From positions 62,001-126,000 of the forward strand of contig JAIPEW010000003.1 of assembly GCA_021736985.1 (NCBI GenBank): a stretch of 64,000 nucleotides of DNA, read 5' to 3'. The stretch is from Clostridiales bacterium. GTDB lineage: Bacteria > Bacillota > Desulfotomaculia > Desulfotomaculales > VENG01. The notes beneath the pieces were generated by a model, which did no database searches, had not been told where the DNA came from, and worked only from the letters and a program-made list of their open reading frames with translations. Every line of letters starts with the position of its first letter. Positions within the stretch are counted from its first letter, which is position 1. Below, one piece after another: positions 1 through 64,000 of this stretch. The position numbers were made by a program, and so were the translations under genes.

Positions 1-861
1 ATGGACGGCGTTTATGATATTTTAGTTTGTACTGCCATAATTGAGAACGGTATGGATATTGCAAATGTAAATACACTAATTGTAAAAGAATCAAATAATT
101 TTGGATTGGCACAGCTCTACCAGCTCAGAGGTAGAGTGGGCAGGTCTACCAGAATTGCATATGCTTATATTACTTTTCGCAAAGATAGAATACTTAATGA
201 AGCAGCTGAAAAAAGGCTCTCTGCTATAAAAGAATTTACGGAATTTGGATCGGGTTACAAAATAGCTATGAGAGACCTGGAAATACGTGGTGCAGGTAAT
301 ATACTGGGTTCGGAACAGCATGGTTATATCGCAGCCGTAGGTTTTGATATGTACTGCCAGCTGCTTCAGGAAGCTGTCCACGAGGCCAGGGGAGACGAAG
401 TGAACAGTTTTATAGACACTGTAGTAGAACTGCCTGTAGAAGCATATATACCAGATAAATATATACCGGATGAAAATCAAAAAGTAGAGATATACCGCCG
501 TATAGCCAAAAAAAATAATGAAAGCCAACTTGATGAAATAGAAGAAGAATTAACAGACCGTTTTGGCGATTTACCTGAGCCGGTCAAAAACTTGATAGAA
601 GTTTCTCGGTTGAAAACAATTGCAGGTAACATGCAAGTAAAGACTATAACTAAACAACAAGATTTCTACAAGTTTTTATTTTCCACTGATCATTCCCTGG
701 AAGGGGACCGCCTGGTAAAGTTAGGTGAATCTTACCAGGGCAGGATAAAGTTTAATAGTTCTAAAGAAGGATTTGAAATTCGTTATAAATTAAAATACAA
801 GCACATCTCCTCTTATCAGCTCTTAGATAATTTGTACCAGTTCTTAAAATTATTAGCATAA
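1..861 (+). CDS. mfd: Transcription-repair coupling factor Mfd, C-terminal part
   Basis: Mfd is the ATP-dependent translocase that removes stalled RNA polymerase at DNA lesions and recruits UvrA. Only the last 286 residues are present, so the gene is cut by the window edge and the ATG at base 1 is an internal codon. The visible part begins in superfamily 2 helicase motif V (TAIIENGMDIANVNTLIV) and motif VI (QLYQLRGRVGRS), followed by the GAGNILGSEQHGYI segment and the C-terminal TRCF domain. The following prsA-like and spoVT genes are the usual Firmicutes neighbours of mfd. Identification by motif and synteny is firm. Confidence 0.96.
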   Translation: MDGVYDILVCTAIIENGMDIANVNTLIVKESNNFGLAQLYQLRGRVGRSTRIAYAYITFRKDRILNEAAEKRLSAIKEFTEFGSGYKIAMRDLEIRGAGNILGSEQHGYIAAVGFDMYCQLLQEAVHEARGDEVNSFIDTVVELPVEAYIPDKYIPDENQKVEIYRRIAKKNNESQLDEIEEELTDRFGDLPEPVKNLIEVSRLKTIAGNMQVKTITKQQDFYKFLFSTDHSLEGDRLVKLGESYQGRIKFNSSKEGFEIRYKLKYKHISSYQLLDNLYQFLKLLA

Positions 862-953
862 ATAAGCTTGTTGAAGCTGGTTGTTGTATACTATATAATT
901 GGGACAATTGGTATAAATTAAATTAGTATTGGGGAAGAGGGGTATAATTAATT

Positions 954-1949
954 ATGTACAAAAAACTTCGTGTAATGGTATTTATGTTTGCTTTATTATT
1001 TTTGGTAACTGGATGCGGCAGCAGTAAAGTTGTTGCTACAGTAAACGGAGAGAATATTAACCAGGTAGATTTGGAGAAGAAAGTTGATTTATATAAGTCT
1101 GGACTGGAAAAACAAGGCACCGATTTTTCCGGTGAAAAAGGTGAAGATATACTGGATAGTTTGCGCCAGAATGTACTTAAACAGATGATAGATGAAAAAA
1201 TATTAATGCAAAAGGCAAAAGACAAAGAATTATTACCTTCTCAGCAAGAGATTAATAAAAGGATTGAGGAAATTAAAAAGCGTTTTAAAAGTGAAGGTGA
1301 ATACAAAAAATATTTAACAGCTAATGGGTTGAATGAGCCTCAACTAGAAGAATATATAAGAAAACAGCTAGTTCAGCAGAACTTATTTATGAATGCAACT
1401 GGCGAGGTAAAGGTTGAAAACAATGAAGTTGAAGAGTATTACCAGGAAAATAAAAAGAGTTTTACCCAGCCGGAAAAACGCAAAGTGCGCCATATTTTAA
1501 TTAGACCAGATAGTGATAAAGAAAGTTCTGCTGTAGATGCAAAGATTAAAGCAATGCAGGTAATAAATGAGATTCAAAATGGTGCTGATTTTGCCAGGTT
1601 AGCAAAAAAAAAATCTGAAGATACAGGTACTAAGGATAATGGTGGCTTGATGACTATAACCAGGGGGCAGGGACTCGGAGAAACTTTTGATGACAATGTA
1701 TTCTCCTTAAAAAATGGTGAAATCACTCAGGATCCTGTTAAAACCATGTACGGATATCATATTATTAAAGTAGAGGAGATCATACCTTCCCAAGTAAAAC
1801 CCTTCTCTGAAGTTAAAGAACAAATTAAAAATCAATTACAAAACCAGTACCGTTCTAAAGAGTTTTCTAATTATATGAAAAAAATACGTGATGAAGCAAA
1901 AATTAACAATAAATTAACACATAAAAATGACAGTACATCGAAAAAATAG
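954..1949 (+). CDS. prsA: PrsA/SurA-like peptidyl-prolyl isomerase lipoprotein
   Basis: This is an extracytoplasmic foldase of the parvulin type. The N-terminus is a lipoprotein signal with lipobox LVTGC (Cys21), so the mature protein is expected to be anchored outside the membrane. A SurA-like helical chaperone region spans about 25-150, and the parvulin domain about 178-275, beginning KVRHILIR and containing the GGLM and FDDNVFSLKNGEI segments. The Lys-rich C-terminus is typical. The length of 331 residues fits the family. It lies 92 nt after mfd and before spoVT, a common Clostridia arrangement. The symbol is by family similarity; client proteins cannot be read from sequence. Confidence 0.9.
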   Translation: MYKKLRVMVFMFALLFLVTGCGSSKVVATVNGENINQVDLEKKVDLYKSGLEKQGTDFSGEKGEDILDSLRQNVLKQMIDEKILMQKAKDKELLPSQQEINKRIEEIKKRFKSEGEYKKYLTANGLNEPQLEEYIRKQLVQQNLFMNATGEVKVENNEVEEYYQENKKSFTQPEKRKVRHILIRPDSDKESSAVDAKIKAMQVINEIQNGADFARLAKKKSEDTGTKDNGGLMTITRGQGLGETFDDNVFSLKNGEITQDPVKTMYGYHIIKVEEIIPSQVKPFSEVKEQIKNQLQNQYRSKEFSNYMKKIRDEAKINNKLTHKNDSTSKK

Positions 1950-2081
1950 AAGAAACAAAACAAGTAAACATATTCATTATAGATTGGTAAAAAATGAATA
2001 ATTGCTTTTTAATAGTTATATACTAACATTAAAAAGTAATTCGCGAGCAACTGCAAGCAAAGCAAAGGAGGGAAGGGTAAC

Positions 2082-2642
2082 GTGAAAGCTACGGGGATAG
2101 TTCGCCGCATAGATGACTTGGGAAGAGTAGTAATACCGAAAGAAATACGCAGGACATTAAGAATACGTGAAGGTGACCCCCTTGAGATTTTTGTAGATAG
2201 AGAAGGTGAAGTAATCTTAAAAAAATATTCTCCCATAGGAGAATTGGGGGATTTTGCCAAAGAGTATGCTGATTCATTACATGAAGCCCTTGGACATATT
2301 GCCTGTATTGCAGATCGTGATGCTATAATAGCTGTTTCTGGTGCTGCAAAAAAGGAGTTTATTAATAAACCCATAGGTTCTGCAATAGAAAAAGTCATGG
2401 AAGAGCGCAAAGCAATTGTCATAAATGATCCTGGTGAAAATTCATACTGTAAAGAATGTAGTGTAGTTGAAGATAGTGAATGTAAGTATTCTTCAGAAGT
2501 TATAGCACCTATTATAGCAGAAGGAGACCCAATAGGAGCAGTAATTTTAGCTTCAAAAGAAAATGATATAAAAATGGATGAGATGGAATTAAAACTTGCA
2601 GAAACGGCAGCAGGTTTTTTGGCTAAACAGATGGAACAGTAA
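2082..2642 (+). CDS. spoVT: Stage V sporulation protein T, AbrB-family regulator
   Basis: SpoVT is a forespore transcription factor that tunes sigma-G-dependent genes. The first 50 residues form the AbrB/MazE-type swapped-hairpin DNA-binding domain (GIVRRIDDLGRVVIPKEIR), and residues 55-186 form the GAF-like domain that makes the tetramer. The start is GTG at 2082, eight to ten bases after a strong AAAGGAGGG site at 2064-2072. The length of 186 residues is close to that of Bacillus SpoVT. An intrinsic terminator follows directly, so this ends the mfd-prsA-spoVT unit. Confidence 0.97.
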   Translation: MKATGIVRRIDDLGRVVIPKEIRRTLRIREGDPLEIFVDREGEVILKKYSPIGELGDFAKEYADSLHEALGHIACIADRDAIIAVSGAAKKEFINKPIGSAIEKVMEERKAIVINDPGENSYCKECSVVEDSECKYSSEVIAPIIAEGDPIGAVILASKENDIKMDEMELKLAETAAGFLAKQMEQ

Positions 2643-2672
2643 AAATAGCCCCTGAAGAGGGGTTATTTTTTT
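2643..2672 (+). terminator. Intrinsic terminator after spoVT
   Basis: A hairpin with stem AATAGCCCCT/AGGGGTTATT and a four-base loop follows the spoVT stop codon by one base and runs into a T tract. Confidence 0.92.
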
Positions 2673-2790
2673 ATAGATTATTAAATAGAGATCTGTAGTA
2701 AATTTAAACTCAGGAATTTCATAATAACCTCTTATGTCAGCCGGGCACAACCAATAATGAAAATATAGCTCATTATTTTTATGTTACTAT

Positions 2791-3033
2791 CCCACCAATT
2801 ACAACGGAGAATGAAAACTATTCTAACAGCTAGGTGGAAGGCCGGGGCAGAGGTGAGAAGTGGGAAAAAGAAAAAGTTTACGCAGCAGACTTCCTCAAAT
2901 TGTTACACTTCCCACCTCCCACATCACACTTCGCAAATGACAGGCTATGCAATGTACCCAGACTCCGCTATCTTTCGGAAATCCACCGGCCCTTTTAACT
3001 TGCAGATGTTACCTGCTTTTAGACCATAATCTT
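2791..3033 (+). repeat. Dispersed intergenic repeat, copy A (type 1 interior)
   Basis: One of five copies in the window of a noncoding repeat of about 220-270 bp. The right end carries ACCCAGACTCCGCTA followed by GGAAATCCACCGGCCC, shared with copies B, C and D. The interior (GGCAGAGGTGAGAAGTGGGA and TTCCTCAAATTGTTACA) is shared only with copy B at 6850-7121, which lies in inverse orientation. The left end is degenerate, and ACAACGGAGAATGAAAACT is its first well-kept part. It fills most of the gap between spoVT and yabN. An 82-codon open frame across it is not credible as a gene. Confidence 0.85.
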
Positions 3034-3094
3034 AGAGTTTTTGTATTAACCACCGATGTCAGCTTTAACTATTTTCGTGTAAAATTAGAATTTA

Positions 3095-3103
3095 TGGTAT
3101 AAT
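3095..3103 (+). promoter_or_regulatory. Extended -10 promoter element before yabN
   Basis: TGGTATAAT fits an extended -10 (TGnTATAAT) 52 bases before the yabN start. No convincing -35 lies 17 bases upstream. The preceding terminator and repeat make a separate promoter here likely. Confidence 0.55.
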
Positions 3104-3154
3104 ATGAATTTAAAATATGTTTCTTGTGTAATTATTATGTAGGAGGTTTTTTAG

Positions 3155-4633
3155 TTGCCAAAGAATATTACTGTTGTAGGTCTTGGACCGGGAACTCTTG
3201 AGCAGTTATCCCTGGGAGTCTGGGATAAGATTAAAAATGCAGACAAGCTGTTATTACAGTCTGCCCGGCATCCTGTCGTTAATATTTTTGATCAGAAGCA
3301 AATTATTTATAATACATACGATGATTATTATATGATGGGGTCTTCATTTATGCAGGTATATAATTTAATAGCTGATTCAGTAATAAATGAAAGTTTTAAG
3401 TGTTCTGTAACTTTTGCAGTGCCTGGGCATCCCCTCGTAGCCGAACCTGTAGTAGATATAATTAAACAAAAAGCCCGGGAAAATGATGTCACTGTTGAAA
3501 TTATTCCATCAATGAGTTTTATTAACAACTTATATACAGTTTTAGATGCTGATATAGTAAATAATTGTAAGGTTGTAGATGGTATGCAGTTAAGCGCGTT
3601 TAAACCTGACCCGGAAACAGGTTATATAGTTTACCATATATTTGATCGTTATATAGCAACCGAAGTTAAGCTGGAATTAATGGATTATTATCCTACTGAT
3701 CATCCTGTAACTGCAATTAGAGCAGCAGGGATTCCAGATGATGAAGCAGTAGAAGAACTTCCTCTTACTAAATTAGGTAGTATAAAGTGGATTGATCATT
3801 TTACCAGTATATATGTCCCCCCACTTGTGAGTGACGGTAACTCAAAACAGCAGATATGTTATCCACTTGATCCCATAGTAAATGTTATGACAGATTTAAG
3901 AGGAGAAAAAGGTTGTCCGTGGGATTTAGAACAAGATCATGAGAGCCTTACACCTTACTTGCTTGAAGAATCTTATGAAGTATTAGATGCTTTACATCAG
4001 GGGGATATGTATAAATTTTGTGAAGAATTGGGAGACTTATTATTACAAATTGTTTTTCATGCCCAAATAGCAAGGGAAAACAAAGATTTTAATATTAATC
4101 AAGTTATTAAATCGATTACTAAAAAAATGATTTACAGACATCCCCATGTCTTTGGAGATGACTTTGTGGAAAATAGTTCTCAAGTTTTAGAAAACTGGGA
4201 TAAAATAAAACAGGAGGAAAAGGGCGGTGGTGAGTGCGATAAATCAATATTAGATGATGTCCCCATGGGCCCTGCTCTTTTTAGAGCTTTAAAAGTACAA
4301 AAGAAAGCCGGGAAAGTTGGATTTGACTGGCCGGACGCAAACGGTGCTTTGAGTAAGGTTGAAGAAGAACAGCAGGAATTAATAAAAGCCTGTGAAAATG
4401 CAGATAAAGATTATATACAAGAAGAGATGGGAGATTTGCTATTTTCAATTGTAAATTTATCTCGTTTCTTTGATATAGATGCTGAAGTAGCATTGACATA
4501 TACGGTTAATAAATTTATTAAACGGTTTAAGTATATGGAAGACGAGGTGGCAAAACAAGGTAAAAAGTTAAAGCAATGTGGTCTAGAAGAGCTGGATAAA
4601 TTTTGGGAAAAAGCTAAAAGTGAAGAAAATTAG
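3155..4633 (+). CDS. yabN: YabN-type fusion: tetrapyrrole methylase-like domain plus MazG NTP pyrophosphohydrolase
   Basis: This fusion is known from Firmicutes and lies in the same spoVT-hup neighbourhood there. Residues 1-225 are a SAM-dependent tetrapyrrole methylase-like domain, with GLGPGTLEQLSLG near the N-terminus and GHPLVAEP near 91. Residues 245-490 hold two MazG repeats. The first has GCPWDLEQDH and the metal-binding helix EELGDLLLQIVFHAQIA; the second has EEMGDLLFSIVNLSRFF. MazG hydrolyses non-canonical or excess NTPs to NMP and PPi. The role of the methylase domain is not established. The start is TTG at 3155 behind AGGAGG. The length of 492 residues fits the family. Confidence 0.95.
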   Translation: MPKNITVVGLGPGTLEQLSLGVWDKIKNADKLLLQSARHPVVNIFDQKQIIYNTYDDYYMMGSSFMQVYNLIADSVINESFKCSVTFAVPGHPLVAEPVVDIIKQKARENDVTVEIIPSMSFINNLYTVLDADIVNNCKVVDGMQLSAFKPDPETGYIVYHIFDRYIATEVKLELMDYYPTDHPVTAIRAAGIPDDEAVEELPLTKLGSIKWIDHFTSIYVPPLVSDGNSKQQICYPLDPIVNVMTDLRGEKGCPWDLEQDHESLTPYLLEESYEVLDALHQGDMYKFCEELGDLLLQIVFHAQIARENKDFNINQVIKSITKKMIYRHPHVFGDDFVENSSQVLENWDKIKQEEKGGGECDKSILDDVPMGPALFRALKVQKKAGKVGFDWPDANGALSKVEEEQQELIKACENADKDYIQEEMGDLLFSIVNLSRFFDIDAEVALTYTVNKFIKRFKYMEDEVAKQGKKLKQCGLEELDKFWEKAKSEEN

Positions 4634-4732
4634 GGGTAAACCTCGGGAAATATTTTAGTATGGGAAGGAACTAACATATGTTTCGCGAATATTACGCTTG
4701 TAAAGATGCCAAAATAATTTAGGGGGGTATTT

Positions 4733-5008
4733 ATGAATAAAGCAGAATTGATTGCTAGTGTAGCAGAAAAGACTGAACTTACTAAAAAAAATGCGGAAAA
4801 AGCTGTTGCAGCTGTTTTAGACAGTATTGAAGATGCTCTTACAGAGGGAGACAAGGTGCAACTGGTAGGGTTTGGAACATTTGAAATTAGAGAGAGAGCA
4901 GCACGCAAAGGCCGCAATCCTCAAACCGGGGAAGAAATTGAAATTGCTGCATCCAAAGTGCCAGTGTTCAAAGCGGGTAAAGCCTTACGCGAGAACGTAA
5001 GCAAGTAA
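4733..5008 (+). CDS. hup: Histone-like DNA-binding protein HU
   Basis: This is a 91-residue HU/IHF-family nucleoid protein. It has the N-terminal helices ([19 protein letters not shown]), the [17 protein letters not shown] strand region, and the DNA-contacting arm with [13 protein letters not shown] bends and compacts DNA as a dimer. The gene has a GGGGGG-rich ribosome site and sits 12 nt before rqcP, with which it is probably co-transcribed. The block yabN-hup-rqcP is conserved in Firmicutes. Confidence 0.98.
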
Positions 5009-5020
5009 TAGAGTATAGAA

Positions 5021-5290
5021 ATGAGACTGGACAAGTTTTTAAAAGTTTCTCGTCTTGTGAAACGCAGAACGCTGGCTAAAGAAGCCTGTGAAAATAAGCA
5101 AATTCTAGTGAACAACAGGCCGGGGAAAGCTGGCCTGGAAGTAGAACTCAACGATGTTATAGAAATAAATTTTGGGAACCGGAAAATAAAAATAAAAATT
5201 ACAGCAATTAAAGATACTGTTCCGGTAAAGGAAGCTTCTCAACTTTATGAGATTATAGAAAATTATAGAGTTCAACAAGAAGAAATCTAG
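5021..5290 (+). CDS. rqcP: RqcP, S4-domain ribosome quality control protein (YabO)
   Basis: This small protein of 89 residues has an S4 RNA-binding fold from the start (MRLDKFLKVSRLVKRRTLA, then NNRPGKAGLEV). RqcP works with RqcH in Ala-tailing of nascent chains on obstructed 50S subunits. It lies directly after hup, as in Bacillus (yabO). The terminator hairpin overlaps its last codons, so transcription of hup-rqcP probably ends here. Confidence 0.93.
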   Translation: MRLDKFLKVSRLVKRRTLAKEACENKQILVNNRPGKAGLEVELNDVIEINFGNRKIKIKITAIKDTVPVKEASQLYEIIENYRVQQEEI

Positions 5291-5319
5291 GAGATCACGC
5301 TCCTGGGTTTCTTTTTTTT
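5282..5319 (+). terminator. Intrinsic terminator overlapping the end of rqcP
   Basis: The 12-bp stem GAAATCTAGGAG/CTCCTGGGTTTC, with two G-T pairs and a six-base loop, is followed by eight T residues. The left arm includes the rqcP stop codon. Confidence 0.88.
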
Positions 5320-5381
5320 AAAAGCATATTTATTTATTCTTCCACAAAAGATATTTAAGACAAAATAATAGGAGGAATATT

Positions 5382-6314
5382 ATGCGAAAAAAGTTGTTGT
5401 TTTTATTATGCGCTGTGTCTATAATTTATTTTATTTTTGGATGTGCTGCTAAGCCACAGAAAAAGCCGGAAGGGGCCCCTGAAAAAGAACCTAGCTTAAC
5501 CCTTTATATGTCTGAAAAAGGACAGGAAAAAACAATGAAGGTAGAAGAATATATTCAAGGTGTTGTTGCCGGTGAGATGGAAGCTGATTGGCCGGTTAAT
5601 GCCCTGGCTGCACAGGCTATATTAGCAAGAACTTATACTATGAAAAATATAGATGATGGGCGTAAGCAGCACGGGGCAGATGCTTCTACCAATGAGAAGG
5701 AATTCCAGGCTTATAATGAATCTAAAATAAATTCAAAAGTTAAAGAAGCAGTAAAAAAAACCAGGGGTAAAGTTGTTACTTACAAAGGGGAATATACGGA
5801 AGGGTGGTTCTCAGCCTGCTGTGGTGGTGTAACTGCTGCTGCTAGTGAAGGGCTTACTGAAGATAAGGAATCCAGTGGATATCTAAAACCTAAAGTTAAA
5901 GACGATTGTTTAGAGATTACTACTTCTGAAAATAAACACTGGAAGTCAGAAATTCCTTTAACTAAACTACATAAAATATTGAAGGATCATACAGGACAAG
6001 ATCCTGGAGACATTGATTCAGCCAGTATAGCTGAAAAAGGTCCTTCCGGGCGTACAGTCAAGGTAAAATTAGGGGATAAAGTTTTTAAAGCTATCGATCT
6101 CAGAGCGGCAATAGGTCCATCAAAGATGCGTTCTACCCTTTTAGACACGTTTACAAAAAAAGGAGATAAATTACAAATAGAAGGTAAAGGTTATGGACAT
6201 GGGGTAGGGATGTGCCAGTGGGGAGCTAAAAAAATGGCCCAGGAAGGAAAATCCCCGGAAGAAATAATAAAGTTCTATTATGAAAACATAGATATAATAA
6301 AATTATGGGATTGA
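5382..6314 (+). CDS. SpoIID/LytB-domain lipoprotein
   Basis: The protein has a lipoprotein signal (lipobox FGCAA, Cys near 21) and a SpoIID domain over about 50-305. Family marks are VEEYIQGVVAGEME, WPVNALAAQAILARTYT, and the C-terminal GYGHGVGMCQWGAKKMA and YYENI. SpoIID is a lytic transglycosylase that strips glycan strands during engulfment; LytB forms enhance amidases. The gene is not in the spoIID locus usual for Bacillus, so it is better named a SpoIID-domain protein than SpoIID itself. It sits between two terminators and so is probably transcribed alone or with yabP upstream readthrough. Confidence 0.88.
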   Translation: MRKKLLFLLCAVSIIYFIFGCAAKPQKKPEGAPEKEPSLTLYMSEKGQEKTMKVEEYIQGVVAGEMEADWPVNALAAQAILARTYTMKNIDDGRKQHGADASTNEKEFQAYNESKINSKVKEAVKKTRGKVVTYKGEYTEGWFSACCGGVTAAASEGLTEDKESSGYLKPKVKDDCLEITTSENKHWKSEIPLTKLHKILKDHTGQDPGDIDSASIAEKGPSGRTVKVKLGDKVFKAIDLRAAIGPSKMRSTLLDTFTKKGDKLQIEGKGYGHGVGMCQWGAKKMAQEGKSPEEIIKFYYENIDIIKLWD

Positions 6315-6322
6315 TCTTGTTA

Positions 6323-6351
6323 AAAAAAATAGTCTACAAGGCTATTTTTTT
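6323..6351 (+). terminator. Intrinsic terminator after the SpoIID-domain gene
   Basis: AAAAATAGTC and GGCTATTTTTT form a short stem closed by a few bases, 8 nt after the stop codon, ending in T residues. Confidence 0.75.
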
Positions 6352-6428
6352 CATTTTTACATAGATGTTAGCATAATTATGAATGATCTACTCTTTATCG
6401 GATTGCGGGTAGAGGGGGTGGAAAATGC

Positions 6429-6713
6429 ATGGAAGATAAACCTAAAAACAAGATAGACTTAATTGACAGAAAGTATTTGCTTTTAGACGGAGTTGAACAA
6501 GTAGGTGCTTTTGATGAGAATGAAATAACATTGCATACAAACATGGGGTATCTTACTCTTCAGGGAGAAGGAATGCACATTACAGAACTAAACTTGGATG
6601 AAGGTAAATTGACAGTTGAAGGGTTAATTTCATATATACAGTTCTTTGATAATAAGCCAGCTCAGACGACAAAGGACAAAGGCAAAAGCGTTTTAGCCCG
6701 TATTTTTAAGTAA
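6429..6713 (+). CDS. yabP: Sporulation protein YabP
   Basis: YabP is a small spore-cortex-associated protein conserved in endospore formers. This copy has 94 residues, and family features are LIDRKYLLLDGVEQV, the LTLQGEGMHITELNLDEG strand pair, and SYIQFFD. The ATG at 6429 follows an AGAGGGGGTGG site. In Bacillus yabP and yabQ are adjacent; here they are separated by a terminator and a 270-bp repeat (copy B), so the old operon has been split. Confidence 0.93.
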   Translation: MEDKPKNKIDLIDRKYLLLDGVEQVGAFDENEITLHTNMGYLTLQGEGMHITELNLDEGKLTVEGLISYIQFFDNKPAQTTKDKGKSVLARIFK

Positions 6714-6807
6714 GATAGCCAGGGACTGATCTAACCTTATATATTTAGTTAAATTGTTGAGAATAGTATTCCCCGTTTTGCCTGGTTAAACAGAACTTTT
6801 TTGATTT

Positions 6808-6832
6808 AAAAAGCGCATAAGCGCTTTTTTTA
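6808..6832 (+). terminator. Intrinsic terminator after yabP
   Basis: AAAAAGCGC/GCGCTTTTTT with a four-base ATAA loop, about 95 nt after yabP. Confidence 0.88.
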
Positions 6833-6849
6833 AATATGAAAACTCCCTA

Positions 6850-7121
6850 AAAGACTATGGTCCGATAATAATCTGCAAATTGAAAGGGCCAGTAGATTTC
6901 CGGAAGGTAGCGGAGTCTGGGTGCGTTGCATAGCCCGTCATTTGCGAAGTGTGATCTGAAAGGTGGGAAATGTGACAATTTGAGGAAGTTTGCTGCGTAG
7001 ACTTTTTCTTTTTCCTACTTCTAATTTCCCACTTCTCACCTCTGCCCTTTGCCCCGGCCCTTCACTAAGCTGTCAAAAAAGTTTTCATTCTTCTTTGTAA
7101 GCAAAAAGCTCGTGGAAGTTT
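6850..7121 (-). repeat. Dispersed intergenic repeat, copy B (type 1 interior, reversed)
   Basis: Read on the - strand this copy starts AAACTTCCACGAGCTTTTTG and ends after TCCGGAAATCTACTGGCCC and GCAGATTATTATCGG. Its interior matches copy A almost base for base over about 200 bp. It is the most complete type 1 copy. It separates yabP from yabQ, so its arrival broke a conserved operon or replaced the spacer. Confidence 0.88.
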
Positions 7122-7146
7122 AATAATAATTAAGGGCGGTGAACCA

Positions 7147-7695
7147 ATGCCCATTGGAGAGCAGTTAATCTCGTTTACAATTTCAATCGTAAGTGGTTGT
7201 CTAGCAGGATTATTATATGATTTCTACAGGGCTTTTGTAAGTTTTGCAAGGTTACGAAAGCTGACTCGGGGGATAGGCAACATTTTGTTTTGGATAATTC
7301 TTGCGGGTATAATATTTACTTTGTTTTTTATAAGTAACGGTGGGGAAATAAGAACTGTTATGTTTATGGGAGCAGGATTGGGAGCATTAATGTATTTTAA
7401 AATCTTTGAAAATAAAATTTCTTTGCAGATAAGGAGATTTTACGAATTAATAAAAACAGTGTTTTTATTTCTGCTGCAGGTATTAAAATACACATGGCTT
7501 GTTTTAATAACCCCTTTTAAAGTAATTTGCATTCTTCTGGCATTACCATTTAAGTTAGTCTTTTTTTTATGCTATAAATTGTATAAATGTTTGTTTAGTA
7601 TTTTATCTAATTTCGCAGCCTGGAAAATAGTAAGTAAAATTAGAAGTAGGATTAAAAAATTACTTAATTGCATTATTTTCTGGAGGAAAAGCTAG
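7147..7695 (+). CDS. yabQ: Spore cortex biosynthesis protein YabQ
   Basis: YabQ is a multi-pass membrane protein needed for spore cortex formation. The protein has 182 residues, with hydrophobic segments near 8-30, 43-62, 65-85, 100-145 and a basic C-terminus. The opening IGEQLISFTISIVSGCLAGL and LYDFYRAF are typical of the family. It has a GGGCGGTGAACC ribosome site before ATG. Synteny with yabP upstream and ftsB downstream supports the call. Confidence 0.92.
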   Translation: MPIGEQLISFTISIVSGCLAGLLYDFYRAFVSFARLRKLTRGIGNILFWIILAGIIFTLFFISNGGEIRTVMFMGAGLGALMYFKIFENKISLQIRRFYELIKTVFLFLLQVLKYTWLVLITPFKVICILLALPFKLVFFLCYKLYKCLFSILSNFAAWKIVSKIRSRIKKLLNCIIFWRKS

Positions 7696-7811
7696 TACTA
7701 TTTTTAAAGTCCTAATAAAAATGGTGCTAAAGTCCTAACCAAATTTTTCTTGTATAGGAGGATATTATTAACACGTGTAGAAAATTTGTAAAAGGTTCGT
7801 AGATATTTTGT

Positions 7812-8063
7812 ATGTACACCCAGGGGTGGCTTAAATTGCAGATTGAAATTCGCGGTGCGGAGAAACTTAGTATCAGGGAACGCCAGGTAGTTACACTAAA
7901 AGAAACTGGTTATTCCTCGGATCACATTGCCAGGAAACTTGGACTTAGTACCAGTACAGTGTCTACTCTTTTTAACCGGGCCCGGTCAAAGGGATATAAA
8001 GTAGTTATCATACTACCGGGAGAAGCGATGGGTTTATTTGAAGAGAATGAGGAGGAGGATTAA
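7812..8063 (+). CDS. Small sigma-70 region 4-like helix-turn-helix protein
   Basis: This 83-residue protein is almost entirely one helix-turn-helix: KLSIRERQVVTLKETGY, then SDHIARKLGLSTSTVSTLFNRARSKGY, the pattern of sigma region 4 or LuxR-type domains, with an acidic tail. Its start is uncertain. ATG 7812 lacks a good ribosome site, while TTG 7836 lies six bases after GGGGTGG and would give 75 residues. Its stop codon is one base before the ftsB start, so the two are translationally linked. A regulator of the cell-division gene is an inference. Confidence 0.75.
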   Translation: MYTQGWLKLQIEIRGAEKLSIRERQVVTLKETGYSSDHIARKLGLSTSTVSTLFNRARSKGYKVVIILPGEAMGLFEENEEED

Positions 8064-8064
8064 A

Positions 8065-8445
8065 ATGAGGTCACCGGGAGAAAAAGATAATATAGTTAAA
8101 CATCCTACTAAGAAAACTAGTTCTTTACGCAAAAAAAGAAAATTAAATTTTAAAAAAAGTAAATTGCCGGTACTCGTATTGATTCTCTTGTTGGCGTATA
8201 CAGTTTTTTCTCTCAGCACTAGTTTTGATAATCTTTATGCTCTACAAAAAGATGTAAACCAAATTCAAACAGAGATAGATGACTTGAAAGATAAAAATAG
8301 TAAATTAAAGCAAAAGTTGGAAAATGTTAATAGTGACGAATATGTAGAAAAGATGGCCAGAGAGAAACTTGGAATGATTAAGGCCGGAGAAACAAAAGTT
8401 GTACCAGTGAAGAACTTTCCTTCTGAATCGGGAAATAACCCGTAA
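8065..8445 (+). CDS. divIC: Septum formation initiator, FtsB/DivIC family
   Basis: This bitopic divisome protein has a basic cytoplasmic N-terminus, one membrane helix (about 38-58, LPVLVLILLLAYTVFSL), and then a coiled coil (LQKDVNQIQTEIDDLKDKN). It ends with the family motif EYVEKMAREKLGMIKAGE. ATG 8065 is chosen because GGAGGAGG lies seven bases upstream; an in-frame ATG at 8038 has no such site. In Firmicutes DivIC acts with FtsL and DivIB in septal synthesis. A terminator follows. Confidence 0.92.
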   Translation: MRSPGEKDNIVKHPTKKTSSLRKKRKLNFKKSKLPVLVLILLLAYTVFSLSTSFDNLYALQKDVNQIQTEIDDLKDKNSKLKQKLENVNSDEYVEKMAREKLGMIKAGETKVVPVKNFPSESGNNP

Positions 8446-8477
8446 GCCGTAATCAATAAAATAAATAATATGCTTTT

Positions 8478-8509
8478 AAGCATTCCATAAAGGGGAATGC
8501 TTATTTTAT
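8478..8509 (+). terminator. Intrinsic terminator after divIC
   Basis: AAGCATTCC/GGAATGCTT stem with a seven-base loop, followed by ATTTTAT. Confidence 0.78.
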
Positions 8510-8583
8510 ACCTACAGCCCGGTGGATGTTATTCAGGGCTATTAATACTTTTTAAAATATAATAATGTAAAAGAGGTGCAGAT

Positions 8584-9477
8584 ATGCGTGTTGGTGTTAT
8601 TGATATAGGGAGCAATTCTACACGGCTTTTAATAGCTGATGTAAATGAACAAAAAGTATCTCCAGTAGAGACAGATCTTGTTACTACCCGCATGGGTAGG
8701 GGAATAAAGAAAAGAACCATAACTAAAGAAGCCATGGAGAGTACAATTTCCGTGATGAAAGAGTTTTGCAATCGTGCGGCACTTTGTGGAATTTATAAAA
8801 TGTCTGCTTTTGCAACAAGTGCTGTCAGGGATGCAAGAAATAGTAATGAGTTTGTGAACCAGGTAAAACAAGAACTCGGGATACAAGTAGATGTTCTTTC
8901 CGGAGAAGAAGAGGCTTACTTAAATTATAAAGGTGTGATATCTGGTTTAAACAAATCTTTTTTAAAAGAAGTTTTAATTGATTTGGGCGGAGGAAGTATT
9001 GAGTTTGTATGGCCTGGTACAGGCAAGATCTGCTGGAAAAGCGTTAATGCTGGCGCAGTTCGCATGACAGAAGGTAAACATAATGACCAGGAAATCAAGT
9101 CGTTATTAAGACCTGTACTGGAAGATATATCAAAGGTGGGAGTCAATGAATTAATAGGTATGGGAGGTACAATAACCAATCTTGCGGCGATATCACTCGA
9201 GCTAAAAACATATGATCCTAATTTAGTTCACGGTTATATACTGACTTACAATAGTATACAAAAAACATTAAAAATTCTAGAAAACACACCGGTAGATAAA
9301 CGCAAGGAAATTCCCGGGCTTCAACCTGAGAGAGCCGACATAATAGTTGCGGGGACAAGAATTGTAAAAATTGTAATGGATTGTTTGGAGTTTAATTGCA
9401 TAGAAGTTAGCGAAGCTGATATCTTATACGGTTTAGCTGTGGAGTTAGCACAAAACGTCGAAAGAAATATGAGTTGA
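8584..9477 (+). CDS. Ppx/GppA-family phosphatase (short form)
   Basis: This is a member of the ASKHA fold. It has the N-terminal phosphate loop VGVIDIGSNSTRLLIAD, SAVRDARN, LSGEEEAYLNY, the second phosphate motif LIDLGGGSIEFV, and a final GMGGT. These enzymes hydrolyse polyphosphate or (p)ppGpp, and the motifs do not separate the two. The length of 297 residues is the single-core form without the C-terminal HD-like domain of Escherichia Ppx. It lies between divIC and spoIIE, as in several Clostridia. Confidence 0.92.
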   Translation: MRVGVIDIGSNSTRLLIADVNEQKVSPVETDLVTTRMGRGIKKRTITKEAMESTISVMKEFCNRAALCGIYKMSAFATSAVRDARNSNEFVNQVKQELGIQVDVLSGEEEAYLNYKGVISGLNKSFLKEVLIDLGGGSIEFVWPGTGKICWKSVNAGAVRMTEGKHNDQEIKSLLRPVLEDISKVGVNELIGMGGTITNLAAISLELKTYDPNLVHGYILTYNSIQKTLKILENTPVDKRKEIPGLQPERADIIVAGTRIVKIVMDCLEFNCIEVSEADILYGLAVELAQNVERNMS

Positions 9478-9557
9478 ACAACTCATAATGACAAATATTT
9501 CCTTGGAGGTGTATTATAATGGCTTTATGAATTTGTGAATTGCAAGGAGTGTAAAGT

Positions 9558-12008
9558 GTGCTTGAAGAGACGGAATCAATTTATACATATCAAAGAGAAA
9601 ATGATAAAAATTTAATAGAGAAGAAAAAAAGTTCAAAAAATAAAGCCCCTTATTTTAAAAAACTAAAGAGGCGTTTTTTTTTATATTTAATTAAAAATGC
9701 TACTATACTGAACTTTGCTTTATTAGCTGCAGGAATTTTATTTGGCAGGGTTGTTTTGTTAGGGGAACTGTATCCATTTGGGGTTGCTTATACTGCCGGT
9801 GTATTTTGGAATTTTCGTAATAAAGGTTTTTTAGCTGCAGCAGGAGTTTTAACTGGTTTTCTTAGTATTTTTAAAACTGATTTTCCTTTATCATATACTT
9901 CCTGCATTATATTAACGGGCTTGTTTGTGCATTTTGTTCCAAGAGATATAAGGCGTCCCTGGTTAGTTGTCCCCGGTATAGTTTTGTCTGGAGTAATGGT
10001 AGTAAAAGGTTTTTTCCTTGCTTTTAATGGTGCTATTCCTTATGACTATATAAGTTTATTCTTTGAGGCATTATTTTCAGGGTTATTTACTCTTGCAGTA
10101 ATTTATGCTATTCCGGCAATATTAGCAGCAAAATATCCCGGTGAGCTAAAAGGAGAAGAAATATTTTGCATTATAACATTGCTGGGCGGTATAGTAGCCG
10201 GGGCAAACAATATTTCCTGGGGATTTTTCTCTTTAGATGTTATTTTGAGTTATTTCTTTATTTTGTTAGCTGCCCTGACAGGTGGATGCGGGCTGGGTGC
10301 CGCTACCGGTGCTGTTGTTGGAGTTATACCTGGGTTGGCTTATTCAGCTTATCCCGGGGCGGTAAGCGCATACTCTATTAGCGGTTTATTAGCCGGGTTG
10401 TTTCGACTGCTGGGCAAACCTGGTGTGATTCTGGGGTTTTTGTTAAGCAGTATTATTGTAACTGTTTATACTTTATCTTACCATGGATTACCAGAATTGC
10501 TGGCTCAAACAGCTGTAGCTGCTTTTATATTGTTTTTGATACCGAAGCGTTGGATTTATGAATTAAAAAGAGTTTTATTTCTGACAGAACAGGATAATGA
10601 TAGTGGTGTACCCAATGAAAAAGTTAAAGAAGTAATAAGTGAAAAAACTAGCCAATGGTCGGGAGTTATTGATGAAATAGCAGAAAGTTTTGAACAGGCA
10701 GCTGTAGCTGGATATGCTGGTGATAATAGTGAAAATAATTTACAAGAACTCTTTAATGAAGTAGGTAGTAAGGTTTGTAAAGGGTGTACGTATTATTCTG
10801 TTTGCTGGGAAAGAGAGTTTTATAAGACCTACCAGACTTTGTTAAATTTATTTAGTGTTGCTGATAAATATGGTAGAGTTACGGTCAGTGATATAGATGA
10901 AGAGATGTTAGCTCGCTGCAGCAGGTGTAAAGAGATGGCTGTGGCTGTTACTTGTTTACATGAAATGTTTAAGATAAATAATTACTGGACTAAGCGTTTG
11001 AAGGAAAGTAAATATTTAGTTTCTGAACAATTAAGGTGTATCAGTGATGTGATAGATAACCTTCCTGGCCAGTTGTCAGTTAGAGAAGAACATTATAGAA
11101 AAAAATCAAAAGCAATAAGGCAAAAACTAAATAAGATGGGGGTTCGTGTATCTTCTCTTGATATTTACGGGACTGGCAGTGAGTACCCGGAGGTAAAAGT
11201 GACTATGCCGTACTGCGGGGGGCATATGATATGCCTTTATGAAGTGGGGCCTTTTTTGTCAAAAGAACTGGGTTGTCAGTTGTCAATGCCAGCAGTTAAT
11301 TGTATTCAAACCAGTGATAAAGATTTTTGTAATTTCCGCGTGTATCCTTTTCCACAATACCAGTTTTCCCTGGGTGTTGCCGGGGCAAGAAAGAAAGGCA
11401 GTGCCGTTTCCGGTGACAGTTATGACTTTCTTTTCCTTCCCGGGGGAGAATTTGCTGTTCTAATAAGTGATGGAATGGGTACAGGAGTAAATGCTGCAGT
11501 TGAAAGCAGTGTAACATTAAACTTGATGATTAGAATGTTAGATTTGGGTGTTAATAGGGGTTGGGCTGTAAAAACTATCAATTCTGTACTTATGCTCTCT
11601 TCTCTGCGCGAGAGTTTTGCGACTTTAGATATGAATGTTGTGAATATTTATGATGCCGGAAGTGAATTCGTAAAAGTGGGGGCATCTCCCAGCTTTTTAG
11701 TCCGAGGGCAGCGGGTGGATAAAATAAATTCCCAATCTCTTCCTGTTGGTATAGTTGATGAAGTGGAAGCTTTTTCGTCTTCTAAACAATTACGTCACGG
11801 CGATTTAATAGTAATGGTCTCTGATGGTGTGCTGGATTCCTACAGCGGGCCCGGAAACAAAGAAGATTGGCTCATGGAGGTTTTAAAAGAAGCATCAGGG
11901 TTGAACCCTCAGGAAACAGCAGATTTAATAATAAATTTAGCTCAGACAGGTTCATGTAATGATGATATGACAGTGATAACCTTAAAAATAGAAAAGACTA
12001 AAAAATAA
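9558..12008 (+). CDS. spoIIE: Stage II sporulation protein E, PP2C phosphatase
   Basis: SpoIIE dephosphorylates SpoIIAA and so activates sigma-F in the forespore; it also localises to the polar septum. The 816 residues contain about ten membrane helices over 45-330, a central oligomerisation region with a Cys-rich stretch near 407 (CKGCTYYSVCW), and a PP2C domain from about 610. PP2C marks are GDSYDF, LISDGMGTGVNAA, MVSDGVLD and CNDDMTVITL. The start is GTG at 9558 behind AAGGAGTG. The order spoIIE-tilS-ftsH is conserved in Firmicutes. Confidence 0.97.
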   Translation: MLEETESIYTYQRENDKNLIEKKKSSKNKAPYFKKLKRRFFLYLIKNATILNFALLAAGILFGRVVLLGELYPFGVAYTAGVFWNFRNKGFLAAAGVLTGFLSIFKTDFPLSYTSCIILTGLFVHFVPRDIRRPWLVVPGIVLSGVMVVKGFFLAFNGAIPYDYISLFFEALFSGLFTLAVIYAIPAILAAKYPGELKGEEIFCIITLLGGIVAGANNISWGFFSLDVILSYFFILLAALTGGCGLGAATGAVVGVIPGLAYSAYPGAVSAYSISGLLAGLFRLLGKPGVILGFLLSSIIVTVYTLSYHGLPELLAQTAVAAFILFLIPKRWIYELKRVLFLTEQDNDSGVPNEKVKEVISEKTSQWSGVIDEIAESFEQAAVAGYAGDNSENNLQELFNEVGSKVCKGCTYYSVCWEREFYKTYQTLLNLFSVADKYGRVTVSDIDEEMLARCSRCKEMAVAVTCLHEMFKINNYWTKRLKESKYLVSEQLRCISDVIDNLPGQLSVREEHYRKKSKAIRQKLNKMGVRVSSLDIYGTGSEYPEVKVTMPYCGGHMICLYEVGPFLSKELGCQLSMPAVNCIQTSDKDFCNFRVYPFPQYQFSLGVAGARKKGSAVSGDSYDFLFLPGGEFAVLISDGMGTGVNAAVESSVTLNLMIRMLDLGVNRGWAVKTINSVLMLSSLRESFATLDMNVVNIYDAGSEFVKVGASPSFLVRGQRVDKINSQSLPVGIVDEVEAFSSSKQLRHGDLIVMVSDGVLDSYSGPGNKEDWLMEVLKEASGLNPQETADLIINLAQTGSCNDDMTVITLKIEKTKK

Positions 12009-12128
12009 TATTCTTGTCAGTGATTGTTTTAATGTTTAAAATATACCTTCTCAGCAGGAATATGTTTATTTTTGTTGAAGAAATAATTTAAAAGTATAAG
12101 CATTTTTAAGATTAATTCAGGTGAAAAA

Positions 12129-13535
12129 ATGTCTATTTCCCGGCAAGTACTGTCTACGATAACAAAACATAATATGATAACTCCTGGACAAAAAATATTG
12201 GTGGCAGTATCTGGTGGCCCGGATTCTATGGCACTTATGCACATTTTATATCGTCTTGCAGACCAATTAGATATAAAACTGCACGTGTTTCATTTAAACC
12301 ATCTTTTTAGAGGAGAAGAATCAGCAAAAGATGCCCGGGTAGTGGAGGACACCGCAAAACTTTTAGGTATTCCAAGTACAATAAAAGAATATAATGTTCA
12401 AAAGTATTGTAATAACCAGGGCAAATCCAAGCAAGAAGGAGCACGAGAAATAAGGTATCAATTAATTTCCCATGTTTGTGCCCGGGTTGGGGCTAGCCGG
12501 GTAGCTCAGGGACACCATGGGGATGACCAGGTAGAGACGATTTTTATTAATTTTTTACGGGGGTCTGGTTTGACTGGTTTAAAAGGATTTTTGCCAGTTA
12601 GAGAGAATTTTTATATCCGGCCCATGATTTATTTGCGCCGGCATGATATAGAAGATTACTGCTTGAGGCATGATATTAACTATAGGATAGATTTATCTAA
12701 TAAAAAGCCAGTGTATACCAGAAACTGTTTGAGGCTCGATATTATTCCCAGGTTAGAAGATTATAATCCGTCTTTAGCAAGTACATTACTGAGGAGTGCA
12801 GAGGTGCTGCGTGAAGAGGACGAGTTCCTCAATAATGAAACAGATAAAGTTATTTTAAATGCTGTATCTTTTTCTCAGAAAGATTTTTTTAAGGTTAATA
12901 TTGACATTTTGAGGAGTCAACCACTTGCATTGCAGCGTCGTGTACTGCGTAAACTATGGAGTACATTGATTGATGATTATGCAGGACCAGGCTTTGAACA
13001 TGTAGAAACCATGCTAGAGTTGCTGCAGAAAAAAAAGGGTAGCTGGGAGACTCATTTGCCTAAAGGAGTGCGTGTATATAGAGAATACAACTATTTATTA
13101 TTTAACAAAAATCATAAAAAAGATTTAGAAGAAGTAGCGCCATATTCTTATGAATTGGAAGTTCCAGGATGTGTTTTTATACCTGAATTAGGAGTATTCG
13201 TGAAATCGCGCTTGCTTTCCAGCGCACAAGTAAACGATCCTGAGTCTCTTACTCGAGAAGAAGCTGTTCTTGATTATGACAAAATAAGCAGTAAATTGTA
13301 TGTTCGCGGTAAATATCCTGGCGATTATTTTATTCCCATTGGTTTAGATGGGGCAAAAATCAAGTTAAAGAAATTTTTTATTGACCAAAAGATTCCGTGG
13401 CATAAAAGAAACAAAATACCACTTGTTGTTAGTGACAATGAAATTATATGGGTGGCTGGTATTAGACCGGCAGAAAATTACAAGTTAACCAGAAATACAG
13501 AAAGAATTTTATACTTGTGGATTGAAAAGAGTTAA
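12129..13535 (+). CDS. tilS: tRNA(Ile)-lysidine synthase
   Basis: TilS modifies C34 of the CAU anticodon of tRNA-Ile2 to lysidine using ATP and lysine. The P-loop of the N-type ATP pyrophosphatase is SGGPDSMALM near residue 31, followed by HLNHLFRG and GHHGDDQVETIF. The C-terminal substrate domain includes YVRGKYPGDYF and WVAGIRP. The length of 468 residues is typical. It follows spoIIE by 120 nt and precedes ftsH directly. The hypoxanthine phosphoribosyltransferase gene usual in that spot is absent. Confidence 0.97.
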   Translation: MSISRQVLSTITKHNMITPGQKILVAVSGGPDSMALMHILYRLADQLDIKLHVFHLNHLFRGEESAKDARVVEDTAKLLGIPSTIKEYNVQKYCNNQGKSKQEGAREIRYQLISHVCARVGASRVAQGHHGDDQVETIFINFLRGSGLTGLKGFLPVRENFYIRPMIYLRRHDIEDYCLRHDINYRIDLSNKKPVYTRNCLRLDIIPRLEDYNPSLASTLLRSAEVLREEDEFLNNETDKVILNAVSFSQKDFFKVNIDILRSQPLALQRRVLRKLWSTLIDDYAGPGFEHVETMLELLQKKKGSWETHLPKGVRVYREYNYLLFNKNHKKDLEEVAPYSYELEVPGCVFIPELGVFVKSRLLSSAQVNDPESLTREEAVLDYDKISSKLYVRGKYPGDYFIPIGLDGAKIKLKKFFIDQKIPWHKRNKIPLVVSDNEIIWVAGIRPAENYKLTRNTERILYLWIEKS

Positions 13536-13610
13536 GTAAAATAATGATTGATGAAAAATTAAGGAAATGCTAAACTACTTGTTATGGGCTTTTCTTAAGC
13601 GTGGAGAGGA

Positions 13611-15443
13611 GTGGCTTTGTTGAACAAGGTCATTAAAAATCTTAGTATTTATTTATTAATAGTGCTGGTAATAATAGCTCTTATCCGCTATGCTTCACCG
13701 GAAGACAAAGAGATAACCGAGTTAAGTTATACGGAATTTATGGCTTTATCTCAAAGAGGACAAATTACCGAGGTATCGCTGCAGCCGGAGAACAACACCT
13801 TATTAATCACTGGCACAAGAAAAAATGGTGCTGAATTTAAAAGCCGGGCTACTTATCCTAACCCGGAATTGGAAAGCTTACTGGCTGAACAGGGAATACA
13901 GCATAAGGTGAAAAAAACTCCTGAACCCGGATGGTGGACAGGACTACTTACTACTATGCTGCCTATACTTATATTTGTACTGCTTTTTTTCTTTTTGATG
14001 CAGCAAAGCCAGGGCGGCGGTAACAAGGTAATGTCTTTTGGCAAAAGTAAGGCTAAATTACATACGGAAGAGAAGAAAAAAGTCACTTTTTCTGATGTAG
14101 CTGGTGCAGATGAAGTAAAAGAAGAATTAGAAGAGCTAGTCGAATTTTTAAAGGATCCTAGTAAATATAATGACTTGGGTGCACGCGTGCCCAAGGGGTG
14201 CCTTCTTTACGGTCCCCCTGGTACTGGTAAAACTTTATTGGGCCGGGCGGTTGCTGGTGAGGCAAATGTGCCATTTTTTAGTATTAGCGGTTCTGATTTC
14301 GTGGAAATGTTTGTAGGTGTAGGTGCCTCACGGGTACGTGATCTTTTTGAACAGGCTAAAAAAAGCGCTCCGTGCATAGTATTTATGGATGAAATAGATG
14401 CAGTAGGACGCCAGCGTGGCGCCGGTTTAGGCGGGGGGCATGATGAGCGGGAGCAGACACTGAATCAGTTGTTGGTAGAGATGGACGGTTTTGCCTCTAA
14501 TGAAGGTATTATAATAATAGCAGCTACAAACCGGCCTGATATTCTGGACCCAGCACTTTTACGACCGGGACGCTTTGATAGGGAAATAACTGTAGCTGTT
14601 CCAGATATAGTTGGTCGTAAAGAAATTCTAAAAGTTCATATGAAAGATAAGCCGCTAGAAGATGATGTTGATGTTGATGTTCTGGCTCGCAGGACTCCCG
14701 GTTTTACTGGAGCTGATTTAGAAAACCTTGTAAATGAAAGTGCATTACTGGCAGCACGTTATAGTTGCAAAAAAATCAGGCAGGAAGACCTGGAAGCTTC
14801 AATAGAGCGTGTGGTTGCTGGACCTGAAAAGAAATCACGGGTTATGAGTGATTGGGAAAAGCGCCTTGTTTCCTATCACGAGGGAGGACATGCTGTTGTA
14901 GGGTATTTACTGACTTATACAGATCCTGTGCATAAGGTTTCTATTATTCCACGTGGACGTGCAGGCGGGTATACCTTAATGCTTCCCAAAGAGGATCGCT
15001 ATTATATGACTAAATCTCAATTACTGGATCAGATAGTAATGCTTTTAGGAGGTAGAGTGGCAGAAGATATAATTCTCAAAGAAATAAGTACGGGAGCACA
15101 AAATGACCTGGAGCGTGCTACTGAGCTAGTGCGTAAAATGATAACTGAATACGGTATGAGCAGTAAGTTGGGGCCAATGACACTAGGGAAGAGGCAGGAT
15201 CAGGTGTTTTTAGGTAGAGACATAGCTAAAGACAGGGATTATGGTGAACAAGTTGCATCTGAGATAGATTCAGAGGCACGTAAAATTATAGATGAAAGTT
15301 ACGAGAATGCTAAGCAAATACTGGAAAAACATAGTGATACACTTCACTTGGTAGCCAAGTCTTTAATGGAAAAAGAAACCCTTGAAGCTAACGAATTTTC
15401 CGAGTTAATGGAGCAGGCTGGGGAAGAACAACACAAAGTATAA
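13611..15443 (+). CDS. ftsH: ATP-dependent zinc metalloprotease FtsH
   Basis: FtsH is a membrane-anchored AAA protease. It has two membrane helices (about 12-26 and 108-128), Walker A GPPGTGKT near 200, Walker B IVFMDEID, the second region of homology around [18 protein letters not shown], and the zinc motif HEGGH near 422 (HExxH). The outermost start is GTG 13611, but GAGGAG at 13606-13611 abuts it. TTG 13617 or 13620, five or eight bases farther, is the likelier initiation codon (opening M-N-K-V-I). The length of about 607 residues is normal. A 9-bp hairpin follows. Confidence 0.97.
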
Positions 15444-15447
15444 ATGA

Positions 15448-15470
15448 GGGCCGCAGTTTCACTGCGGCCC
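15448..15470 (+). terminator. Strong hairpin after ftsH, no T tract
   Basis: A perfect GGGCCGCAG/CTGCGGCCC stem with a five-base loop lies four bases after ftsH. No T run follows, so it may protect the mRNA end or act with Rho rather than terminate alone. Confidence 0.6.
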
Positions 15471-15516
15471 AGGGTGATTAAGTTATTATATGTAAACGTA
15501 TAGAAAGGTGGAGTTT

Positions 15517-15969
15517 GTGTTGGAACGCACATATGCTATGGTTAAGCCTGATGGTGTACAAAGAGGACTTGTATCAGAAGTAATATCTCGTTTTGAACGC
15601 CGGGGTTTGAAAATTATAGGCCTTAAAATTATGAACATATCACATGAACTTGCAAAAAAACACTATGCAGAACATAAAGACAAACCATTTTTTAATGGAT
15701 TGATACAATATATTACGTCAGGACCTGTTGTAGCAATGGTATTAGAAGGTAAAAGTGCAGTAGTTATGGTTAGAGAGATGATGGGTGCTACAAATCCTCA
15801 AGAAGCTGTACCGGGTACAATACGCGGTGATTTCGGTATAGATATTGGGCGTAATATTGTTCATGGTTCTGATACATTGGAAAATGCTGAAAGAGAGATA
15901 GGTCTATTTTTTGATAAGCACGAAATAGTCGAATATAAAATGGATTTAAATTCCTGGATTTATGAGTAA
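15517..15969 (+). CDS. ndk: Nucleoside diphosphate kinase
   Basis: Ndk transfers the gamma phosphate between nucleoside triphosphates through a phospho-His. The active-site segment is [20 protein letters not shown], and the N-terminal [14 protein letters not shown] and GTIRGDFG are also diagnostic. AAAGGTGGAG at 15504-15513 points to GTG 15517 or TTG 15520 as start; the latter gives the canonical M-E-R-T-Y opening. An in-frame GTG at 15508 falls inside the ribosome site and is rejected. About 150 residues, as expected. Confidence 0.96.
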
Positions 15970-16051
15970 TAAATCTTTTTTATAAAAAATTTTATCCATA
16001 GCAGGATTTTTCAAATAAATTAACGAACTTTATAAAATAGGAGACAATGAA

Positions 16052-16456
16052 ATGAATAAAGCAGGTATAGAAGTAGGTTTAGAAGGTACAGTGCAAGACA
16101 TCGTTAACGAAAAAAATACAGCAGTAGCTTATGGAAGTGGAAGTGTAAGTGTTTTTGCTACGCCAGCCATGATAGGTCTTATGGAAAAAGCAGCTTTATC
16201 CTCTGTGGATAATCTGCTGCAAGATGGTTTTACTACTGTAGGTATTAAGATGAAAGCAGAGCACTTGGCGGCTACACCGGTAGGAATGAACGTATCTGCA
16301 ACAGCGAAATTAACAAAAGTTGATGGACGGCGTTTGTTGTTTAGTATTGATGCGTGGGATGGTGTGGAACTTATTGGTAGGGGGGAGCATGAACGATTTA
16401 TTGTTTCCTCTGAAAAATTTGCTGCAAAGGCTGAAGCTAAAAGAAGTGATAATTGA
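16052..16456 (+). CDS. Hotdog-fold thioesterase, fluoroacetyl-CoA thioesterase-like
   Basis: The protein has 134 residues and the pattern of the FlK-like thioesterase family: VFATPAMIGLMEKAA, then LQDGFTTVGIKMKAEHLAAT, then GMNVSATAKLTKVDGRRL and GRGEHERFIV. The family hydrolyses small acyl-CoAs; true FlK acts on fluoroacetyl-CoA, but most bacterial homologues have no known substrate. It has an AGGAGA site before ATG. It stands alone between ndk and fhs. Confidence 0.85.
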   Translation: MNKAGIEVGLEGTVQDIVNEKNTAVAYGSGSVSVFATPAMIGLMEKAALSSVDNLLQDGFTTVGIKMKAEHLAATPVGMNVSATAKLTKVDGRRLLFSIDAWDGVELIGRGEHERFIVSSEKFAAKAEAKRSDN

Positions 16457-16626
16457 TAACGAATTGAGTTGTAGTATTTATTAAATTGTACAAATTTTCT
16501 GTAGAAAAAGGTGTGGCGTCCCTGCGGGGGGTCAAAATAAAAGAGGGGCAAAAATAGGAAAGTTATTTTTTATTTGCTTTCCTGTTGTTCCTAAAAAAAA
16601 TATTTTTATGAAAGGGGAGAGATTTA

Positions 16627-18387
16627 ATGGCTTACGATGCTACGAAAATGAAGGATTATGAAATAGCTGAAGCTGCAGAGCCTAATATGCCAACTCCTGA
16701 GGAATGGAGAGAAAAGCTTGGTTTGCAGCAGGATGAAATAATTTCTCACGGGAAAATTTGCAGGTTAGACTTTCTCAAAATAATGAATCGTTTAAAAGAT
16801 AGGCCTGATGGTAAATTTATCGAAGTAACTGCTATAACTCCTACACCACTTGGTGAAGGGAAAACAACTACAACCATGGGTTTGGTTGAAGGTCTTGGAA
16901 TGAGGGGCAAAAATGTAGGTTCAGCTATAAGACAGCCATCCGGCGGTCCTACAATGAACATTAAAGGGTCTGCTGCTGGCGGCGGTAATGCACTGGCTAT
17001 TCCTATGACTGAGTTTTCCTTGGGATTAACAGGTGACCTTAATGACATTATGAATGCTCATAACCTTGGTATGGTAGCGCTTACATCTCGCATGCAGCAT
17101 GAAAGAAATTATGATGATGCTAAATTGGCCGAGAAGAACTTGAAGCGGTTAAATATTGATCCTACCAATGTAGAAATGAGATGGATTATTGACTACTGTG
17201 CACAGTCACTGCGCAATATTGTTATTGGTTTAGGCGGTAAAATGGATGGCTATACAATGCAGACTGGATTTAACATTGCTGTTAGTTCCGAGCTTATGGC
17301 TATTCTTGCTGTTGCTACTGATTTAAGTGACTTGCGCGAAAGAATGGGTAAAATAATTGTAGCATATGATAGGCATGGCAAACCAGTAACTACTGCTGAT
17401 CTCGAAGTAGATGGTGCCATGACTGCTTGGATGGTTAACACTATCAATCCGACATTATTGAGTACTGTAGAATACCAGCCTGTAATGGTTCATGCAGGAC
17501 CTTTTGCTAATATAGCTATAGGCCAGTCTTCTATTGTTGCTGACCGTATTGGCCTTAAGATGTTTGATTATCATGTAACAGAGAGTGGATTTGGTGCTGA
17601 TATCGGATTTGAGAAATTCTGGAACGTTAAGTGCCGCTTGAGCGGAAATATTCCGAATGTTTCAGTATTAACTGCAACTATCCGTGCACTGAAGATGCAC
17701 GGTGGCGGGCCCAAAGTTGCACCAGGTCGTCCCCTGGCAGATGAATATACAAAAGAAAATGTTGAATTAGTTGAAAAGGGTATAGAAAACTTACTGCACC
17801 ATATTGAAACAATTAAGAAGGCAGGAATTAATCCTGTTGTATGTATTAATTCCTTCCATACTGATACTGAGTCTGAAATTGCAGCAGTTCGCAGGGCAGT
17901 TGAAAAAGCTGGTGCTCGCTGTGCATTATCCGAACACTGGTTAAAAGGCGGCGAAGGTGCATTAGAATTGGCTGATGCTGTAATCGAAGCATGTAATGAT
18001 GCTGTAAACTTCAAGCCATTGTATCCGTTAGAAATGCCGCTGCGTGAAAGAGTAGACCAGATTGCTAAGGAAGTATATGGTGCAGCTGACGTAGCATGGA
18101 GCCCCGAAGCAGAAGCTAAGGCTAAGAGATTTGAAGAAGATCCTCAGTTTAAAGATTTTGCTACAATGATGGTTAAGACACACTTGAGCTTAACTCATGA
18201 TCCAACTATAAAAGGTGTACCCAAAGGCTTTACTCTTCCCATCCGCGACGTGCTTGTATACGGTGGAGCTAAGTTCCTCTGTCCAATGGCTGGACAAATC
18301 AGCTTGATGCCTGGTACCAGTTCCGACCCGGCTTACCGCAGAGTGGATGTTGATACCAAAACTGGAAAAGTTACAGGGTTGTTCTAG
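16627..18387 (+). CDS. fhs: Formate-tetrahydrofolate ligase
   Basis: The enzyme makes 10-formyl-THF from formate, THF and ATP, the second step of the methyl branch of the Wood-Ljungdahl pathway. The ATP-binding loop is [13 protein letters not shown] near residue 77. Further marks are [19 protein letters not shown], the TGDLNDI segment and GGGPKVAPG. The length of 586 residues is some 30 longer than the usual form, the extra residues lying at the N-terminus. It has an AAAGGGGAG ribosome site and its own terminator, so it is probably monocistronic. No other methyl-branch gene is in the window. Confidence 0.98.
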
Positions 18388-18402
18388 AAAGTATATTACT
18401 AA

Positions 18403-18437
18403 AAAAACCTCGGGGTTTCATTACCCGGGGTTTTTTT
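18403..18437 (+). terminator. Intrinsic terminator after fhs
   Basis: AAAAACCTCGGG pairs with CCCGGGGTTTTT, and the hairpin ends in seven T residues. It starts about 15 nt after the fhs stop. Confidence 0.93.
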
Positions 18438-18440
18438 ATT

Positions 18441-18692
18441 AAACGCCCACGAGCTTAAAGCTCACAACGGAAAATGAAAACTCTTCTGACAGTTGGGTGG
18501 AGGTCCGGTGGTTTCCTCCAGGAGACTCCGTATTTTTACCGGGAGCATAAAGTATGTTTTAGATACCCGCTCTATGATAGTGCATAACAAGTTTTTTACG
18601 CCCTTAGCAGCCGGGGTTTCGGGATTTGACGGGCTATGCAGCGCACCCAGACTCCGCTACCTTCCGGAAATCCCCCGGCCCTAGCCATAATT
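18441..18692 (+). repeat. Dispersed intergenic repeat, copy C (type 2 interior)
   Basis: The copy begins AAACGCCCACGAGCTTAAAG, so the left end matches copies B and E. It ends in ACCCAGACTCCGCTACC and TTCCGGAAATCCCCCGGCCC. The interior differs from A/B: GTGGTTTCCTCCAGG, CTCCGTATTTTTAC and GCATAACAAGTTTTTTACGC are shared only with copy D. It begins three bases after the fhs terminator. A 63-codon frame inside it is a by-product. Confidence 0.87.
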
Positions 18693-18772
18693 TTCAGGAA
18701 GTTTTCTGATTAAAGAAAAATTTTATATTTAATATTTACAGTAACGCCGTATATTTAAACTCTTATTAATTA

Positions 18773-18805
18773 TAAAAAAACTTCCCTTTATTTACAAGGG
18801 AAGTT
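18773..18805 (-). terminator. Intrinsic terminator of the marR-DUF3786 operon
   Basis: Reading the - strand, AACTTCCCTT and AAGGGAAGTT form a 10-bp stem with a seven-base loop, followed by a run of T residues. Confidence 0.9.
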
Positions 18806-18833
18806 ACAAAAACAATAAAACGCGCTGCTAAAA

Positions 18834-19637
18834 TTAATCACCGTGCATAAATATAATTCTTTCAATCATAGTTACAATCCCGGCACAAACAAAGTAAAGC
18901 GAATCAATATTTAGATTATATTCAGCTGACTTATCGAAAAAAATACTTAGTTTTGATTCATAGTGATTTTCCTGCCTGTTGTAACATATTAGAATAGGTA
19001 CTTTAGGCAGGGGATATAAAATAAAAGACATATCAAAAGAAAAACTGCCCGTCACCGGTTTTCCATTAAAAATATGCATAAGTTTTTCAAAAAGATCTGT
19101 CTGGTTATCTGCAATCTTTTTTAAAGTTTCTACACACCTGTGATTGAAAAATGAACTTCGGGTCATTCCGTTTGCTAACTCTTTAAAAGTCACCCATGTA
19201 CCGTTACAGTCTATCCCTTTACTATTAATTATATAGTCGTATAACGGTATAGTTACCCATGCATTTACATGACAATTAGATGATATATTTCCTTTAGAAT
19301 CAATTATAAAATTCAAGCCCAGGCATTTAATTATTAACCTGTCATCAACATACCTTGCTCCCAACCTTTCTGCGGTCGAGGGAAAATCTATCCCTGTAAT
19401 TTCTTCTCTTAATTGTGCTATTATTTTTTCCTGCTGCTGGTCAAGATTGTCCGGATTATGAATTTTTATGCTGGATTCTTCAACTATATCGCTCTCTACA
19501 TAAGGACATTCGTCAAGACTTTTTTGCCCCTTGATTACCGCAGAAGCAAAAGCCATACACGTTGGCATACTGCACTCCCTGCAGTTTGTCTTTGGAAGCA
19601 GTTTATAAATTTCTAAAGGATTATCGAGTTGGCTCAT
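18834..19637 (-). CDS. DUF3786 protein with N-terminal 4Fe-4S motif
   Basis: The first 45 residues contain the cluster motif C-x2-C-x4-C with PTCMAFA and a later Cys (NCRECSMPTCMAFA, then DECPYVE). This type occurs in the corrinoid/iron-sulfur protein subunit AcsC and related redox proteins. The rest matches DUF3786, a domain seen mostly in anaerobes and often joined to such a cluster motif. A role in corrinoid- or C1-linked electron transfer is an inference. It begins 22 nt after the MarR-type regulator and shares its terminator, so the regulator probably controls it. The ATG follows GGAGGGGG. Confidence 0.85.
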   Translation of the reverse strand: MSQLDNPLEIYKLLPKTNCRECSMPTCMAFASAVIKGQKSLDECPYVESDIVEESSIKIHNPDNLDQQQEKIIAQLREEITGIDFPSTAERLGARYVDDRLIIKCLGLNFIIDSKGNISSNCHVNAWVTIPLYDYIINSKGIDCNGTWVTFKELANGMTRSSFFNHRCVETLKKIADNQTDLFEKLMHIFNGKPVTGSFSFDMSFILYPLPKVPILICYNRQENHYESKLSIFFDKSAEYNLNIDSLYFVCAGIVTMIERIIFMHGD

Positions 19638-19659
19638 AATTTGGCCCCCTCCTAAAATA

Positions 19660-20034
19660 TTATTCTATTCCAGTTTTTAGTTTTTTCAATAAATATAAAA
19701 GCGTTTCTTTTTCATGCTTGTCCAGTGAAGATAACATTTTATACACATATGCATTGTGCCTGGGAAGAAAAACATTTAATAATTCATCTGCCCTGGTTGT
19801 AAGGCAAACTCTTAGAGCTCTTTTGTCATCAGTATCCTTTTTTCTAAAAACCAGTTCCTTTTTTTCCATCCTGCTTATAAGGCCGGTAACATTGGCCCTG
19901 GAAGCCAGTATTTTTTTACCCAGTTCCGACTGGGTAAGCCCCCTTTCACCTGCCAGGCGCAGCTGCATAAGAACGTTAAACTTGGCCCAGGTCAGGTTAA
20001 AAGCAGCAAAATGTATTGATAAAGCTGCTTCCAA
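19660..20034 (-). CDS. MarR-family transcriptional regulator
   Basis: The winged-helix core is clear: LTQSELGKKILASRANVTGL is the recognition helix-turn-helix and ISRMEKKELVFRKKDTDDKR the wing. The frame from TTG 20034 gives only 124 residues and lacks the first dimer helix. The frame stays open upstream to 20136 and encodes a helix-like stretch (SYLSTRLVIELTSTYDA) that looks native. Candidate earlier starts are unusual: ATT at 20115, nine bases after AAGGGA, gives 151 residues, the normal MarR length. Two palindromes just upstream look like its operators. Confidence 0.87.
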   Translation of the reverse strand: MEAALSIHFAAFNLTWAKFNVLMQLRLAGERGLTQSELGKKILASRANVTGLISRMEKKELVFRKKDTDDKRALRVCLTTRADELLNVFLPRHNAYVYKMLSSLDKHEKETLLYLLKKLKTGIE

Positions 20035-20140
20035 AGCATCATATGTAGAGGTAAGTTCTATTACCAGGCGCGTAGAAAGGTAAGAATCTTCGCGGGGCCC
20101 GCTTCCGTTTTTAATTATCCCACTTCCCTTGTATTTTTAT

Positions 20141-20156
20141 TGTTAATATATTAACA
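20141..20156. promoter_or_regulatory. Perfect palindrome, probable MarR operator 1
   Basis: TGTTAATATATTAACA is a perfect 16-bp palindrome lying 26 bases before the candidate ATT start of the MarR gene. MarR proteins usually bind such palindromes in their own promoters. Confidence 0.7.
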
Positions 20157-20159
20157 TAA

Positions 20160-20177
20160 TTGTAAACACGTTAACAA
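20160..20177. promoter_or_regulatory. Second imperfect palindrome, probable MarR operator 2
   Basis: TTGTAAACACGTTAACAA is symmetric at 14 of 18 positions and repeats the TTGTTAA half-site of the neighbouring perfect palindrome, with centres about 20 bp (two helical turns) apart. Confidence 0.6.
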
Positions 20178-20209
20178 TATATAATCTAAAAAATATTTAA
20201 CTGTTGATT

Positions 20210-20243
20210 AAACTCCCACAAGCTTCTTGCTCACAACGGAAAC
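20210..20243 (+). repeat. Dispersed intergenic repeat, fragment E (left end only)
   Basis: AAACTCCCACAAGCTTCTTG followed by CTCACAACGGAAA matches the left end of copies B and C. The sequence then diverges, so this is a solo end or a decayed copy. Confidence 0.7.
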
Positions 20244-20447
20244 AAATCGCAGTCAGATTGACGGGGCAGGATGCTTAGCTTTAAGCTAAGTGCAAAAAGG
20301 GGAATCTGCAGAAAAACCGTAAATAAAATTCTAGATATGATCGTGAGAGCAACTGTATAAGTATAAAAAGAACTTCTCGCTTGTTAGTTGTCAATACCAA
20401 AACATCAAAACCCCGCTAAAATCATAAACTTGCAACTTAGACATGTA

Positions 20448-20490
20448 TAATATGAAAGACCTCCCAAATACAGGGAGGTCTTTCATATTA
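20448..20490. terminator. Perfect 18-bp hairpin without a clear gene
   Basis: TAATATGAAAGACCTCCC pairs perfectly with the downstream arm across a seven-base loop. No T tract follows on the + strand. On the - strand it lies directly after the stop of a decayed coding fragment and may be that gene's old terminator. It is flanked by 200-400 bp with no intact gene. Confidence 0.55.
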
Positions 20491-20679
20491 CAGCCTTTGG
20501 GCCTTTTTTTGCCCATTTAGGTACAGCATCCCATTCAACACCCGATTTCCGTTCAAATATCTCCAAACGATATTATGGTCGTGAGCAGCTCTTGTGAAGT
20601 CTCCGCTTTTCCACCTTTGTAAAATATTGAGAACCAGATTAAAACGTTGACTTTTTCCTTGGTAATCTTGTAAAATTTT
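20488..20679 (-). pseudogene. Decayed protein fragment, family not recognised
   Basis: The frame has 63 codons, no start codon and an upstream stop. Its translation looks protein-like (SQRFNLVLNILQRWKSGDF, then TRAAHDHNIVWRYLNG). A neighbouring frame continues as RLEIFERKSGVEWDAVPKWA before its own stop, which suggests a frameshift in the old gene. I do not recognise the family. It probably marks a deleted gene between the MarR operon and the Fe-S gene. Confidence 0.45.
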
Positions 20680-20931
20680 TTAGAGTAAAAAAAGCGATTC
20701 AGCATCATTATTAGGTTTGTTATCTATTTTGTATGTAAACTTAAATTAATTAAATGTATTCTTATTTAACATAAAATGAATATAATTTAAATTCATTTTA
20801 AATTATATTCATAAATTAGTATTACAATTATCAATACTGTAGTAAACACCCTAAGATTGAGAAGCTGTTTGAAAGATTTATCGAAAAAAATATTGATAAA
20901 AAATGATAAAAATTATTATAGGAGGAAAATA

Positions 20932-21702
20932 ATGAAATCAACTTATATCTATACGATAATATCAAATTTTATTGAACAAAGTCATTTAAATAAAATAGAG
21001 GAAAAAGGTATAGAAAAAATTTATGAAGAACCATTAATTGGCATTGCTGATGCTGAGGACTCATTATTTGAAAAATTTAAAGACACTGAAATAATAGGTC
21101 CAAATCATAAGTCACCAAAAGAATGGCTAAAAAATGCAAAGTCAGTAATTACATGTTTTTTGCCTTTTTCTTCTCAAATACGTAAAGCAAATCATAAACC
21201 AGGACTTCCAGCGTCAGAATGGTTATATGGGCGTATCGAAGGTGAGGAATGTAATAAGGGTTTACTACAACATCTTGTTAAAGAAATAAATAATCTTGGT
21301 GAGGAAGCTATAGCACCTGTGCTAGATTTTAATTTTACTGAAGAAGCTGTTAAAAGTAACTGGTCTGAAAGACATGCTGCATTTGCAGCTGGATTAGGAA
21401 CATTTGGTTTAAGTAAATCACTTATCACTAAAAAGGGATGTGCAGGACGTTTTGGAAGTGTTATAACAACTATGAAATTAGATCCTACTCCAAGAGAATA
21501 CGAAAATGTATATGAGTATTGCACAATGTGTGGTGTATGTATATCACGTTGTCCTGCAGGAGCAATTAAAAAAGAAGGTAAAGATAATTTAATATGCAAA
21601 AAATATTTTGATGAAAAAATATATCCTAAATATTTACCCTACTATGGTTGTGGAAAATGTCAGACCGCCGTACCATGTGAAACAACTAATCCCAACAAGT
21701 AA
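20932..21702 (+). CDS. 4Fe-4S protein related to epoxyqueuosine reductase (QueG-like)
   Basis: The 256-residue protein ends in a ferredoxin-type cluster motif, YCTMCGVCISRCPAGAI, with a later Cys in LICKKY and a further group in YYGCGKCQTAVPCE. The middle has the QueG-like segments NWSERHAAFAAGLGTFGLSK and GRFGSVITT. True QueG is a cobalamin-dependent tRNA enzyme of about 380 residues with an N-terminal B12 domain and C-terminal HEAT repeats. This protein lacks the HEAT repeats, so it is a family relative of unknown substrate. ATG 20932 follows AGGAGG; the frame also runs open upstream to 20857 without a good ribosome site. Confidence 0.85.
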   Translation: MKSTYIYTIISNFIEQSHLNKIEEKGIEKIYEEPLIGIADAEDSLFEKFKDTEIIGPNHKSPKEWLKNAKSVITCFLPFSSQIRKANHKPGLPASEWLYGRIEGEECNKGLLQHLVKEINNLGEEAIAPVLDFNFTEEAVKSNWSERHAAFAAGLGTFGLSKSLITKKGCAGRFGSVITTMKLDPTPREYENVYEYCTMCGVCISRCPAGAIKKEGKDNLICKKYFDEKIYPKYLPYYGCGKCQTAVPCETTNPNK

Positions 21703-21861
21703 TTATAATGAATTTATTATTATGAACTCAACTTTCACAGCCCAAATTAGGCAATAAATCCTTGATATAAACGGGTGAGAGTTTAATATATGAAAAAAGT
21801 ACAAGTTAAATAGTCCATATTAAACTACCTAACCTGTACTTATAATAGTATAAATAATGTT

Positions 21862-22080
21862 AGAACGGAAAGTTCTTTTACTTAACTTCCACTGACAAGT
21901 AGGGAGAGCCGTGGTTTCCTCCAGGGAACTCTGTATTTTTACTGCTGCATAACAAGTTTTTTACGCCTTAAGCTGCCGGGCTTTCGGGATCTGACTGGCC
22001 AGGCAATACACCCAGACTCCGCTACCTTCCGGAAATCCACCAGCCCTTTCAATTTGCAGATATTATCGGCCATAGACTTT
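21862..22080 (+). repeat. Dispersed intergenic repeat, copy D (type 2 interior)
   Basis: The copy shares GTGGTTTCCTCCAGGGAACT, GCATAACAAGTTTTTTACGC and TTTCGGGAT with copy C, and the right end ACCCAGACTCCGCTACCTTC with A, B and C. Its last bases, TTTGCAGATATTATCGG and CCATAGACTTT, match copy B. It stops four bases before the topB stop codon on the other strand. The left end is degenerate. The rest of 21703-21861 holds no gene. Confidence 0.85.
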
Positions 22081-22084
22081 CGAA

Positions 22085-24274
22085 TTAATCCTTTTTAAGC
22101 CTGGCAAGTGCCTCTGCAAGGGCTGGATTCGTTAACTCATCACTTGATTTCTTTTGTTCCTTTAGATACTTTGAGACATCTTTTTTGGAGATATTACTCT
22201 TTTCCTGTTTCTTTCTTTCGTTAAAGGCAGCATACTTCTCCCTGTAACCACAGCTGCATACAAATATGCGTCCTTCTCCTTCACCGCGCAGCTCCAGTTT
22301 TTTATGGCATCTCGGACACCTGGTATTCGTTATCTTACTCAACGGTCTTTTATAACCGCACTCTCTGTTCTGGCAAACAAGCATTTTACCCTGCTTACCG
22401 TTGACCTCAAGCATAAATTTCCCACACTGAGGACACTTATCACCGGTTATATTATCATGCTTAAATTTACTTTCACTTTTTTTGATTTGATTAACAATAG
22501 TTTCTGCATATTGTTTCATTTCACTGATAAAATTCTTTTTGTCAAGTTCTCCCCGGGAAATAGCCTCTAATTTTTGCTCCCACTGTGCAGTTAGTGCAGG
22601 ACTCTTTAATTCAGAAGGAACTAAATCAAGGAGCTGCCTGCCCTTGGAAGTTATAAATATATCCTTTCCCTTTTGCTGTATTAAAAAATTTTTAAATAAC
22701 TTTTCAATAATATCAGCCCTTGTAGCTACAGTTCCAAGCCCACCGGCCCTGCCTATTGTTTTTATTAATTCGCTGTTTTCATTGTCCATATACTTTACTG
22801 GATTCTCCATGGCTGAAAGCAGGCTTCCTTCATTAAAAGGCTGCGGCGGGCTGGTTTCTCCCGTGGTTTGCTGCACTTTCGATATTTTTAAAGTATCCCC
22901 TTTATTTATACCTGGCAGCAGCTGTTCCAGAACATTATCCCTCGAATCATCATCCTCATAGTCATCTTCATAAACTTCTTTCCAACCCCGGGCAATAACT
23001 ACTTTTCCCCGGGCAATAAAATGCTCTTCCCCCACTTTAACTTTTATAGTAGTTTGCTCGTATTCAAACGGCGGGTATAGAACTGCCAGGAATCGCTTAA
23101 CAACAATGTCATATATTTTTCTTTCCTTATCACTTAAGCTGCTCAAAACAGGCTGCTGTTCTGTTGGTATAATCGCATGGTGATCCGATATTTTATTGTC
23201 ATCAACAAAAGATTTATTTGTTTTTATTTTATCTTTTAACAATTTAGCAGTTAATTTAGAGTAAGGCTGCACGCTGCAGGCTTTAACTCGTTCTTGCAAG
23301 GTACCTACCATGTCTGTAGAGATATACCTGGAATCTGTCCTGGGATAGGTTAACAGCTTGTGATTTTCATATAATCTTTGCATTATAGAAAGGGTTTCTT
23401 TAGCCGACAGGCCAAAGATCTTGTGGGCATCCCTTTGCAGCTCGGTCAAATCATACAACCCGGGAGAATACTTTTTCTTGTATGATTTATTTACATCTAT
23501 TACCTCAGCATCTTTATTTTTTATGCTTTCCAATACTTTGCTGCACTTATCTTCATTAAAAATCCTGGTATCTTTTGTTTTGCTGTCCTGCCAGGTTAAT
23601 TTTAAAGCCCCGGTTTCGGCAGTAATACCATAAAACGTTTTAGGACAGAAATTTTTAATTTCTTCTTCCCTTTTAGCTATAATAGCAAGGGTAGGAGACT
23701 GGACCCTGCCGCAGGAAAGCTGTGCATTATACTTGCAGGTCAGTGCACGCGTGGCATTAATGCCTACATACCAGTCAGCTTCTGCACGGGCAGCAGCTGA
23801 TGCATAGAGATTTTCATACTCCTTGCCGTTTTTTAGCTTGTTCAGGCCTTCTTTAATTGCCTTATCCGTAACCGAAGATATCCAGAGGCGTTTTACCGGT
23901 TTTTTCACGCTTGTTTTTTCTATTATCCACCTGGCAACCAGCTCTCCCTCACGCCCGGCATCGGTGGCGATGACAATATCCTGGACATCTTTTCTGTGTA
24001 TTTGTGCTTTTACAGCATTGAATTGTTTACTGCTTTTTTTGATAACAACCAGTTTTAACTGGCGCGGGAGAATAGGCAAATCTTCCAATCTCCACGCGCT
24101 GTATTTTTCCTCATAAGCACCGGGCCCCGCCAACTCCACCAGGTGTCCCAGGGCCCAGGTAACTACATGCTTATCTCCTTCCAGGAACCCGTTCCCTTTC
24201 TTATTACATTTTAAAATCCGTGCCAGATCTTTTCCCACGGACGGCTTTTCAGCCAGAAGCAATGTTTTACCCAT
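22085..24274 (-). CDS. topB: DNA topoisomerase III
   Basis: This is a type IA topoisomerase that relaxes negative supercoils and resolves recombination intermediates. The TOPRIM domain is at the N-terminus (LLLAEKPSVGKDLARIL, ATDAGREGELVARWI). The active-site Tyr is in LLTYPRTDSRYIS, with the further core mark TRALTCKYNAQLSCGRVQSP. Two zinc-ribbon-like units close the protein (CPQCGKFML...CQNREC and CPRCHKKLEL...CSCGY). The 729 residues match the Firmicutes form. It is transcribed toward the repeat copy D and stands alone. Confidence 0.96.
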   Translation of the reverse strand: MGKTLLLAEKPSVGKDLARILKCNKKGNGFLEGDKHVVTWALGHLVELAGPGAYEEKYSAWRLEDLPILPRQLKLVVIKKSSKQFNAVKAQIHRKDVQDIVIATDAGREGELVARWIIEKTSVKKPVKRLWISSVTDKAIKEGLNKLKNGKEYENLYASAAARAEADWYVGINATRALTCKYNAQLSCGRVQSPTLAIIAKREEEIKNFCPKTFYGITAETGALKLTWQDSKTKDTRIFNEDKCSKVLESIKNKDAEVIDVNKSYKKKYSPGLYDLTELQRDAHKIFGLSAKETLSIMQRLYENHKLLTYPRTDSRYISTDMVGTLQERVKACSVQPYSKLTAKLLKDKIKTNKSFVDDNKISDHHAIIPTEQQPVLSSLSDKERKIYDIVVKRFLAVLYPPFEYEQTTIKVKVGEEHFIARGKVVIARGWKEVYEDDYEDDDSRDNVLEQLLPGINKGDTLKISKVQQTTGETSPPQPFNEGSLLSAMENPVKYMDNENSELIKTIGRAGGLGTVATRADIIEKLFKNFLIQQKGKDIFITSKGRQLLDLVPSELKSPALTAQWEQKLEAISRGELDKKNFISEMKQYAETIVNQIKKSESKFKHDNITGDKCPQCGKFMLEVNGKQGKMLVCQNRECGYKRPLSKITNTRCPRCHKKLELRGEGEGRIFVCSCGYREKYAAFNERKKQEKSNISKKDVSKYLKEQKKSSDELTNPALAEALARLKKD

Positions 24275-24356
24275 TATTTAACAATCCTCTCCAGTATGGT
24301 ACAATCAATGTCATAAGAATAGGTTATGTTAAACACTGCATGTTGTCAAGAAACAC

Positions 24357-24385
24357 AATAAGTTGGTACCTGTCACCAACTTATT
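24357..24385. repeat. 29-bp palindromic element, left of the lipoprotein gene
   Basis: AATAAGTTGGT and ACCAACTTATT form an 11-bp stem around ACCTGTC. This element is the reverse complement of the one at 25435-25463 with a single mismatch. It lies 18 bases before the lipoprotein start. Confidence 0.85.
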
Positions 24386-24403
24386 ATTAAAGGGGGGACG
24401 ATA

Positions 24404-25447
24404 TTGAAAATACGTGTAATAATAAGCTTGTTAGCCGTAATTCTATTGACCGGCTGCAGCCCGGCCATGAAAACAAGCGAAATGCAGAATCCTGATATGC
24501 AGGGCTATATTTTGCATGCAAACTGCGAGAAAAAGGTAGTAAACGTTATAGTTCCGGGTAAAGGTAATGATTATTCCGAATACAAGTTAAAGGTAAACAG
24601 GGATACGGGAATTCTGGATAAAAAGACAGGTAAGCAGTTAACTATTAAAGATTTAAAAAGCAGCGACAAGGTAAATGTATGGTTTACTCCAAAAGGAAAT
24701 GAGAATTATACTGCCAATCAAATAAATGTTGTAGAAATAACACGCTCTGACCTGCTTGCCGGTATGGTTGCTGAAGAGAAAGGAAGATATAATATCTATA
24801 TTTTCAGCAAAGACCCTGGTAAAGTCCACCAGCGTAAAGAAGTGGAGAAAATCACGGACAGTGATATATACCGGGCCCTGTGGAAAAAGATAAGCTTTAG
24901 ATCCTACGGCGGCGGAGAACGGCTGCATGAAAAGAAATTCAATATAAATAATGCACCTGCTATATTGATTCTTAACACTGAAAAAATTGTCCTGCGAACA
25001 CATGATTTTCACGAACTATTAAATTTCTTTCAGGAACGCAGAAATAACGTAAGATTAAAAAAAGATGAGATAACATTCAAAGGGGAAAGCAAACACTGGA
25101 GTGCCGAACTTGAAGAAGACTATACAGAAAAATGGCTAAAAGATGAAGATAAAAACAGTAAATTTAAATATTCTAATTATGCTTCCGAAAAACTTCATTT
25201 GACCTATAAAGATACCCCCAGAAAAGTTGTTTTTGATGCCAGGTATAATTATAAGCATGCCGGCAGGGAATGTTCTGGGCCCCTCGAGATGGGGGGAAGT
25301 GATGGAAACATTCATTATTATTCAAAAACACAGGACCACAGTAACTGTAAAATTGCTAGAAGTAACGGCAGCTATGTATTAACAGTTGCATGGAACGGCA
25401 AAAAAGAAACCATGAAATTAAAAGCCCGGCAAAGAATAAGTTGGTGA
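24404..25447 (+). CDS. Lipoprotein of unknown function
   Basis: The protein has 347 residues and begins with a lipoprotein signal (VILLTGCSP, Cys near 18). The mature part is hydrophilic. Residues 30-120 form a beta-rich stretch (GYILHANCEKKVVNVIVPGK, then LKSSDKVNVWFTP) of the kind seen in DUF3221-like small domains, and the rest has no recognisable family. The start codon is TTG or ATG near 24404 behind AAAGGGGGGACG. The last codons overlap the right-hand palindrome. The gene stands alone between the convergent typA and the divergent topB. Its bracketing by inverted palindromes is unusual. Confidence 0.75.
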   Translation: MKIRVIISLLAVILLTGCSPAMKTSEMQNPDMQGYILHANCEKKVVNVIVPGKGNDYSEYKLKVNRDTGILDKKTGKQLTIKDLKSSDKVNVWFTPKGNENYTANQINVVEITRSDLLAGMVAEEKGRYNIYIFSKDPGKVHQRKEVEKITDSDIYRALWKKISFRSYGGGERLHEKKFNINNAPAILILNTEKIVLRTHDFHELLNFFQERRNNVRLKKDEITFKGESKHWSAELEEDYTEKWLKDEDKNSKFKYSNYASEKLHLTYKDTPRKVVFDARYNYKHAGRECSGPLEMGGSDGNIHYYSKTQDHSNCKIARSNGSYVLTVAWNGKKETMKLKARQRISW

Positions 25448-25463
25448 CAGGCACCAACTTATT
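25435..25463. repeat. 29-bp palindromic element, right of the lipoprotein gene
   Basis: AATAAGTTGGT and ACCAACTTATT around GACAGGC, overlapping the lipoprotein stop and ending two bases before the typA stop on the other strand. It could serve as a bidirectional terminator hairpin, but its inverted twin at 24357-24385 points to a repeat element. Confidence 0.85.
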
Positions 25464-25465
25464 CT

Positions 25466-27244
25466 TTACATTTGCTTTTTTCTCATCCGGATTGATTTGG
25501 GAGTTACTTCCACCAGTTCATCGTCAGCAATAAACTCCAGGCATTCTTCCAGGCTCATAGGGTGGGGAGGGGTTAATTTTGTAGAAATATCAGCAGTAGA
25601 ACTGCGCACGTTGGTTAAATGTTTTTGCTTACAAACATTAAGAGGCAAATCTACAAAGCGGAAATGTTCACCTACCACCATGCCCTTGTATACGGAAACA
25701 CCGGGCCCTACGAAAAGCTGCCCCCGTTCCTGGGCATTTTCTAACCCGTACGAGGTAGTAATTCCTGTTTCATAAGCCACCAGTGAACCCTTATCGCGAG
25801 GCTGAATCTCTCCCAGGTAAGGCGTGTAATGGTGAAATGAATGATACATTACCCCAGTTCCCTTGGTATCGGTTAAAAATACAGAACGGAAACCAAATAG
25901 TCCCCTTGTAGGCACACGGTATTCCATGCTTACCCGTCCATCTTCTTTGTGTGTCATATTAATAAAATCACTTTTGCGAGGGCCCAGGCGTTCCATCACA
26001 ACCCCAACATATTCTTCAGGTACTTCTATAACTAATTCTTCCACCGGTTCACATACGACACCGTCTATTTCCCGTTTTACAACCTGGGGGCGCGACACTT
26101 CAAACTCGTAATTTTCCCGGCGCATGGATTCAATCAAAATAGAAAGGTGCAGTTCACCACGGCCAGAGACATTGAAGGAATCCGGCGATTCGCCAGTTTG
26201 CACTTTCAAGCTGACATCTGATTCCATTTCCCGGGTCAAACGCTCACTCAACTTCCGAGAGGTAACATAAGTTCCTTCCTGTCCCGCAAAAGGGCTTTTA
26301 TTAACATGCATCCCCACTGATATAGTAGGCTCGTCGATATGAATGAAATCCAGGGGAACAGGATGTTCCAGGCTTGTTATAGTATTTCCGATGTTTATAT
26401 CATCAAGTCCTGCCACTACAACAATTTCACCTGCAGCAGCTTCACTGACGGACACTTTTTTAAGGCCGTCAAATACGTAAATACCCGACGGGCGTCCTTG
26501 CCTGGTCGGTATGTTGGGACCGGTAAGGGCTACATCTTCCCCTAACTTGATCACCCCGTTTTGAACCCGTCCTACTGCCTGGCGGCCCAGGTAGCGATCA
26601 TATTCAATTAAAGTGACCCCCAACTGTAAATGGGCCCCGGGATCGCCGCCGGGAACAGGAATACTTTTTACAACCATTTCAAACAGTGGTTTTAGATCCG
26701 TGCCGGGTACAGACGGGTCCGTAGTTGCCGTCCCGGAAAGAGCGCTGGAATAGATAACAGGAAAATCGAGCTGGTCATCGCTGGCTTCTAACTCGATTAA
26801 TAACTCCAGGACCTCGTCCTGTACTTCAGCGGGCCTGGCATGTATGCGATCAATCTTATTGATTACAACTATGGGTGCCAGCCCTGCATCCAGTGCCTTG
26901 CGCAGCACAAACCGGGTCTGGGGCATGGGGCCCTCTGAAGCATCTACCAGCAGCAGTACCCCGTCAACCATCTGCACGATTCTTTCTACTTCACCGCCAA
27001 AATCAGCATGACCGGGAGTATCCACAATATTTAACTTGTAATCGCCGTAAAATACAGCTGTATTTTTGGACATAATAGTAATGCCGCGCTCCCGCTCCTG
27101 GTCATTGCGGTCCATTACACGTTCCTCTACCACCTGGTTTTTATGGAATATACCGCTTTGTTTTAGCATTCCGTCAACCAGGGTTGTTTTTCCATGATCA
27201 ACGTGTGATATTATAGCTAAATTACGAATCAAATCTTTTCTCAA
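25466..27244 (-). CDS. typA: Ribosome-associated GTPase TypA/BipA
   Basis: TypA is a translational GTPase of the EF-G type that aids 50S assembly and stress adaptation. The G1 motif is HVDHGKTTLVDGML and G3 is DTPGHADFGGEVERI, followed by INKIDR, with the C-terminal TypA domain ending in VEVTPKSIRMRKK. TTG 27244 is chosen as start because AAAGGAC lies eight bases upstream and the product opens M-R-K-D-L-I-R-N like other TypA proteins. A 12-residue longer frame overlaps that site. About 592 residues. Confidence 0.96.
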   Translation of the reverse strand: MRKDLIRNLAIISHVDHGKTTLVDGMLKQSGIFHKNQVVEERVMDRNDQERERGITIMSKNTAVFYGDYKLNIVDTPGHADFGGEVERIVQMVDGVLLLVDASEGPMPQTRFVLRKALDAGLAPIVVINKIDRIHARPAEVQDEVLELLIELEASDDQLDFPVIYSSALSGTATTDPSVPGTDLKPLFEMVVKSIPVPGGDPGAHLQLGVTLIEYDRYLGRQAVGRVQNGVIKLGEDVALTGPNIPTRQGRPSGIYVFDGLKKVSVSEAAAGEIVVVAGLDDINIGNTITSLEHPVPLDFIHIDEPTISVGMHVNKSPFAGQEGTYVTSRKLSERLTREMESDVSLKVQTGESPDSFNVSGRGELHLSILIESMRRENYEFEVSRPQVVKREIDGVVCEPVEELVIEVPEEYVGVVMERLGPRKSDFINMTHKEDGRVSMEYRVPTRGLFGFRSVFLTDTKGTGVMYHSFHHYTPYLGEIQPRDKGSLVAYETGITTSYGLENAQERGQLFVGPGVSVYKGMVVGEHFRFVDLPLNVCKQKHLTNVRSSTADISTKLTPPHPMSLEECLEFIADDELVEVTPKSIRMRKKQM

Positions 27245-27378
27245 TATGAAAAGTCCTTTCTGTCTCGTTATTACTCCCAATCAATGGGACCACATCTAAT
27301 ATTACTTGTTTTTTCCCCTATTTTCAATAACAATGCACTAATTAACCTCGTGCATTTTAAAATATACTTGCTTCATTG

Positions 27379-27412
27379 TAGAATTATTGTTATAATAATT
27401 CTATGATATAAT
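27379..27412 (+). promoter_or_regulatory. Promoter with overlapping inverted repeat before the DUF4405 gene
   Basis: TGATATAAT at 27404-27412 fits an extended -10. Just upstream, TAGAATTATT and AATAATTCTA form a 10-bp inverted repeat with a five-base spacer at 27379-27403, placed where a repressor or activator would act. Confidence 0.55.
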
Positions 27413-27435
27413 CAAATATTAGAGGTGAATATATT

Positions 27436-27705
27436 ATGGGTAAAAATACTAATACTATACGAGGTATAGTTTCTACTATAACAATAATTAATGCTTTAAT
27501 GTTAAGTATAACTGGTTTTGCTCTATATGCTGCTCCGAGAGGTAAGATAGCTAAAACTATCGACTGGACATTTCTTGGGATTGACCGTTTCTCACTAGCT
27601 ACAATTCACACTTACCTGGGTTTTATCTTTACCCTGGTAATTATTATTCATTTTATTATCAACCTTAAAATGTATACCAACGAAATCAAAAGGTTTTTTA
27701 AATAA
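27436..27705 (+). CDS. DUF4405 small membrane protein
   Basis: This 89-residue protein has three predicted membrane segments: about 10-30, a short one near 55, and 62-80. His residues sit in HTYLGFIF and IIIHFIINL. This spacing is typical of DUF4405, thought to be related to cytochrome b561-type heme-binding helices. A heme or redox role is therefore possible but not shown. It has an AGAGGTG ribosome site, its own promoter region and a shared bidirectional terminator. Confidence 0.8.
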   Translation: MGKNTNTIRGIVSTITIINALMLSITGFALYAAPRGKIAKTIDWTFLGIDRFSLATIHTYLGFIFTLVIIIHFIINLKMYTNEIKRFFK

Positions 27706-27746
27706 AAAAATAACCTCAAACCGCCTGTACTTGAGGTTATTTTTTT
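27704..27746. terminator. Bidirectional intrinsic terminator
   Basis: AAATAACCTCAA and TTGAGGTTATTT form the stem with an 11-base loop; A-rich and T-rich flanks allow termination for both the DUF4405 gene (+) and the wtp operon (-). Confidence 0.92.
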
Positions 27747-28829
27747 TTATGCTGCGGGCCCCTCTTTTTTTTCTACAATTAAATTAATATCTTGTTTATT
27801 AAACCCGAGGAATACTTGTTTATTTTCATAAAGCTCAAGTTCAAAAAACCTGTTGGGTGTTAGATACGCTGAAAAACTTAAATTATTTATTTTAATTATT
27901 ACCTCAGAAAAAATTCCGTTATTTGTAACTGCTGTTATAACCCCGTCTAATTGAAAATCTGCCTGCAAATTCTTGTTCCCAACAACTATATCTTCAGGTC
28001 TGAATCCAATATAATAATCACTGTTTTTTTCGTGCCCCGGTACATGAGATAGCTTATTGTAATCTATTTTTAAAATATCATCCAGAATTAACCTGTTATT
28101 TGCCAGTTTCACCGGGAAAATATTTTTCATTCCTACAAAATTAGCAACAAATTTGGAGTTAGGCATTTTAAAGATCTCTTCGGTAGAACCAGTTTGTTGA
28201 ATCATACCATTTTTTATAACAGCAGCTTTTTGAGCCAGTGAAAAAACTTCATTAAAATTATGGGTTACCATTAATATAGTAGTATTGAGAGCAGCATGTA
28301 TTTTTTTTATTTCTAATTGTACCTTCTCTTTTGTATTAATATCCAGGGCACTAAAAGGCTCATCCAATAACAGTATATCAGGTTCTATAATCAAGGCCCT
28401 GGCCAGGGCCGTTCTTTGTTTTTCACCACCGCTGATATTTTGGGGATATCGATTTAATATTTTATTTATGTTAAGCATATCAACAAGCATATTGAATTTC
28501 TTATTCACACGTGATTCAGAAAGATCTTTTTTAAACTTCAAGCCATATGTAATGTTTTGTTTTACAGTCATATTGGGAAATAAAGCATAGTCCTGGTATA
28601 CAATTGATATATTTCTTTGTTCCGGTTTCAATTTTGTCACGTTATAATTATTTATATAAATGTTTCCATTTTTAAGTCTTTGTAATCCAGCAACAGCTTC
28701 AAGTAAAACAGTCTTCCCCGAACCGGTCGGGCCCAGAAGAGCAAAAAACTCGCCTTTTTGTATGGATATATTAATATTCTGCAGAGAAAATCCTGTAAAA
28801 CTTAATTCTAAATCTTCAAGTTTGATCAA
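27747..28829 (-). CDS. wtpC: Tungstate/molybdate ABC transporter ATPase
   Basis: This is the ATP-binding subunit. Walker A is GPTGSGKT, the signature ISGGEKQRTALARAL, and Walker B ILLLDEPFSALD; the C-terminal 120 residues form a TOBE-type regulatory region. It overlaps the permease gene by four bases (ATGA), so the two are translationally coupled. Specificity for tungstate or molybdate is inferred from the binding protein and the upstream riboswitch. Confidence 0.9.
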   Translation of the reverse strand: MIKLEDLELSFTGFSLQNINISIQKGEFFALLGPTGSGKTVLLEAVAGLQRLKNGNIYINNYNVTKLKPEQRNISIVYQDYALFPNMTVKQNITYGLKFKKDLSESRVNKKFNMLVDMLNINKILNRYPQNISGGEKQRTALARALIIEPDILLLDEPFSALDINTKEKVQLEIKKIHAALNTTILMVTHNFNEVFSLAQKAAVIKNGMIQQTGSTEEIFKMPNSKFVANFVGMKNIFPVKLANNRLILDDILKIDYNKLSHVPGHEKNSDYYIGFRPEDIVVGNKNLQADFQLDGVITAVTNNGIFSEVIIKINNLSFSAYLTPNRFFELELYENKQVFLGFNKQDINLIVEKKEGPAA

Positions 28830-29605
28830 GTTTTAACACCTCTTTTAGTAAGCAAACGCAGCATTATAAATATGATCAGTGAAATAATTATCAAAATTGC
28901 TGATACAGGCTTTGAATATTCAAGCCCAAAAGCATTAAACCGGTCAAAAATCAATGTTGGTGCAATCATGGGATGGTAGGTTAGTATAATAACTGCTCCA
29001 AATTCACTGATCGACCGGGCCCATGTTAAAATCATCCCTGTTAATATACCTTTCCAACCAATTGAAAATGTTATGTAAATAAAAGTCTGCAAGTGAGTAG
29101 CACCGAGAGTACGCGAAACATTTTCTAGTTTAGGAGATATAGATAAAAATGAATCTTTCGCTGCATTAATTAAAAGAGGCATGCTAACAAAAAGCATGGC
29201 TACTACTATGCCAATTCTTGTTCCGATAACAGGCATACCTACACTGCTTACAAACCTGCCCAACCAGCACTGCTTGCTAAAAACAGTTAACAAAATTATA
29301 CCTGCCACAGTATGCGGGATAACAATAGGAATATCTACTAAACTTTCTACAAAGCCTTTTCCCTTAAAATTTTTTCTGGCCAGGAAATATGCAAAAGGAA
29401 CTCCAAATACAAAAGCAACTAAAGTAGTTATAGTAGCTGTTAAAATACTTGTCCAGATAGAATTAATTACTTCTTTATCTTTAAGTGTTTTAAATAAAAT
29501 AGCGGGGTCAGTTGTAATAAATGAATTTAAAATAGGGTAAGTGATAAAAAGTATAATGACTGCCCCGCACAATACTGAGATTAAATATAATTTGTCTATT
29601 TTCAC
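28826..29605 (-). CDS. wtpB: Tungstate/molybdate ABC transporter permease
   Basis: This 259-residue ModB/WtpB-type permease has about six membrane helices. The EAA loop that contacts the ATPase is TLGATHLQTFIYITFSIGWK, followed by ARSISEFGAVIIL. VDIPIVIPHTVAGIILL is typical of molybdate/tungstate permeases. It follows the binding-protein gene after a hairpin and overlaps the ATPase gene by four bases. Confidence 0.9.
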   Translation of the reverse strand: MKIDKLYLISVLCGAVIILFITYPILNSFITTDPAILFKTLKDKEVINSIWTSILTATITTLVAFVFGVPFAYFLARKNFKGKGFVESLVDIPIVIPHTVAGIILLTVFSKQCWLGRFVSSVGMPVIGTRIGIVVAMLFVSMPLLINAAKDSFLSISPKLENVSRTLGATHLQTFIYITFSIGWKGILTGMILTWARSISEFGAVIILTYHPMIAPTLIFDRFNAFGLEYSKPVSAILIIISLIIFIMLRLLTKRGVKT

Positions 29606-29643
29606 TGCAAAAACACTTCCTTAAACACTTCTTTTACTGCAAA

Positions 29644-29689
29644 TTTTATTGCCGGAGCATCTGGCTAAAAAACAGCCCCGGCAATTTTA
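29644..29689 (-). terminator. Intercistronic hairpin between wtpA and wtpB
   Basis: ATTGCCGG and CCGGCAAT, with an inner GGCT/AGCC pair, form a stem in the 96-base gap. A weak T stretch follows on the - strand. Partial termination or RNA stabilisation would make more binding protein than permease. Confidence 0.6.
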
Positions 29690-29701
29690 TAAACAGCTCT
29701 T

Positions 29702-30715
29702 TTATTTTTCCATGTACTCCTGTAATTCCCGGGGTATATTCTCTTCTCCCCTGGTTTTAATAGGATCTAAAACTGGCTGCCCGTTATTCTCCATAATCTT
29801 TAATCCTTTGTCTTTATTCAAAAGAAATTTTAAAAATGCAACTGCATTCTCTTTATTTGGTGCATCTTTCACCATTGTAACACCGTAAACTATTGGTTTT
29901 CCAACCTGAGTTATATAATCGCCGGGTTCCTTACCAGTTACTTCAACTTTGGCCTGTTTGTAAAAATCAGCATTTTTTATATGGCTTAAATTAATTTCCG
30001 GTGGAAGTTCAACAAACGGCATATCATGCTGTTTTGCTACAGAACGATAAATAAAGAAATAATCAAGGGCCCCTGATTCAATCATGGCAATCAAATCTGT
30101 TTCCTTAGGCCTTATATTCCTATCTGGACACCCCTCCAGCAGCTTTTCATATATTCCCGGTTCCTGGTAATGTTTTTCAGCTAACTGGCAGACCATTAAA
30201 GACCTGTACCCGCACGGGTCAGCATCAGGATTACTATGCCCGTATTCTACGTCGTCTTTCAGTAATACGTCCATCCAATTCTTACTATTTATTTCATCTT
30301 TATACTTACTCTGTTCCGAATAAGCAATAACCATTTCGTTTCTTGCAAACATAGCATTCCAATTTGAGTATTCAGGTATCAACAGGTTATCTATTACAGT
30401 ATAATCAGCAGAAGCCATTATATCAGTTGTTTTATTTAATTCAGTAATTTTTTTGGCACACGCGCGGCTGCCGGCAGGTTCTCTTTGAACATCAACTTCG
30501 GGATGAAGTTTTTCAAATTCTTTTTCCATCTGGGAAAATGGCACAGATAAACTACCTGCATGAAAAATTGTTACTTTTCCTGAAAGTTCTTTACCTGCAT
30601 TATTATCTTGTTTTTTATTATCATTTGTATTATCTGAATTACCCGAAGAACAACCAACTGCAAAAGCTGTTAAGACTGCTAAAAATACAACTAATAATAT
30701 TTTATTGTTTTTCAT
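29702..30715 (-). CDS. wtpA: Tungstate/molybdate-binding lipoprotein
   Basis: This is the extracytoplasmic oxyanion receptor, with lipobox VGCSS (Cys near 22). The WtpA/ModA marks are VTIFHAGSLSVPF, then REPAGSRACAKKITEL and DIMASADYTVIDNL. The pattern is closest to the WtpA (tungstate, archaeal-type) branch rather than classical ModA. The 337 residues are expected. It is the first gene of the operon and lies under a Mo/W cofactor riboswitch. Confidence 0.92.
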   Translation of the reverse strand: MKNNKILLVVFLAVLTAFAVGCSSGNSDNTNDNKKQDNNAGKELSGKVTIFHAGSLSVPFSQMEKEFEKLHPEVDVQREPAGSRACAKKITELNKTTDIMASADYTVIDNLLIPEYSNWNAMFARNEMVIAYSEQSKYKDEINSKNWMDVLLKDDVEYGHSNPDADPCGYRSLMVCQLAEKHYQEPGIYEKLLEGCPDRNIRPKETDLIAMIESGALDYFFIYRSVAKQHDMPFVELPPEINLSHIKNADFYKQAKVEVTGKEPGDYITQVGKPIVYGVTMVKDAPNKENAVAFLKFLLNKDKGLKIMENNGQPVLDPIKTRGEENIPRELQEYMEK

Positions 30716-30828
30716 TTTGTAACCTCGCTTTATTATTAATTCATAACTTACTGTTTACCGCGTTTACTTTGTTAAACTTGCAGCTGTATTTAAGTTGCTT
30801 ACTGCAAGCAATTAACTTGAGCACAGCA

Positions 30829-30875
30829 ATAAATAAAACCGGAGTGCATAAAGGAAAAATCTATACACTCCGGTT
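30829..30875 (-). terminator. Riboswitch expression-platform terminator before wtpA
   Basis: On the - strand AACCGGAGTG and CACTCCGGTT form a 10-bp stem, then TTATTTATT. It sits between the Moco-type RNA and wtpA. The 3' arm of riboswitch helix P1 (GGAGAGTG) could pair with CACTCC of this terminator, which would make the two structures exclusive; that pairing is an inference. Confidence 0.75.
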
Positions 30876-30898
30876 AATTAAAACCAGGCATTAAATCA

Positions 30899-30995
30899 CT
30901 CTCCTTTCCACACTGGGAGGCATAGGGGTTTCCCCTTACACCCTATCGGCTCAAACATCCATAGTAAAAACCTTAGGCATGTGAGCTCGGAGATA
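30899..30995 (-). ncRNA. Molybdenum/tungsten cofactor riboswitch (Moco RNA motif)
   Basis: The RNA on the - strand shows the conserved blocks of the Moco motif in order: CTCCGAGC at the 5' side, GAGCCGATAGGGTGT, an AGGGG-AAA-CCCCT hairpin, then GCCTCCC and GGAAAGGAG closing helix P1. The motif is known upstream of Mo/W uptake and cofactor genes, and a variant form has been linked to tungsten. It is 184 nt upstream of wtpA, with a terminator in between, so control by premature termination is likely. Confidence 0.88.
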
Positions 30996-31136
30996 TTGAA
31001 TTTTAGTTATCTTAATTACTTTCTACTTTTATTTTATTTTACCTCTAAAACACATAAATTTATTGAAATCATACCAATTATTTTTATTAATAGTTTAACC
31101 ATCGATAATAACTAATAATAATTTGACAGGCTTAGT

Positions 31137-32651
31137 CTATTCTGCACTTGAAAGCTGGGCATTATCATTATCAAAAACTCTTCTAAAGTGAAAACCGTAA
31201 ACAGCAAATATTATTGCATCGGGTAAATAACGCGGGTACTTTGCCAGCGTTTTCAAAAGCATTTTCCAGTAATGCTGCCTACCTTTTTCAAGTACTCCCA
31301 GGTAAAACATTGCCTTGAAAAAAGCTTTCAGGTAGACAAAGTGAAACACGCTCGTTTTGTGCCTGTATTTCTTCTCAGGCTTAAATTCTTTGAAAAATTC
31401 TAATATGCGTTCATAATAACGGGGAGGATCATATATTGTAGTAACAATTTTTTTATAACCATTAATAAGCGTCTGCCTGTTCATTTTAGGAACAAAATTA
31501 AGCGAATAATCAGTATTGTTTCCGCTGAATTGTTTAGACAAAAGGCGGTTTTCATTTTTTAATCTCTCGTAAAGCCTGGTACCCTTTGGTGCATTTAACA
31601 GTCCAACCATTGCTGTAACAATGCCGCTTTCTTGAATAAATTTAATTTGTCTATCAAAGATACTAGTCGTATCACTGTCAAATCCTACAATAAACCCGCC
31701 GCTGACCTCCATTCCATAGTTCTGAATTTTTTTTACTGAAGAAACCAGGTTTCTATTTATATTAGCATATTTATTGCATTCCTTAAGGCTTTCCTCGTCA
31801 GGAGTTTCGATCCCTACAAATACATTAACAAAGCCCGCCTTTCTCATCATATCCATGAGCTCTTCATCATCCGCCAGGTTAATCGAAGCCTCTGTAATAA
31901 ATATAAACGGGTAATCATGAATTTCCATCCATTCAATTATACCTGGAAGAACTTCTCTTTTTAATTTTCCCTTGTTGCCAATAAAATTGTCATCAACGAT
32001 AAACACGCTCCCTCTCCATCCACGTTCATAAATAGCCTCAAGTTCATCAAGCATTTTTGCCTTTGTTTTTAAACGCTGCTCACGACCAAAAAGAGAAGTA
32101 ATATCACAAAATTCACAGTCAAAAGGACAACCACGAGAATACTGGATACTCATTGTTACATAGTCATTCATATTGATAAGATCCCACCGGGGCACCGGTG
32201 TTTTTTCAAGACCCGGTTTTTCAGTATTATTATAAATATGTTTGGGAGTTCCCTTGCTTAAATCGTCTAGAAATTCCGGGAGAGTAATCTCAGCTTCATT
32301 GAGTACCATGTGATCAACATCTTTAAACTCTTCAGGTTCCATGGTAAAAAGGGGACCGCCAACAACAGTTTTTACTCCCAGGGATTTACACCACTTAATT
32401 ATTTCTTTTACAGAATCTCTCTGTATTACCATGGCACTGATAAAAACGTAATCAGCCCACTTAATGTCCTGTTCCTTTAGTTTGTTCACATTGAGGTCAA
32501 TCACCTTTTTTTCCCATTCATCTGGAAGAAGTGCTGCTACTGTCAGCAATCCCAGCGGTGGATGCGCAGATTTTTTCCCAATAAAACTCAGCGCATGCTC
32601 AAAGCTCCAGAAACTTTCAGGATAATCAGGATAGATCATAGTAACTTTCAT
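31137..32651 (-). CDS. B12-binding-domain radical SAM protein (DUF4070 type)
   Basis: The protein has 504 residues. An N-terminal cobalamin-binding-like Rossmann domain covers about 1-140 (HPPLGLLTVAALLPDEW, VVGGPLF). A radical SAM core covers about 165-370, with the cluster motif RGCPFDCEFCDI. A C-terminal region near 390-500 matches the DUF4070 extension. Relatives include methyltransferases such as the hopanoid enzyme HpnP family; the substrate here is unknown. ATG follows AAAAGGGAG. It is transcribed separately from wtpABC. Confidence 0.87.
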   Translation of the reverse strand: MKVTMIYPDYPESFWSFEHALSFIGKKSAHPPLGLLTVAALLPDEWEKKVIDLNVNKLKEQDIKWADYVFISAMVIQRDSVKEIIKWCKSLGVKTVVGGPLFTMEPEEFKDVDHMVLNEAEITLPEFLDDLSKGTPKHIYNNTEKPGLEKTPVPRWDLINMNDYVTMSIQYSRGCPFDCEFCDITSLFGREQRLKTKAKMLDELEAIYERGWRGSVFIVDDNFIGNKGKLKREVLPGIIEWMEIHDYPFIFITEASINLADDEELMDMMRKAGFVNVFVGIETPDEESLKECNKYANINRNLVSSVKKIQNYGMEVSGGFIVGFDSDTTSIFDRQIKFIQESGIVTAMVGLLNAPKGTRLYERLKNENRLLSKQFSGNNTDYSLNFVPKMNRQTLINGYKKIVTTIYDPPRYYERILEFFKEFKPEKKYRHKTSVFHFVYLKAFFKAMFYLGVLEKGRQHYWKMLLKTLAKYPRYLPDAIIFAVYGFHFRRVFDNDNAQLSSAE

Positions 32652-33537
32652 TATATATATCTCCCTTTTATAAATTTTTTATATTTATCACTCATTTTTA
32701 TGATATATTACGTAACAACTTGAACCAAATAGAAATATCAATATAAAATAATTACAAGTTCACCAGGACTGCATCCGTGAAAAGACCAAAATGATTTCTT
32801 TATTATAACTTTATTATATTTTCTAAATAATTTATCCAAGTTATTCATCCCTTAGTAACAAAAAAAGTTAAAAAACAACAAAACCGCAACCCGTTGGCAC
32901 AATGATTTGCGGCTTTTTATATGCTCATTATAACTAGACGAAGTACAGAAATACAAGTTTACTAATACTTGTTAACTAATTTTAATATACAACAAGCATT
33001 AATTTTTAGTAAGAATAATCCTTCATTACACTGTTGCAAGTATCAACACACTATAAATACTGGATTTTATAATTTTTATTATATCATTTTAACTCACAGT
33101 ACTCCAAGTTCTTACCGCAATACTTTAAAAAAATTTAAAAAACCTCAACATTTTTCAACAATATATATTATTTATTTGCAGTATATTCTTTGTTTTGACA
33201 AGATAAAAGAACCAGGGTCTTTATATTACCCTGGAATTAAATTAATATCAAAACAAGAGAAGCCCCAGATGCCAGTAATGCCTGATTACCTTCTCCAGCC
33301 GGAGAATTATAATAAATGTATGAAGTCAAAGTAGCACCCGTCATTATTATGCTATCGCCTAAAACATCAAGTTTCACACAAAAAGAACGAGCAATACTAT
33401 TACTACTCGCTTTCATAAAATACTTTCCTGTTACTACCTAGAAGAAATTATTATGCCGTTTTTTATACAGCAAAGAGAATAACTCTATACTTAGTTACTC
33501 GTTATTAACACGAAAATAGTTAAAAGTGGCATGGGGG
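32652..33537. other. Long AT-rich spacer without a credible gene
   Basis: I see no gene in these 886 bases. A hairpin CCGCAA/TTGCGG with CTTTTT at 32881-32919 resembles a + strand terminator but has no gene before it. A 121-codon + frame at 32969-33334 has no ribosome site and an unconvincing composition. The stretch is probably decayed sequence at the edge of the accessory region. Confidence 0.6.
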
Positions 33538-34335
33538 TTAATCTAAATATTTACCAGTTGCTTTGCCCAGTAAGCCACCTATTTCACCATATCCTTCTGC
33601 AATCCACAGGCGTGCCTTTAAAAATAAGTAATAACCACCTTTTCCTAATACTTTAAAACTTGACATTACTACCCCGTCGTTTTCATTAATAATTAAGGAT
33701 TCCGGAGTATTAATATAGATATCAGAAAAAGCTTTTAAATTACCTTTACTATCACGTTCTGAAACATAATCAGACCAGGAATTTATAAAAGTACCAAGTG
33801 TGTTGACAACTTTATTTGCTTCATCACCTATACTGCCGTCATATATTTCTTGATTACTATTAGAATTACTTGTATTCTTTGCTGCAGATGATGACCCTCT
33901 GGCAAAAAAGTTCTGGCTAAGTTTTGTTAGCCTCTGAGAAGCAGCACCCATTTTATCAGGATCTTTTGTCATCATTGCAGTAAATATTTCCCTGTGCAGC
34001 TTTTCTGATTTTTTTGCGTAAACCTTAATTTCTTCAAGAGATTTTTCTAAACTCTGCTTTTTTAATTCATTCTGAAAAGCCTTATATTCTGCTGCAGTAC
34101 TGGGGAAAAGATTTACGTCATAACCAGTACTAATTTTTGCTTGTTCTTGAAGAGTTTTTTTATAAATATTAAATGCTTCCTGCTTATTTCCGCTATTATA
34201 TAACTTATACATGTTTTGGTTTACTGAATCCATTTGACTAGCTCTTGCTTCAGAAGCAAAAGATAGTACTAAAAACAAGGAAATAAAACCAACAATTAAA
34301 ATAAAAATACTTTGATTCAATTTTAATTTAATCAA
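33538..34335 (-). CDS. Secreted protein of unknown function
   Basis: The 265-residue protein has a cleavable-looking signal (helix about 10-28, ending EARAS). The mature part begins with a helical region of tetratricopeptide-like character (MYKLYNSGNKQEAFNIYKKT), then a Ser/Asn-rich linker near 152-165 (ARGSSSAAKNTSNSNSN), then a second helical part. I do not recognise the family. It follows a small membrane protein gene by 13 nt, so they may form an operon. Confidence 0.65.
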   Translation of the reverse strand: MIKLKLNQSIFILIVGFISLFLVLSFASEARASQMDSVNQNMYKLYNSGNKQEAFNIYKKTLQEQAKISTGYDVNLFPSTAAEYKAFQNELKKQSLEKSLEEIKVYAKKSEKLHREIFTAMMTKDPDKMGAASQRLTKLSQNFFARGSSSAAKNTSNSNSNQEIYDGSIGDEANKVVNTLGTFINSWSDYVSERDSKGNLKAFSDIYINTPESLIINENDGVVMSSFKVLGKGGYYLFLKARLWIAEGYGEIGGLLGKATGKYLD

Positions 34336-34348
34336 AATAATACCTCAC

Positions 34349-34555
34349 CTATAATATTTTTAAAAAATGTACTGCTAGAGAAAGGGTTATAAATAATAAC
34401 AGCATAGAAATTCCAAATCTCTTAAAAACATGAAAACGATTTTTCTTAAATACTATCCGCGGATGTAATAATCCAAGAAGAGTAAGCAGCAAAAATATTA
34501 AAACAAGTGCAGTAAGCAAATTGATAAAAATAATCTCAACTCGTCCCCTTCCCAT
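34349..34555 (-). CDS. Small two-helix membrane protein
   Basis: This 68-residue frame has two strong hydrophobic segments, about 8-28 (IIFINLLTALVLIFLLLTLL) and 48-66, separated by a basic loop (FKKNRFHVFKRF). The ATG has no good Shine-Dalgarno site upstream, although a GGGAAGGGG lies just inside. Its proximity to the secreted-protein gene supports it being real. Function unknown. Confidence 0.5.
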   Translation of the reverse strand: MGRGRVEIIFINLLTALVLIFLLLTLLGLLHPRIVFKKNRFHVFKRFGISMLLLFITLSLAVHFLKIL

Positions 34556-34925
34556 TTTTTTACTAACTTATCAATTAAGTAATTTTTATTCTATGTTTTT
34601 AGTGTAATTCCTTTTTAATTTACTATTATAAGACAGTTTTTTCATTTTTCATAAAGCAGGTATACACCTGGTCTAATAAAATAAAAAGCACAACCTCCAA
34701 TTGAAGACGCACAGTTGCCCTTCATCGTCCCCGAAACAAGATTCTTCCTCACTGTTCTTTACTGCCATAATTATCAGCAGAGCTGCAATACCTGCAGTTC
34801 TGTTTTCTTTTTCTCAGGTCGGCTTTTTCTAATGGGGCAAATATTTATTAGGTATACTTTTGTATAAAATAATTAGCTAATTACTTAGATTTTTACTGTT
34901 TTTATTTTTAACATGCCTATTCAGA
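34556..34925. other. Intergenic region with possible promoter for the next gene
   Basis: No gene is seen over 370 bases. GTATACTTTTGTATAAAAT near 34850-34870 may serve as a promoter for the stalk-domain fragment at 34926. A 46-codon - strand frame with no start codon at its head covers part of the middle, and I cannot support it as a gene. Confidence 0.45.
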
Positions 34926-35180
34926 ATGCCCGCGCATTCTGAAGAAAGAAAAGCCAGTGTATTCCTTGATGGGAAAATCGTGGACGTGTGGATTGGTGAA
35001 AACAAAGCCCAGGTAAACGGTACGGTTAAATTTATTGACGCCTATAATCCAGACGTGGTACCAATCATTTATCACAACCGCACCATGCTGCCGCTGCAGT
35101 TTGTTGCGGAATCCCTGGGCTGTGATGTGGGCTGGGATAGTGCTTTACAAGAAGTAACGGTTACTTATCCATCTAATTAA
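34926..35180 (+). pseudogene. Copper amine oxidase N-terminal-like (stalk) domain, probably truncated
   Basis: The 84 residues match a single stalk-type repeat: VFLDGKIVDVWIGENKAQVN, then TMLPLQFVAESLGCDVGWDS and VTVTYPSN. These domains normally occur behind a signal peptide and in front of larger secreted proteins. Here the open frame runs on upstream as a hydrophobic stretch (RFLLFLFLTCLF) with no ATG, GTG or TTG, as if a signal peptide had lost its start codon. The gene ends in a good terminator. It is best taken as a remnant, though a CTG start is possible. Confidence 0.6.
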
Positions 35181-35183
35181 CTT

Positions 35184-35221
35184 AAAAAAGCCATCCAAAA
35201 CAAAATATTGAATGGCTTTTT
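35184..35221 (+). terminator. Intrinsic terminator after the stalk-domain fragment
   Basis: AAAAAAGCCAT and ATGGCTTTTTT form the stem a few bases after the stop codon. Confidence 0.88.
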
Positions 35222-35307
35222 CTCTTTACCATTATCCACATGAGTGCAATTCTCTTTCTTTAGAGCCGCAGCCAGGACTTGGACTTGAATGATCAGGTTC
35301 AATCCTG

Positions 35308-35715
35308 TTAATCTGCTGACTTATCAAATATTGTTTCATAACTGCTGCCGGGATGCAGAATAATTTTGTCTTTGGAAGCCTTACAAGGATGCATCGTAAA
35401 AGATGTTTTTTTCCCGACTGTCTTAAAACTTAGATATGTTGCCTCATCGCAAGTAACAATCTTTCTTTTATCATTAAGAAAATTATAATCATAAGTCTTG
35501 TGATTATTGGCAGGAGCATTTACCAGCCAGACAGCGTCGCTGGAAAAGTCCACTTTTATCTGGCTGTCAGGCAGAAACTCTAAATTCCGCCCGGGCCCGA
35601 ATATTTGCCCAATAATCCTCCATCACCCGTTGGCGCTTGTGCTTTTACTGCCACATCCAGCTGCTAAAATCATAACCAAAAGCATAATTACCATAACACT
35701 AATTAATCTTTTCAT
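35308..35715 (-). pseudogene. Lipoprotein gene with two compensating frameshifts
   Basis: From ATG 35715 the frame encodes a lipoprotein signal (MILAAGCGSKSTSANG) and then meets TGA. In the neighbouring frame the next residues are sensible (GDGGLLGKYSGPGG), after which the first frame resumes with NLEFLPDSQIKVDFSSDAVW. The intact product would be about 135 residues, with an extra base near 35620 and a lost base near 35590. Either the gene is broken or two base errors lie here. Family not recognised; it resembles short extracytoplasmic domains of one beta-rich unit. Confidence 0.7.
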
Positions 35716-35822
35716 TTTAAAAACCTCTTCAGTTATTTATTTTTTTGTATAGATTTATTTTGTACTTACTCAATTCGATATTAAATCATTACTCAAATTT
35801 AAATAGTTTGCCGAAACAATAA

Positions 35823-38480
35823 TCAGGTGAACTGTATCCCACCGTTTTTAATCCGATCGATAAAATCAGCCACGGTACCGGTAGTTTTCTGCACAGCGTC
35901 GTCAAATAACTTCTGGCCGTCTTCCGCGAAATTTTTGACTTTCCTTGTTTTAAATCTTGTATTCTTTATATAATCCGATAAAAGTATGGATAAACTTTTA
36001 CCGCTCGTGTCATAGATGCCTCTTTTTATTGCTTCAACGAATCCAATTGGGTTATTTTGTTTATCCTCATCGTACCACCAATGATAGACAATTCTATAAA
36101 TTATATAGCAGCTGAGCCATGCCGCCAACTTTTTATATTCCGTCGGCTCAGGTGTTGTAAATGCCCCGTCGCTCTGACCAACCATTTGAATAAATCTCTT
36201 TTCCAGAAACTCCTCGAGCTCTTTCATGCCGATAGAGGGGTTTTCCACATACAGAGCCCAAAAATCAAGGGTAGCATCTTTTGCCTGGGCAACGATAAAG
36301 CCGGTAATAGGACCGCCTACCGAGGACAAAGCAATATCAAAGGCTATGTTACCCATAGCAATTACCAGCTCCGTAGTGGCAATCACCTCATCCCACCAAT
36401 AAGATTCGAGTAAATATTGTTCCTTTTCCTGGAGAATTGCCCTCTGAGCAATCTGCCAGACTGTTTTTCTGAACAGTTTTAAATCTTCTATTCCCAGTTT
36501 TTCTTTAGCTTTTTCCAATTGTTCCAGCTTTTTATCTCTAAATCTTTCCGGTAGATAGGTGTTAATTATATAAATACAATTTTCATATTCTTTCTCAAAG
36601 TCAGCTTCATATTGAAGTATATCGGGAATTAGACTTATATCTGTTTCATTTTTATAATCCTTCCCATTATAGCTGCAGGAAGATATCAGCTTGCCTTCAA
36701 TGGGATCAAGAGCGGGCATGGATATTTCAGCCTTAAATTTATATGAAACTGCGTCTTCTACAATATCGTCCATATTTTCTTCGTAACCCAGTCCAATTAC
36801 CTCAAAGACACCTTCTTCATCACTGCATTCTATTTCAATTTCTTCTGGTACTATAAAATCAAGAGTGCTGCTGCTTTCATTCCAGAGACCAAGTTTAAAG
36901 GCAATTAATGTTTCTGCCATTTCTCCTTCTTCGTTTTTATAGCCTCTTATTTCTTTTGGTTTACCTAAGAAGTCAGGCTGTAAACCTTCATAGCACATAA
37001 CAACATCAAAAACAGTACGAGCATATTCCTTTTCGTTTTCAGCAATAATCTCACATGTATAGCTTTCAAAAAACCTTTCAATAGGTTTTTCTTCTTCCAG
37101 ATCTGTTGCAATAATGATAGGATTGCCTTTTTTGTCTTCACCCAGTTTTATATCAAAAGGCCTTGTTTCCTGTAGTGCTTTAACGGTAACTTCCGCCTCA
37201 TTTAAAAAGTCTTTTAATTCATACGGCATTTCGAAGTTTTTGCCCGAGGCTGCCAGAACATGAAGATGTGCTTCTTCCAGGGAAATATAAGGTTCTCCTA
37301 CCATTTTAAATTTGACATTATTTCGGAAGGTTCCACCTTCACCGCTAAAACTGAAACTAATTATACCTTCTGAAGGCATTGCAGCTTCTCCTGAGGTAAA
37401 TACCTGCACCGAAGCACCCATATAATCACCTGATATTGCTGAAGGCCCTATTTCCATAAAACTGTCTTCAGAGAAAATTTCTATTTGTCCGGTGAGATCC
37501 AACCGCTTGATATCAACCCCTTCGGCATCTGTCTCAACCATCCTCGCATAAACAAATACCGGCTTATCATCGTACTTAATTTTGTCACCAAATTCTTTGT
37601 AGATAATCATTTTATAAGTGCTTTTTCTGCTCCCTGTTTTACCGGAACTATTGCTTCCCGCGGCAGCTCCCGCTGAACCCGCAGCTGCTCCGGCAGCAGC
37701 TGCTGCCATTCCTGCCAGGCCAATAACAATTGCTGCCGGTACAGAAACGGGGGTTTCACCGGGAGTTGCTTTAGCAGCAGTATCTACAACAGCAAGGGTA
37801 TCGTCACCTTTCAGGGTTTGATAAACCTCCGTTATCTCAAACTGCAGCCCCCCTACCCGGGCAAGACTGTCATGATCCGTTAATTCAATTGTGGATTCGG
37901 TACCATCATCAAGTTTCCGGTATATTTCAGGCCATGGAGGTACGCTCGGAGGATTAAAAGCAATATTCCCACCGTCTAAACCTTTCTGTTCACCGGAGGA
38001 GGTTAACATTCCGGTGACAGGCCCCCGGTAAGTACGTCGTTCATATTCATTTCTCACACCGTCGGGATACATATCGAGGAATTTGTCAGGAACTTTGATA
38101 TTTTTTGTTGTTGCCCTTACAAATTCGTATTCTCCTGTAAAGAGCATAGCCCTGGCATCAAAATCCAAAGAAACCTTTAAGGTATATTCCTTTGTTGCCC
38201 CGATTTCTTTGATTCCGGGCCCGTCAACAAATTCAAAGGTTCTGTTTAATTTTTGACCTTCCTTAATTTCAAGGGTTTCCCCGTTCAATAGGCCTCCAAC
38301 CACTTCAGAACCTGTGATTTTGATCAAAAAGTGAGTGGGTCTTTCATAACCCATGCTTTCGGCAGTACGGTCGTAGATTTCATAGTCTGTTTCTTCCCCG
38401 GCATAAACAACAGAGCCCTGCATCAGTAAAATCAAAATCAGGAAGATTAATACCAGAAAACGCTTAGTCTTGACATTCAC
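35823..38480 (-). CDS. Large secreted or membrane-anchored protein of unknown function
   Basis: The 885-residue product starts with a signal peptide (FLVLIFLILILLMQGSVVYA). The first 240 residues are beta-rich. Near 245-275 is a Gly/Ala-rich hydrophobic helix (AAAAAGAAAGSAGAAAG) that may cross the membrane. Two or three Ig-like beta regions follow to about 600. The last 280 residues are helical, with coiled-coil character (KLEQLEKAKEKLGIEDLKLF) and a hydrophobic stretch near 730. No family is recognised. Its start overlaps the stop of the upstream 277-residue membrane protein by four bases, so the pair is translationally coupled. Confidence 0.75.
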   Translation of the reverse strand: MNVKTKRFLVLIFLILILLMQGSVVYAGEETDYEIYDRTAESMGYERPTHFLIKITGSEVVGGLLNGETLEIKEGQKLNRTFEFVDGPGIKEIGATKEYTLKVSLDFDARAMLFTGEYEFVRATTKNIKVPDKFLDMYPDGVRNEYERRTYRGPVTGMLTSSGEQKGLDGGNIAFNPPSVPPWPEIYRKLDDGTESTIELTDHDSLARVGGLQFEITEVYQTLKGDDTLAVVDTAAKATPGETPVSVPAAIVIGLAGMAAAAAGAAAGSAGAAAGSNSSGKTGSRKSTYKMIIYKEFGDKIKYDDKPVFVYARMVETDAEGVDIKRLDLTGQIEIFSEDSFMEIGPSAISGDYMGASVQVFTSGEAAMPSEGIISFSFSGEGGTFRNNVKFKMVGEPYISLEEAHLHVLAASGKNFEMPYELKDFLNEAEVTVKALQETRPFDIKLGEDKKGNPIIIATDLEEEKPIERFFESYTCEIIAENEKEYARTVFDVVMCYEGLQPDFLGKPKEIRGYKNEEGEMAETLIAFKLGLWNESSSTLDFIVPEEIEIECSDEEGVFEVIGLGYEENMDDIVEDAVSYKFKAEISMPALDPIEGKLISSCSYNGKDYKNETDISLIPDILQYEADFEKEYENCIYIINTYLPERFRDKKLEQLEKAKEKLGIEDLKLFRKTVWQIAQRAILQEKEQYLLESYWWDEVIATTELVIAMGNIAFDIALSSVGGPITGFIVAQAKDATLDFWALYVENPSIGMKELEEFLEKRFIQMVGQSDGAFTTPEPTEYKKLAAWLSCYIIYRIVYHWWYDEDKQNNPIGFVEAIKRGIYDTSGKSLSILLSDYIKNTRFKTRKVKNFAEDGQKLFDDAVQKTTGTVADFIDRIKNGGIQFT

Positions 38481-39310
38481 CCTGACACAGCCTCCTTTTT
38501 GTTTTTCAATATAAACCTAATCATAATTGATGCCGCTATGAGGATGATCCCTGTAAGATAGCCGATACAAGCGATATCAGTGGCCGAAAGAGGTATTCCT
38601 AAGGCAAATCCAAGGGCCCAGCCGGCCATTGTATGAGTAATTACTGAAGATTTCGGAATGTGACCTTTGCCGAATTTATGAAAAAAAGACATGATGAAAC
38701 CCCTTAAAAAACCGCCTTTATTGGCTAGAGCCTGAAGAGAAAGAAGAAAAGCCGCAATTCCTACCATGCTGTTTTGTAAGGATGCATTACCTGTTAAAAA
38801 GTTATAGCAAAAAAGAGCCGACCCTGCTCCTAAGAGCAGTAAACTCACTTTTGATTTTTCCTTAACGGTAAATGAGTTATAAATTATTTTTAAGCTGCCT
38901 CGCAGACCTGCAAATGGCTTTGAACCTGAAAAAAGAGGTATTACCGTTGCGGTAACAAAATAGGCAAAGAAACCTTTCCCTATAAGGCCACCGACCATAC
39001 CTAACAATCCGCCACTACTGCCTCCCCGGGCAAAGGTAAGGAAGCCGAGCCAATTCAGGGCGGAAGCCTTTACTCCCAGCACCGGCAAAAGCAGCAGAAT
39101 TAGCCAAAGGATAGAAATTACCAATGCGAGTAGCAGGCGTTTTTTGTCCCTGAAAACTCCCGTAATTCCCTTTGTAACCCTGCTCACACCACCAAGCAAA
39201 TATTGGAATGGACCTGCTCCCATCCCCAACGACATCTCGCCCGGAGCAAGTATTGTCTTAGTAAATGTCATTTCACCGGCTGCAACCGCTGCCGGTGAAA
39301 TGTTACCCAT
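38477..39310 (-). CDS. Multi-pass membrane protein of unknown function
   Basis: The 277-residue protein has a Gly/Ala-rich N-terminus with a repeated AGEM/PGEM motif, then about six hydrophobic segments (near 62-80, 97-120, 148-168, 180-195, 228-262). Upstream of ATG 39310 the frame is open for about 20 more codons (KVVTSAGEL precedes it), and GGAAAGGAGAGGAG lies at the head of that stretch. The true start may therefore be farther up at a rare codon. It is coupled to the 885-residue gene by an ATGA overlap. The two may form an envelope complex. Confidence 0.7.
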   Translation of the reverse strand: MGNISPAAVAAGEMTFTKTILAPGEMSLGMGAGPFQYLLGGVSRVTKGITGVFRDKKRLLLALVISILWLILLLLPVLGVKASALNWLGFLTFARGGSSGGLLGMVGGLIGKGFFAYFVTATVIPLFSGSKPFAGLRGSLKIIYNSFTVKEKSKVSLLLLGAGSALFCYNFLTGNASLQNSMVGIAAFLLSLQALANKGGFLRGFIMSFFHKFGKGHIPKSSVITHTMAGWALGFALGIPLSATDIACIGYLTGIILIAASIMIRFILKNKKEAVSG

Positions 39311-39821
39311 GAGTTCACCTGCACTTGTGACAACTTTCTCCTTTTTTTCATCTTTTATTATTCTGATCTCCTCTCCTTTCCTTCGTATTTAAATAGATCG
39401 ACCTACTTACTTCAATAAAAAGCGCTTGGAATGATTTTCTAACTTAAATCGGGCATTGCAAAAACCTGGCTGATTCGTATGTACCGGGTACCTTCGCCCG
39501 GTGCAAAAACAAATAATAATTGAAACTCTTCATTTTACCCAACTCTTTCATAAAATTCGAAACTATAATCAAAAAACTCCAATTAATTTAGCTATTTGGC
39601 ACGTGCAGACCTATAATTGTGCACATTCGCCTGCTTATGGGGACATGTTAAACATGCATATCACCACCTCTAAATAAATTATAGTTAATTATCTTTAATT
39701 GGAAATACGTTTAAAGGATATGGCAATGACAACTTACCGGCATGAATTGTGCCAAAAAAAGATTTATTTTGTCGGGGGAGTGTAATATAATTACATATAA
39801 TCTCGTAAAGTGGTGGTCTGT
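39311..39821. other. Divergent intergenic region
   Basis: About 500 bases between the membrane-protein operon (-) and the HTH regulator (+). It holds a small hairpin ACCGGG/CCCGGT near 39483-39501 and several near-palindromes, but no gene. Promoters for both directions should be here; I cannot pick -35/-10 pairs with confidence. Confidence 0.5.
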
Positions 39822-41369
39822 TTGAAGTCTTTTAATGAGAAGCTGGACCTGCTGATGAACTTAACAAATACAACCAATAGTATCCTTGCCCGGGCCATTT
39901 CCGTTGATCCTTCTTTCGTTAGCCGCCTGAGGCGGGGTCTGCGCAGTCCCGCAAAAAATGAAAACTACATAAAGCCCATGTCCGACTATATCGCCAGGAA
40001 CTGCACCTCGGCATATCAAAGGGCGGCGCTGAAAGAGGCCATGAAAAGACCGGATGAAGGGCTGCCGTATGATGCGGAGGCATTGAGTGAACTCATCTTA
40101 GAGTGGTTTTCCAGGGAAAGCGGGGAAAGAAAATCAGCGGTGGAAAGCTTTATGAAAGGCCTGTCTAATTTTCAATTTCGAAAAATGCCGGGAAGTGGGG
40201 CCATAGATACAGGGAGTGCCCCGAAAAGCACGCCGGTGAACGGAAGTGTCTTTTACGGCGTAGAGGGAAAACGGTCTGCGGTTATTCATTTTTTGTCCCT
40301 GGTGCTAGGGAAGGAAAGCCCTACAACGCTGCTTTTATTTAGTGATGAAAACATGGAATGGCTCACGGAAAACCGGGAATTTACGGACAAATGGGCATCA
40401 CTATTGTTCCAGGTGCTTATGAAGGGCAATAAAATAAAAATTATCCATACGGTAAGCCGCAGCCTTGATGAAATACTTGCGGCAATTGAAAACTGGCTTC
40501 CAATGTATATGACCGGAAATATAGAGCCGTATTATTACCCCAAAACCCGGGACGGCATATTCAGGCGGACATTATTCATTGCCGCGGGCACTGCCGCGGT
40601 AACTTCTAGCTCTGTAGGCGAGGACGGCGCAAAAAGTGCCGCCAATGTCTTTTTTACCGACAGCCATGCAATTAAGGCGCTTACGGAAGAATATAAAGGG
40701 TATTTCTTCCTCTGCCACCCCCTTATGCGCATATTCACCTCTAAAAACACCATGGATTACCTCGGCGTTTTGTCTGAATTTGAGGAAGAAGAGGGGCACA
40801 GGGTGTTAAAAACAGATATGCTTTCAGCAGTAACAATGCCCCTGGAGGTTGCTGAAAGCATATATTCACGCATGGAGAGCAAACAAAAGGAGGATATTTT
40901 AGCCTATCACCGGAGGAGGGTAAATGCCTTCGAAAATAGCTTGAAAAAATACAATTTTGCGGAGATTGTCAAAACCCCAGATGTAGATACAGTACAATGC
41001 GGCAAAGCAGCGCCGAATTCTATGCATGTGTTAACTGCCGGTAAAGTGTTTTACACAGTAGGCGAGTATAGGAGACACCTGGAAAACATTATCAGGCTTT
41101 TAAAGAGCTATGATAAATACAGCCTGCACCTGGTAACAAACATCGAGCTGGAAGGATGTATGCTTTACTGTAAAGAGGATGTGGGCGTGTTCATTGAAAA
41201 GCAGTCTCTGCCGCCTGTTACGTTTGCCCTGAATGAAAGAAATATGAGCTCTGCCTTTTGGGATTACTTGCGACTGATGCTGAATAAACTGTCAAAAGAC
41301 AGCTTGCAAAGAAAACATACCATAAACACTCTTTATTCAATTAACCAGGCGCTAAAAGCTTTAGAATAA
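39822..41369 (+). CDS. Large transcriptional regulator with N-terminal XRE-like HTH
   Basis: The first 70 residues form a lambda-repressor-like helix-turn-helix: FNEKLDLLMNLTNTTNSILA, then SVDPSFVSRLRRGLRSPAKN. The remaining 450 residues are a mixed alpha/beta region without a domain I recognise, with a hydrophobic patch near 250 (TLFIAAGTAAVTSS). This architecture, about 500 residues with a short HTH, is seen in Clostridia as uncharacterised regulators. TTG 39822 is preferred as start because AAAGTGGTGG lies just upstream. It faces the membrane-protein pair divergently and may control it (inference). Confidence 0.75.
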   Translation: MKSFNEKLDLLMNLTNTTNSILARAISVDPSFVSRLRRGLRSPAKNENYIKPMSDYIARNCTSAYQRAALKEAMKRPDEGLPYDAEALSELILEWFSRESGERKSAVESFMKGLSNFQFRKMPGSGAIDTGSAPKSTPVNGSVFYGVEGKRSAVIHFLSLVLGKESPTTLLLFSDENMEWLTENREFTDKWASLLFQVLMKGNKIKIIHTVSRSLDEILAAIENWLPMYMTGNIEPYYYPKTRDGIFRRTLFIAAGTAAVTSSSVGEDGAKSAANVFFTDSHAIKALTEEYKGYFFLCHPLMRIFTSKNTMDYLGVLSEFEEEEGHRVLKTDMLSAVTMPLEVAESIYSRMESKQKEDILAYHRRRVNAFENSLKKYNFAEIVKTPDVDTVQCGKAAPNSMHVLTAGKVFYTVGEYRRHLENIIRLLKSYDKYSLHLVTNIELEGCMLYCKEDVGVFIEKQSLPPVTFALNERNMSSAFWDYLRLMLNKLSKDSLQRKHTINTLYSINQALKALE

Positions 41370-41417
41370 ACAGCTGTCGGCATAGCACTTAATGTAATAA
41401 ACAAAAGTAAATTTTAA

Positions 41418-41699
41418 AAAGCGGATATATTCTTTATAACTGATGGCCAATCACAGTTGGATACTGAATTTGTTAAACAATTTAATAATACTAAAAAACA
41501 TAAGGGCTTTATGGTATTTACTGTATTAATCAATGCTTTAAAGAGGTCAAGTACTCATGCGGTAGAACAATTCTCCAATGATATTATAATAAGCTTGGAA
41601 ATCGACCAACCCCTGAAGATACTGTTTGTTTTGGAGGCGATACAGCAGACTTTATCCCAGTCCAAACTAACAATCTTTAACAGCGACCATGGCAGATAA
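41418..41699 (+). pseudogene. Fragment of a von Willebrand factor A domain protein
   Basis: The frame has no proper start and opens after a stop codon with ADIFFITDGQSQLDTEFVKQ, then HKGFMVFTVLIN. This is the middle of a VWA domain, with ITDG corresponding to the metal-ion-adhesion region of the later part. Only about 90 residues remain, so this is the C-terminal remnant of a larger gene. Confidence 0.6.
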
Positions 41700-42293
41700 T
41701 TACGAACATCCGCATTAATCGCACCGCCAGAAGTTTATTATCAAAGTTAGCCTGGTACTTGGACTGTGGATATGCCGTTCATATGGACTTGTGGTAGGGC
41801 AATAATAAAAAGGTTTTTTATTCTTCAAGAACATATGTACCAACAAATTCACCAGCCTTTAATACTGCCCACAGGGTCCACAATCACTTGAATAATGCAA
41901 GCGTTATTCACATAACTACAGCCCCGGCAGTAATGATAAAAACATCTTCTTCACCATCATACAAATAATAACAAATCTGGAAATGCAACAAGTAGCTAAA
42001 ACCATCATTGCATACCATAATCTAGGGAAAAAGGAATAGAAGGGGTAGCTTAAATTTTAAAAATTCAAGTTTATGAAGTTTAGGAAAGAATTGGTGCAGT
42101 CTTTTCCAATCTTGTTTTGTAGGCAAGTTTCGGTAGTTTTAAATGCATTATGCCACCTTCCATTCAAAGATATGGTCTTCTGATTTAAAGGGTTCTGTTG
42201 CAGTTGTAGTTGCATTGATTTTAACGAAGAACGTGAGCATTGTAATAGCCACCTAAGTAAGGTTTCATAAAAATACACATATTATGACTTTAA
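41700..42293. other. Degenerate region without an intact gene
   Basis: Several short frames with internal stops look protein-like (for example TNLEMQQVAKTIIAYHNLGK near 41960-42030), suggesting decayed coding sequence after the VWA fragment. A 73-codon - strand frame at 42057-42278 lacks a ribosome site and is not supported. Confidence 0.5.
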
Positions 42294-45200
42294 TTATCTA
42301 TCTCTAGCATCAACTTCGGCCGATACCTCATCTGGAATTTTACCAAGGAAGTAATCCTCTATATATTCCCAAAATGTTTTATTATCGACTTCATTTGTAA
42401 AAAGATAGGTTAACATTGAAACAGACATTTTGTGCCTTTTGTAAACATTGTCCAAAATATAATTCTTATACTTATGGGGCGATTGCAAGCTACGGTCTAT
42501 CTGCAATCTAGAATTGATACGGAGAAAAATCTCCGGATTATCTCCACCTTGGACATTGTATAGAACCAAACCTAATGCTTCCAGAATTCCTAATAAAATA
42601 AATACTTTTTCAATCTTTTCTCGATTTCTCTTAGGTAAGAAAATTTCATAGGAAGTTTGAGTTCCTTTTTCTATACAATTAGTATGATTTAATAACTGTC
42701 GTGTTTCATTACGAATCCAATCGATGAACCCAGCATATCCACTATTTTGAAAGCAATACCTATTTCGCCCTTCATTATATGTGATAAACCGATTATAAAA
42801 ATTAGAGTATTTGCGCATAATTCTATCGTAATTTCTTGCACTATATATTAAAATAGATGCTAGATTTTCAATATAATATTTATCACCACCAATTAATTTC
42901 TGCAGGTTTTCTGCAAAATCTTCAATTGCAAAATACCTTCGGTCTTTGGCATATGATCCAATAATAGTCGCTATATGATCTAATTTTTGATGAAGTTCTG
43001 CAAAGAAATTGTTTTGATCTAATAACTTAAGCGAAACTTGAATTTGTAAAACAGATAGAAGATTGTCAAGGAAATCAAGCCCTAGCTCTTCATCATTGGA
43101 ATGAAATTTAAACTTAAATTGTGGAAATGATAAACTGCGAAAATGTTCTTCCCAAATCCCTTTCATGTCACAAGCATAGATATTTCCAAAAAATTCTTTA
43201 CCACCCTGCTTAGCCATTCTAAAATATTTTTCAAATTTGGGCCATTTCTTAAAATTAAAGTCTTCTTTAATCATAAAATATTCCTTAGCAAAAACACTTC
43301 TTGGTCTTGCAATGATAGGTGAATAGCCGAGTTTAGCCTTAAAATCTTTTTCTATGATAAGTAGTGCGGTTTTTAGCTTATTATCAATATCATCGGTTGA
43401 TTCAATATTCCCTTGCTGAAATATATACCGAAATTCCTCCCCATTAATCAATAAATTACGCATATTTCGACGGTTGTTTTTTGCTTCGAGCAGCTGAAGT
43501 ATTTTATGCATTACTTGAATCAACTGATTCTTACGTAATGTAGAAATTCCATGTAATCTGTTAACATGAATAAAATCTTTTGGTAAAAAATCAAAATAAG
43601 AATAACCCTGTTCTAGTGCTCTTGCGGCGCGCCCTACTTCCTGAACATAATCACACACATTACCTGTTGGCGCAAAATGATACACGTTGGTGATGTCCGG
43701 AATATCAATTCCCATCCCAAAAGCTTTTGTTGCAAGCATAATTAGCGATTCCCCATTTTTAAAACGAAGGTAATTTGCATTTTTAGGTTCCTTTTCCAAG
43801 GATCCATAATATAGAGAAAGATGTTTTATTAAGATGTCACTGCCGTACATGATGACAAATTCTTTAAATTGAAGAATCAGGCTAATTGTTGGAAAGTAAA
43901 CCAATGTTTTTTGTTTTTGTTTAAGGAATTTTTCTAACCGAAAAGTTAAAATTTTAAACTTTTCTTCCAAATACTCATTGAAACGGTCTTTTGTTTGCTC
44001 TTTTTTCTTTAAACGCACTTCGATATCATCACGTTTAACATAACCAAAATAACTGATAGGGTTGATTAAGTTAAGGCTATCTCTTGTCTCTGCATACATG
44101 TCTTCTAGCCCACCATATATTGCTGTGGCAGTAAAAGTTGCAATTGGAAAATGTATTTCATTACGAAGTCTTTGTAGATAATTTCCTAAGTACCAATAAT
44201 CTGAACGGAAGGCTTTCCCCCATGTGGTAACAATGTGAGCTTCATCTATAACGAAAAGTCCTACTTTGCGCTCTCCTATTAATTCTCTAATATCAGCACG
44301 ACTTAATAACGTTTCCGGTGAAATATACAATATGGAGATTTCACCATTTTTGATTTGCTCCATTATATCCATCTTTTGGACAGGTGTAATTTGGGAATTA
44401 ATTGTGGCAGACATATCTACATTCCGATTAACTAACCCTTGTACCTGATCTGTCATAAGACCGATCAAAGGAGAGATAACAATTGTCATAAGATTATATT
44501 TTTCAGCTAAATAAATGGCAGGAATTTGAAACATGAGGGATTTGCCCGCACCGGTGGGTGAAGTCAAGAAAATATCTTTATAAGTTTCCCCAGCATTAGC
44601 CAATTCGGCTTGTTCAACAATGTTGCTGATAATAAGACTTTGCGGTATCTCTATCGTTTCTTTTTTAAAATCAGGATCATGAATATCTTTATACATACGT
44701 AGATTACGAAAACTCTTAAATCCCCAATAGTTGTTTAACAGCCTCAAATATTGCTCTTCATTTACTTCACATGTTTCAGTTATCTTTGTAACAAGAATAA
44801 AATTAAATTTTCTAAACAGATTTTGGAGAATCAATAATCGTTCTCGGTACCTGTAAGGGAAGTTATCTATATCACCAGTATATGAAATTCGTATTTCTTT
44901 TTCTGAAAATTTTTCTGAGAGCAATTTACCCGTTAATTTGAGCAGTTCATCCTCTTCTTCAGAGAGCTCAAGGATAGCGTTATTAAAACCTGATACTTTT
45001 TGTTCTTGAAGTTGAAATGAGGGAATTGGATAGAGTCCCGCAACTTCTTCGATGTCGTCTGTGTAAACTATATAACACTCTGACCCTATAAATTTTAAGT
45101 CTCCGTAATACTTTCGGAATACTTCATATACAGGATCTTCTTCAGACTCAATATCAACAACTTCTTCGTCAAAATATGTTTCTTTAAGTCGGTGGCTTTC

Positions 45201-45584
45201 TGGGATTTCATAGATACATGGGAAGGTTTTGTGAAATATGTTATTTTCCAGGATAGTAGTAGTGAAATAAAGTTTTAAAATGTCTTCACCTAGAATTAGA
45301 TATTCCTCAAAGGTACACCAGAATATATTATCAACCTTTAATCGATCTATTCTTTGAAAAAATTCGGGAAGTAAAGTAGCTTTTGAATTATCTAGTTCTA
45401 TTAGATTCGTGTTTAATGATATATAAAGTAGTTTTTCAAAAGTAATGTTTTCGTAAAAGCTCAGTGTAAATCCTTTAAAAACAATTAGTATTGGCCTATC
45501 ATTTATAGTAATGTTGTCTAAATGGTCTTTAATATGTTTGTGAACCGTCTTGTCCACAGAGTATTGCACTTTAGATCCCTCCAT
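42294..45584 (-). CDS. RecQ-like DEAH-box helicase with long unknown N- and C-terminal regions
   Basis: The 1096-residue protein has a superfamily 2 helicase core from about 335 to 690. Walker A is SPTGAGKSLMFQIPAIYL near 345, followed by ISPLIGLMTDQVQGL, the DEAH box near 448, TATA, and motif VI VGRAARALEQG near 655; the pattern is that of RecQ. The first 320 residues and last 400 match nothing I recognise, and the RQC and HRDC domains of true RecQ are not visible. It starts four bases after a sigma-70-type gene, so they form one operon. Its job is unknown; a defence or DNA-processing role is an inference. The region is strongly AT-rich compared with the flanking core genes. Confidence 0.9.
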   Translation of the reverse strand: MEGSKVQYSVDKTVHKHIKDHLDNITINDRPILIVFKGFTLSFYENITFEKLLYISLNTNLIELDNSKATLLPEFFQRIDRLKVDNIFWCTFEEYLILGEDILKLYFTTTILENNIFHKTFPCIYEIPESHRLKETYFDEEVVDIESEEDPVYEVFRKYYGDLKFIGSECYIVYTDDIEEVAGLYPIPSFQLQEQKVSGFNNAILELSEEEDELLKLTGKLLSEKFSEKEIRISYTGDIDNFPYRYRERLLILQNLFRKFNFILVTKITETCEVNEEQYLRLLNNYWGFKSFRNLRMYKDIHDPDFKKETIEIPQSLIISNIVEQAELANAGETYKDIFLTSPTGAGKSLMFQIPAIYLAEKYNLMTIVISPLIGLMTDQVQGLVNRNVDMSATINSQITPVQKMDIMEQIKNGEISILYISPETLLSRADIRELIGERKVGLFVIDEAHIVTTWGKAFRSDYWYLGNYLQRLRNEIHFPIATFTATAIYGGLEDMYAETRDSLNLINPISYFGYVKRDDIEVRLKKKEQTKDRFNEYLEEKFKILTFRLEKFLKQKQKTLVYFPTISLILQFKEFVIMYGSDILIKHLSLYYGSLEKEPKNANYLRFKNGESLIMLATKAFGMGIDIPDITNVYHFAPTGNVCDYVQEVGRAARALEQGYSYFDFLPKDFIHVNRLHGISTLRKNQLIQVMHKILQLLEAKNNRRNMRNLLINGEEFRYIFQQGNIESTDDIDNKLKTALLIIEKDFKAKLGYSPIIARPRSVFAKEYFMIKEDFNFKKWPKFEKYFRMAKQGGKEFFGNIYACDMKGIWEEHFRSLSFPQFKFKFHSNDEELGLDFLDNLLSVLQIQVSLKLLDQNNFFAELHQKLDHIATIIGSYAKDRRYFAIEDFAENLQKLIGGDKYYIENLASILIYSARNYDRIMRKYSNFYNRFITYNEGRNRYCFQNSGYAGFIDWIRNETRQLLNHTNCIEKGTQTSYEIFLPKRNREKIEKVFILLGILEALGLVLYNVQGGDNPEIFLRINSRLQIDRSLQSPHKYKNYILDNVYKRHKMSVSMLTYLFTNEVDNKTFWEYIEDYFLGKIPDEVSAEVDARDR

Positions 45585-45588
45585 ATTT

Positions 45589-46683
45589 CTATAATTCAGG
45601 TAAATTAAAGTCTTCGATATTTTTTTCCAAACTTGCTTTAAGTTTTTTCAGTGCCCTAGCTTCTAATTGCCTTATTCTCTCTCGGGTCAATCCATACTGC
45701 TCACCAATCTGTTCAAGAGTTTTGGGAATATTATTCAAAAAACCGAAACGTTCCATTATAATTTTTTGGTCTCGTGATTTTAATTTTTTTATCATTAACG
45801 TGCGTATCCTTGATAGAACGTCACTTTGCTCTACAAGTAACAAAGGGTCATTAAAATTGCTATGATACCCCTCTACAAGACGTCGCGAGGATGTTAAAGA
45901 CAAAAAATCAATAAGTTCACTATCTTGTTCTTCTGTTGATATTGGTTGGTCAATAGAAGTTATACCTAATAACTGATGTTCAATTAGTTTAGCACTATCG
46001 TATTTATCTAATGAAATGTCTAGTTGATTACATATTTCCTTGATGTCGGGATTTTGTCCATTCAAGAGGTAAGAAAGTTCTGCTCGTTTTATTTTCATTA
46101 TGGATTCAAACATATGAACAGGTATGCGAATAGTAGTACCTGTATCTATAATAGCTCTTAAAATTTGTTGGCGTATCCACCATACCGCGTACGTTGAGAA
46201 CTGGATATCCTTGTTAATGTCAAATTTTTTAACAGCTTTTATTAGTCCAATGACACCTTCTGAAACAATATCATCATATGTAAGCTGATGATTTATGTAA
46301 TTTTTATATTGTACTGCCAATTTATGAACCAACTTTAGATTTTCGGTAACCAATCGGTCAAAAGCAACTTTTGAGTTTTTTCCTGTATGGAAATTTTGTA
46401 ATAATAAAGTGTTCTCAGCATAAGACTCTCTCTTAACAGTTCGTCGGGGAATCCAATCCATGTTAACAATATCTTCCAGGTCAAGATCATCATCAATATT
46501 GGACGGGATATAAATTTTTTGGTAGCCCTTCTCTAATAAATATGAGCGGACGTGCTCCTCCTCAATCTTTCTTCCTATAACTTTTTCTAGATAATTTTTG
46601 GCATCTTCTAAACTTATGAAAGTTTTGTCGGGGAACCTTTGCTCAAAATCACGAAGTTTATATATTTTTTCTAGAGATTTCAA
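45589..46683 (-). CDS. Sigma-70 family RNA polymerase sigma factor with unusual N-terminus
   Basis: This 364-residue sigma factor has a full region 2 over about 105-205 (RLVTENLKLVHKLAVQYKNY, then DDIVSEGVIGLIKAVKKFD and FSTYAVWWIRQQILRAI), a region 3, and region 4 near 300-355 (KTLEQIGEQYGLTRERIRQL). Regions 2.3-2.4 are of the RpoD/SigB-like group 1-2 type, so it may read near-consensus promoters. The first 95 residues resemble no sigma region 1 I know. It is the first gene of an operon whose second gene is a RecQ-like helicase. Such a sigma factor in an accessory region, tied to a helicase, is unusual. Confidence 0.93.
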   Translation of the reverse strand: MKSLEKIYKLRDFEQRFPDKTFISLEDAKNYLEKVIGRKIEEEHVRSYLLEKGYQKIYIPSNIDDDLDLEDIVNMDWIPRRTVKRESYAENTLLLQNFHTGKNSKVAFDRLVTENLKLVHKLAVQYKNYINHQLTYDDIVSEGVIGLIKAVKKFDINKDIQFSTYAVWWIRQQILRAIIDTGTTIRIPVHMFESIMKIKRAELSYLLNGQNPDIKEICNQLDISLDKYDSAKLIEHQLLGITSIDQPISTEEQDSELIDFLSLTSSRRLVEGYHSNFNDPLLLVEQSDVLSRIRTLMIKKLKSRDQKIIMERFGFLNNIPKTLEQIGEQYGLTRERIRQLEARALKKLKASLEKNIEDFNLPEL

Positions 46684-46986
46684 GCTGTCTCCCCCTTTCT
46701 AGTATATTTAATTTGCTAAAATATTAATTGATTATAAATGAGTTGTTAATCTTTGTAAGTTAAGCTTTCTCCAAATTATCGTAAATTCCTCCAATTGCTG
46801 CCTAAATCATCAAGTACTATGTAAATTCTCTGCGTTTTTCCAACTTAAAATTATGTAGAATAGAGATGGTGGAGATATTTTGATAACGTCTAGGGTTGGT
46901 AGCTACCTAATCAATATAAGTTTGCGACATTTCCAAATCAAGGATACAATAAAATAAATAACTTCCTTATAAAGGAGATGAGATAG
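46684..46986. other. Intergenic region upstream of the sigma-helicase operon
   Basis: AT-rich spacer of 303 bases between the sigma gene (-) and a small + strand gene. The promoter of the sigma-helicase operon must lie here. I see no clear consensus -35/-10 pair or palindrome. Confidence 0.5.
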
Positions 46987-47202
46987 ATGCCGACTTATCT
47001 TGGCTACAAACATGTATTTCTAAATTGTTTTTATTCCACCTACGGCCGGAAGAATGCCTTGAAAAATGGAGAGCAGACATATTGCTTGCGTGGGGAGCAT
47101 TATTATGTACATAATAATAAAAAGGTAAATGACAATGTGTGTGATGATTGGTTAAATGGTAGATGTAAAGGCTTGCAAGAAGTTACGGGGATTGTAAAAT
47201 AA
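46987..47202 (+). CDS. Small protein of unknown function
   Basis: This 71-codon frame is preceded by a strong AAAGGAGATGA site at a good distance from ATG. The product is polar, with four Cys residues, three of them in the second half (TYCLRGEHYYV, NVCDDWLNGRCKG), which could bind a metal. I do not recognise it. It lies between the sigma-helicase operon and an IS21 remnant. Confidence 0.5.
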   Translation: MPTYLGYKHVFLNCFYSTYGRKNALKNGEQTYCLRGEHYYVHNNKKVNDNVCDDWLNGRCKGLQEVTGIVK

Positions 47203-47491
47203 ATATTCCAGTAGTAAATTCCCTAGGTATAAGAAATAAAAGTGTGTTTTGCAAGACTTTTCTGTAACGAAATGCAATGCAAAAGTGTAACACCCCATAT
47301 TGCGTTTTAATTGTTAGGTTGATTCATTAGTGAGTGTCTTAGTCGCTAACTGTCTCGGCCAAAAACTATCAAGTGGCTGTGATGTTTATATTAATCTAAA
47401 AGTACCCCCCCATAATAATTGAAAATTCCCCCACCTTAGAATAAAATCCCTATATACATTAGCTAGTATATAGGGAGGGGTTAAGGGGGAG
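47203..47491. other. Spacer with probable left end of the IS21-type remnant
   Basis: No gene is seen. Near 47400-47440 two runs of C (TACCCCCCC and ATTCCCCCACC), separated by an AT-rich stretch, precede the istA start. This is the type of sequence found at IS21-family ends. The exact terminal repeat cannot be fixed because the other end is missing. Confidence 0.45.
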
Positions 47492-48304
47492 ATGATCTCA
47501 TTGGGGGACAAGGAACAGATATTATTAAAACATTATCACGATGGAAAATCAAAAAGGGCGATTAGGCGGGAAACTGGCATATCCCGAAAAACTATAAGAA
47601 AATATATCAATAAATATGAAAAAGAAAAAGCAGAACTGTTTAAAGACCAGGCTATTGATGTAGAGCTAATTGAAAGTATAGTTGAAAAACCCAAATATGA
47701 CAGCAGTAACCGGCAGAAGATAAAGCTAACCCCGGAAATAATAGAAAAGATTAAACATTACCTAAAAGAAAATGAAAATAAACGGGCAACCGGCAAATCA
47801 CAACAACAGAAGAAAAAGATTGATATCCATGAAGAACTGCTCAAAGAAGGGTTTGATATTAGCTATCCTTCCGTCTGTAACGCCGTAAGAAACTTAGAGA
47901 AAAAACGTAAAGAAGCTTACATAAAGCAGGACTATGCTTTATGTGAAGTATGCGAGTTCGATTGGGGAGAAGCAAAGTTAACCCTAGCTGGTAAAAATGT
48001 AATTTTACAGTTAGCTGTATTTACCAGTGCCCGGGGGAATTTCCGCTATGCATTATTGTTTTACAACCAGAAAACAGAAAGCTTTTTAGAAGCCCGTGCT
48101 TCGTTTTTTGAACATATAAAAGGAGCATACCATCTCTTGGTCTATGATAATACCAAGGTTGTGGTTAAAAAGTTTGTCGGTCCATCAGAAAAAGAACCTA
48201 CCGAAGCACTGTTAAAGCTCTCTTTGTATTACGGTTTTAACTTCAGACTGTGTAACGTCAATGCTGGCTGGGAAAAGGGTTATGGAAAGTATATGATAAT
48301 GTAA
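47492..48304 (+). pseudogene. istA: Truncated IS21-family transposase IstA
   Basis: The first 270 residues of IstA remain. They include the N-terminal HTH (HDGKSKRAIRRETGISRKTI, then RKYINKYEKEKA), and the DDE catalytic domain begins with EFDWGEAKLTL (first Asp) and LLVYDNTKVVV (second Asp). Normal IstA is about 400-500 residues, so the third acidic residue and the end are missing, and no istB follows. Truncation occurs at the edge of a 67-bp inverted-repeat element at 48296-48362. The remnant is inactive. Confidence 0.88.
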
Positions 48305-48362
48305 AGTAGGAATGTTAAAATATTGTTTTCCAGTAAGTTTTTGTTGTTTTACTTTACATTAT
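48296..48362. repeat. 67-bp element with perfect 13-bp terminal inverted repeats
   Basis: ATAATGTAAAGTA at 48296-48308 and TACTTTACATTAT at 48350-48362 are perfect inverted repeats around 41 bases. The element sits exactly at the break between the istA remnant and the S24 repressor fragment. Confidence 0.65.
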
Positions 48363-48365
48363 TAA

Positions 48366-49052
48366 ACCTCTATATTTGTAACTAATACAAAAGAATTTGA
48401 TCTAGTTGACGCAATTGATGATAATAATTATCCTATTTTTGCTGGTGGTAAATCTTTATCCCAAGAACAACGACTAGGAATTTTACGTGTAATTAATAAT
48501 TCTTCAACAATAAAAGGAAAACAAATACCCACTCTTGGCACTATCCGAGCCAGTATTCCTCTCCTATCCGAAGAAAACTACGAAGGAGAACTTGAAATTC
48601 CGTCTGATATTGAAGCGGACTTTGCTCTTCAAGTCCACGGAGATAGTATGTTGGGAGCCAGAATTAACCCAGGCGACTATGCAATATGTAAGCAAACTAA
48701 AGTACCTGGTAATGGGGACATTGTTGTTGCCATACGCCAAGGAGAGGCCACACTAAAATACTTTTTCAAAAATAACGGGGAACCGGTTTTGAGGGCTGCA
48801 AACCCTGAATATGAGGATATAACTATTGATGAATATTATCAGGTTGAAGGAATAATAGTAGCCCTTATTAGAAAGGAAGTTACTCCATACTACCGGTACC
48901 AGGAGTATATCGCTGCCAAGAAGTATACTCTGCAGGAATGGGACGAGATTATCGAGATGGCAGTTACTAACGGAATGACACCTTCTTTTATTAAGGAAAT
49001 AGTAAAAAACCAGATAGAAATAGCAAAAAGATTTTCGCAGGATAAGAAATAA
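48366..49052 (+). pseudogene. S24/LexA-type repressor, N-terminally truncated
   Basis: The frame opens right after a stop codon with NTKEFDLVDAIDDNNYPIFA and runs without a start through a full S24 peptidase domain. The catalytic Ser is in LQVHGDSMLGARINPGDYAI and the Lys in ATLKYFFKNNG. The N-terminal HTH is missing, apparently removed where the IS21 remnant and the 67-bp element lie. A shorter product from ATG 48648 would lose the Ser and could not autocleave. The original was probably a phage- or element-type repressor. The gene is followed by a terminator-like hairpin (CCCGCAC...TGAGTACGGGTTT). Confidence 0.75.
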
Positions 49053-49127
49053 ACCCGCACTGTTGAGTACGGGTTTCGGTGTATTTAAGAGGTTCGACAA
49101 AAGAAGACAATAAATGGAGGTGAATAC

Positions 49128-50123
49128 ATGGGATTTATAAAACGACTGCTTGGCATAGATGAGCAAAGTTTAAAAACAAATTCTACAACAAATAAAGGGC
49201 TTAATCAAAATAAAGAATATGAAATAGCCTCCAATAATTTTCTTAGAATTAAAAAAATTGATTTTTATGGAGAATTTTCAAAGTCACTCAATGGCAAATA
49301 TATAATCGCTTGGTCAGATTTTGATAAGAAAAATGGCCGGGGTGGTTTTAGAAACTCTGGTAATGGTCCTTTTTTATTACTTGAAAAAGGAAAAATTCGA
49401 TATCAAAGTGAAGTCCAACGACCTAACGATGGTAAGGTATCAAACATAGGTACATTTATTTTCAATGACTGGCTTTTTGGTAATAAATTAAGCGGTAAAT
49501 TTTATGCATTTGACAAAGATGGCAATGTTCTTATAGAACATTTATTTAAAGCAAATTTATTTAATAACGGTATTTCAGAAGATGGGCAGTTTGCAGTATG
49601 TCAAACAGCTAATGCAAGTAATAAAGATGGAAGTAAATTGTTTCTTTTTGATCTGAAACGACAAACTTTAATTTCGACTTTTGATCCTATCTCTGGTAGG
49701 GCAAATGACTATGATTTTGATACTGATAATGAAGAAGTTCTCTATCTTGTTTATGCAGATAATTATAAATACAGGTATAGTTTCACCGGAGAATTTTTAG
49801 ATTATGATAATTGGAACAATGAAAAGATTGAAAGAGTAATTAGTGGTTATGATCTTTTTTATATTGCTGAAGAAAAATTTAATAATCTTAACAGTAATTC
49901 TACTTCCAAAGATTATGACGAAATTCTAGACATTTTTAACCAATCTCTAACCTATCAAATTACCAAAAACACTGAAGCATTAGCTTATCGCCGAATAGGT
50001 GAAATTTATAATCTTAATAATGATATTGAAAATGCAATTAATAATTTAGAAAAAGCTATCGAATTAAACCCCAAAGTAGGAGCAAAAAGATTATTACAAA
50101 AACTTAAACAGGATAAGAACTAA
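49128..50123 (+). CDS. Unknown protein with propeller-like middle and C-terminal TPR
   Basis: The 331-residue product has no signal peptide. Residues 40-230 contain repeated beta-strand units with FDKK/FDKDG-type turns (SLNGKYIIAWSDFDKKNGRG, then FYAFDKDGNVLIEH and DGSKLFLFDLKRQTL), which suggest a small beta-propeller. Residues 275-325 form tetratricopeptide helices (LAYRRIGEIYNLNNDIENAI). ATG follows TGGAGGTG. I do not recognise the family. It is the first of three unfamiliar + strand genes before the recombinase. Confidence 0.7.
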   Translation: MGFIKRLLGIDEQSLKTNSTTNKGLNQNKEYEIASNNFLRIKKIDFYGEFSKSLNGKYIIAWSDFDKKNGRGGFRNSGNGPFLLLEKGKIRYQSEVQRPNDGKVSNIGTFIFNDWLFGNKLSGKFYAFDKDGNVLIEHLFKANLFNNGISEDGQFAVCQTANASNKDGSKLFLFDLKRQTLISTFDPISGRANDYDFDTDNEEVLYLVYADNYKYRYSFTGEFLDYDNWNNEKIERVISGYDLFYIAEEKFNNLNSNSTSKDYDEILDIFNQSLTYQITKNTEALAYRRIGEIYNLNNDIENAINNLEKAIELNPKVGAKRLLQKLKQDKN

Positions 50124-50204
50124 ACCTCAAACCGTTGAGTATCGATTTTAGTTCATTTAGATAACAACTAGTTTCAATAAATTATTAAAGAGGTGTGATT
50201 ATTC

Positions 50205-51140
50205 TTGAATTGCCCACACTGCGGATTTGAAGATGAAGGTAATTTTTGCAGTAACTGTGGAAACCCATTAACGGAATCTAAAGACTTAACCACTCGCGGG
50301 CAACAACCAGATATAACGAAAGGTTGGCATGTCAGTATAAGTTTCGGTAAATCAACCTCAAAAAATTTTACTAAGGCGTTGGCTATGGCTAAGAGTGCCC
50401 CACAATACATAGAAAGTACAGATGAAAAAGGTAATCCTATATACCAGGCTATATACGGTCCCAAAGATTACCTCAGTTTTATTAGTTTATATGAACTAAT
50501 AAGTAATTGGAAATCAACTTTTGTTTTTATCAATGGTGAAATGGTGGACCGTAAAATAGTAGGGGCATTAAATTACTGCTATGGAGATAAATTGAGATCA
50601 GGGAATCCAGATTTTTGTTTCGGTGCTAGCCAGTTTACTGAAAATCCTTTTGGTTGCCATAGAGCCCAGATGCATCAAAGTAATGACCCATGGTATTCCT
50701 ATGGCATCATGGACACTAAGCGTTGTTTTCATATTGACAAGGAAAGAATAAAAAATGAGCTATTTGAGAGATTGAAGCCTTATCGTTTTTGTCCCGCCCT
50801 GGATATTGAAAAAGCTATTCAAGTTGTTGATCAATTGCCCAGCGTAATTAATCCACAAAAAGATGATAACTGGGAGTATACCACTTACCATGACAGTAAA
50901 ACAGGCTCGTCATTTGAGGGTGTTATACCAAAAGAGCACAGCACAGTTTATACAATAAATATTAATCTTGATATGGATAATTTTGCAACAGATGATGGAG
51001 AAAGCAAACAAAATGACGGCCATAAAAAAATACAAAGCAACCAATCAGATAATAGTAAAACTAAAACCGGAAGTGGATGCCTTTTACCAGTTATAATAGT
51101 TTTCTTGGTGTTAGTTTTAACAGCCTTTACGTTAAATTGA
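50205..51140 (+). CDS. Zinc-ribbon protein with C-terminal membrane anchor
   Basis: The 311-residue product starts with a zinc ribbon (CPHCGFEDEGNFCSNCGNP, two CxxC pairs). The centre has no recognised fold but several conserved-looking aromatic and Cys residues (LNYCYGDKLRSGNPDFCFGA, CHRAQMH). A polar linker follows, and then a single C-terminal membrane helix (LLPVIIVFLVLVLTAF). The start is TTG at 50205 behind AAAGAGGTG. The topology, a cytosolic body with tail anchor, is inferred. Function unknown. Confidence 0.75.
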   Translation: MNCPHCGFEDEGNFCSNCGNPLTESKDLTTRGQQPDITKGWHVSISFGKSTSKNFTKALAMAKSAPQYIESTDEKGNPIYQAIYGPKDYLSFISLYELISNWKSTFVFINGEMVDRKIVGALNYCYGDKLRSGNPDFCFGASQFTENPFGCHRAQMHQSNDPWYSYGIMDTKRCFHIDKERIKNELFERLKPYRFCPALDIEKAIQVVDQLPSVINPQKDDNWEYTTYHDSKTGSSFEGVIPKEHSTVYTININLDMDNFATDDGESKQNDGHKKIQSNQSDNSKTKTGSGCLLPVIIVFLVLVLTAFTLN

Positions 51141-51247
51141 TGTAAGTTTGAAAAAATATCACGGTTATTATTAGGTTATTTGAAATCAAAAAAAATCTTA
51201 GTATATAATATTATAAATTACTTGTAATGAAGGGAGACCTGATTTTA

Positions 51248-52027
51248 TTGCAAGACCCAAAAGACCAGACAACATATTTTTTTGTTGATGAATCGGGGGA
51301 TACAACATTTTTAAATAAAAAGGGAAAGTGGATTGTTGGCCAGGAAGGAGTTTCAAAGATTTTACTATTGGGTTTTGTAAAAACTAAAGATCCCAAAACC
51401 ATACGTCAGACACTAAACGTAACTAGAAAAGAATTAATAAACGACCCATATCTTCAAGATATACCTTCTTTAGAAAAAACAGCAGTATCATTTCATGCAA
51501 AAGATGACTGCCCCGAGGTCAGATATAAAGTATATAAAACATTGGCAGAACTAGACTTTACAGCTCAAATTGTTGTAGCAAGAAAAACAAAAAAAGTTTT
51601 TGATAAATTTGAGGGGAAACCTGACAAGCTTTATGATTATTTAATTAGCCAATTATTTAGAAATAGCTTACATAAGTCATCTTATAATAAAGTTTATTTT
51701 GCTACACGCGGAAACAGGAAAAGGCAAGAACCACTTAGAAAAGCAATATACGAGGCAATAAAAATGTTTGAGAGTAAGTGGAGTACAAAGGTTGAAACTT
51801 CACAGGATATTTATGCTCAAAGCCCATCGGATGAAGTATGCTTACAGGTTATAGACTATATTAACTGGGCCGTCCAGCGTGTTTTTACCACTGGTGAAAT
51901 GAGGTATTTTAACTCGATCCAGGAGAAAGTTAGACTTATAGTCGATCTATATGATTATAAAAAAAATTGGGGGAATTTTTACAGCAAAAAAAATCCCTTT
52001 CATGCAAATAAAATAAGCCCTCTGTAG
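51248..52027 (+). CDS. DUF3800-domain protein
   Basis: DUF3800 proteins have an RNase H-like fold with two acidic motifs: an N-terminal DES (here YFFVDESGDTTF) and a C-terminal D..D (here PSDEVCLQVIDYINWAVQR). They are common on mobile elements and near defence genes, and no reaction is established. TTG 51248 is preferred as start, since GAAGGGAGA lies about ten bases upstream; ATG 51227 lies before that site. The length of about 259 residues is usual. It precedes the broken recombinase by 380 bases. Confidence 0.85.
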   Translation: MQDPKDQTTYFFVDESGDTTFLNKKGKWIVGQEGVSKILLLGFVKTKDPKTIRQTLNVTRKELINDPYLQDIPSLEKTAVSFHAKDDCPEVRYKVYKTLAELDFTAQIVVARKTKKVFDKFEGKPDKLYDYLISQLFRNSLHKSSYNKVYFATRGNRKRQEPLRKAIYEAIKMFESKWSTKVETSQDIYAQSPSDEVCLQVIDYINWAVQRVFTTGEMRYFNSIQEKVRLIVDLYDYKKNWGNFYSKKNPFHANKISPL

Positions 52028-52407
52028 CTAGGCACCTATAGGCACTCACGGCATGCAGCCGACTTTCGCACACAGAGGACTTGGTTTCTTAAGAACTATT
52101 CTTATTTTTCATTTATATTATCAAAGTTATGCCTATTAGTCAAATTAAATTTATATTATGATTGTTATATTAATGTTGTAAAAATATAATTGAGCATTAG
52201 TAGAAATATAGTAGTGTTATTAGAGCCCCCTTGGCTGACATATAATAACAGATTTTTTTCACTACAAAAGAGGTCATATTTGCTATCCGGAAAAGGTAAA
52301 ATCACCAGACATTGTAGCTAAAAACCAATTAGAAACAGCACTTGTCTTGTCTTGGGAAGAACAGGTGCTGTTTCATTAATTTCGCCAGCACTAAAGGAGA
52401 TGACACC
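52028..52407. other. Intergenic region before the serine recombinase
   Basis: GAAACAGCAC and GTGCTGTTTC at 52332-52374 form a 10-bp terminator-like stem followed by ATT. A 46-codon frame without start (VKSPDIVAKNQLETALVLSW) ends in this hairpin and may be the tail of a lost gene. Nothing else is supported. Confidence 0.5.
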
Positions 52408-53941
52408 ATGAATGTAGTTATATATGCGCGTTATTCTTCTGATACCCAGCGTGAAGAATCAATAACTGCTCAAATCCGGGCTTGTACAGATTACGCTGCA
52501 CAAAAAGGTTATAACGTAGTAAAGGTATATACTGATGAAGCCAGGTCAGCTATGACTGATAACCGACCCAGGTTTATGCAGATGATACAGGATATAAAAC
52601 ACAACTTTGTAAAAGCTGATGTAGTACTTGTTCACAAGCTGGACAGGTTCGCCCGAAACCGGTACGATAGTGCATTTTACAGGCGGGAGCTGCGCAAGGC
52701 CAATGTAAAACTTGAATCTGTCCTGGAGCACCTGGACGACAGTCCGGAATCCGTTCTCCTGGAATCACTTATTGAAGGTATGGCCGAATATTATTCCAAA
52801 AACCTCGCCCGGGAAGTAAATAAAGGGATGCGTGAAACAGCTCTGCAGGCAAAACACTGCGGCGGCCGCCCACCTCTTGGTTATGATGTGGATAAAGATA
52901 AAAAATATATCACAAACGAGGAAGAGACCCAGGCCGTAAGGACTATTTTTAATATGTACGCGGAGGACCATGGATATAAAAATATAATGGACACCCTTAA
53001 TAACCAGGGGTATAAAACTAAAATGGGCCGCCCTTTCAGCAAAAATGGTCTGCATGAGATCCTGCGCAATAAAAAATATATTGGCATTTATACATTTAAC
53101 CGGTCTGCCAGCAAATCACCCGACGGCACCCGGAATAGTCACAGGAACAAAGAAAATGATGAGATAATCGAACTCCCGGATGCATGCCAGCGATTATACC
53201 CACAGAAATTTTTTGGAAGGTGCAAGAAAAAATGGACAGTAATAAAAGAGAACACACCGGCGGCAGGTACAAAAGCAAAGTGGTGTATCTTCTTTCGTGC
53301 CTTATTTACTGCGGTGAATGCGACATGAGAATGATTGGAACTTCTTCCACTTATAAGACCAGGGTATCCAAAGAATATAAGAAAAGGTATTATTATGAGT
53401 GCAACAATGCTAAAAGAACCAAACAATGTAGCAATGAAAAGATACAAAAACAAGCCGCGGAAGATTATGTCATTGAGATGCTGGAGTCAGAAGTATTAAA
53501 CGAAAATACAATTCCAATCTTAGCCAAAAAACTGCATGAACAATATAAGCAGGATAAAACTAACTCTGCCAGTGAAGGAGAGCATTTAAAAAAGAGATAG
53601 AAAAGCTGGAGAAACAAATTAACAACATTATGGAAGCAATAACAGTAGGGGATGGGGTTATCCATGCCCTAACAAACCAGCTCAAAAACCTGGAAAATAA
53701 AAAAGCCATCATGGATAGTAGGTACCATGAATGGCGCATTAAACAAGAACAGGATTTAATTTCAATAGATGACATCCAAGAATATCTTAACAAATACTAT
53801 GAATAGCTCCAAAGTAAAGAGCCGGAAAAATGCAAACAAGTTATTGAAAAGTTCGTGGATAAAGTAAAAATAAAAACAGACACTATTGAAGTATTTTTCA
53901 AAGTGTCTGTAGTTTCAACTGGTGGAGGCGGGGGGAGTTGA
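52408..53941 (+). pseudogene. Large serine recombinase, two frameshifts and one amber stop
   Basis: ATG 52408 starts a resolvase domain with the catalytic Ser in NVVIYARYSSDTQREES, followed by LVHKLDRFARNRYDS, a recombinase domain (GGRPPLGYDVD), a zinc-ribbon region (CLIYCGECDMRM, then YYYECNNAKRTKQCS) and a coiled coil. The frame shifts near 53185 and again near 53585, and a TAG interrupts it at 53804-53806. The same frame then continues to TGA 53939-53941, ending VSVVSTGGGGGS. Those last codons lie inside the 3' end of ssrA on the other strand. Such enzymes integrate and excise islands. This copy is dead as it stands. Confidence 0.9.
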
Positions 53942-54272
53942 ACCCACCGTCCGAAGGAAGAGCCACAGGAGTCTCTCCGAGCGCAGGTTATGATTTAGAT
54001 TTCGCTCCTTTGGCGCCCACAACCAGGCTCCTCAGGAGCTATCCCGTTAGAGTCCCTTCAGGCTTACGAGAGTCAGCCTGAAAGCAAGCCCGCTAGTTTG
54101 ACACCCTGATCCCACCACGCAGGCTGAGATGGGCAGGATGGGCTACTGTCTAGGCAGCAGCCATTAAAGGTTCATCTTTGGCAAATGTGATTGCCCCACC
54201 GTTTTACGGGCTGATGGAATACCGGCTCGCTACTCCTGCCACAACTTCCCCCGTCGAAACCACGTCGCCCCC
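53920..54272 (-). ncRNA. ssrA: Transfer-messenger RNA (tmRNA)
   Basis: The 5' end GGGGGCGACGTGGTTTCGAC at 54272 and the 3' end with GGTTCAAC loop, CCGCC and a genome-encoded CCA at 53920 define the full 353-nt RNA. It rescues stalled ribosomes with SmpB. The tag reading frame at 54182-54150 gives AKDEPLMAAA then TAG; the resume codon could also lie a few codons earlier. The gene directly follows smpB (one base between). The acceptor stem and T arm overlap the end of the serine recombinase remnant, which marks the site as an island attachment point. Confidence 0.96.
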
Positions 54273-54273
54273 A

Positions 54274-54741
54274 TTATTTATATTGCCTGTTTTTTAATTC
54301 CCTTTCTATTTCACGCTTAGCATCTTTAGCCTTAGCGTCTTCACGCTTGTCATACACTCTTTTTCCTTTAACCAGCGCAAGCTCTACTTTAGCCCACCTG
54401 CCGTTAAAGTATACCCGCAGTGGAACCAGTGTAAGTCCCTTTTCACGGGTTTTACCCAGCAGCCGCATTATTTCGCGCTTGTGCATTAAGAGCTTGCGGG
54501 ACCGCTTGGGTTCGTGATTAAACTGGTTGCCCTGCTCGTATTGCGCTATATGCATATTATATACCAACAGGTCGCCGTCATCAACACGGGCATAACTATC
54601 CTTTAAATTAACCCTGCCTGCCCTTATTGATTTTACTTCTGTGCCCTGCAGGTGCAGCCCGGCCTCAAATTTTTCCAGTACATGAAAATCATGCCAGGCT
54701 TTTCTATTTACTGCTATAACTTTATTTTTACTAGTAGACAT
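54274..54741 (-). CDS. smpB: SsrA-binding protein SmpB
   Basis: SmpB binds the tRNA-like domain of tmRNA and carries it to the ribosome. Family marks are RKAWHDFHVLEKFEAGLHLQ, GTEVKSIRAG, and ENPHE-like FNHEPKRSRKLLMHKREI. The C-terminal Lys/Arg-rich tail (KREIERELKNRQYK) enters the mRNA channel. ATG 54741 (M-S-T-S-K-N-K) is preferred over an ATG five codons upstream, since AGGTGTCAT lies just before it. About 155 residues. ssrA begins one base downstream, so both may be made from one transcript. Confidence 0.97.
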   Translation of the reverse strand: MSTSKNKVIAVNRKAWHDFHVLEKFEAGLHLQGTEVKSIRAGRVNLKDSYARVDDGDLLVYNMHIAQYEQGNQFNHEPKRSRKLLMHKREIMRLLGKTREKGLTLVPLRVYFNGRWAKVELALVKGKRVYDKREDAKAKDAKREIERELKNRQYK

Positions 54742-54754
54742 ATAATGACACCTC

Positions 54755-54786
54755 AAAATAAAAGCTCTTATCCCAGGTGGAATAAG
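54755..54786 (-). terminator. Terminator between the HD-domain gene and smpB
   Basis: On the - strand CTTATTCCA and TGGGATAAG form the stem with one mismatch, followed by AGCTTTTATTTT. It closes the transcript arriving from the HD-domain gene. Confidence 0.7.
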
Positions 54787-54853
54787 GGCCCCTCACACGC
54801 ATAAATTAACCGGGTATTTCATTTTAACTATATAATAGGCTCTTGTCAAGTTA

Positions 54854-55405
54854 TTATAGTTCCATTTCAACAGCTATACCCTGCATAGCCTCCAACCCGA
54901 GTCCTATAAAATCCTCCAGTGAAAGCCCTAACTCGGAGCAGCTTTTTATCTGTTCCCTGTTAGCCCCTTTAGCAAAAGACTTTTCACCAAATTTTTTCAT
55001 TAAAAATGGTACATCAACTGCACTTAATTTCTTTTCCGGGCGTATCAGTGCTCCTGCCACAATAAATCCAGTAAGCGGGTCAGCTGCATAGAGTGCTTTA
55101 TCCAGTTTGCTTACCCTGGGAAGACCGTGCCTGCCGTTATGTACTTTAACTGCATAAACAAGTTCAGCAGAAAACCCCTTTTCTTCCAGCATTTCTGCTC
55201 CTTCTATACTGTGCCTGTCCGGGTCATCCTTGGTATTCTCGTAATCAATATCATGCAGCAGTCCTGCAAGGCCCCAGAATTCTTCATCTTCGTTAAAATA
55301 ACTTGCCAGCCGGCGCATTACAGCTTCCACTGCAAGTGAGTGCTTGAACAGGTTTTTGTTTTTTAAATGCTGCTGCAGCAGTTCATAAGCTTCTTCACGT
55401 TTCAT
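54854..55405 (-). CDS. HD-domain metal-dependent phosphohydrolase
   Basis: The 183-residue HDIG-type protein has HSLAVEAVMRRLA for the first metal His, LAGLLHDIDYENT for the HD pair, and VKVHNGRHG and YAADPLTGF for further ligands. The family hydrolyses phosphate esters of nucleotides; no substrate can be assigned. It follows the thioesterase gene by 13 nt on the same strand, so the two probably share a transcript. Confidence 0.88.
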   Translation of the reverse strand: MKREEAYELLQQHLKNKNLFKHSLAVEAVMRRLASYFNEDEEFWGLAGLLHDIDYENTKDDPDRHSIEGAEMLEEKGFSAELVYAVKVHNGRHGLPRVSKLDKALYAADPLTGFIVAGALIRPEKKLSAVDVPFLMKKFGEKSFAKGANREQIKSCSELGLSLEDFIGLGLEAMQGIAVEMEL

Positions 55406-55418
55406 TTTATTCTCCCCT

Positions 55419-55838
55419 TTAACCTATTTTATCAAAATCTACCGGCATAAACTTGGCTTTTGCTTTTACTGCCACTGAATTGTCGCGAGAAAGAATAAGG
55501 TCAGCTTGCATATCGTACACTTTTCCCCTGTATTCTGATATACAAGCAGCTTCGACTCTTAGTTCCTGGTCTATAGGAACAGGTTTACTGTAACGCAATG
55601 TTATTTCTGCTGTCATGGCAGGTATTTCTTTCAACCACAGCCACTGGGCCATGGTCTCATCCAAAAGTGTAGATATAAGCCCGCCGTGCATGAACCCGTT
55701 ATATCCCTGGTGTTCTTCACCAGGGTTAAAAGTAGTATATACTTTTTTACCTTCCTGCTTGAATTTTAATTTTAAGCCTATGGGATTATGCGGGCTACAT
55801 GCAAAACACATATGATCTTTTGTATTTATTGATTGCAT
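55419..55838 (-). CDS. PaaI-like hotdog thioesterase
   Basis: The 139-residue hotdog-fold protein has the PaaI/4HBT motifs: CFACSPHNPIGLKLKFKQ at the N-terminus, GYNGFMHGGLISTLLDETMA for the catalytic helix, and LRYSKPVPIDQELRVEA. These enzymes hydrolyse acyl-CoA thioesters; the substrate is unknown. It lies in front of the HD-domain gene. Confidence 0.88.
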   Translation of the reverse strand: MQSINTKDHMCFACSPHNPIGLKLKFKQEGKKVYTTFNPGEEHQGYNGFMHGGLISTLLDETMAQWLWLKEIPAMTAEITLRYSKPVPIDQELRVEAACISEYRGKVYDMQADLILSRDNSVAVKAKAKFMPVDFDKIG

Positions 55839-55902
55839 ACGGCACCACTCCAGTAACTATATTTTACCAGACCGGGGCCCGTGCTTCAAGCATCATCTGG
55901 AA

Positions 55903-55950
55903 CTGAAAAGTAAAGAAACCGGTATAAATACCGGTTTCTTTACTTTTCAG
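55903..55950. terminator. Perfect 23-bp hairpin overlapping the end of a small gene
   Basis: CTGAAAAGTAAAGAAACCGG, continued by TAT, pairs perfectly with the downstream arm across two bases. On the - strand it includes the stop codon of the 40-residue membrane protein gene, so it serves as that gene's terminator. Its length is unusual. Confidence 0.8.
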
Positions 55951-56062
55951 TTTCCTCATCGGAAGTTGATGTTGTTGTTTCTTTTATTCCCTGCCTGCGC
56001 TTATACCAGAAATAATACCCCAATACAAGCGCAGCTGCTATTAATCCAAGAGTTAAAGACAT
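55940..56062 (-). CDS. 40-residue single-helix membrane protein
   Basis: ATG 56062 follows AAGGTGGG at good spacing. The product opens with a membrane helix (MSLTLGLIAAALVLGYYFWY), then a basic patch (KRRQG) and an acidic tail (TSTSDEETEK). The gene has its own terminator hairpin and stands between hppA and the thioesterase gene. Composition and signals look genuine. No function can be assigned; it resembles small CcoQ-like or stress membrane peptides only in outline. Confidence 0.7.
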   Translation of the reverse strand: MSLTLGLIAAALVLGYYFWYKRRQGIKETTTSTSDEETEK

Positions 56063-56118
56063 ACTGGCTAACCCACCTTATAATAATTTTTTACCAGTAT
56101 ATCCATAAAATAACACGT

Positions 56119-56167
56119 TTATACACAAAAAACCCCTGCTATTTAAAACAGGGGTTTTTGTGTATAA
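56119..56167. terminator. Bidirectional terminator after hppA
   Basis: TATACACAAAAA, then ACCCCTG, pair with CAGGGGTTTTTGTGTATA across a short loop, four bases after the hppA stop on the - strand. Confidence 0.9.
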
Positions 56168-56171
56168 CTTT

Positions 56172-58229
56172 TTAAACAATCAGCCCAACAATAAGCAAGG
56201 CCACGATGTTAACAACCTTAATCATCGGGTTAATAGCAGGACCAGCTGTATCTTTTAAGGGGTCACCTACGGTATCGCCGGTAACTGCTGCTGCATGAGC
56301 CTCACTTTTCTTGCCGCCGTAATTTCCTTCTTCTATATACTTCTTGGCGTTATCCCAGGCACCGCCACCGGAAGTTTGGAAAATAGCCAGATACAGGCCA
56401 CTGACAATAACACCAAAGAGCATGCCGCCCAGCGCAACGGGCCCAATGAGAAAGCCAACGATCAAGGGTGCAGCTACCGGAATAATACCGGGAGCAATCA
56501 TTTCTTTAAGAGCGCGCTTGGTAACAATGTCCACGCACCTACCGTAATCGGGCTTCTCTTTAAAGGTCATAATACCAGGCTTTTCGCGCAGCTGCCTGCG
56601 AACTTCGTCAACCACTTCGTATGCTGCACGACCAACTGCTCCCATGGCCAGGGCAGAGAATAAGAAAGGCAGTGCCGCACCAATAAGGAGACCTGCAATT
56701 ACCAGCGGGTCACCCAGTAAAAAGACCAATTCTTTTCCACCTTCTTCTGCCAGCTTGTGCATATAATCCGCAAGTAGAACCAGGGCAGCAAGACCGGCAG
56801 AGCCAATAGCGTATCCCTTGGTTACGGCTTTGGTGGTGTTACCTACAGCATCAAGAGCATCTGTTTTCTCCCTGACATCTTCAGGAAGCTCAGCCATCTC
56901 TGCTATACCACCGCCGTTATCTGTAATAGGACCATAAGCATCAAGTGCAACAACTATACCAGTCATAGAAAGCATGGCCATAGATGCAATACTTATACTG
57001 TAAAGACCTTCCATGGAAATTTCACCACTTGGAAAACCTCCTGCACCTATACTATAAGACCCCAGAATAGCACCAACAATGAGGAACCCGGGGATCACTG
57101 CACCTTCCATACCAACAGAGATACCGGTAATAATATTAGTAGCATGCCCGGACTGAGACGCATATGAAATAGATCTTACCGGGCGGAAATTAGTAGAAGT
57201 ATAATAATCAGTGATATAAACAATTAATACTGTTACAACTACACCGATAACAGCAGGTAAGAAGAATATAGTAGTATCGAGCAACCAGTTAGTAACAAAG
57301 TAAAAACCTATTAAAGCTAATATCGCTGAACCCCACATACCTTTATAAAGGGCATTCATAACTGCATCGCTGCCCTCTTTTAACTTCACGAAAAAAGTAC
57401 CTAAAATAGTAGCAATAATTGCAACTGCACCAAGTAAAACAGGATAAACTATATATGGAACAATATATCCCCCATCGGCGCCTTTGAATGCTAACCCGCC
57501 TAAGAGCATAGCACCAATAGCAGTAACTACATAAGTTTCAAACAAATCTGCTGCCATACCAGCACAGTCACCGACATTGTCCCCTACATTATCGGCAATT
57601 GTCCCGGGGTTACGCGGGTCATCTTCAGGCAAGTCTGACTCAACTTTACCAACCAGGTCTGCACCAACATCGGCACTCTTTGTATAAATACCACCGCCGA
57701 GACGTGCAAACACACTGATTAAGCTGGCGCCAAAACCAAGTCCAATCAGGGCATCCAGGTTACCTGTTGATAAAAATAACACACTGACACCCAGTAAGGC
57801 CAGGCCTACACACATTAAACCTGTAACTGCACCACCCCTGAAAGCTACTGTCAACGCATAGGGCAGTGATTTACGGGCTGCTTCAGCTACCTTGGCATTA
57901 CCCCTACTGGAAACAAACATACCTACATAACCACAAAATGCAGATAATACCGCTCCGACTACAAAACCAACAGCAGTTGTAATATCAATAGCCAGGGCAA
58001 TAATAATGGCGACTATAATACCTATAATAGCAATACTCTTATACTGACGGCTTAGATAAGCCATAGCACCTTCCTGCACCGCCTTGGATATTTCTTGCAT
58101 CTGCTTATTTCCAGATGACTGTTTCAACACCCAGGAACTGTACATAAAAGCAACAATGACTCCAACAATAGCAACAATAATGCCTAAATACATTACTGTT
58201 AAGTTACTGCCTGCAAATTCAACGTTCAC
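56172..58229 (-). CDS. hppA: Membrane-bound proton-translocating pyrophosphatase, K+-independent type
   Basis: HppA couples PPi hydrolysis to ion export across the membrane with about 16 helices. The catalytic core [19 protein letters not shown] and the C-terminal [15 protein letters not shown] are intact. The key position in [17 protein letters not shown] is Lys, as in the K+-independent H+-pumping branch; K+-dependent enzymes have Ala there. GTG 58229 is preferred as start, since GGGAGGGG lies a few bases upstream. About 685 residues. It stands alone between two terminators. Confidence 0.95.
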
Positions 58230-58340
58230 ATTATCCCCTCCCATCTAAAAAAATAAACAGGCAAAACAAATTATTATACCCCTACTTCCCTCCTTTCTTT
58301 AGTTAGTGAACCATGTGTTCATCTTCACTAACTACTTTAC

Positions 58341-58360
58341 ACATAAATTATAATTTATGT
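58341..58360. promoter_or_regulatory. Perfect 20-bp AT palindrome upstream of hppA
   Basis: ACATAAATTATAATTTATGT is a perfect palindrome about 110 bases before the hppA start and inside the hppA-secG spacer. It could be an operator for hppA or a terminator-like hairpin for secG, but it has no T tract. Confidence 0.5.
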
Positions 58361-58427
58361 TGTAAATATAAAACTTATATACCCCTATTTGTAAATTATA
58401 TCACATGACTATAAAAATACCAATTGT

Positions 58428-58655
58428 TTACTGCATTATTATAGTTAATACAAGTGATAATATACCTAAAATAAGCCCCAATACAACTGTTATTTTGCCT
58501 AACAGCTCATCTAAACCCTTTTTTTTGCCTAACAGGGTTTCTGCACCCCCGGTAATAGAACCAGATAACCCGGCACTTTTCCCGGACTGCAATAATATAA
58601 TTGTTATCAGGGCTACAGCAACAATTACGTGTAAAATTATAAGTGCAATTTCCAA
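58428..58655 (-). CDS. secG: Preprotein translocase subunit SecG
   Basis: SecG is the small accessory subunit of the SecYEG channel. Two membrane helices (LIILHVIVAVALITIILLQS and ITVVLGLILGILSLVLTII) flank the conserved loop GKSAGLSGSITGGAETLLGK. TTG 58655 is preferred as start, since GGGGAGGG lies eight bases upstream; an in-frame ATG at 58673 falls at that site. About 75 residues. It follows eno, as in many Firmicutes. The rnr gene that often separates secG from smpB is absent. Confidence 0.94.
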   Translation of the reverse strand: MEIALIILHVIVAVALITIILLQSGKSAGLSGSITGGAETLLGKKKGLDELLGKITVVLGLILGILSLVLTIIMQ

Positions 58656-58680
58656 GATATATTCCCTCCCCATGATATCC

Positions 58681-58708
58681 GCGGCGAGTCTATTGTTAAA
58701 CTCGCCGC
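58681..58708. terminator. Hairpin between eno and secG
   Basis: GCGGCGAGT and ACTCGCCGC form a perfect 9-bp stem. On the - strand it has no T tract and stops close to the secG ribosome site, so it may shape mRNA processing or secG translation rather than end transcription. Confidence 0.55.
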
Positions 58709-58768
58709 ATTTATTTACTCTTTATTTATATTATTTTATAATAAATTTATATGCATTGGCAAGAATTA

Positions 58769-60070
<1,302 letters not shown>

Positions 60071-60074
60071 CTAT

Positions 60075-61610
60075 CTATTTTAACAATGTTCTCCCGGTCA
60101 TTTCCTCGGGTTTTTCTACATCTAAAAGTGAAAGCATAGTTGGTGCTATATCTTCCAGCCTGCCGGGGCTCAACTTAACATTATTGCCAGGCTTGACACA
60201 TACAAACGGCACCGGTGCCGTTGTATGTGCCGTATGGCATTCCCCGAATTCATCTATCATTACCTCGGCATTCCCGTGATCAGCAGTTACCAGCAGGGTA
60301 CCTCCTCTATCGATCACCGCATTGACAATTTTACCGAGGCAACTGTCAACCGTCTCTACTGCCTTCACAGCTGCTTCCAGGACACCGGTATGTCCCACCA
60401 TGTCTGGATTAGCATAATTCATTATGACTACATCGTATTTATCTTCATTTAACTTCTTTTTAAAAACTTCGGTGACCTCACAAGCACTCATTTCAGGCTG
60501 TCTATCATAGGTTTTCACTTTTGGAGAAGGGACTATTTCCCTATCTTCTCCTGGATTGGGCTTTTCCACTCCCCCGTTAAAGAAAAATGTTACGTGAGCA
60601 TATTTTTCAGTCTCGGAGAGCCTTAATTGCTTTAAGCCGTGATAACTCAACACCTCACCCAGCGTATTTACCAGTACCGGCGGCTCAAAAGCTACGGGAG
60701 CATCTATTTCTCTATCGTACTCGGTCATACAGCAGAAATGAACGCGTGGATTTTCAGGCCTTTGGAATCCCTTAAAGTCCTTGTCCACAAGAGCACGGGT
60801 TATTTGACGGGCCCGGTCAGGGCGGAAATTAAAAAATATTATCGAATCCCCGTTTTCTATTTTACCCACCGGCTTGCCGCCATCTCCCGTTACAACAGCC
60901 GGCTCTACAAATTCATCTGTTTCACCACGAGAATAAGCGTTATTAACTGCTTCTGCTGCAGTACAGGCCGTTACCCCTTCACCAGCCGCTATAGCACGAT
61001 AGGCTTTTTCAGTACGGTCCCAGCGCTTATCTCTGTCCATTGCATAATAACGCCCGGAAATAGTTGCAATTTCACCCGTTTCAATATCTTTTGTTTTTTC
61101 TTCAAGCGCTTTTATATATTCAAGAGCATTTTTAGGCGGCACATCTCTCCCATCCAAAAAAGCATGCACAAAAACATTTTTCACACCCTGATCGCGGGCA
61201 AATTCCAGCAGCGCAAAAAGGTGCTCTATATGGCTGTGAACCCCACCATCGGATAAAAGGCCCATAAAATGCATTGAAGAATTATTTTCTTTTACATTCT
61301 TTACTGCTTCATGCAGCTCACCGTTACTATAAAAATCTCCATTTTTGATAGAGTGGGAAATACGAGTAAGATCCTGGTAAACAACCCTTCCAGCACCCAT
61401 ATTCATGTGCCCTACCTCTGAATTCCCCATTTGACCTTCGGGCAACCCCACATCTTCCCCTGAACCAGATAATGTCGTATTAGGAAAGTCGCGCATTAAC
61501 TGATCCATGTTGGGCGTTTCAGCCCGGGCAATAGCATTACCCTCTTTTTTTTCATTAAGCCCCCATCCATCTAGAATAACTAGTACCAGGGGAGTATTCG
61601 GCCTACTCAA
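60075..61610 (-). CDS. gpmI: 2,3-bisphosphoglycerate-independent phosphoglycerate mutase
   Basis: The Mn-dependent mutase interconverts 3- and 2-phosphoglycerate through a phospho-Ser. The active Ser is in GQMGNSEVGHMNMGAGR, the N-terminal LVILDGWG binds metal, and the C-terminal TADHGNAE and HTTAPVPFV complete the alkaline-phosphatase-type site. TTG 61610 is preferred as start (M-S-R-P-N-T-P), with AAAAGGGAGG about eight bases upstream. About 511 residues. Confidence 0.97.
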   Translation of the reverse strand: MSRPNTPLVLVILDGWGLNEKKEGNAIARAETPNMDQLMRDFPNTTLSGSGEDVGLPEGQMGNSEVGHMNMGAGRVVYQDLTRISHSIKNGDFYSNGELHEAVKNVKENNSSMHFMGLLSDGGVHSHIEHLFALLEFARDQGVKNVFVHAFLDGRDVPPKNALEYIKALEEKTKDIETGEIATISGRYYAMDRDKRWDRTEKAYRAIAAGEGVTACTAAEAVNNAYSRGETDEFVEPAVVTGDGGKPVGKIENGDSIIFFNFRPDRARQITRALVDKDFKGFQRPENPRVHFCCMTEYDREIDAPVAFEPPVLVNTLGEVLSYHGLKQLRLSETEKYAHVTFFFNGGVEKPNPGEDREIVPSPKVKTYDRQPEMSACEVTEVFKKKLNEDKYDVVIMNYANPDMVGHTGVLEAAVKAVETVDSCLGKIVNAVIDRGGTLLVTADHGNAEVMIDEFGECHTAHTTAPVPFVCVKPGNNVKLSPGRLEDIAPTMLSLLDVEKPEEMTGRTLLK

Positions 61611-61681
61611 AAGAGCATCCTCCCTTTTAAAATACACATGAATTAAAATATATAATCTTTCTAATAAATATTATTCTACAA

Positions 61682-61725
61682 CAAAAAACATGCCGTTTAC
61701 CCGGAAGAACTCCCATGTAAACGGC
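61682..61725 (-). terminator. Internal terminator between tpiA and gpmI
   Basis: On the - strand GCCGTTTAC and GTAAACGGC form a 9-bp stem followed by ATGTTTTTTG. It starts ten bases after tpiA, so the operon is probably split into gap-pgk-tpiA and gpmI-eno-secG levels by partial termination. Confidence 0.8.
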
Positions 61726-61734
61726 AACCAACTG

Positions 61735-62496
61735 CTATCCTGCTGCTTCAACTATAGATGCAAAGCTGGCTGCATCCAGGCTGGCTCCACCTACCAGAGC
61801 CCCGTCAATATCCTGCTGGCTCATAAGATCAGCAGCATTACCTGGTTTTACACTTCCCCCATACTGTATGCGCACTGCACCTGCTGCATTTTTCCCGAAC
61901 ATTTCTTCCAACACCTTGCGTATAAACGTATTTACCTGCTGGGCATCTTCCGGAGAAGAAGTATGACCGGTACCTATGGCCCAAACGGGCTCGTAAGCTA
62001 CCACCAGCTCGTGTACCTGGGCAGCAGTAAGCCCGCCCAGCCCTTTCTCAACCTGGCGTCGAATGACTTGCTCTGTATTCTTCGCCTTTCTTTCTTCCAA
62101 TACCTCCCCTACACATACAATAGGAGTAAGATTATAACGAAACGCAGTTAGCACTTTACGGTTTACATCTTCATCTTTCTCCTGGAAATACTGCCTCCGC
62201 TCAGAATGCCCCAATATTACGCACCTACATCCTACCTGGGAAAGCATCCCCGGAGATATTTCCCCGGTATATGCCCCTTCGTCCTCCCAATGCATGTTCT
62301 GGGCGCCTAAATACACATTACTACCTTCTAGAAGTTCTGCCAGGGTAGACAGGGCAATAAAGGGAGGACAAATTATTACCTCGCAATCCTGGTTTTTTAT
62401 CTCATCAAGCCTGTTAACAAAATCACGGGTAAAATCAGCAGCCTGGGACACAGTTTTGTGCATTTTCCAGTTCGCGGCCATCACCGGCTTGCGCAT
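61735..62496 (-). CDS. tpiA: Triosephosphate isomerase
   Basis: TpiA interconverts DHAP and glyceraldehyde 3-phosphate. The N-terminal MAANWKMHKT carries Asn and Lys, CVILGHSERRQYF the catalytic His, VVAYEPVWAIGTG the catalytic Glu, and RIQYGGSVKPGNA the phosphate loop. Length 253 residues. The ATG lies inside the 3' end of the pgk frame, with AAGGAGG of its ribosome site also inside pgk. Confidence 0.98.
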   Translation of the reverse strand: MRKPVMAANWKMHKTVSQAADFTRDFVNRLDEIKNQDCEVIICPPFIALSTLAELLEGSNVYLGAQNMHWEDEGAYTGEISPGMLSQVGCRCVILGHSERRQYFQEKDEDVNRKVLTAFRYNLTPIVCVGEVLEERKAKNTEQVIRRQVEKGLGGLTAAQVHELVVAYEPVWAIGTGHTSSPEDAQQVNTFIRKVLEEMFGKNAAGAVRIQYGGSVKPGNAADLMSQQDIDGALVGGASLDAASFASIVEAAG

Positions 62497-63688
62497 TGTA
62501 ATCCTCCTTATCCTGCAGTGCTTCTATTCCGGGCAGGCTTCTCCCTTCCAGGAATTTCAAGGAAGCTCCACCCCCGGTAGACACGTGGCTTATTTGTTCA
62601 GCAGCACCTGCTTTATCTACAGCAGAAGCAGAATCTCCCCCGCCTACCACTGTAAAAGCTTCACTGCCTGACAGTGCTTCTGCCAGCACCAGGGTCCCCC
62701 TGGCAAAAGGCTCTATCTCAAACACTCCCATGGGCCCGTTCCATACTACAGTTGATGAAGAATATACAGCCTTTTTAAATTTTTCTATTGTCCGGGGCCC
62801 GATATCAAGAGCCATTTGACCATCCGGCACTCCATCTGCCGGGACAACTTCCGACTTTACACCGGCATCTACCTCAGCAGCACAAACGAGATCATCTGGA
62901 AGCATCATGTTTACATTATTTTTCTCAGCTTTGGATATTAACCTCCCGGCATTATTTATCTTATCCGGTTCCAGCAGAGAATTTTTCATATCATAACCCA
63001 TAGCTTTTAAAAACGTATTGGCCATACCTCCCCCGATTACAAGGGTGTCTACATTTTCTATGAGACTATCCAGCACGCCAATCTTATCAGATATTTTAGC
63101 CCCGCCTATAATGGCCGTAAAAGGACGATTAGGATCATTCACTAAACCGCTCAACATATCAATTTCTTTCTCTAATAAAAAGCCTGCAACTCCCGGCAAA
63201 AATTCCGCCACACCCCGGGTAGAAGCATGGGCCCTGTGTGCAGCACCAAATGCATCATTGACATATATATCGGCCATTTCAGCCAGCTGTCTTGCAAATT
63301 CCGGGTCATTCTGCTTCTCTTCCCTGTTAAAACGCAAGTTTTCCAGCAGCAAAACTTCTCCCTTGCCGGTACTTGCTAAGGCCTCAAGAGGGATTTCTCC
63401 TATACAGCCATCCACTTTTACAATACGGGTATCTATCAGTTCCCTCAGGCGCTCGGCCACGGGATCCATTCTCAGGCTTTCCACTACTTCACCCTTTGGG
63501 CGTCCCAGGTGAGACATCAAGATTACCCTGGCTCCCTCTTTAACCAGGTAATTTATAGTAGGAAGAGCTGCCCGTATGCGCGTATCATCAGTTATTTTTC
63601 CGCTGTCATCCAGAGGTACGTTAAAATCTACGCGCACCAGCACTTTTTTACCGGATACACACATATCACCTATTGTTTTTTTGTTCAT
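62435..63688 (-). CDS. pgk: Phosphoglycerate kinase with C-terminal extension
   Basis: Pgk makes ATP from 1,3-bisphosphoglycerate. Marks are VRVDFNVPLDD, LMSHLGRPKG, LLLENLRFNREE, IGGAKISDKIGVLDSL and VVGGGDSASAV. The family normally ends near GIEALQDK. Here no stop follows, and the frame goes on for 22 residues (EDYNAQAGDGRELENAQN, CVPGC), overlapping tpiA by 62 nt. Length 417 rather than about 395. The tail probably has no function, but it couples translation of the two genes. Confidence 0.97.
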   Translation of the reverse strand: MNKKTIGDMCVSGKKVLVRVDFNVPLDDSGKITDDTRIRAALPTINYLVKEGARVILMSHLGRPKGEVVESLRMDPVAERLRELIDTRIVKVDGCIGEIPLEALASTGKGEVLLLENLRFNREEKQNDPEFARQLAEMADIYVNDAFGAAHRAHASTRGVAEFLPGVAGFLLEKEIDMLSGLVNDPNRPFTAIIGGAKISDKIGVLDSLIENVDTLVIGGGMANTFLKAMGYDMKNSLLEPDKINNAGRLISKAEKNNVNMMLPDDLVCAAEVDAGVKSEVVPADGVPDGQMALDIGPRTIEKFKKAVYSSSTVVWNGPMGVFEIEPFARGTLVLAEALSGSEAFTVVGGGDSASAVDKAGAAEQISHVSTGGGASLKFLEGRSLPGIEALQDKEDYNAQAGDGRELENAQNCVPGC

Positions 63689-63723
63689 ACAGGTACCCCC
63701 TACAAATGTAGTTTATTCATACC

Positions 63724-64000
63724 TTATATACCTTTTTCACCGATATAAGATACCAGGTCCACTACCCTTCTAGAGTATCCCCATTCGTTGTCGTACCAGG
63801 CAACTACTTTCACCATATTGCTTCCTATAGATAAAGTGGAGGGACCATCAACTATTGAAGAATGTGGATCACCGTTAAAATCAGCAGAAACTAAAGGTAA
63901 GTCACTGTATGCAAGTATTCCCTTTAACGATCCCTGTGATGCATTTTCTAAAATTTTGTTTATATTTTCCGATGTAGCCGGATTTTCCAGGCTCACTACT
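63724..64000 (-). CDS. gap: Glyceraldehyde-3-phosphate dehydrogenase, C-terminal part
   Basis: The last 90 or so residues are present, and the gene runs off the window edge. The C-terminal signature WYDNEWGYSRRVVDLV and the SSIVDGPSTL region are typical of GapA-type enzymes. It is the first known gene of the glycolytic operon here, 35 bases before pgk, and makes 1,3-bisphosphoglycerate with NAD reduction. Confidence 0.97.
   Translation of the reverse strand, partial: VVSLENPATSENINKILENASQGSLKGILAYSDLPLVSADFNGDPHSSIVDGPSTLSIGSNMVKVVAWYDNEWGYSRRVVDLVSYIGEKGI

Follow-up and report, generated by a model that had tools for sequence, protein, structure and literature searches.

A SigA-like sigma factor gene paired with a RecQ-like helicase gene: a probable two-gene defence unit of Bacillota

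A stretch of 64,000 nucleotides from a Clostridiales bacterium (the window) carries, side by side on one strand, the genes of a sigma-70 family factor and of a large RecQ-like helicase. The locus raises the question of whether these genes form a unit and, if so, what a transcription factor would do beside a helicase. To our knowledge, sigma factors are seldom regarded as parts of immune systems. From comparison of sequences, we conclude that the two genes, which travel together and usually sit among anti-phage genes, probably form a defence unit that has no name so far and supplies a transcription factor of its own.

Both reading frames of a preliminary description, made from the letters of the window, were recovered at the positions given there; they lie on the minus strand, with four bases between the sigma stop codon and the helicase ATG. 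The features of the locus are as follows.

46731..46759, minus strand: promoter-like site CTTACA-17-TATAAT upstream of the sigma gene, 10 of 12 consensus matches
46691..46698, minus strand: ribosome-binding site AAAGGGGG of the sigma gene, a good site before the TTG
45589..46683, minus strand: sigma-70 family factor, SigA-like, 364 aa, TTG start, intact
46507..46680, minus strand: sigma N-terminal helical domain (residues 2-59), predicted H-E-H-H-E, then an acidic linker (family profile and AlphaFold2)
46141..46362, minus strand: sigma region 2 (core binding, -10 reading, melting; FSTYAVWWIRQ), Pfam PF04542
45634..45837, minus strand: sigma region 4 with the -35 helix TRERIRQ, as in SigA, Pfam PF04545
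42294..45584, minus strand: RecQ-like helicase, 1096 aa, intact, full-length match to PADLOC C3a193
44631..45584, minus strand: helicase N-terminal region (residues 1-318), predicted alpha/beta, matching no known family
43515..44612, minus strand: RecQ-type motor core (residues 325-690) with GAGKS, DEAH, TTWGKAFRSDYWYLG and QEVGRAAR
42297..43553, minus strand: helicase C-terminal region (from residue 678), without RQC or HRDC, matching no known family

Sites of the CTTACA-17-TATAAT type are common by chance here (40 observed versus 30 expected). A GTG at helicase residue 6 has a better ribosome site (GGAGGG) than the ATG, and the true helicase start may therefore lie there.

Pairing and joint inheritance

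The survey covered 799 sampled genomes in two groups, the window's own phylum and the class of a Paenibacillus genome, with plasmids searched additionally. The sigma gene adjoins the helicase gene in 18 of 22 independently sampled carriers (6 of 9 in the own phylum and 12 of 13 in the Paenibacillus-class sample), and plasmids of Lactiplantibacillus (L. plantarum) carry the pair as a stand-alone unit. The check proposed in the preliminary description, adjacency in unrelated genomes, thus gave a positive answer. The four carriers without an adjacent sigma gene are three distant relatives and one truncated case. Distant helicase relatives that lack the sigma factor (L020, L022, L023 and L042) indicate that it is not essential to every member. 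Strong sigma matches lie beside the helicase in eight cases out of nine, and one genome, G773, has a sigma factor of this group without the helicase.

The pair occurs in three arrangements (operon, divergent and reversed), so the pairing is independent of any single operon, and in some operon forms the genes overlap or nearly touch. Protein distances among sigma factors correlate with those among helicases (r=0.86, versus 0.46 for the best of 5000 permutations). The two trees broadly agree, and the window falls in the same clade in both. Since the pair is conserved in other genomes, it goes beyond chance, and sigma factor and helicase probably constitute one mobile two-gene module of defence islands in many Bacillota. 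A third conserved gene was considered and rejected: only Paenibacillaceae-type loci have the ORF3-hsdMSR block behind the pair, and neither the window nor the rest of its genome contains ORF3.

The sigma factor and the helicase

Regions 2, 3 and 4 of the window sigma carry the promoter-contact residues of SigA, in keeping with a SigA-type factor of group 1 or 2, with Sigma70_r2 and Sigma70_r4 scoring above their Pfam cut-offs and region 3 below. It does not qualify as a group 1 primary sigma factor, scoring 194 bits against the RpoD equivalog (cut-off 354), and the region 1.2 motif DPVRMYLKEIG is absent from nearly all of its relatives. The -35-reading helix TRERIRQ is SigA's own in 20 of 21 sigma relatives. 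Core-binding and promoter-reading residues of SigA are retained, and a distinct promoter class was considered and rejected, the DNA-contact residues being mostly those of SigA.

The N-terminus, at first called unfamiliar, proved not to be novel in kind; its likeliest identity is a region 1.1 that has diverged. This assignment follows from the full-length family profile, with which residues 14-370 of Bacillus subtilis SigA, region 1.1 included, align end to end, and from a fold match to SigA. In the AlphaFold2 model the N-terminal domain has a pLDDT of about 83-88. An isolated profile-profile comparison of the N-terminus with region 1.1 gave a weak match.

In the helicase, DEAD and Helicase_C exceed their Pfam cut-offs, and the motor motifs are intact. 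Pfam searches returned no RQC, RecQ zinc-binding or HRDC match, which agrees with the architecture first described, and the large flanks (about 320 and 420 residues) yielded nothing convincing in Pfam, PHROGs or PDB sequence families. Flank profiles searched against the PDB likewise returned nothing, and in fold searches with the whole helicase model the RecQ core accounted for most of the matches. The sequence shows no recognizable nuclease domain.

Genomic setting and competing explanations

The pair lies in an AT-rich stretch (GC about 0.33 versus 0.43-0.45 on both sides) with a partial IS21 transposase (136 bits versus a cut-off of 160) and a serine recombinase split across two frames. This much of the setting drawn in the preliminary description was borne out; as for the decayed genes that it had also mentioned, those in 41370-42293 match no genes of related loci. 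An attachment site at the 3′ end of the tmRNA was rejected, with no useful direct repeat within the window. A phage origin was rejected on zero matches in phage records or viral contigs, where the viral-contig scan detects close relatives only.

Elsewhere, neighbours of the pair include type I, II and III restriction, BREX, Pbe, Jet and McrBC-like genes. Defence genes, known or candidate, are present in most of the neighbourhoods, a point that the preliminary description had proposed to check; this is a raw observation and not a measured enrichment over random genes. Pairs also reside on plasmids, and beside recombinases and insertion sequences. Paenibacillaceae-type loci have one locus-specific palindrome within the sigma promoter, which in one locus (L032) recurs before restriction genes and there points to shared control. 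Separately, AGTATTGAAATACT is a candidate target of the ORF3 protein. The earlier proposal of a defence module is thus well supported by context, short of proof, and its alternative, island maintenance, keeps a minor probability. Its companion idea, that the sigma factor reprograms transcription, is weaker, as retention of SigA-type promoter-reading residues gives no indication of a distinct regulon.

Conserved pairing, joint inheritance, mostly defence-rich surroundings and the lack of any other conserved partner are established for this pair. Our preferred reading, held tentatively at a probability of about 0.45, is that the helicase is the effector and the sigma factor the module's dedicated SigA-like transcription factor. 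The helicase would act as an ATP-driven DNA translocase whose flanks may choose or remodel the substrate, either foreign or replicating DNA. The sigma factor would join core RNA polymerase and keep the module transcribed from SigA-like promoters, in some hosts perhaps together with neighbouring restriction genes. Most plausibly it would serve as a safeguard during infection by phages that disable SigA or put another factor in its place. Against this reading, the SigA-like DNA contacts leave the need for a second SigA unexplained.

Alternatively, the sigma factor might be a docking subunit and not a gene regulator. A sigma-helicase complex would deliver the helicase to RNA polymerase at work on invader DNA, and the helicase could there strip or stall transcription or open the DNA for nucleases. 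We regard this as unlikely, although strict pairing in any gene order, joint inheritance, operons in which the two genes overlap or almost meet and a sigma factor without distinct promoter specificity all fit it; tree agreement can arise from co-inheritance alone, and helicase relatives without the sigma factor exist. Also rather unlikely is that the sigma factor mimics SigA, from which it has diverged in regions 1.1 and 1.2, and serves the defence module as an understudy while a phage shuts off SigA-dependent host transcription. In that role it would either sustain transcription of the helicase effector and of restriction genes nearby or guide the helicase to RNA polymerase.

RecQ-like helicases have general roles in replication and recombination, and the pair might serve its carrier mobile elements in maintenance, replication restart or transfer, its proximity to defence genes reflecting shared residence in islands and plasmids. 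The plasmid-borne pairs and those beside recombinases and insertion sequences accord with such service. We nevertheless think it improbable, for on chromosomes the pair directly adjoins defence operons of many kinds that are unrelated to one another, the L032 promoter element is common to the pair and restriction genes, and the loci surveyed have no mobility gene that is conserved along with the pair.

The sole catalogue listing of the full-length helicase, PADLOC C3a193 (PDLC01089, 'poss. alt. Cas3'; residues 86-1083, 507 bits), belongs to the same protein family and would make it an alternative Cas3 for CRISPR systems, with the sigma factor incidental. This is very improbable: the constant partner is the sigma factor, which the catalogue entry does not name, the scanned neighbours include no conspicuous Cas protein, and the fetched loci contain no convincing CRISPR array, since the only match is a short repeat next to a gene for plasmid replication. 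That the genes stand together by accident in an accessory region undergoing decay, as the mobile, AT-rich setting with broken genes might suggest, is already refuted by the adjacency counts and the several arrangements and retains almost no probability.

A widespread cassette of a SigA-like sigma factor and a large RecQ-like helicase, occurring beside very different defence systems, would supply portable control or power for defence. The means by which defence genes remain expressed while phages take over RNA polymerase would become directly testable, and a helicase family listed so far only as a possible Cas3 substitute would gain a setting.

Comparison with named systems

No published description of the pair was found in an open-access library; one may exist elsewhere, as preprints and most subscription papers lie outside that scope. 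The helicase is neither a housekeeping RecQ nor, by curated cut-off, any named defence protein. Membership in RecQ, Dpd and MZA was rejected on scores below cut-off or alignments confined to the motor, and membership in PsyrTA is doubtful on a match of the motor only.

The helicase shares the motor fold and motifs of housekeeping RecQ, including the DEAH core, but lacks RQC and HRDC, has two large unique flanks and reaches 194.9 bits against an equivalog cut-off of 640.2; the other match in the genome is a separate 595-aa frame. DpdF of the 7-deazapurine system Dpd and PsyrT are RecQ-like motors of defence systems whose likeness to the helicase is limited to the motor (117.4 bits against the DpdF equivalog, cut-off 550; 163 bits with PsyrT), and no PsyrA match occurs among the scanned window neighbours.

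The sigma factor shares end-to-end profile alignment and an identical -35 helix with SigA/RpoD, from which it differs by its diverged region 1.1, the missing region 1.2 motif and RpoD scores below cut-off. Its best NCBIfam match is MzaA of MZA, a defence system with a SigA-type sigma factor, at 200.9 bits versus a cut-off of 800 and aligned only in the sigma part (profile positions 472-704 of 726). No match to MzaBCDE was seen among the scanned window neighbours, and the pair differs from MZA in that the partner protein is a helicase.

The gene pair and its island

Both genes of the pair are intact and lie on the minus strand of the window. The helicase gene begins four bases downstream of the sigma gene, as the preliminary description had stated. 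Its account of an AT-rich region containing an IS21 remnant and a recombinase is likewise confirmed. GC content is ~0.33 across the region of the pair versus 0.43-0.45 in both flanks, a partial IS21 transposase and an S24 peptidase remnant share the AT-rich region, and a large serine recombinase beside the tmRNA gene was probably the island's integrase, now broken. A DUF3800 gene matches the PADLOC model DUF3800_VII (95 bits) and may be a further defence-related gene of the island. Immediately left of the AT-rich stretch, a gene with a GC content of 0.45 encodes a protein without a match in Pfam, PADLOC or NCBIfam.

Features of the window
39810-41369, protein of 519 residues
42294-45584, minus strand, RecQ-like helicase, 1096 aa
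45589-46683, minus strand, sigma-70 factor, 364 aa
51227-52027, DUF3800 protein
52342-53600, large serine recombinase, divided between two overlapping reading frames
53920-54272, tmRNA gene

Conservation and setting of the pair

Helicase carriers number nine among 399 genomes sampled across the phylum, the window's genome included, and 13 among 400 genomes from the class of a Paenibacillus genome. An adjacent sigma gene is present in 6/9 and 12/13 carriers, respectively, the latter count taking in a genome (G713) whose helicase and sigma genes are each found at a contig end, on separate contigs. The four carriers lacking an adjacent sigma gene are three distant relatives (loci L020, L022 and L023) and a truncated helicase (L041), and further search added another distant relative that has no sigma gene (L042). 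Additional pairs occur on contigs of Paenibacillus and Ureibacillus and on plasmids of Exiguobacterium, Lactiplantibacillus and Enterococcus; the co-occurrence proposed as a check in the preliminary description therefore extends to other genomes. Three arrangements are seen: sigma then helicase with short gaps or overlaps, divergent genes mostly 49-83 bp apart, and helicase then sigma (L021). Sigma matches at E<=1e-48 in the Bacilli-type sample have the helicase alongside in eight of nine genomes (exception G773).

Pairwise distances among the helicases track those among the sigma factors (r=0.86; the highest of 5000 permutations gave 0.46), and the window groups with the same Paenibacillaceae-type loci in both trees. 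The two genes are therefore inherited as a unit, which does not imply binding. The pair has no other partner on the L. plantarum plasmids, where it is flanked by an IS982 transposase and a toxin gene.

Known or candidate defence genes adjoin most pairs, and in our judgement such genes are enriched around them, a point that the preliminary description had proposed to check. Type I hsdMSR genes are found at L003, L004, L030, L032 and an E. faecium plasmid (L026), while L005 ends at a contig end. Other neighbours are BREX BrxC and PglX (L018, with L019 arranged alike), PbeA and PbeC (L017), a DUF2357/PDDEXK gene pair (L016), PDC-M26A (L033), type III restriction-modification (L035), a C5-methylase and Vsr (L034), two methylases (L039), Jet genes (L006), PDC-M62 (L036), and PDC-M33C with a methylase-specificity fusion (L040). 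Sigma-less helicase relatives also lie near defence genes, namely HamB (L022) and DUF499 with DUF1156 (L020, L023). A search of the loci for CRISPR arrays gave none that was convincing. In Paenibacillus soyae, a gene closely upstream of the pair (L004:4341-8645) encodes a protein of 1434 residues that contains DUF4145 and matches EH-signature (ZorC-like) in part.

Sigma and helicase proteins

In Pfam, sigma regions 2 and 4 pass the cut-off while region 3 falls short of it; NCBIfam scores are 194 bits against the RpoD C-terminal model (cut-off 354) and 201 bits against MzaA (cut-off 800). The N-terminus, called unfamiliar in the preliminary description, is most likely a diverged region 1.1, because the family profile aligns with residues 14-370 of the 371 of B. 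subtilis SigA (E=1e-93), region 1.1 included, and full-length SigA is the best match of the predicted sigma model. An acidic linker accompanies this region, the region 1.2 motif DPVRMYLKEIG is absent from sigma, the N-terminus varies considerably among relatives, and comparing it in isolation gives weak support for region 1.1. Region 4.2 TRERIRQ is kept in 20 of 21 sigma sequences (one has V for I), and region 2 FSTYA..WI.Q is present in most. Given these promoter-reading residues, sigma should bind core polymerase and start transcription at SigA-like promoters, which speaks against a promoter class of its own. An orphan sigma of the same group (L064:8180-9022, 280 aa) lacks the N-terminal domain, has no helicase nearby and carries a -35 helix altered to TPSRIRQ.

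The helicase contains both motor halves (Pfam DEAD and Helicase_C) and scores 195 bits against the RecQ equivalog (NCBIfam cut-off 640). In PADLOC-DB, C3a193 ('poss. alt. Cas3') covers it nearly full length (507 bits), whereas matches to the defence helicases DpdF and PsyrT are confined to the motor. The AlphaFold2 model is confident (mean pLDDT 83.6, pTM 0.81), with the RecQ core, which includes a family-specific DEAHIVTTWGKxFRxDYWYLG stretch, in the middle; this core dominates fold-search matches of the whole model. Flanks 1-318 and 678-1096 are kept across the family; PHROG and PDB sequence families gave no match to them, and Pfam none that was convincing. The helicase sequence shows no nuclease domain. 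Relatives without sigma include a same-family helicase broken by an IS30 element on a Levilactobacillus brevis plasmid (L028:7709-12072) and a diverged 843-residue protein in Phocaeicola (Bacteroidota; L027:11884-14415).

Proposed regulation and function, and known systems

In L003, L004, L005, L030 and L032, the sigma promoter contains the palindrome RRTATTNNAATAYY at or beside the presumed -35 element, and the pair is followed by ORF3, upstream of hsdMSR. The stricter form RRTATTGNAATAYY is found at only a few sites in each genome of 4-7 Mb; six further sites in these genomes were inspected, and five of them are inside predicted genes. ORF3 resembles HsdM, carries one fused target-recognition domain and lacks the NPPF and SAM-binding motifs.

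ORF3 genes
L003:4665-6263
L004:13250-14839
L005:13319-14908
L030:11730-13334
L032:6402-7985
L059:8250-9950

A second palindrome copy precedes ORF3 in L032. ORF3-hsdMSR is not linked to the pair in G713, and there a copy is placed immediately before ORF3. The promoter presumed to drive ORF3 contains RRTATTNNAATAYY. We infer that ORF3 is a methyltransferase that has lost catalytic activity and a putative operator-binding repressor, coupling the pair to type I restriction-modification in these hosts. The window has neither ORF3 nor the palindrome, though the tree groups it with ORF3 loci; at L018 there are two copies of a looser, AT-rich form and no ORF3. Methylase-specificity fusions with altered motif IV at L040:4762-6414 and L060:2121-3704 have their own, different upstream palindromes (GGTTAAAGTTAACC and TAGTATATACATACTA, respectively), as if operator and recognition domain had changed together.

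The pair is conserved, self-contained and jointly inherited, in mostly defence-rich settings. The helicase would be the effector and sigma a SigA-like transcription factor dedicated to the pair that may serve as insurance while a phage takes over. The main rival readings are that sigma docks the helicase on RNA polymerase, or that the pair helps to maintain mobile elements. No published account of the pair was found in an open-access library, and one may exist elsewhere, for example among preprints. Since PADLOC-DB already lists the helicase family and the MZA defence system contains sigma factors (PMC9523054), we do not call the pair categorically new.
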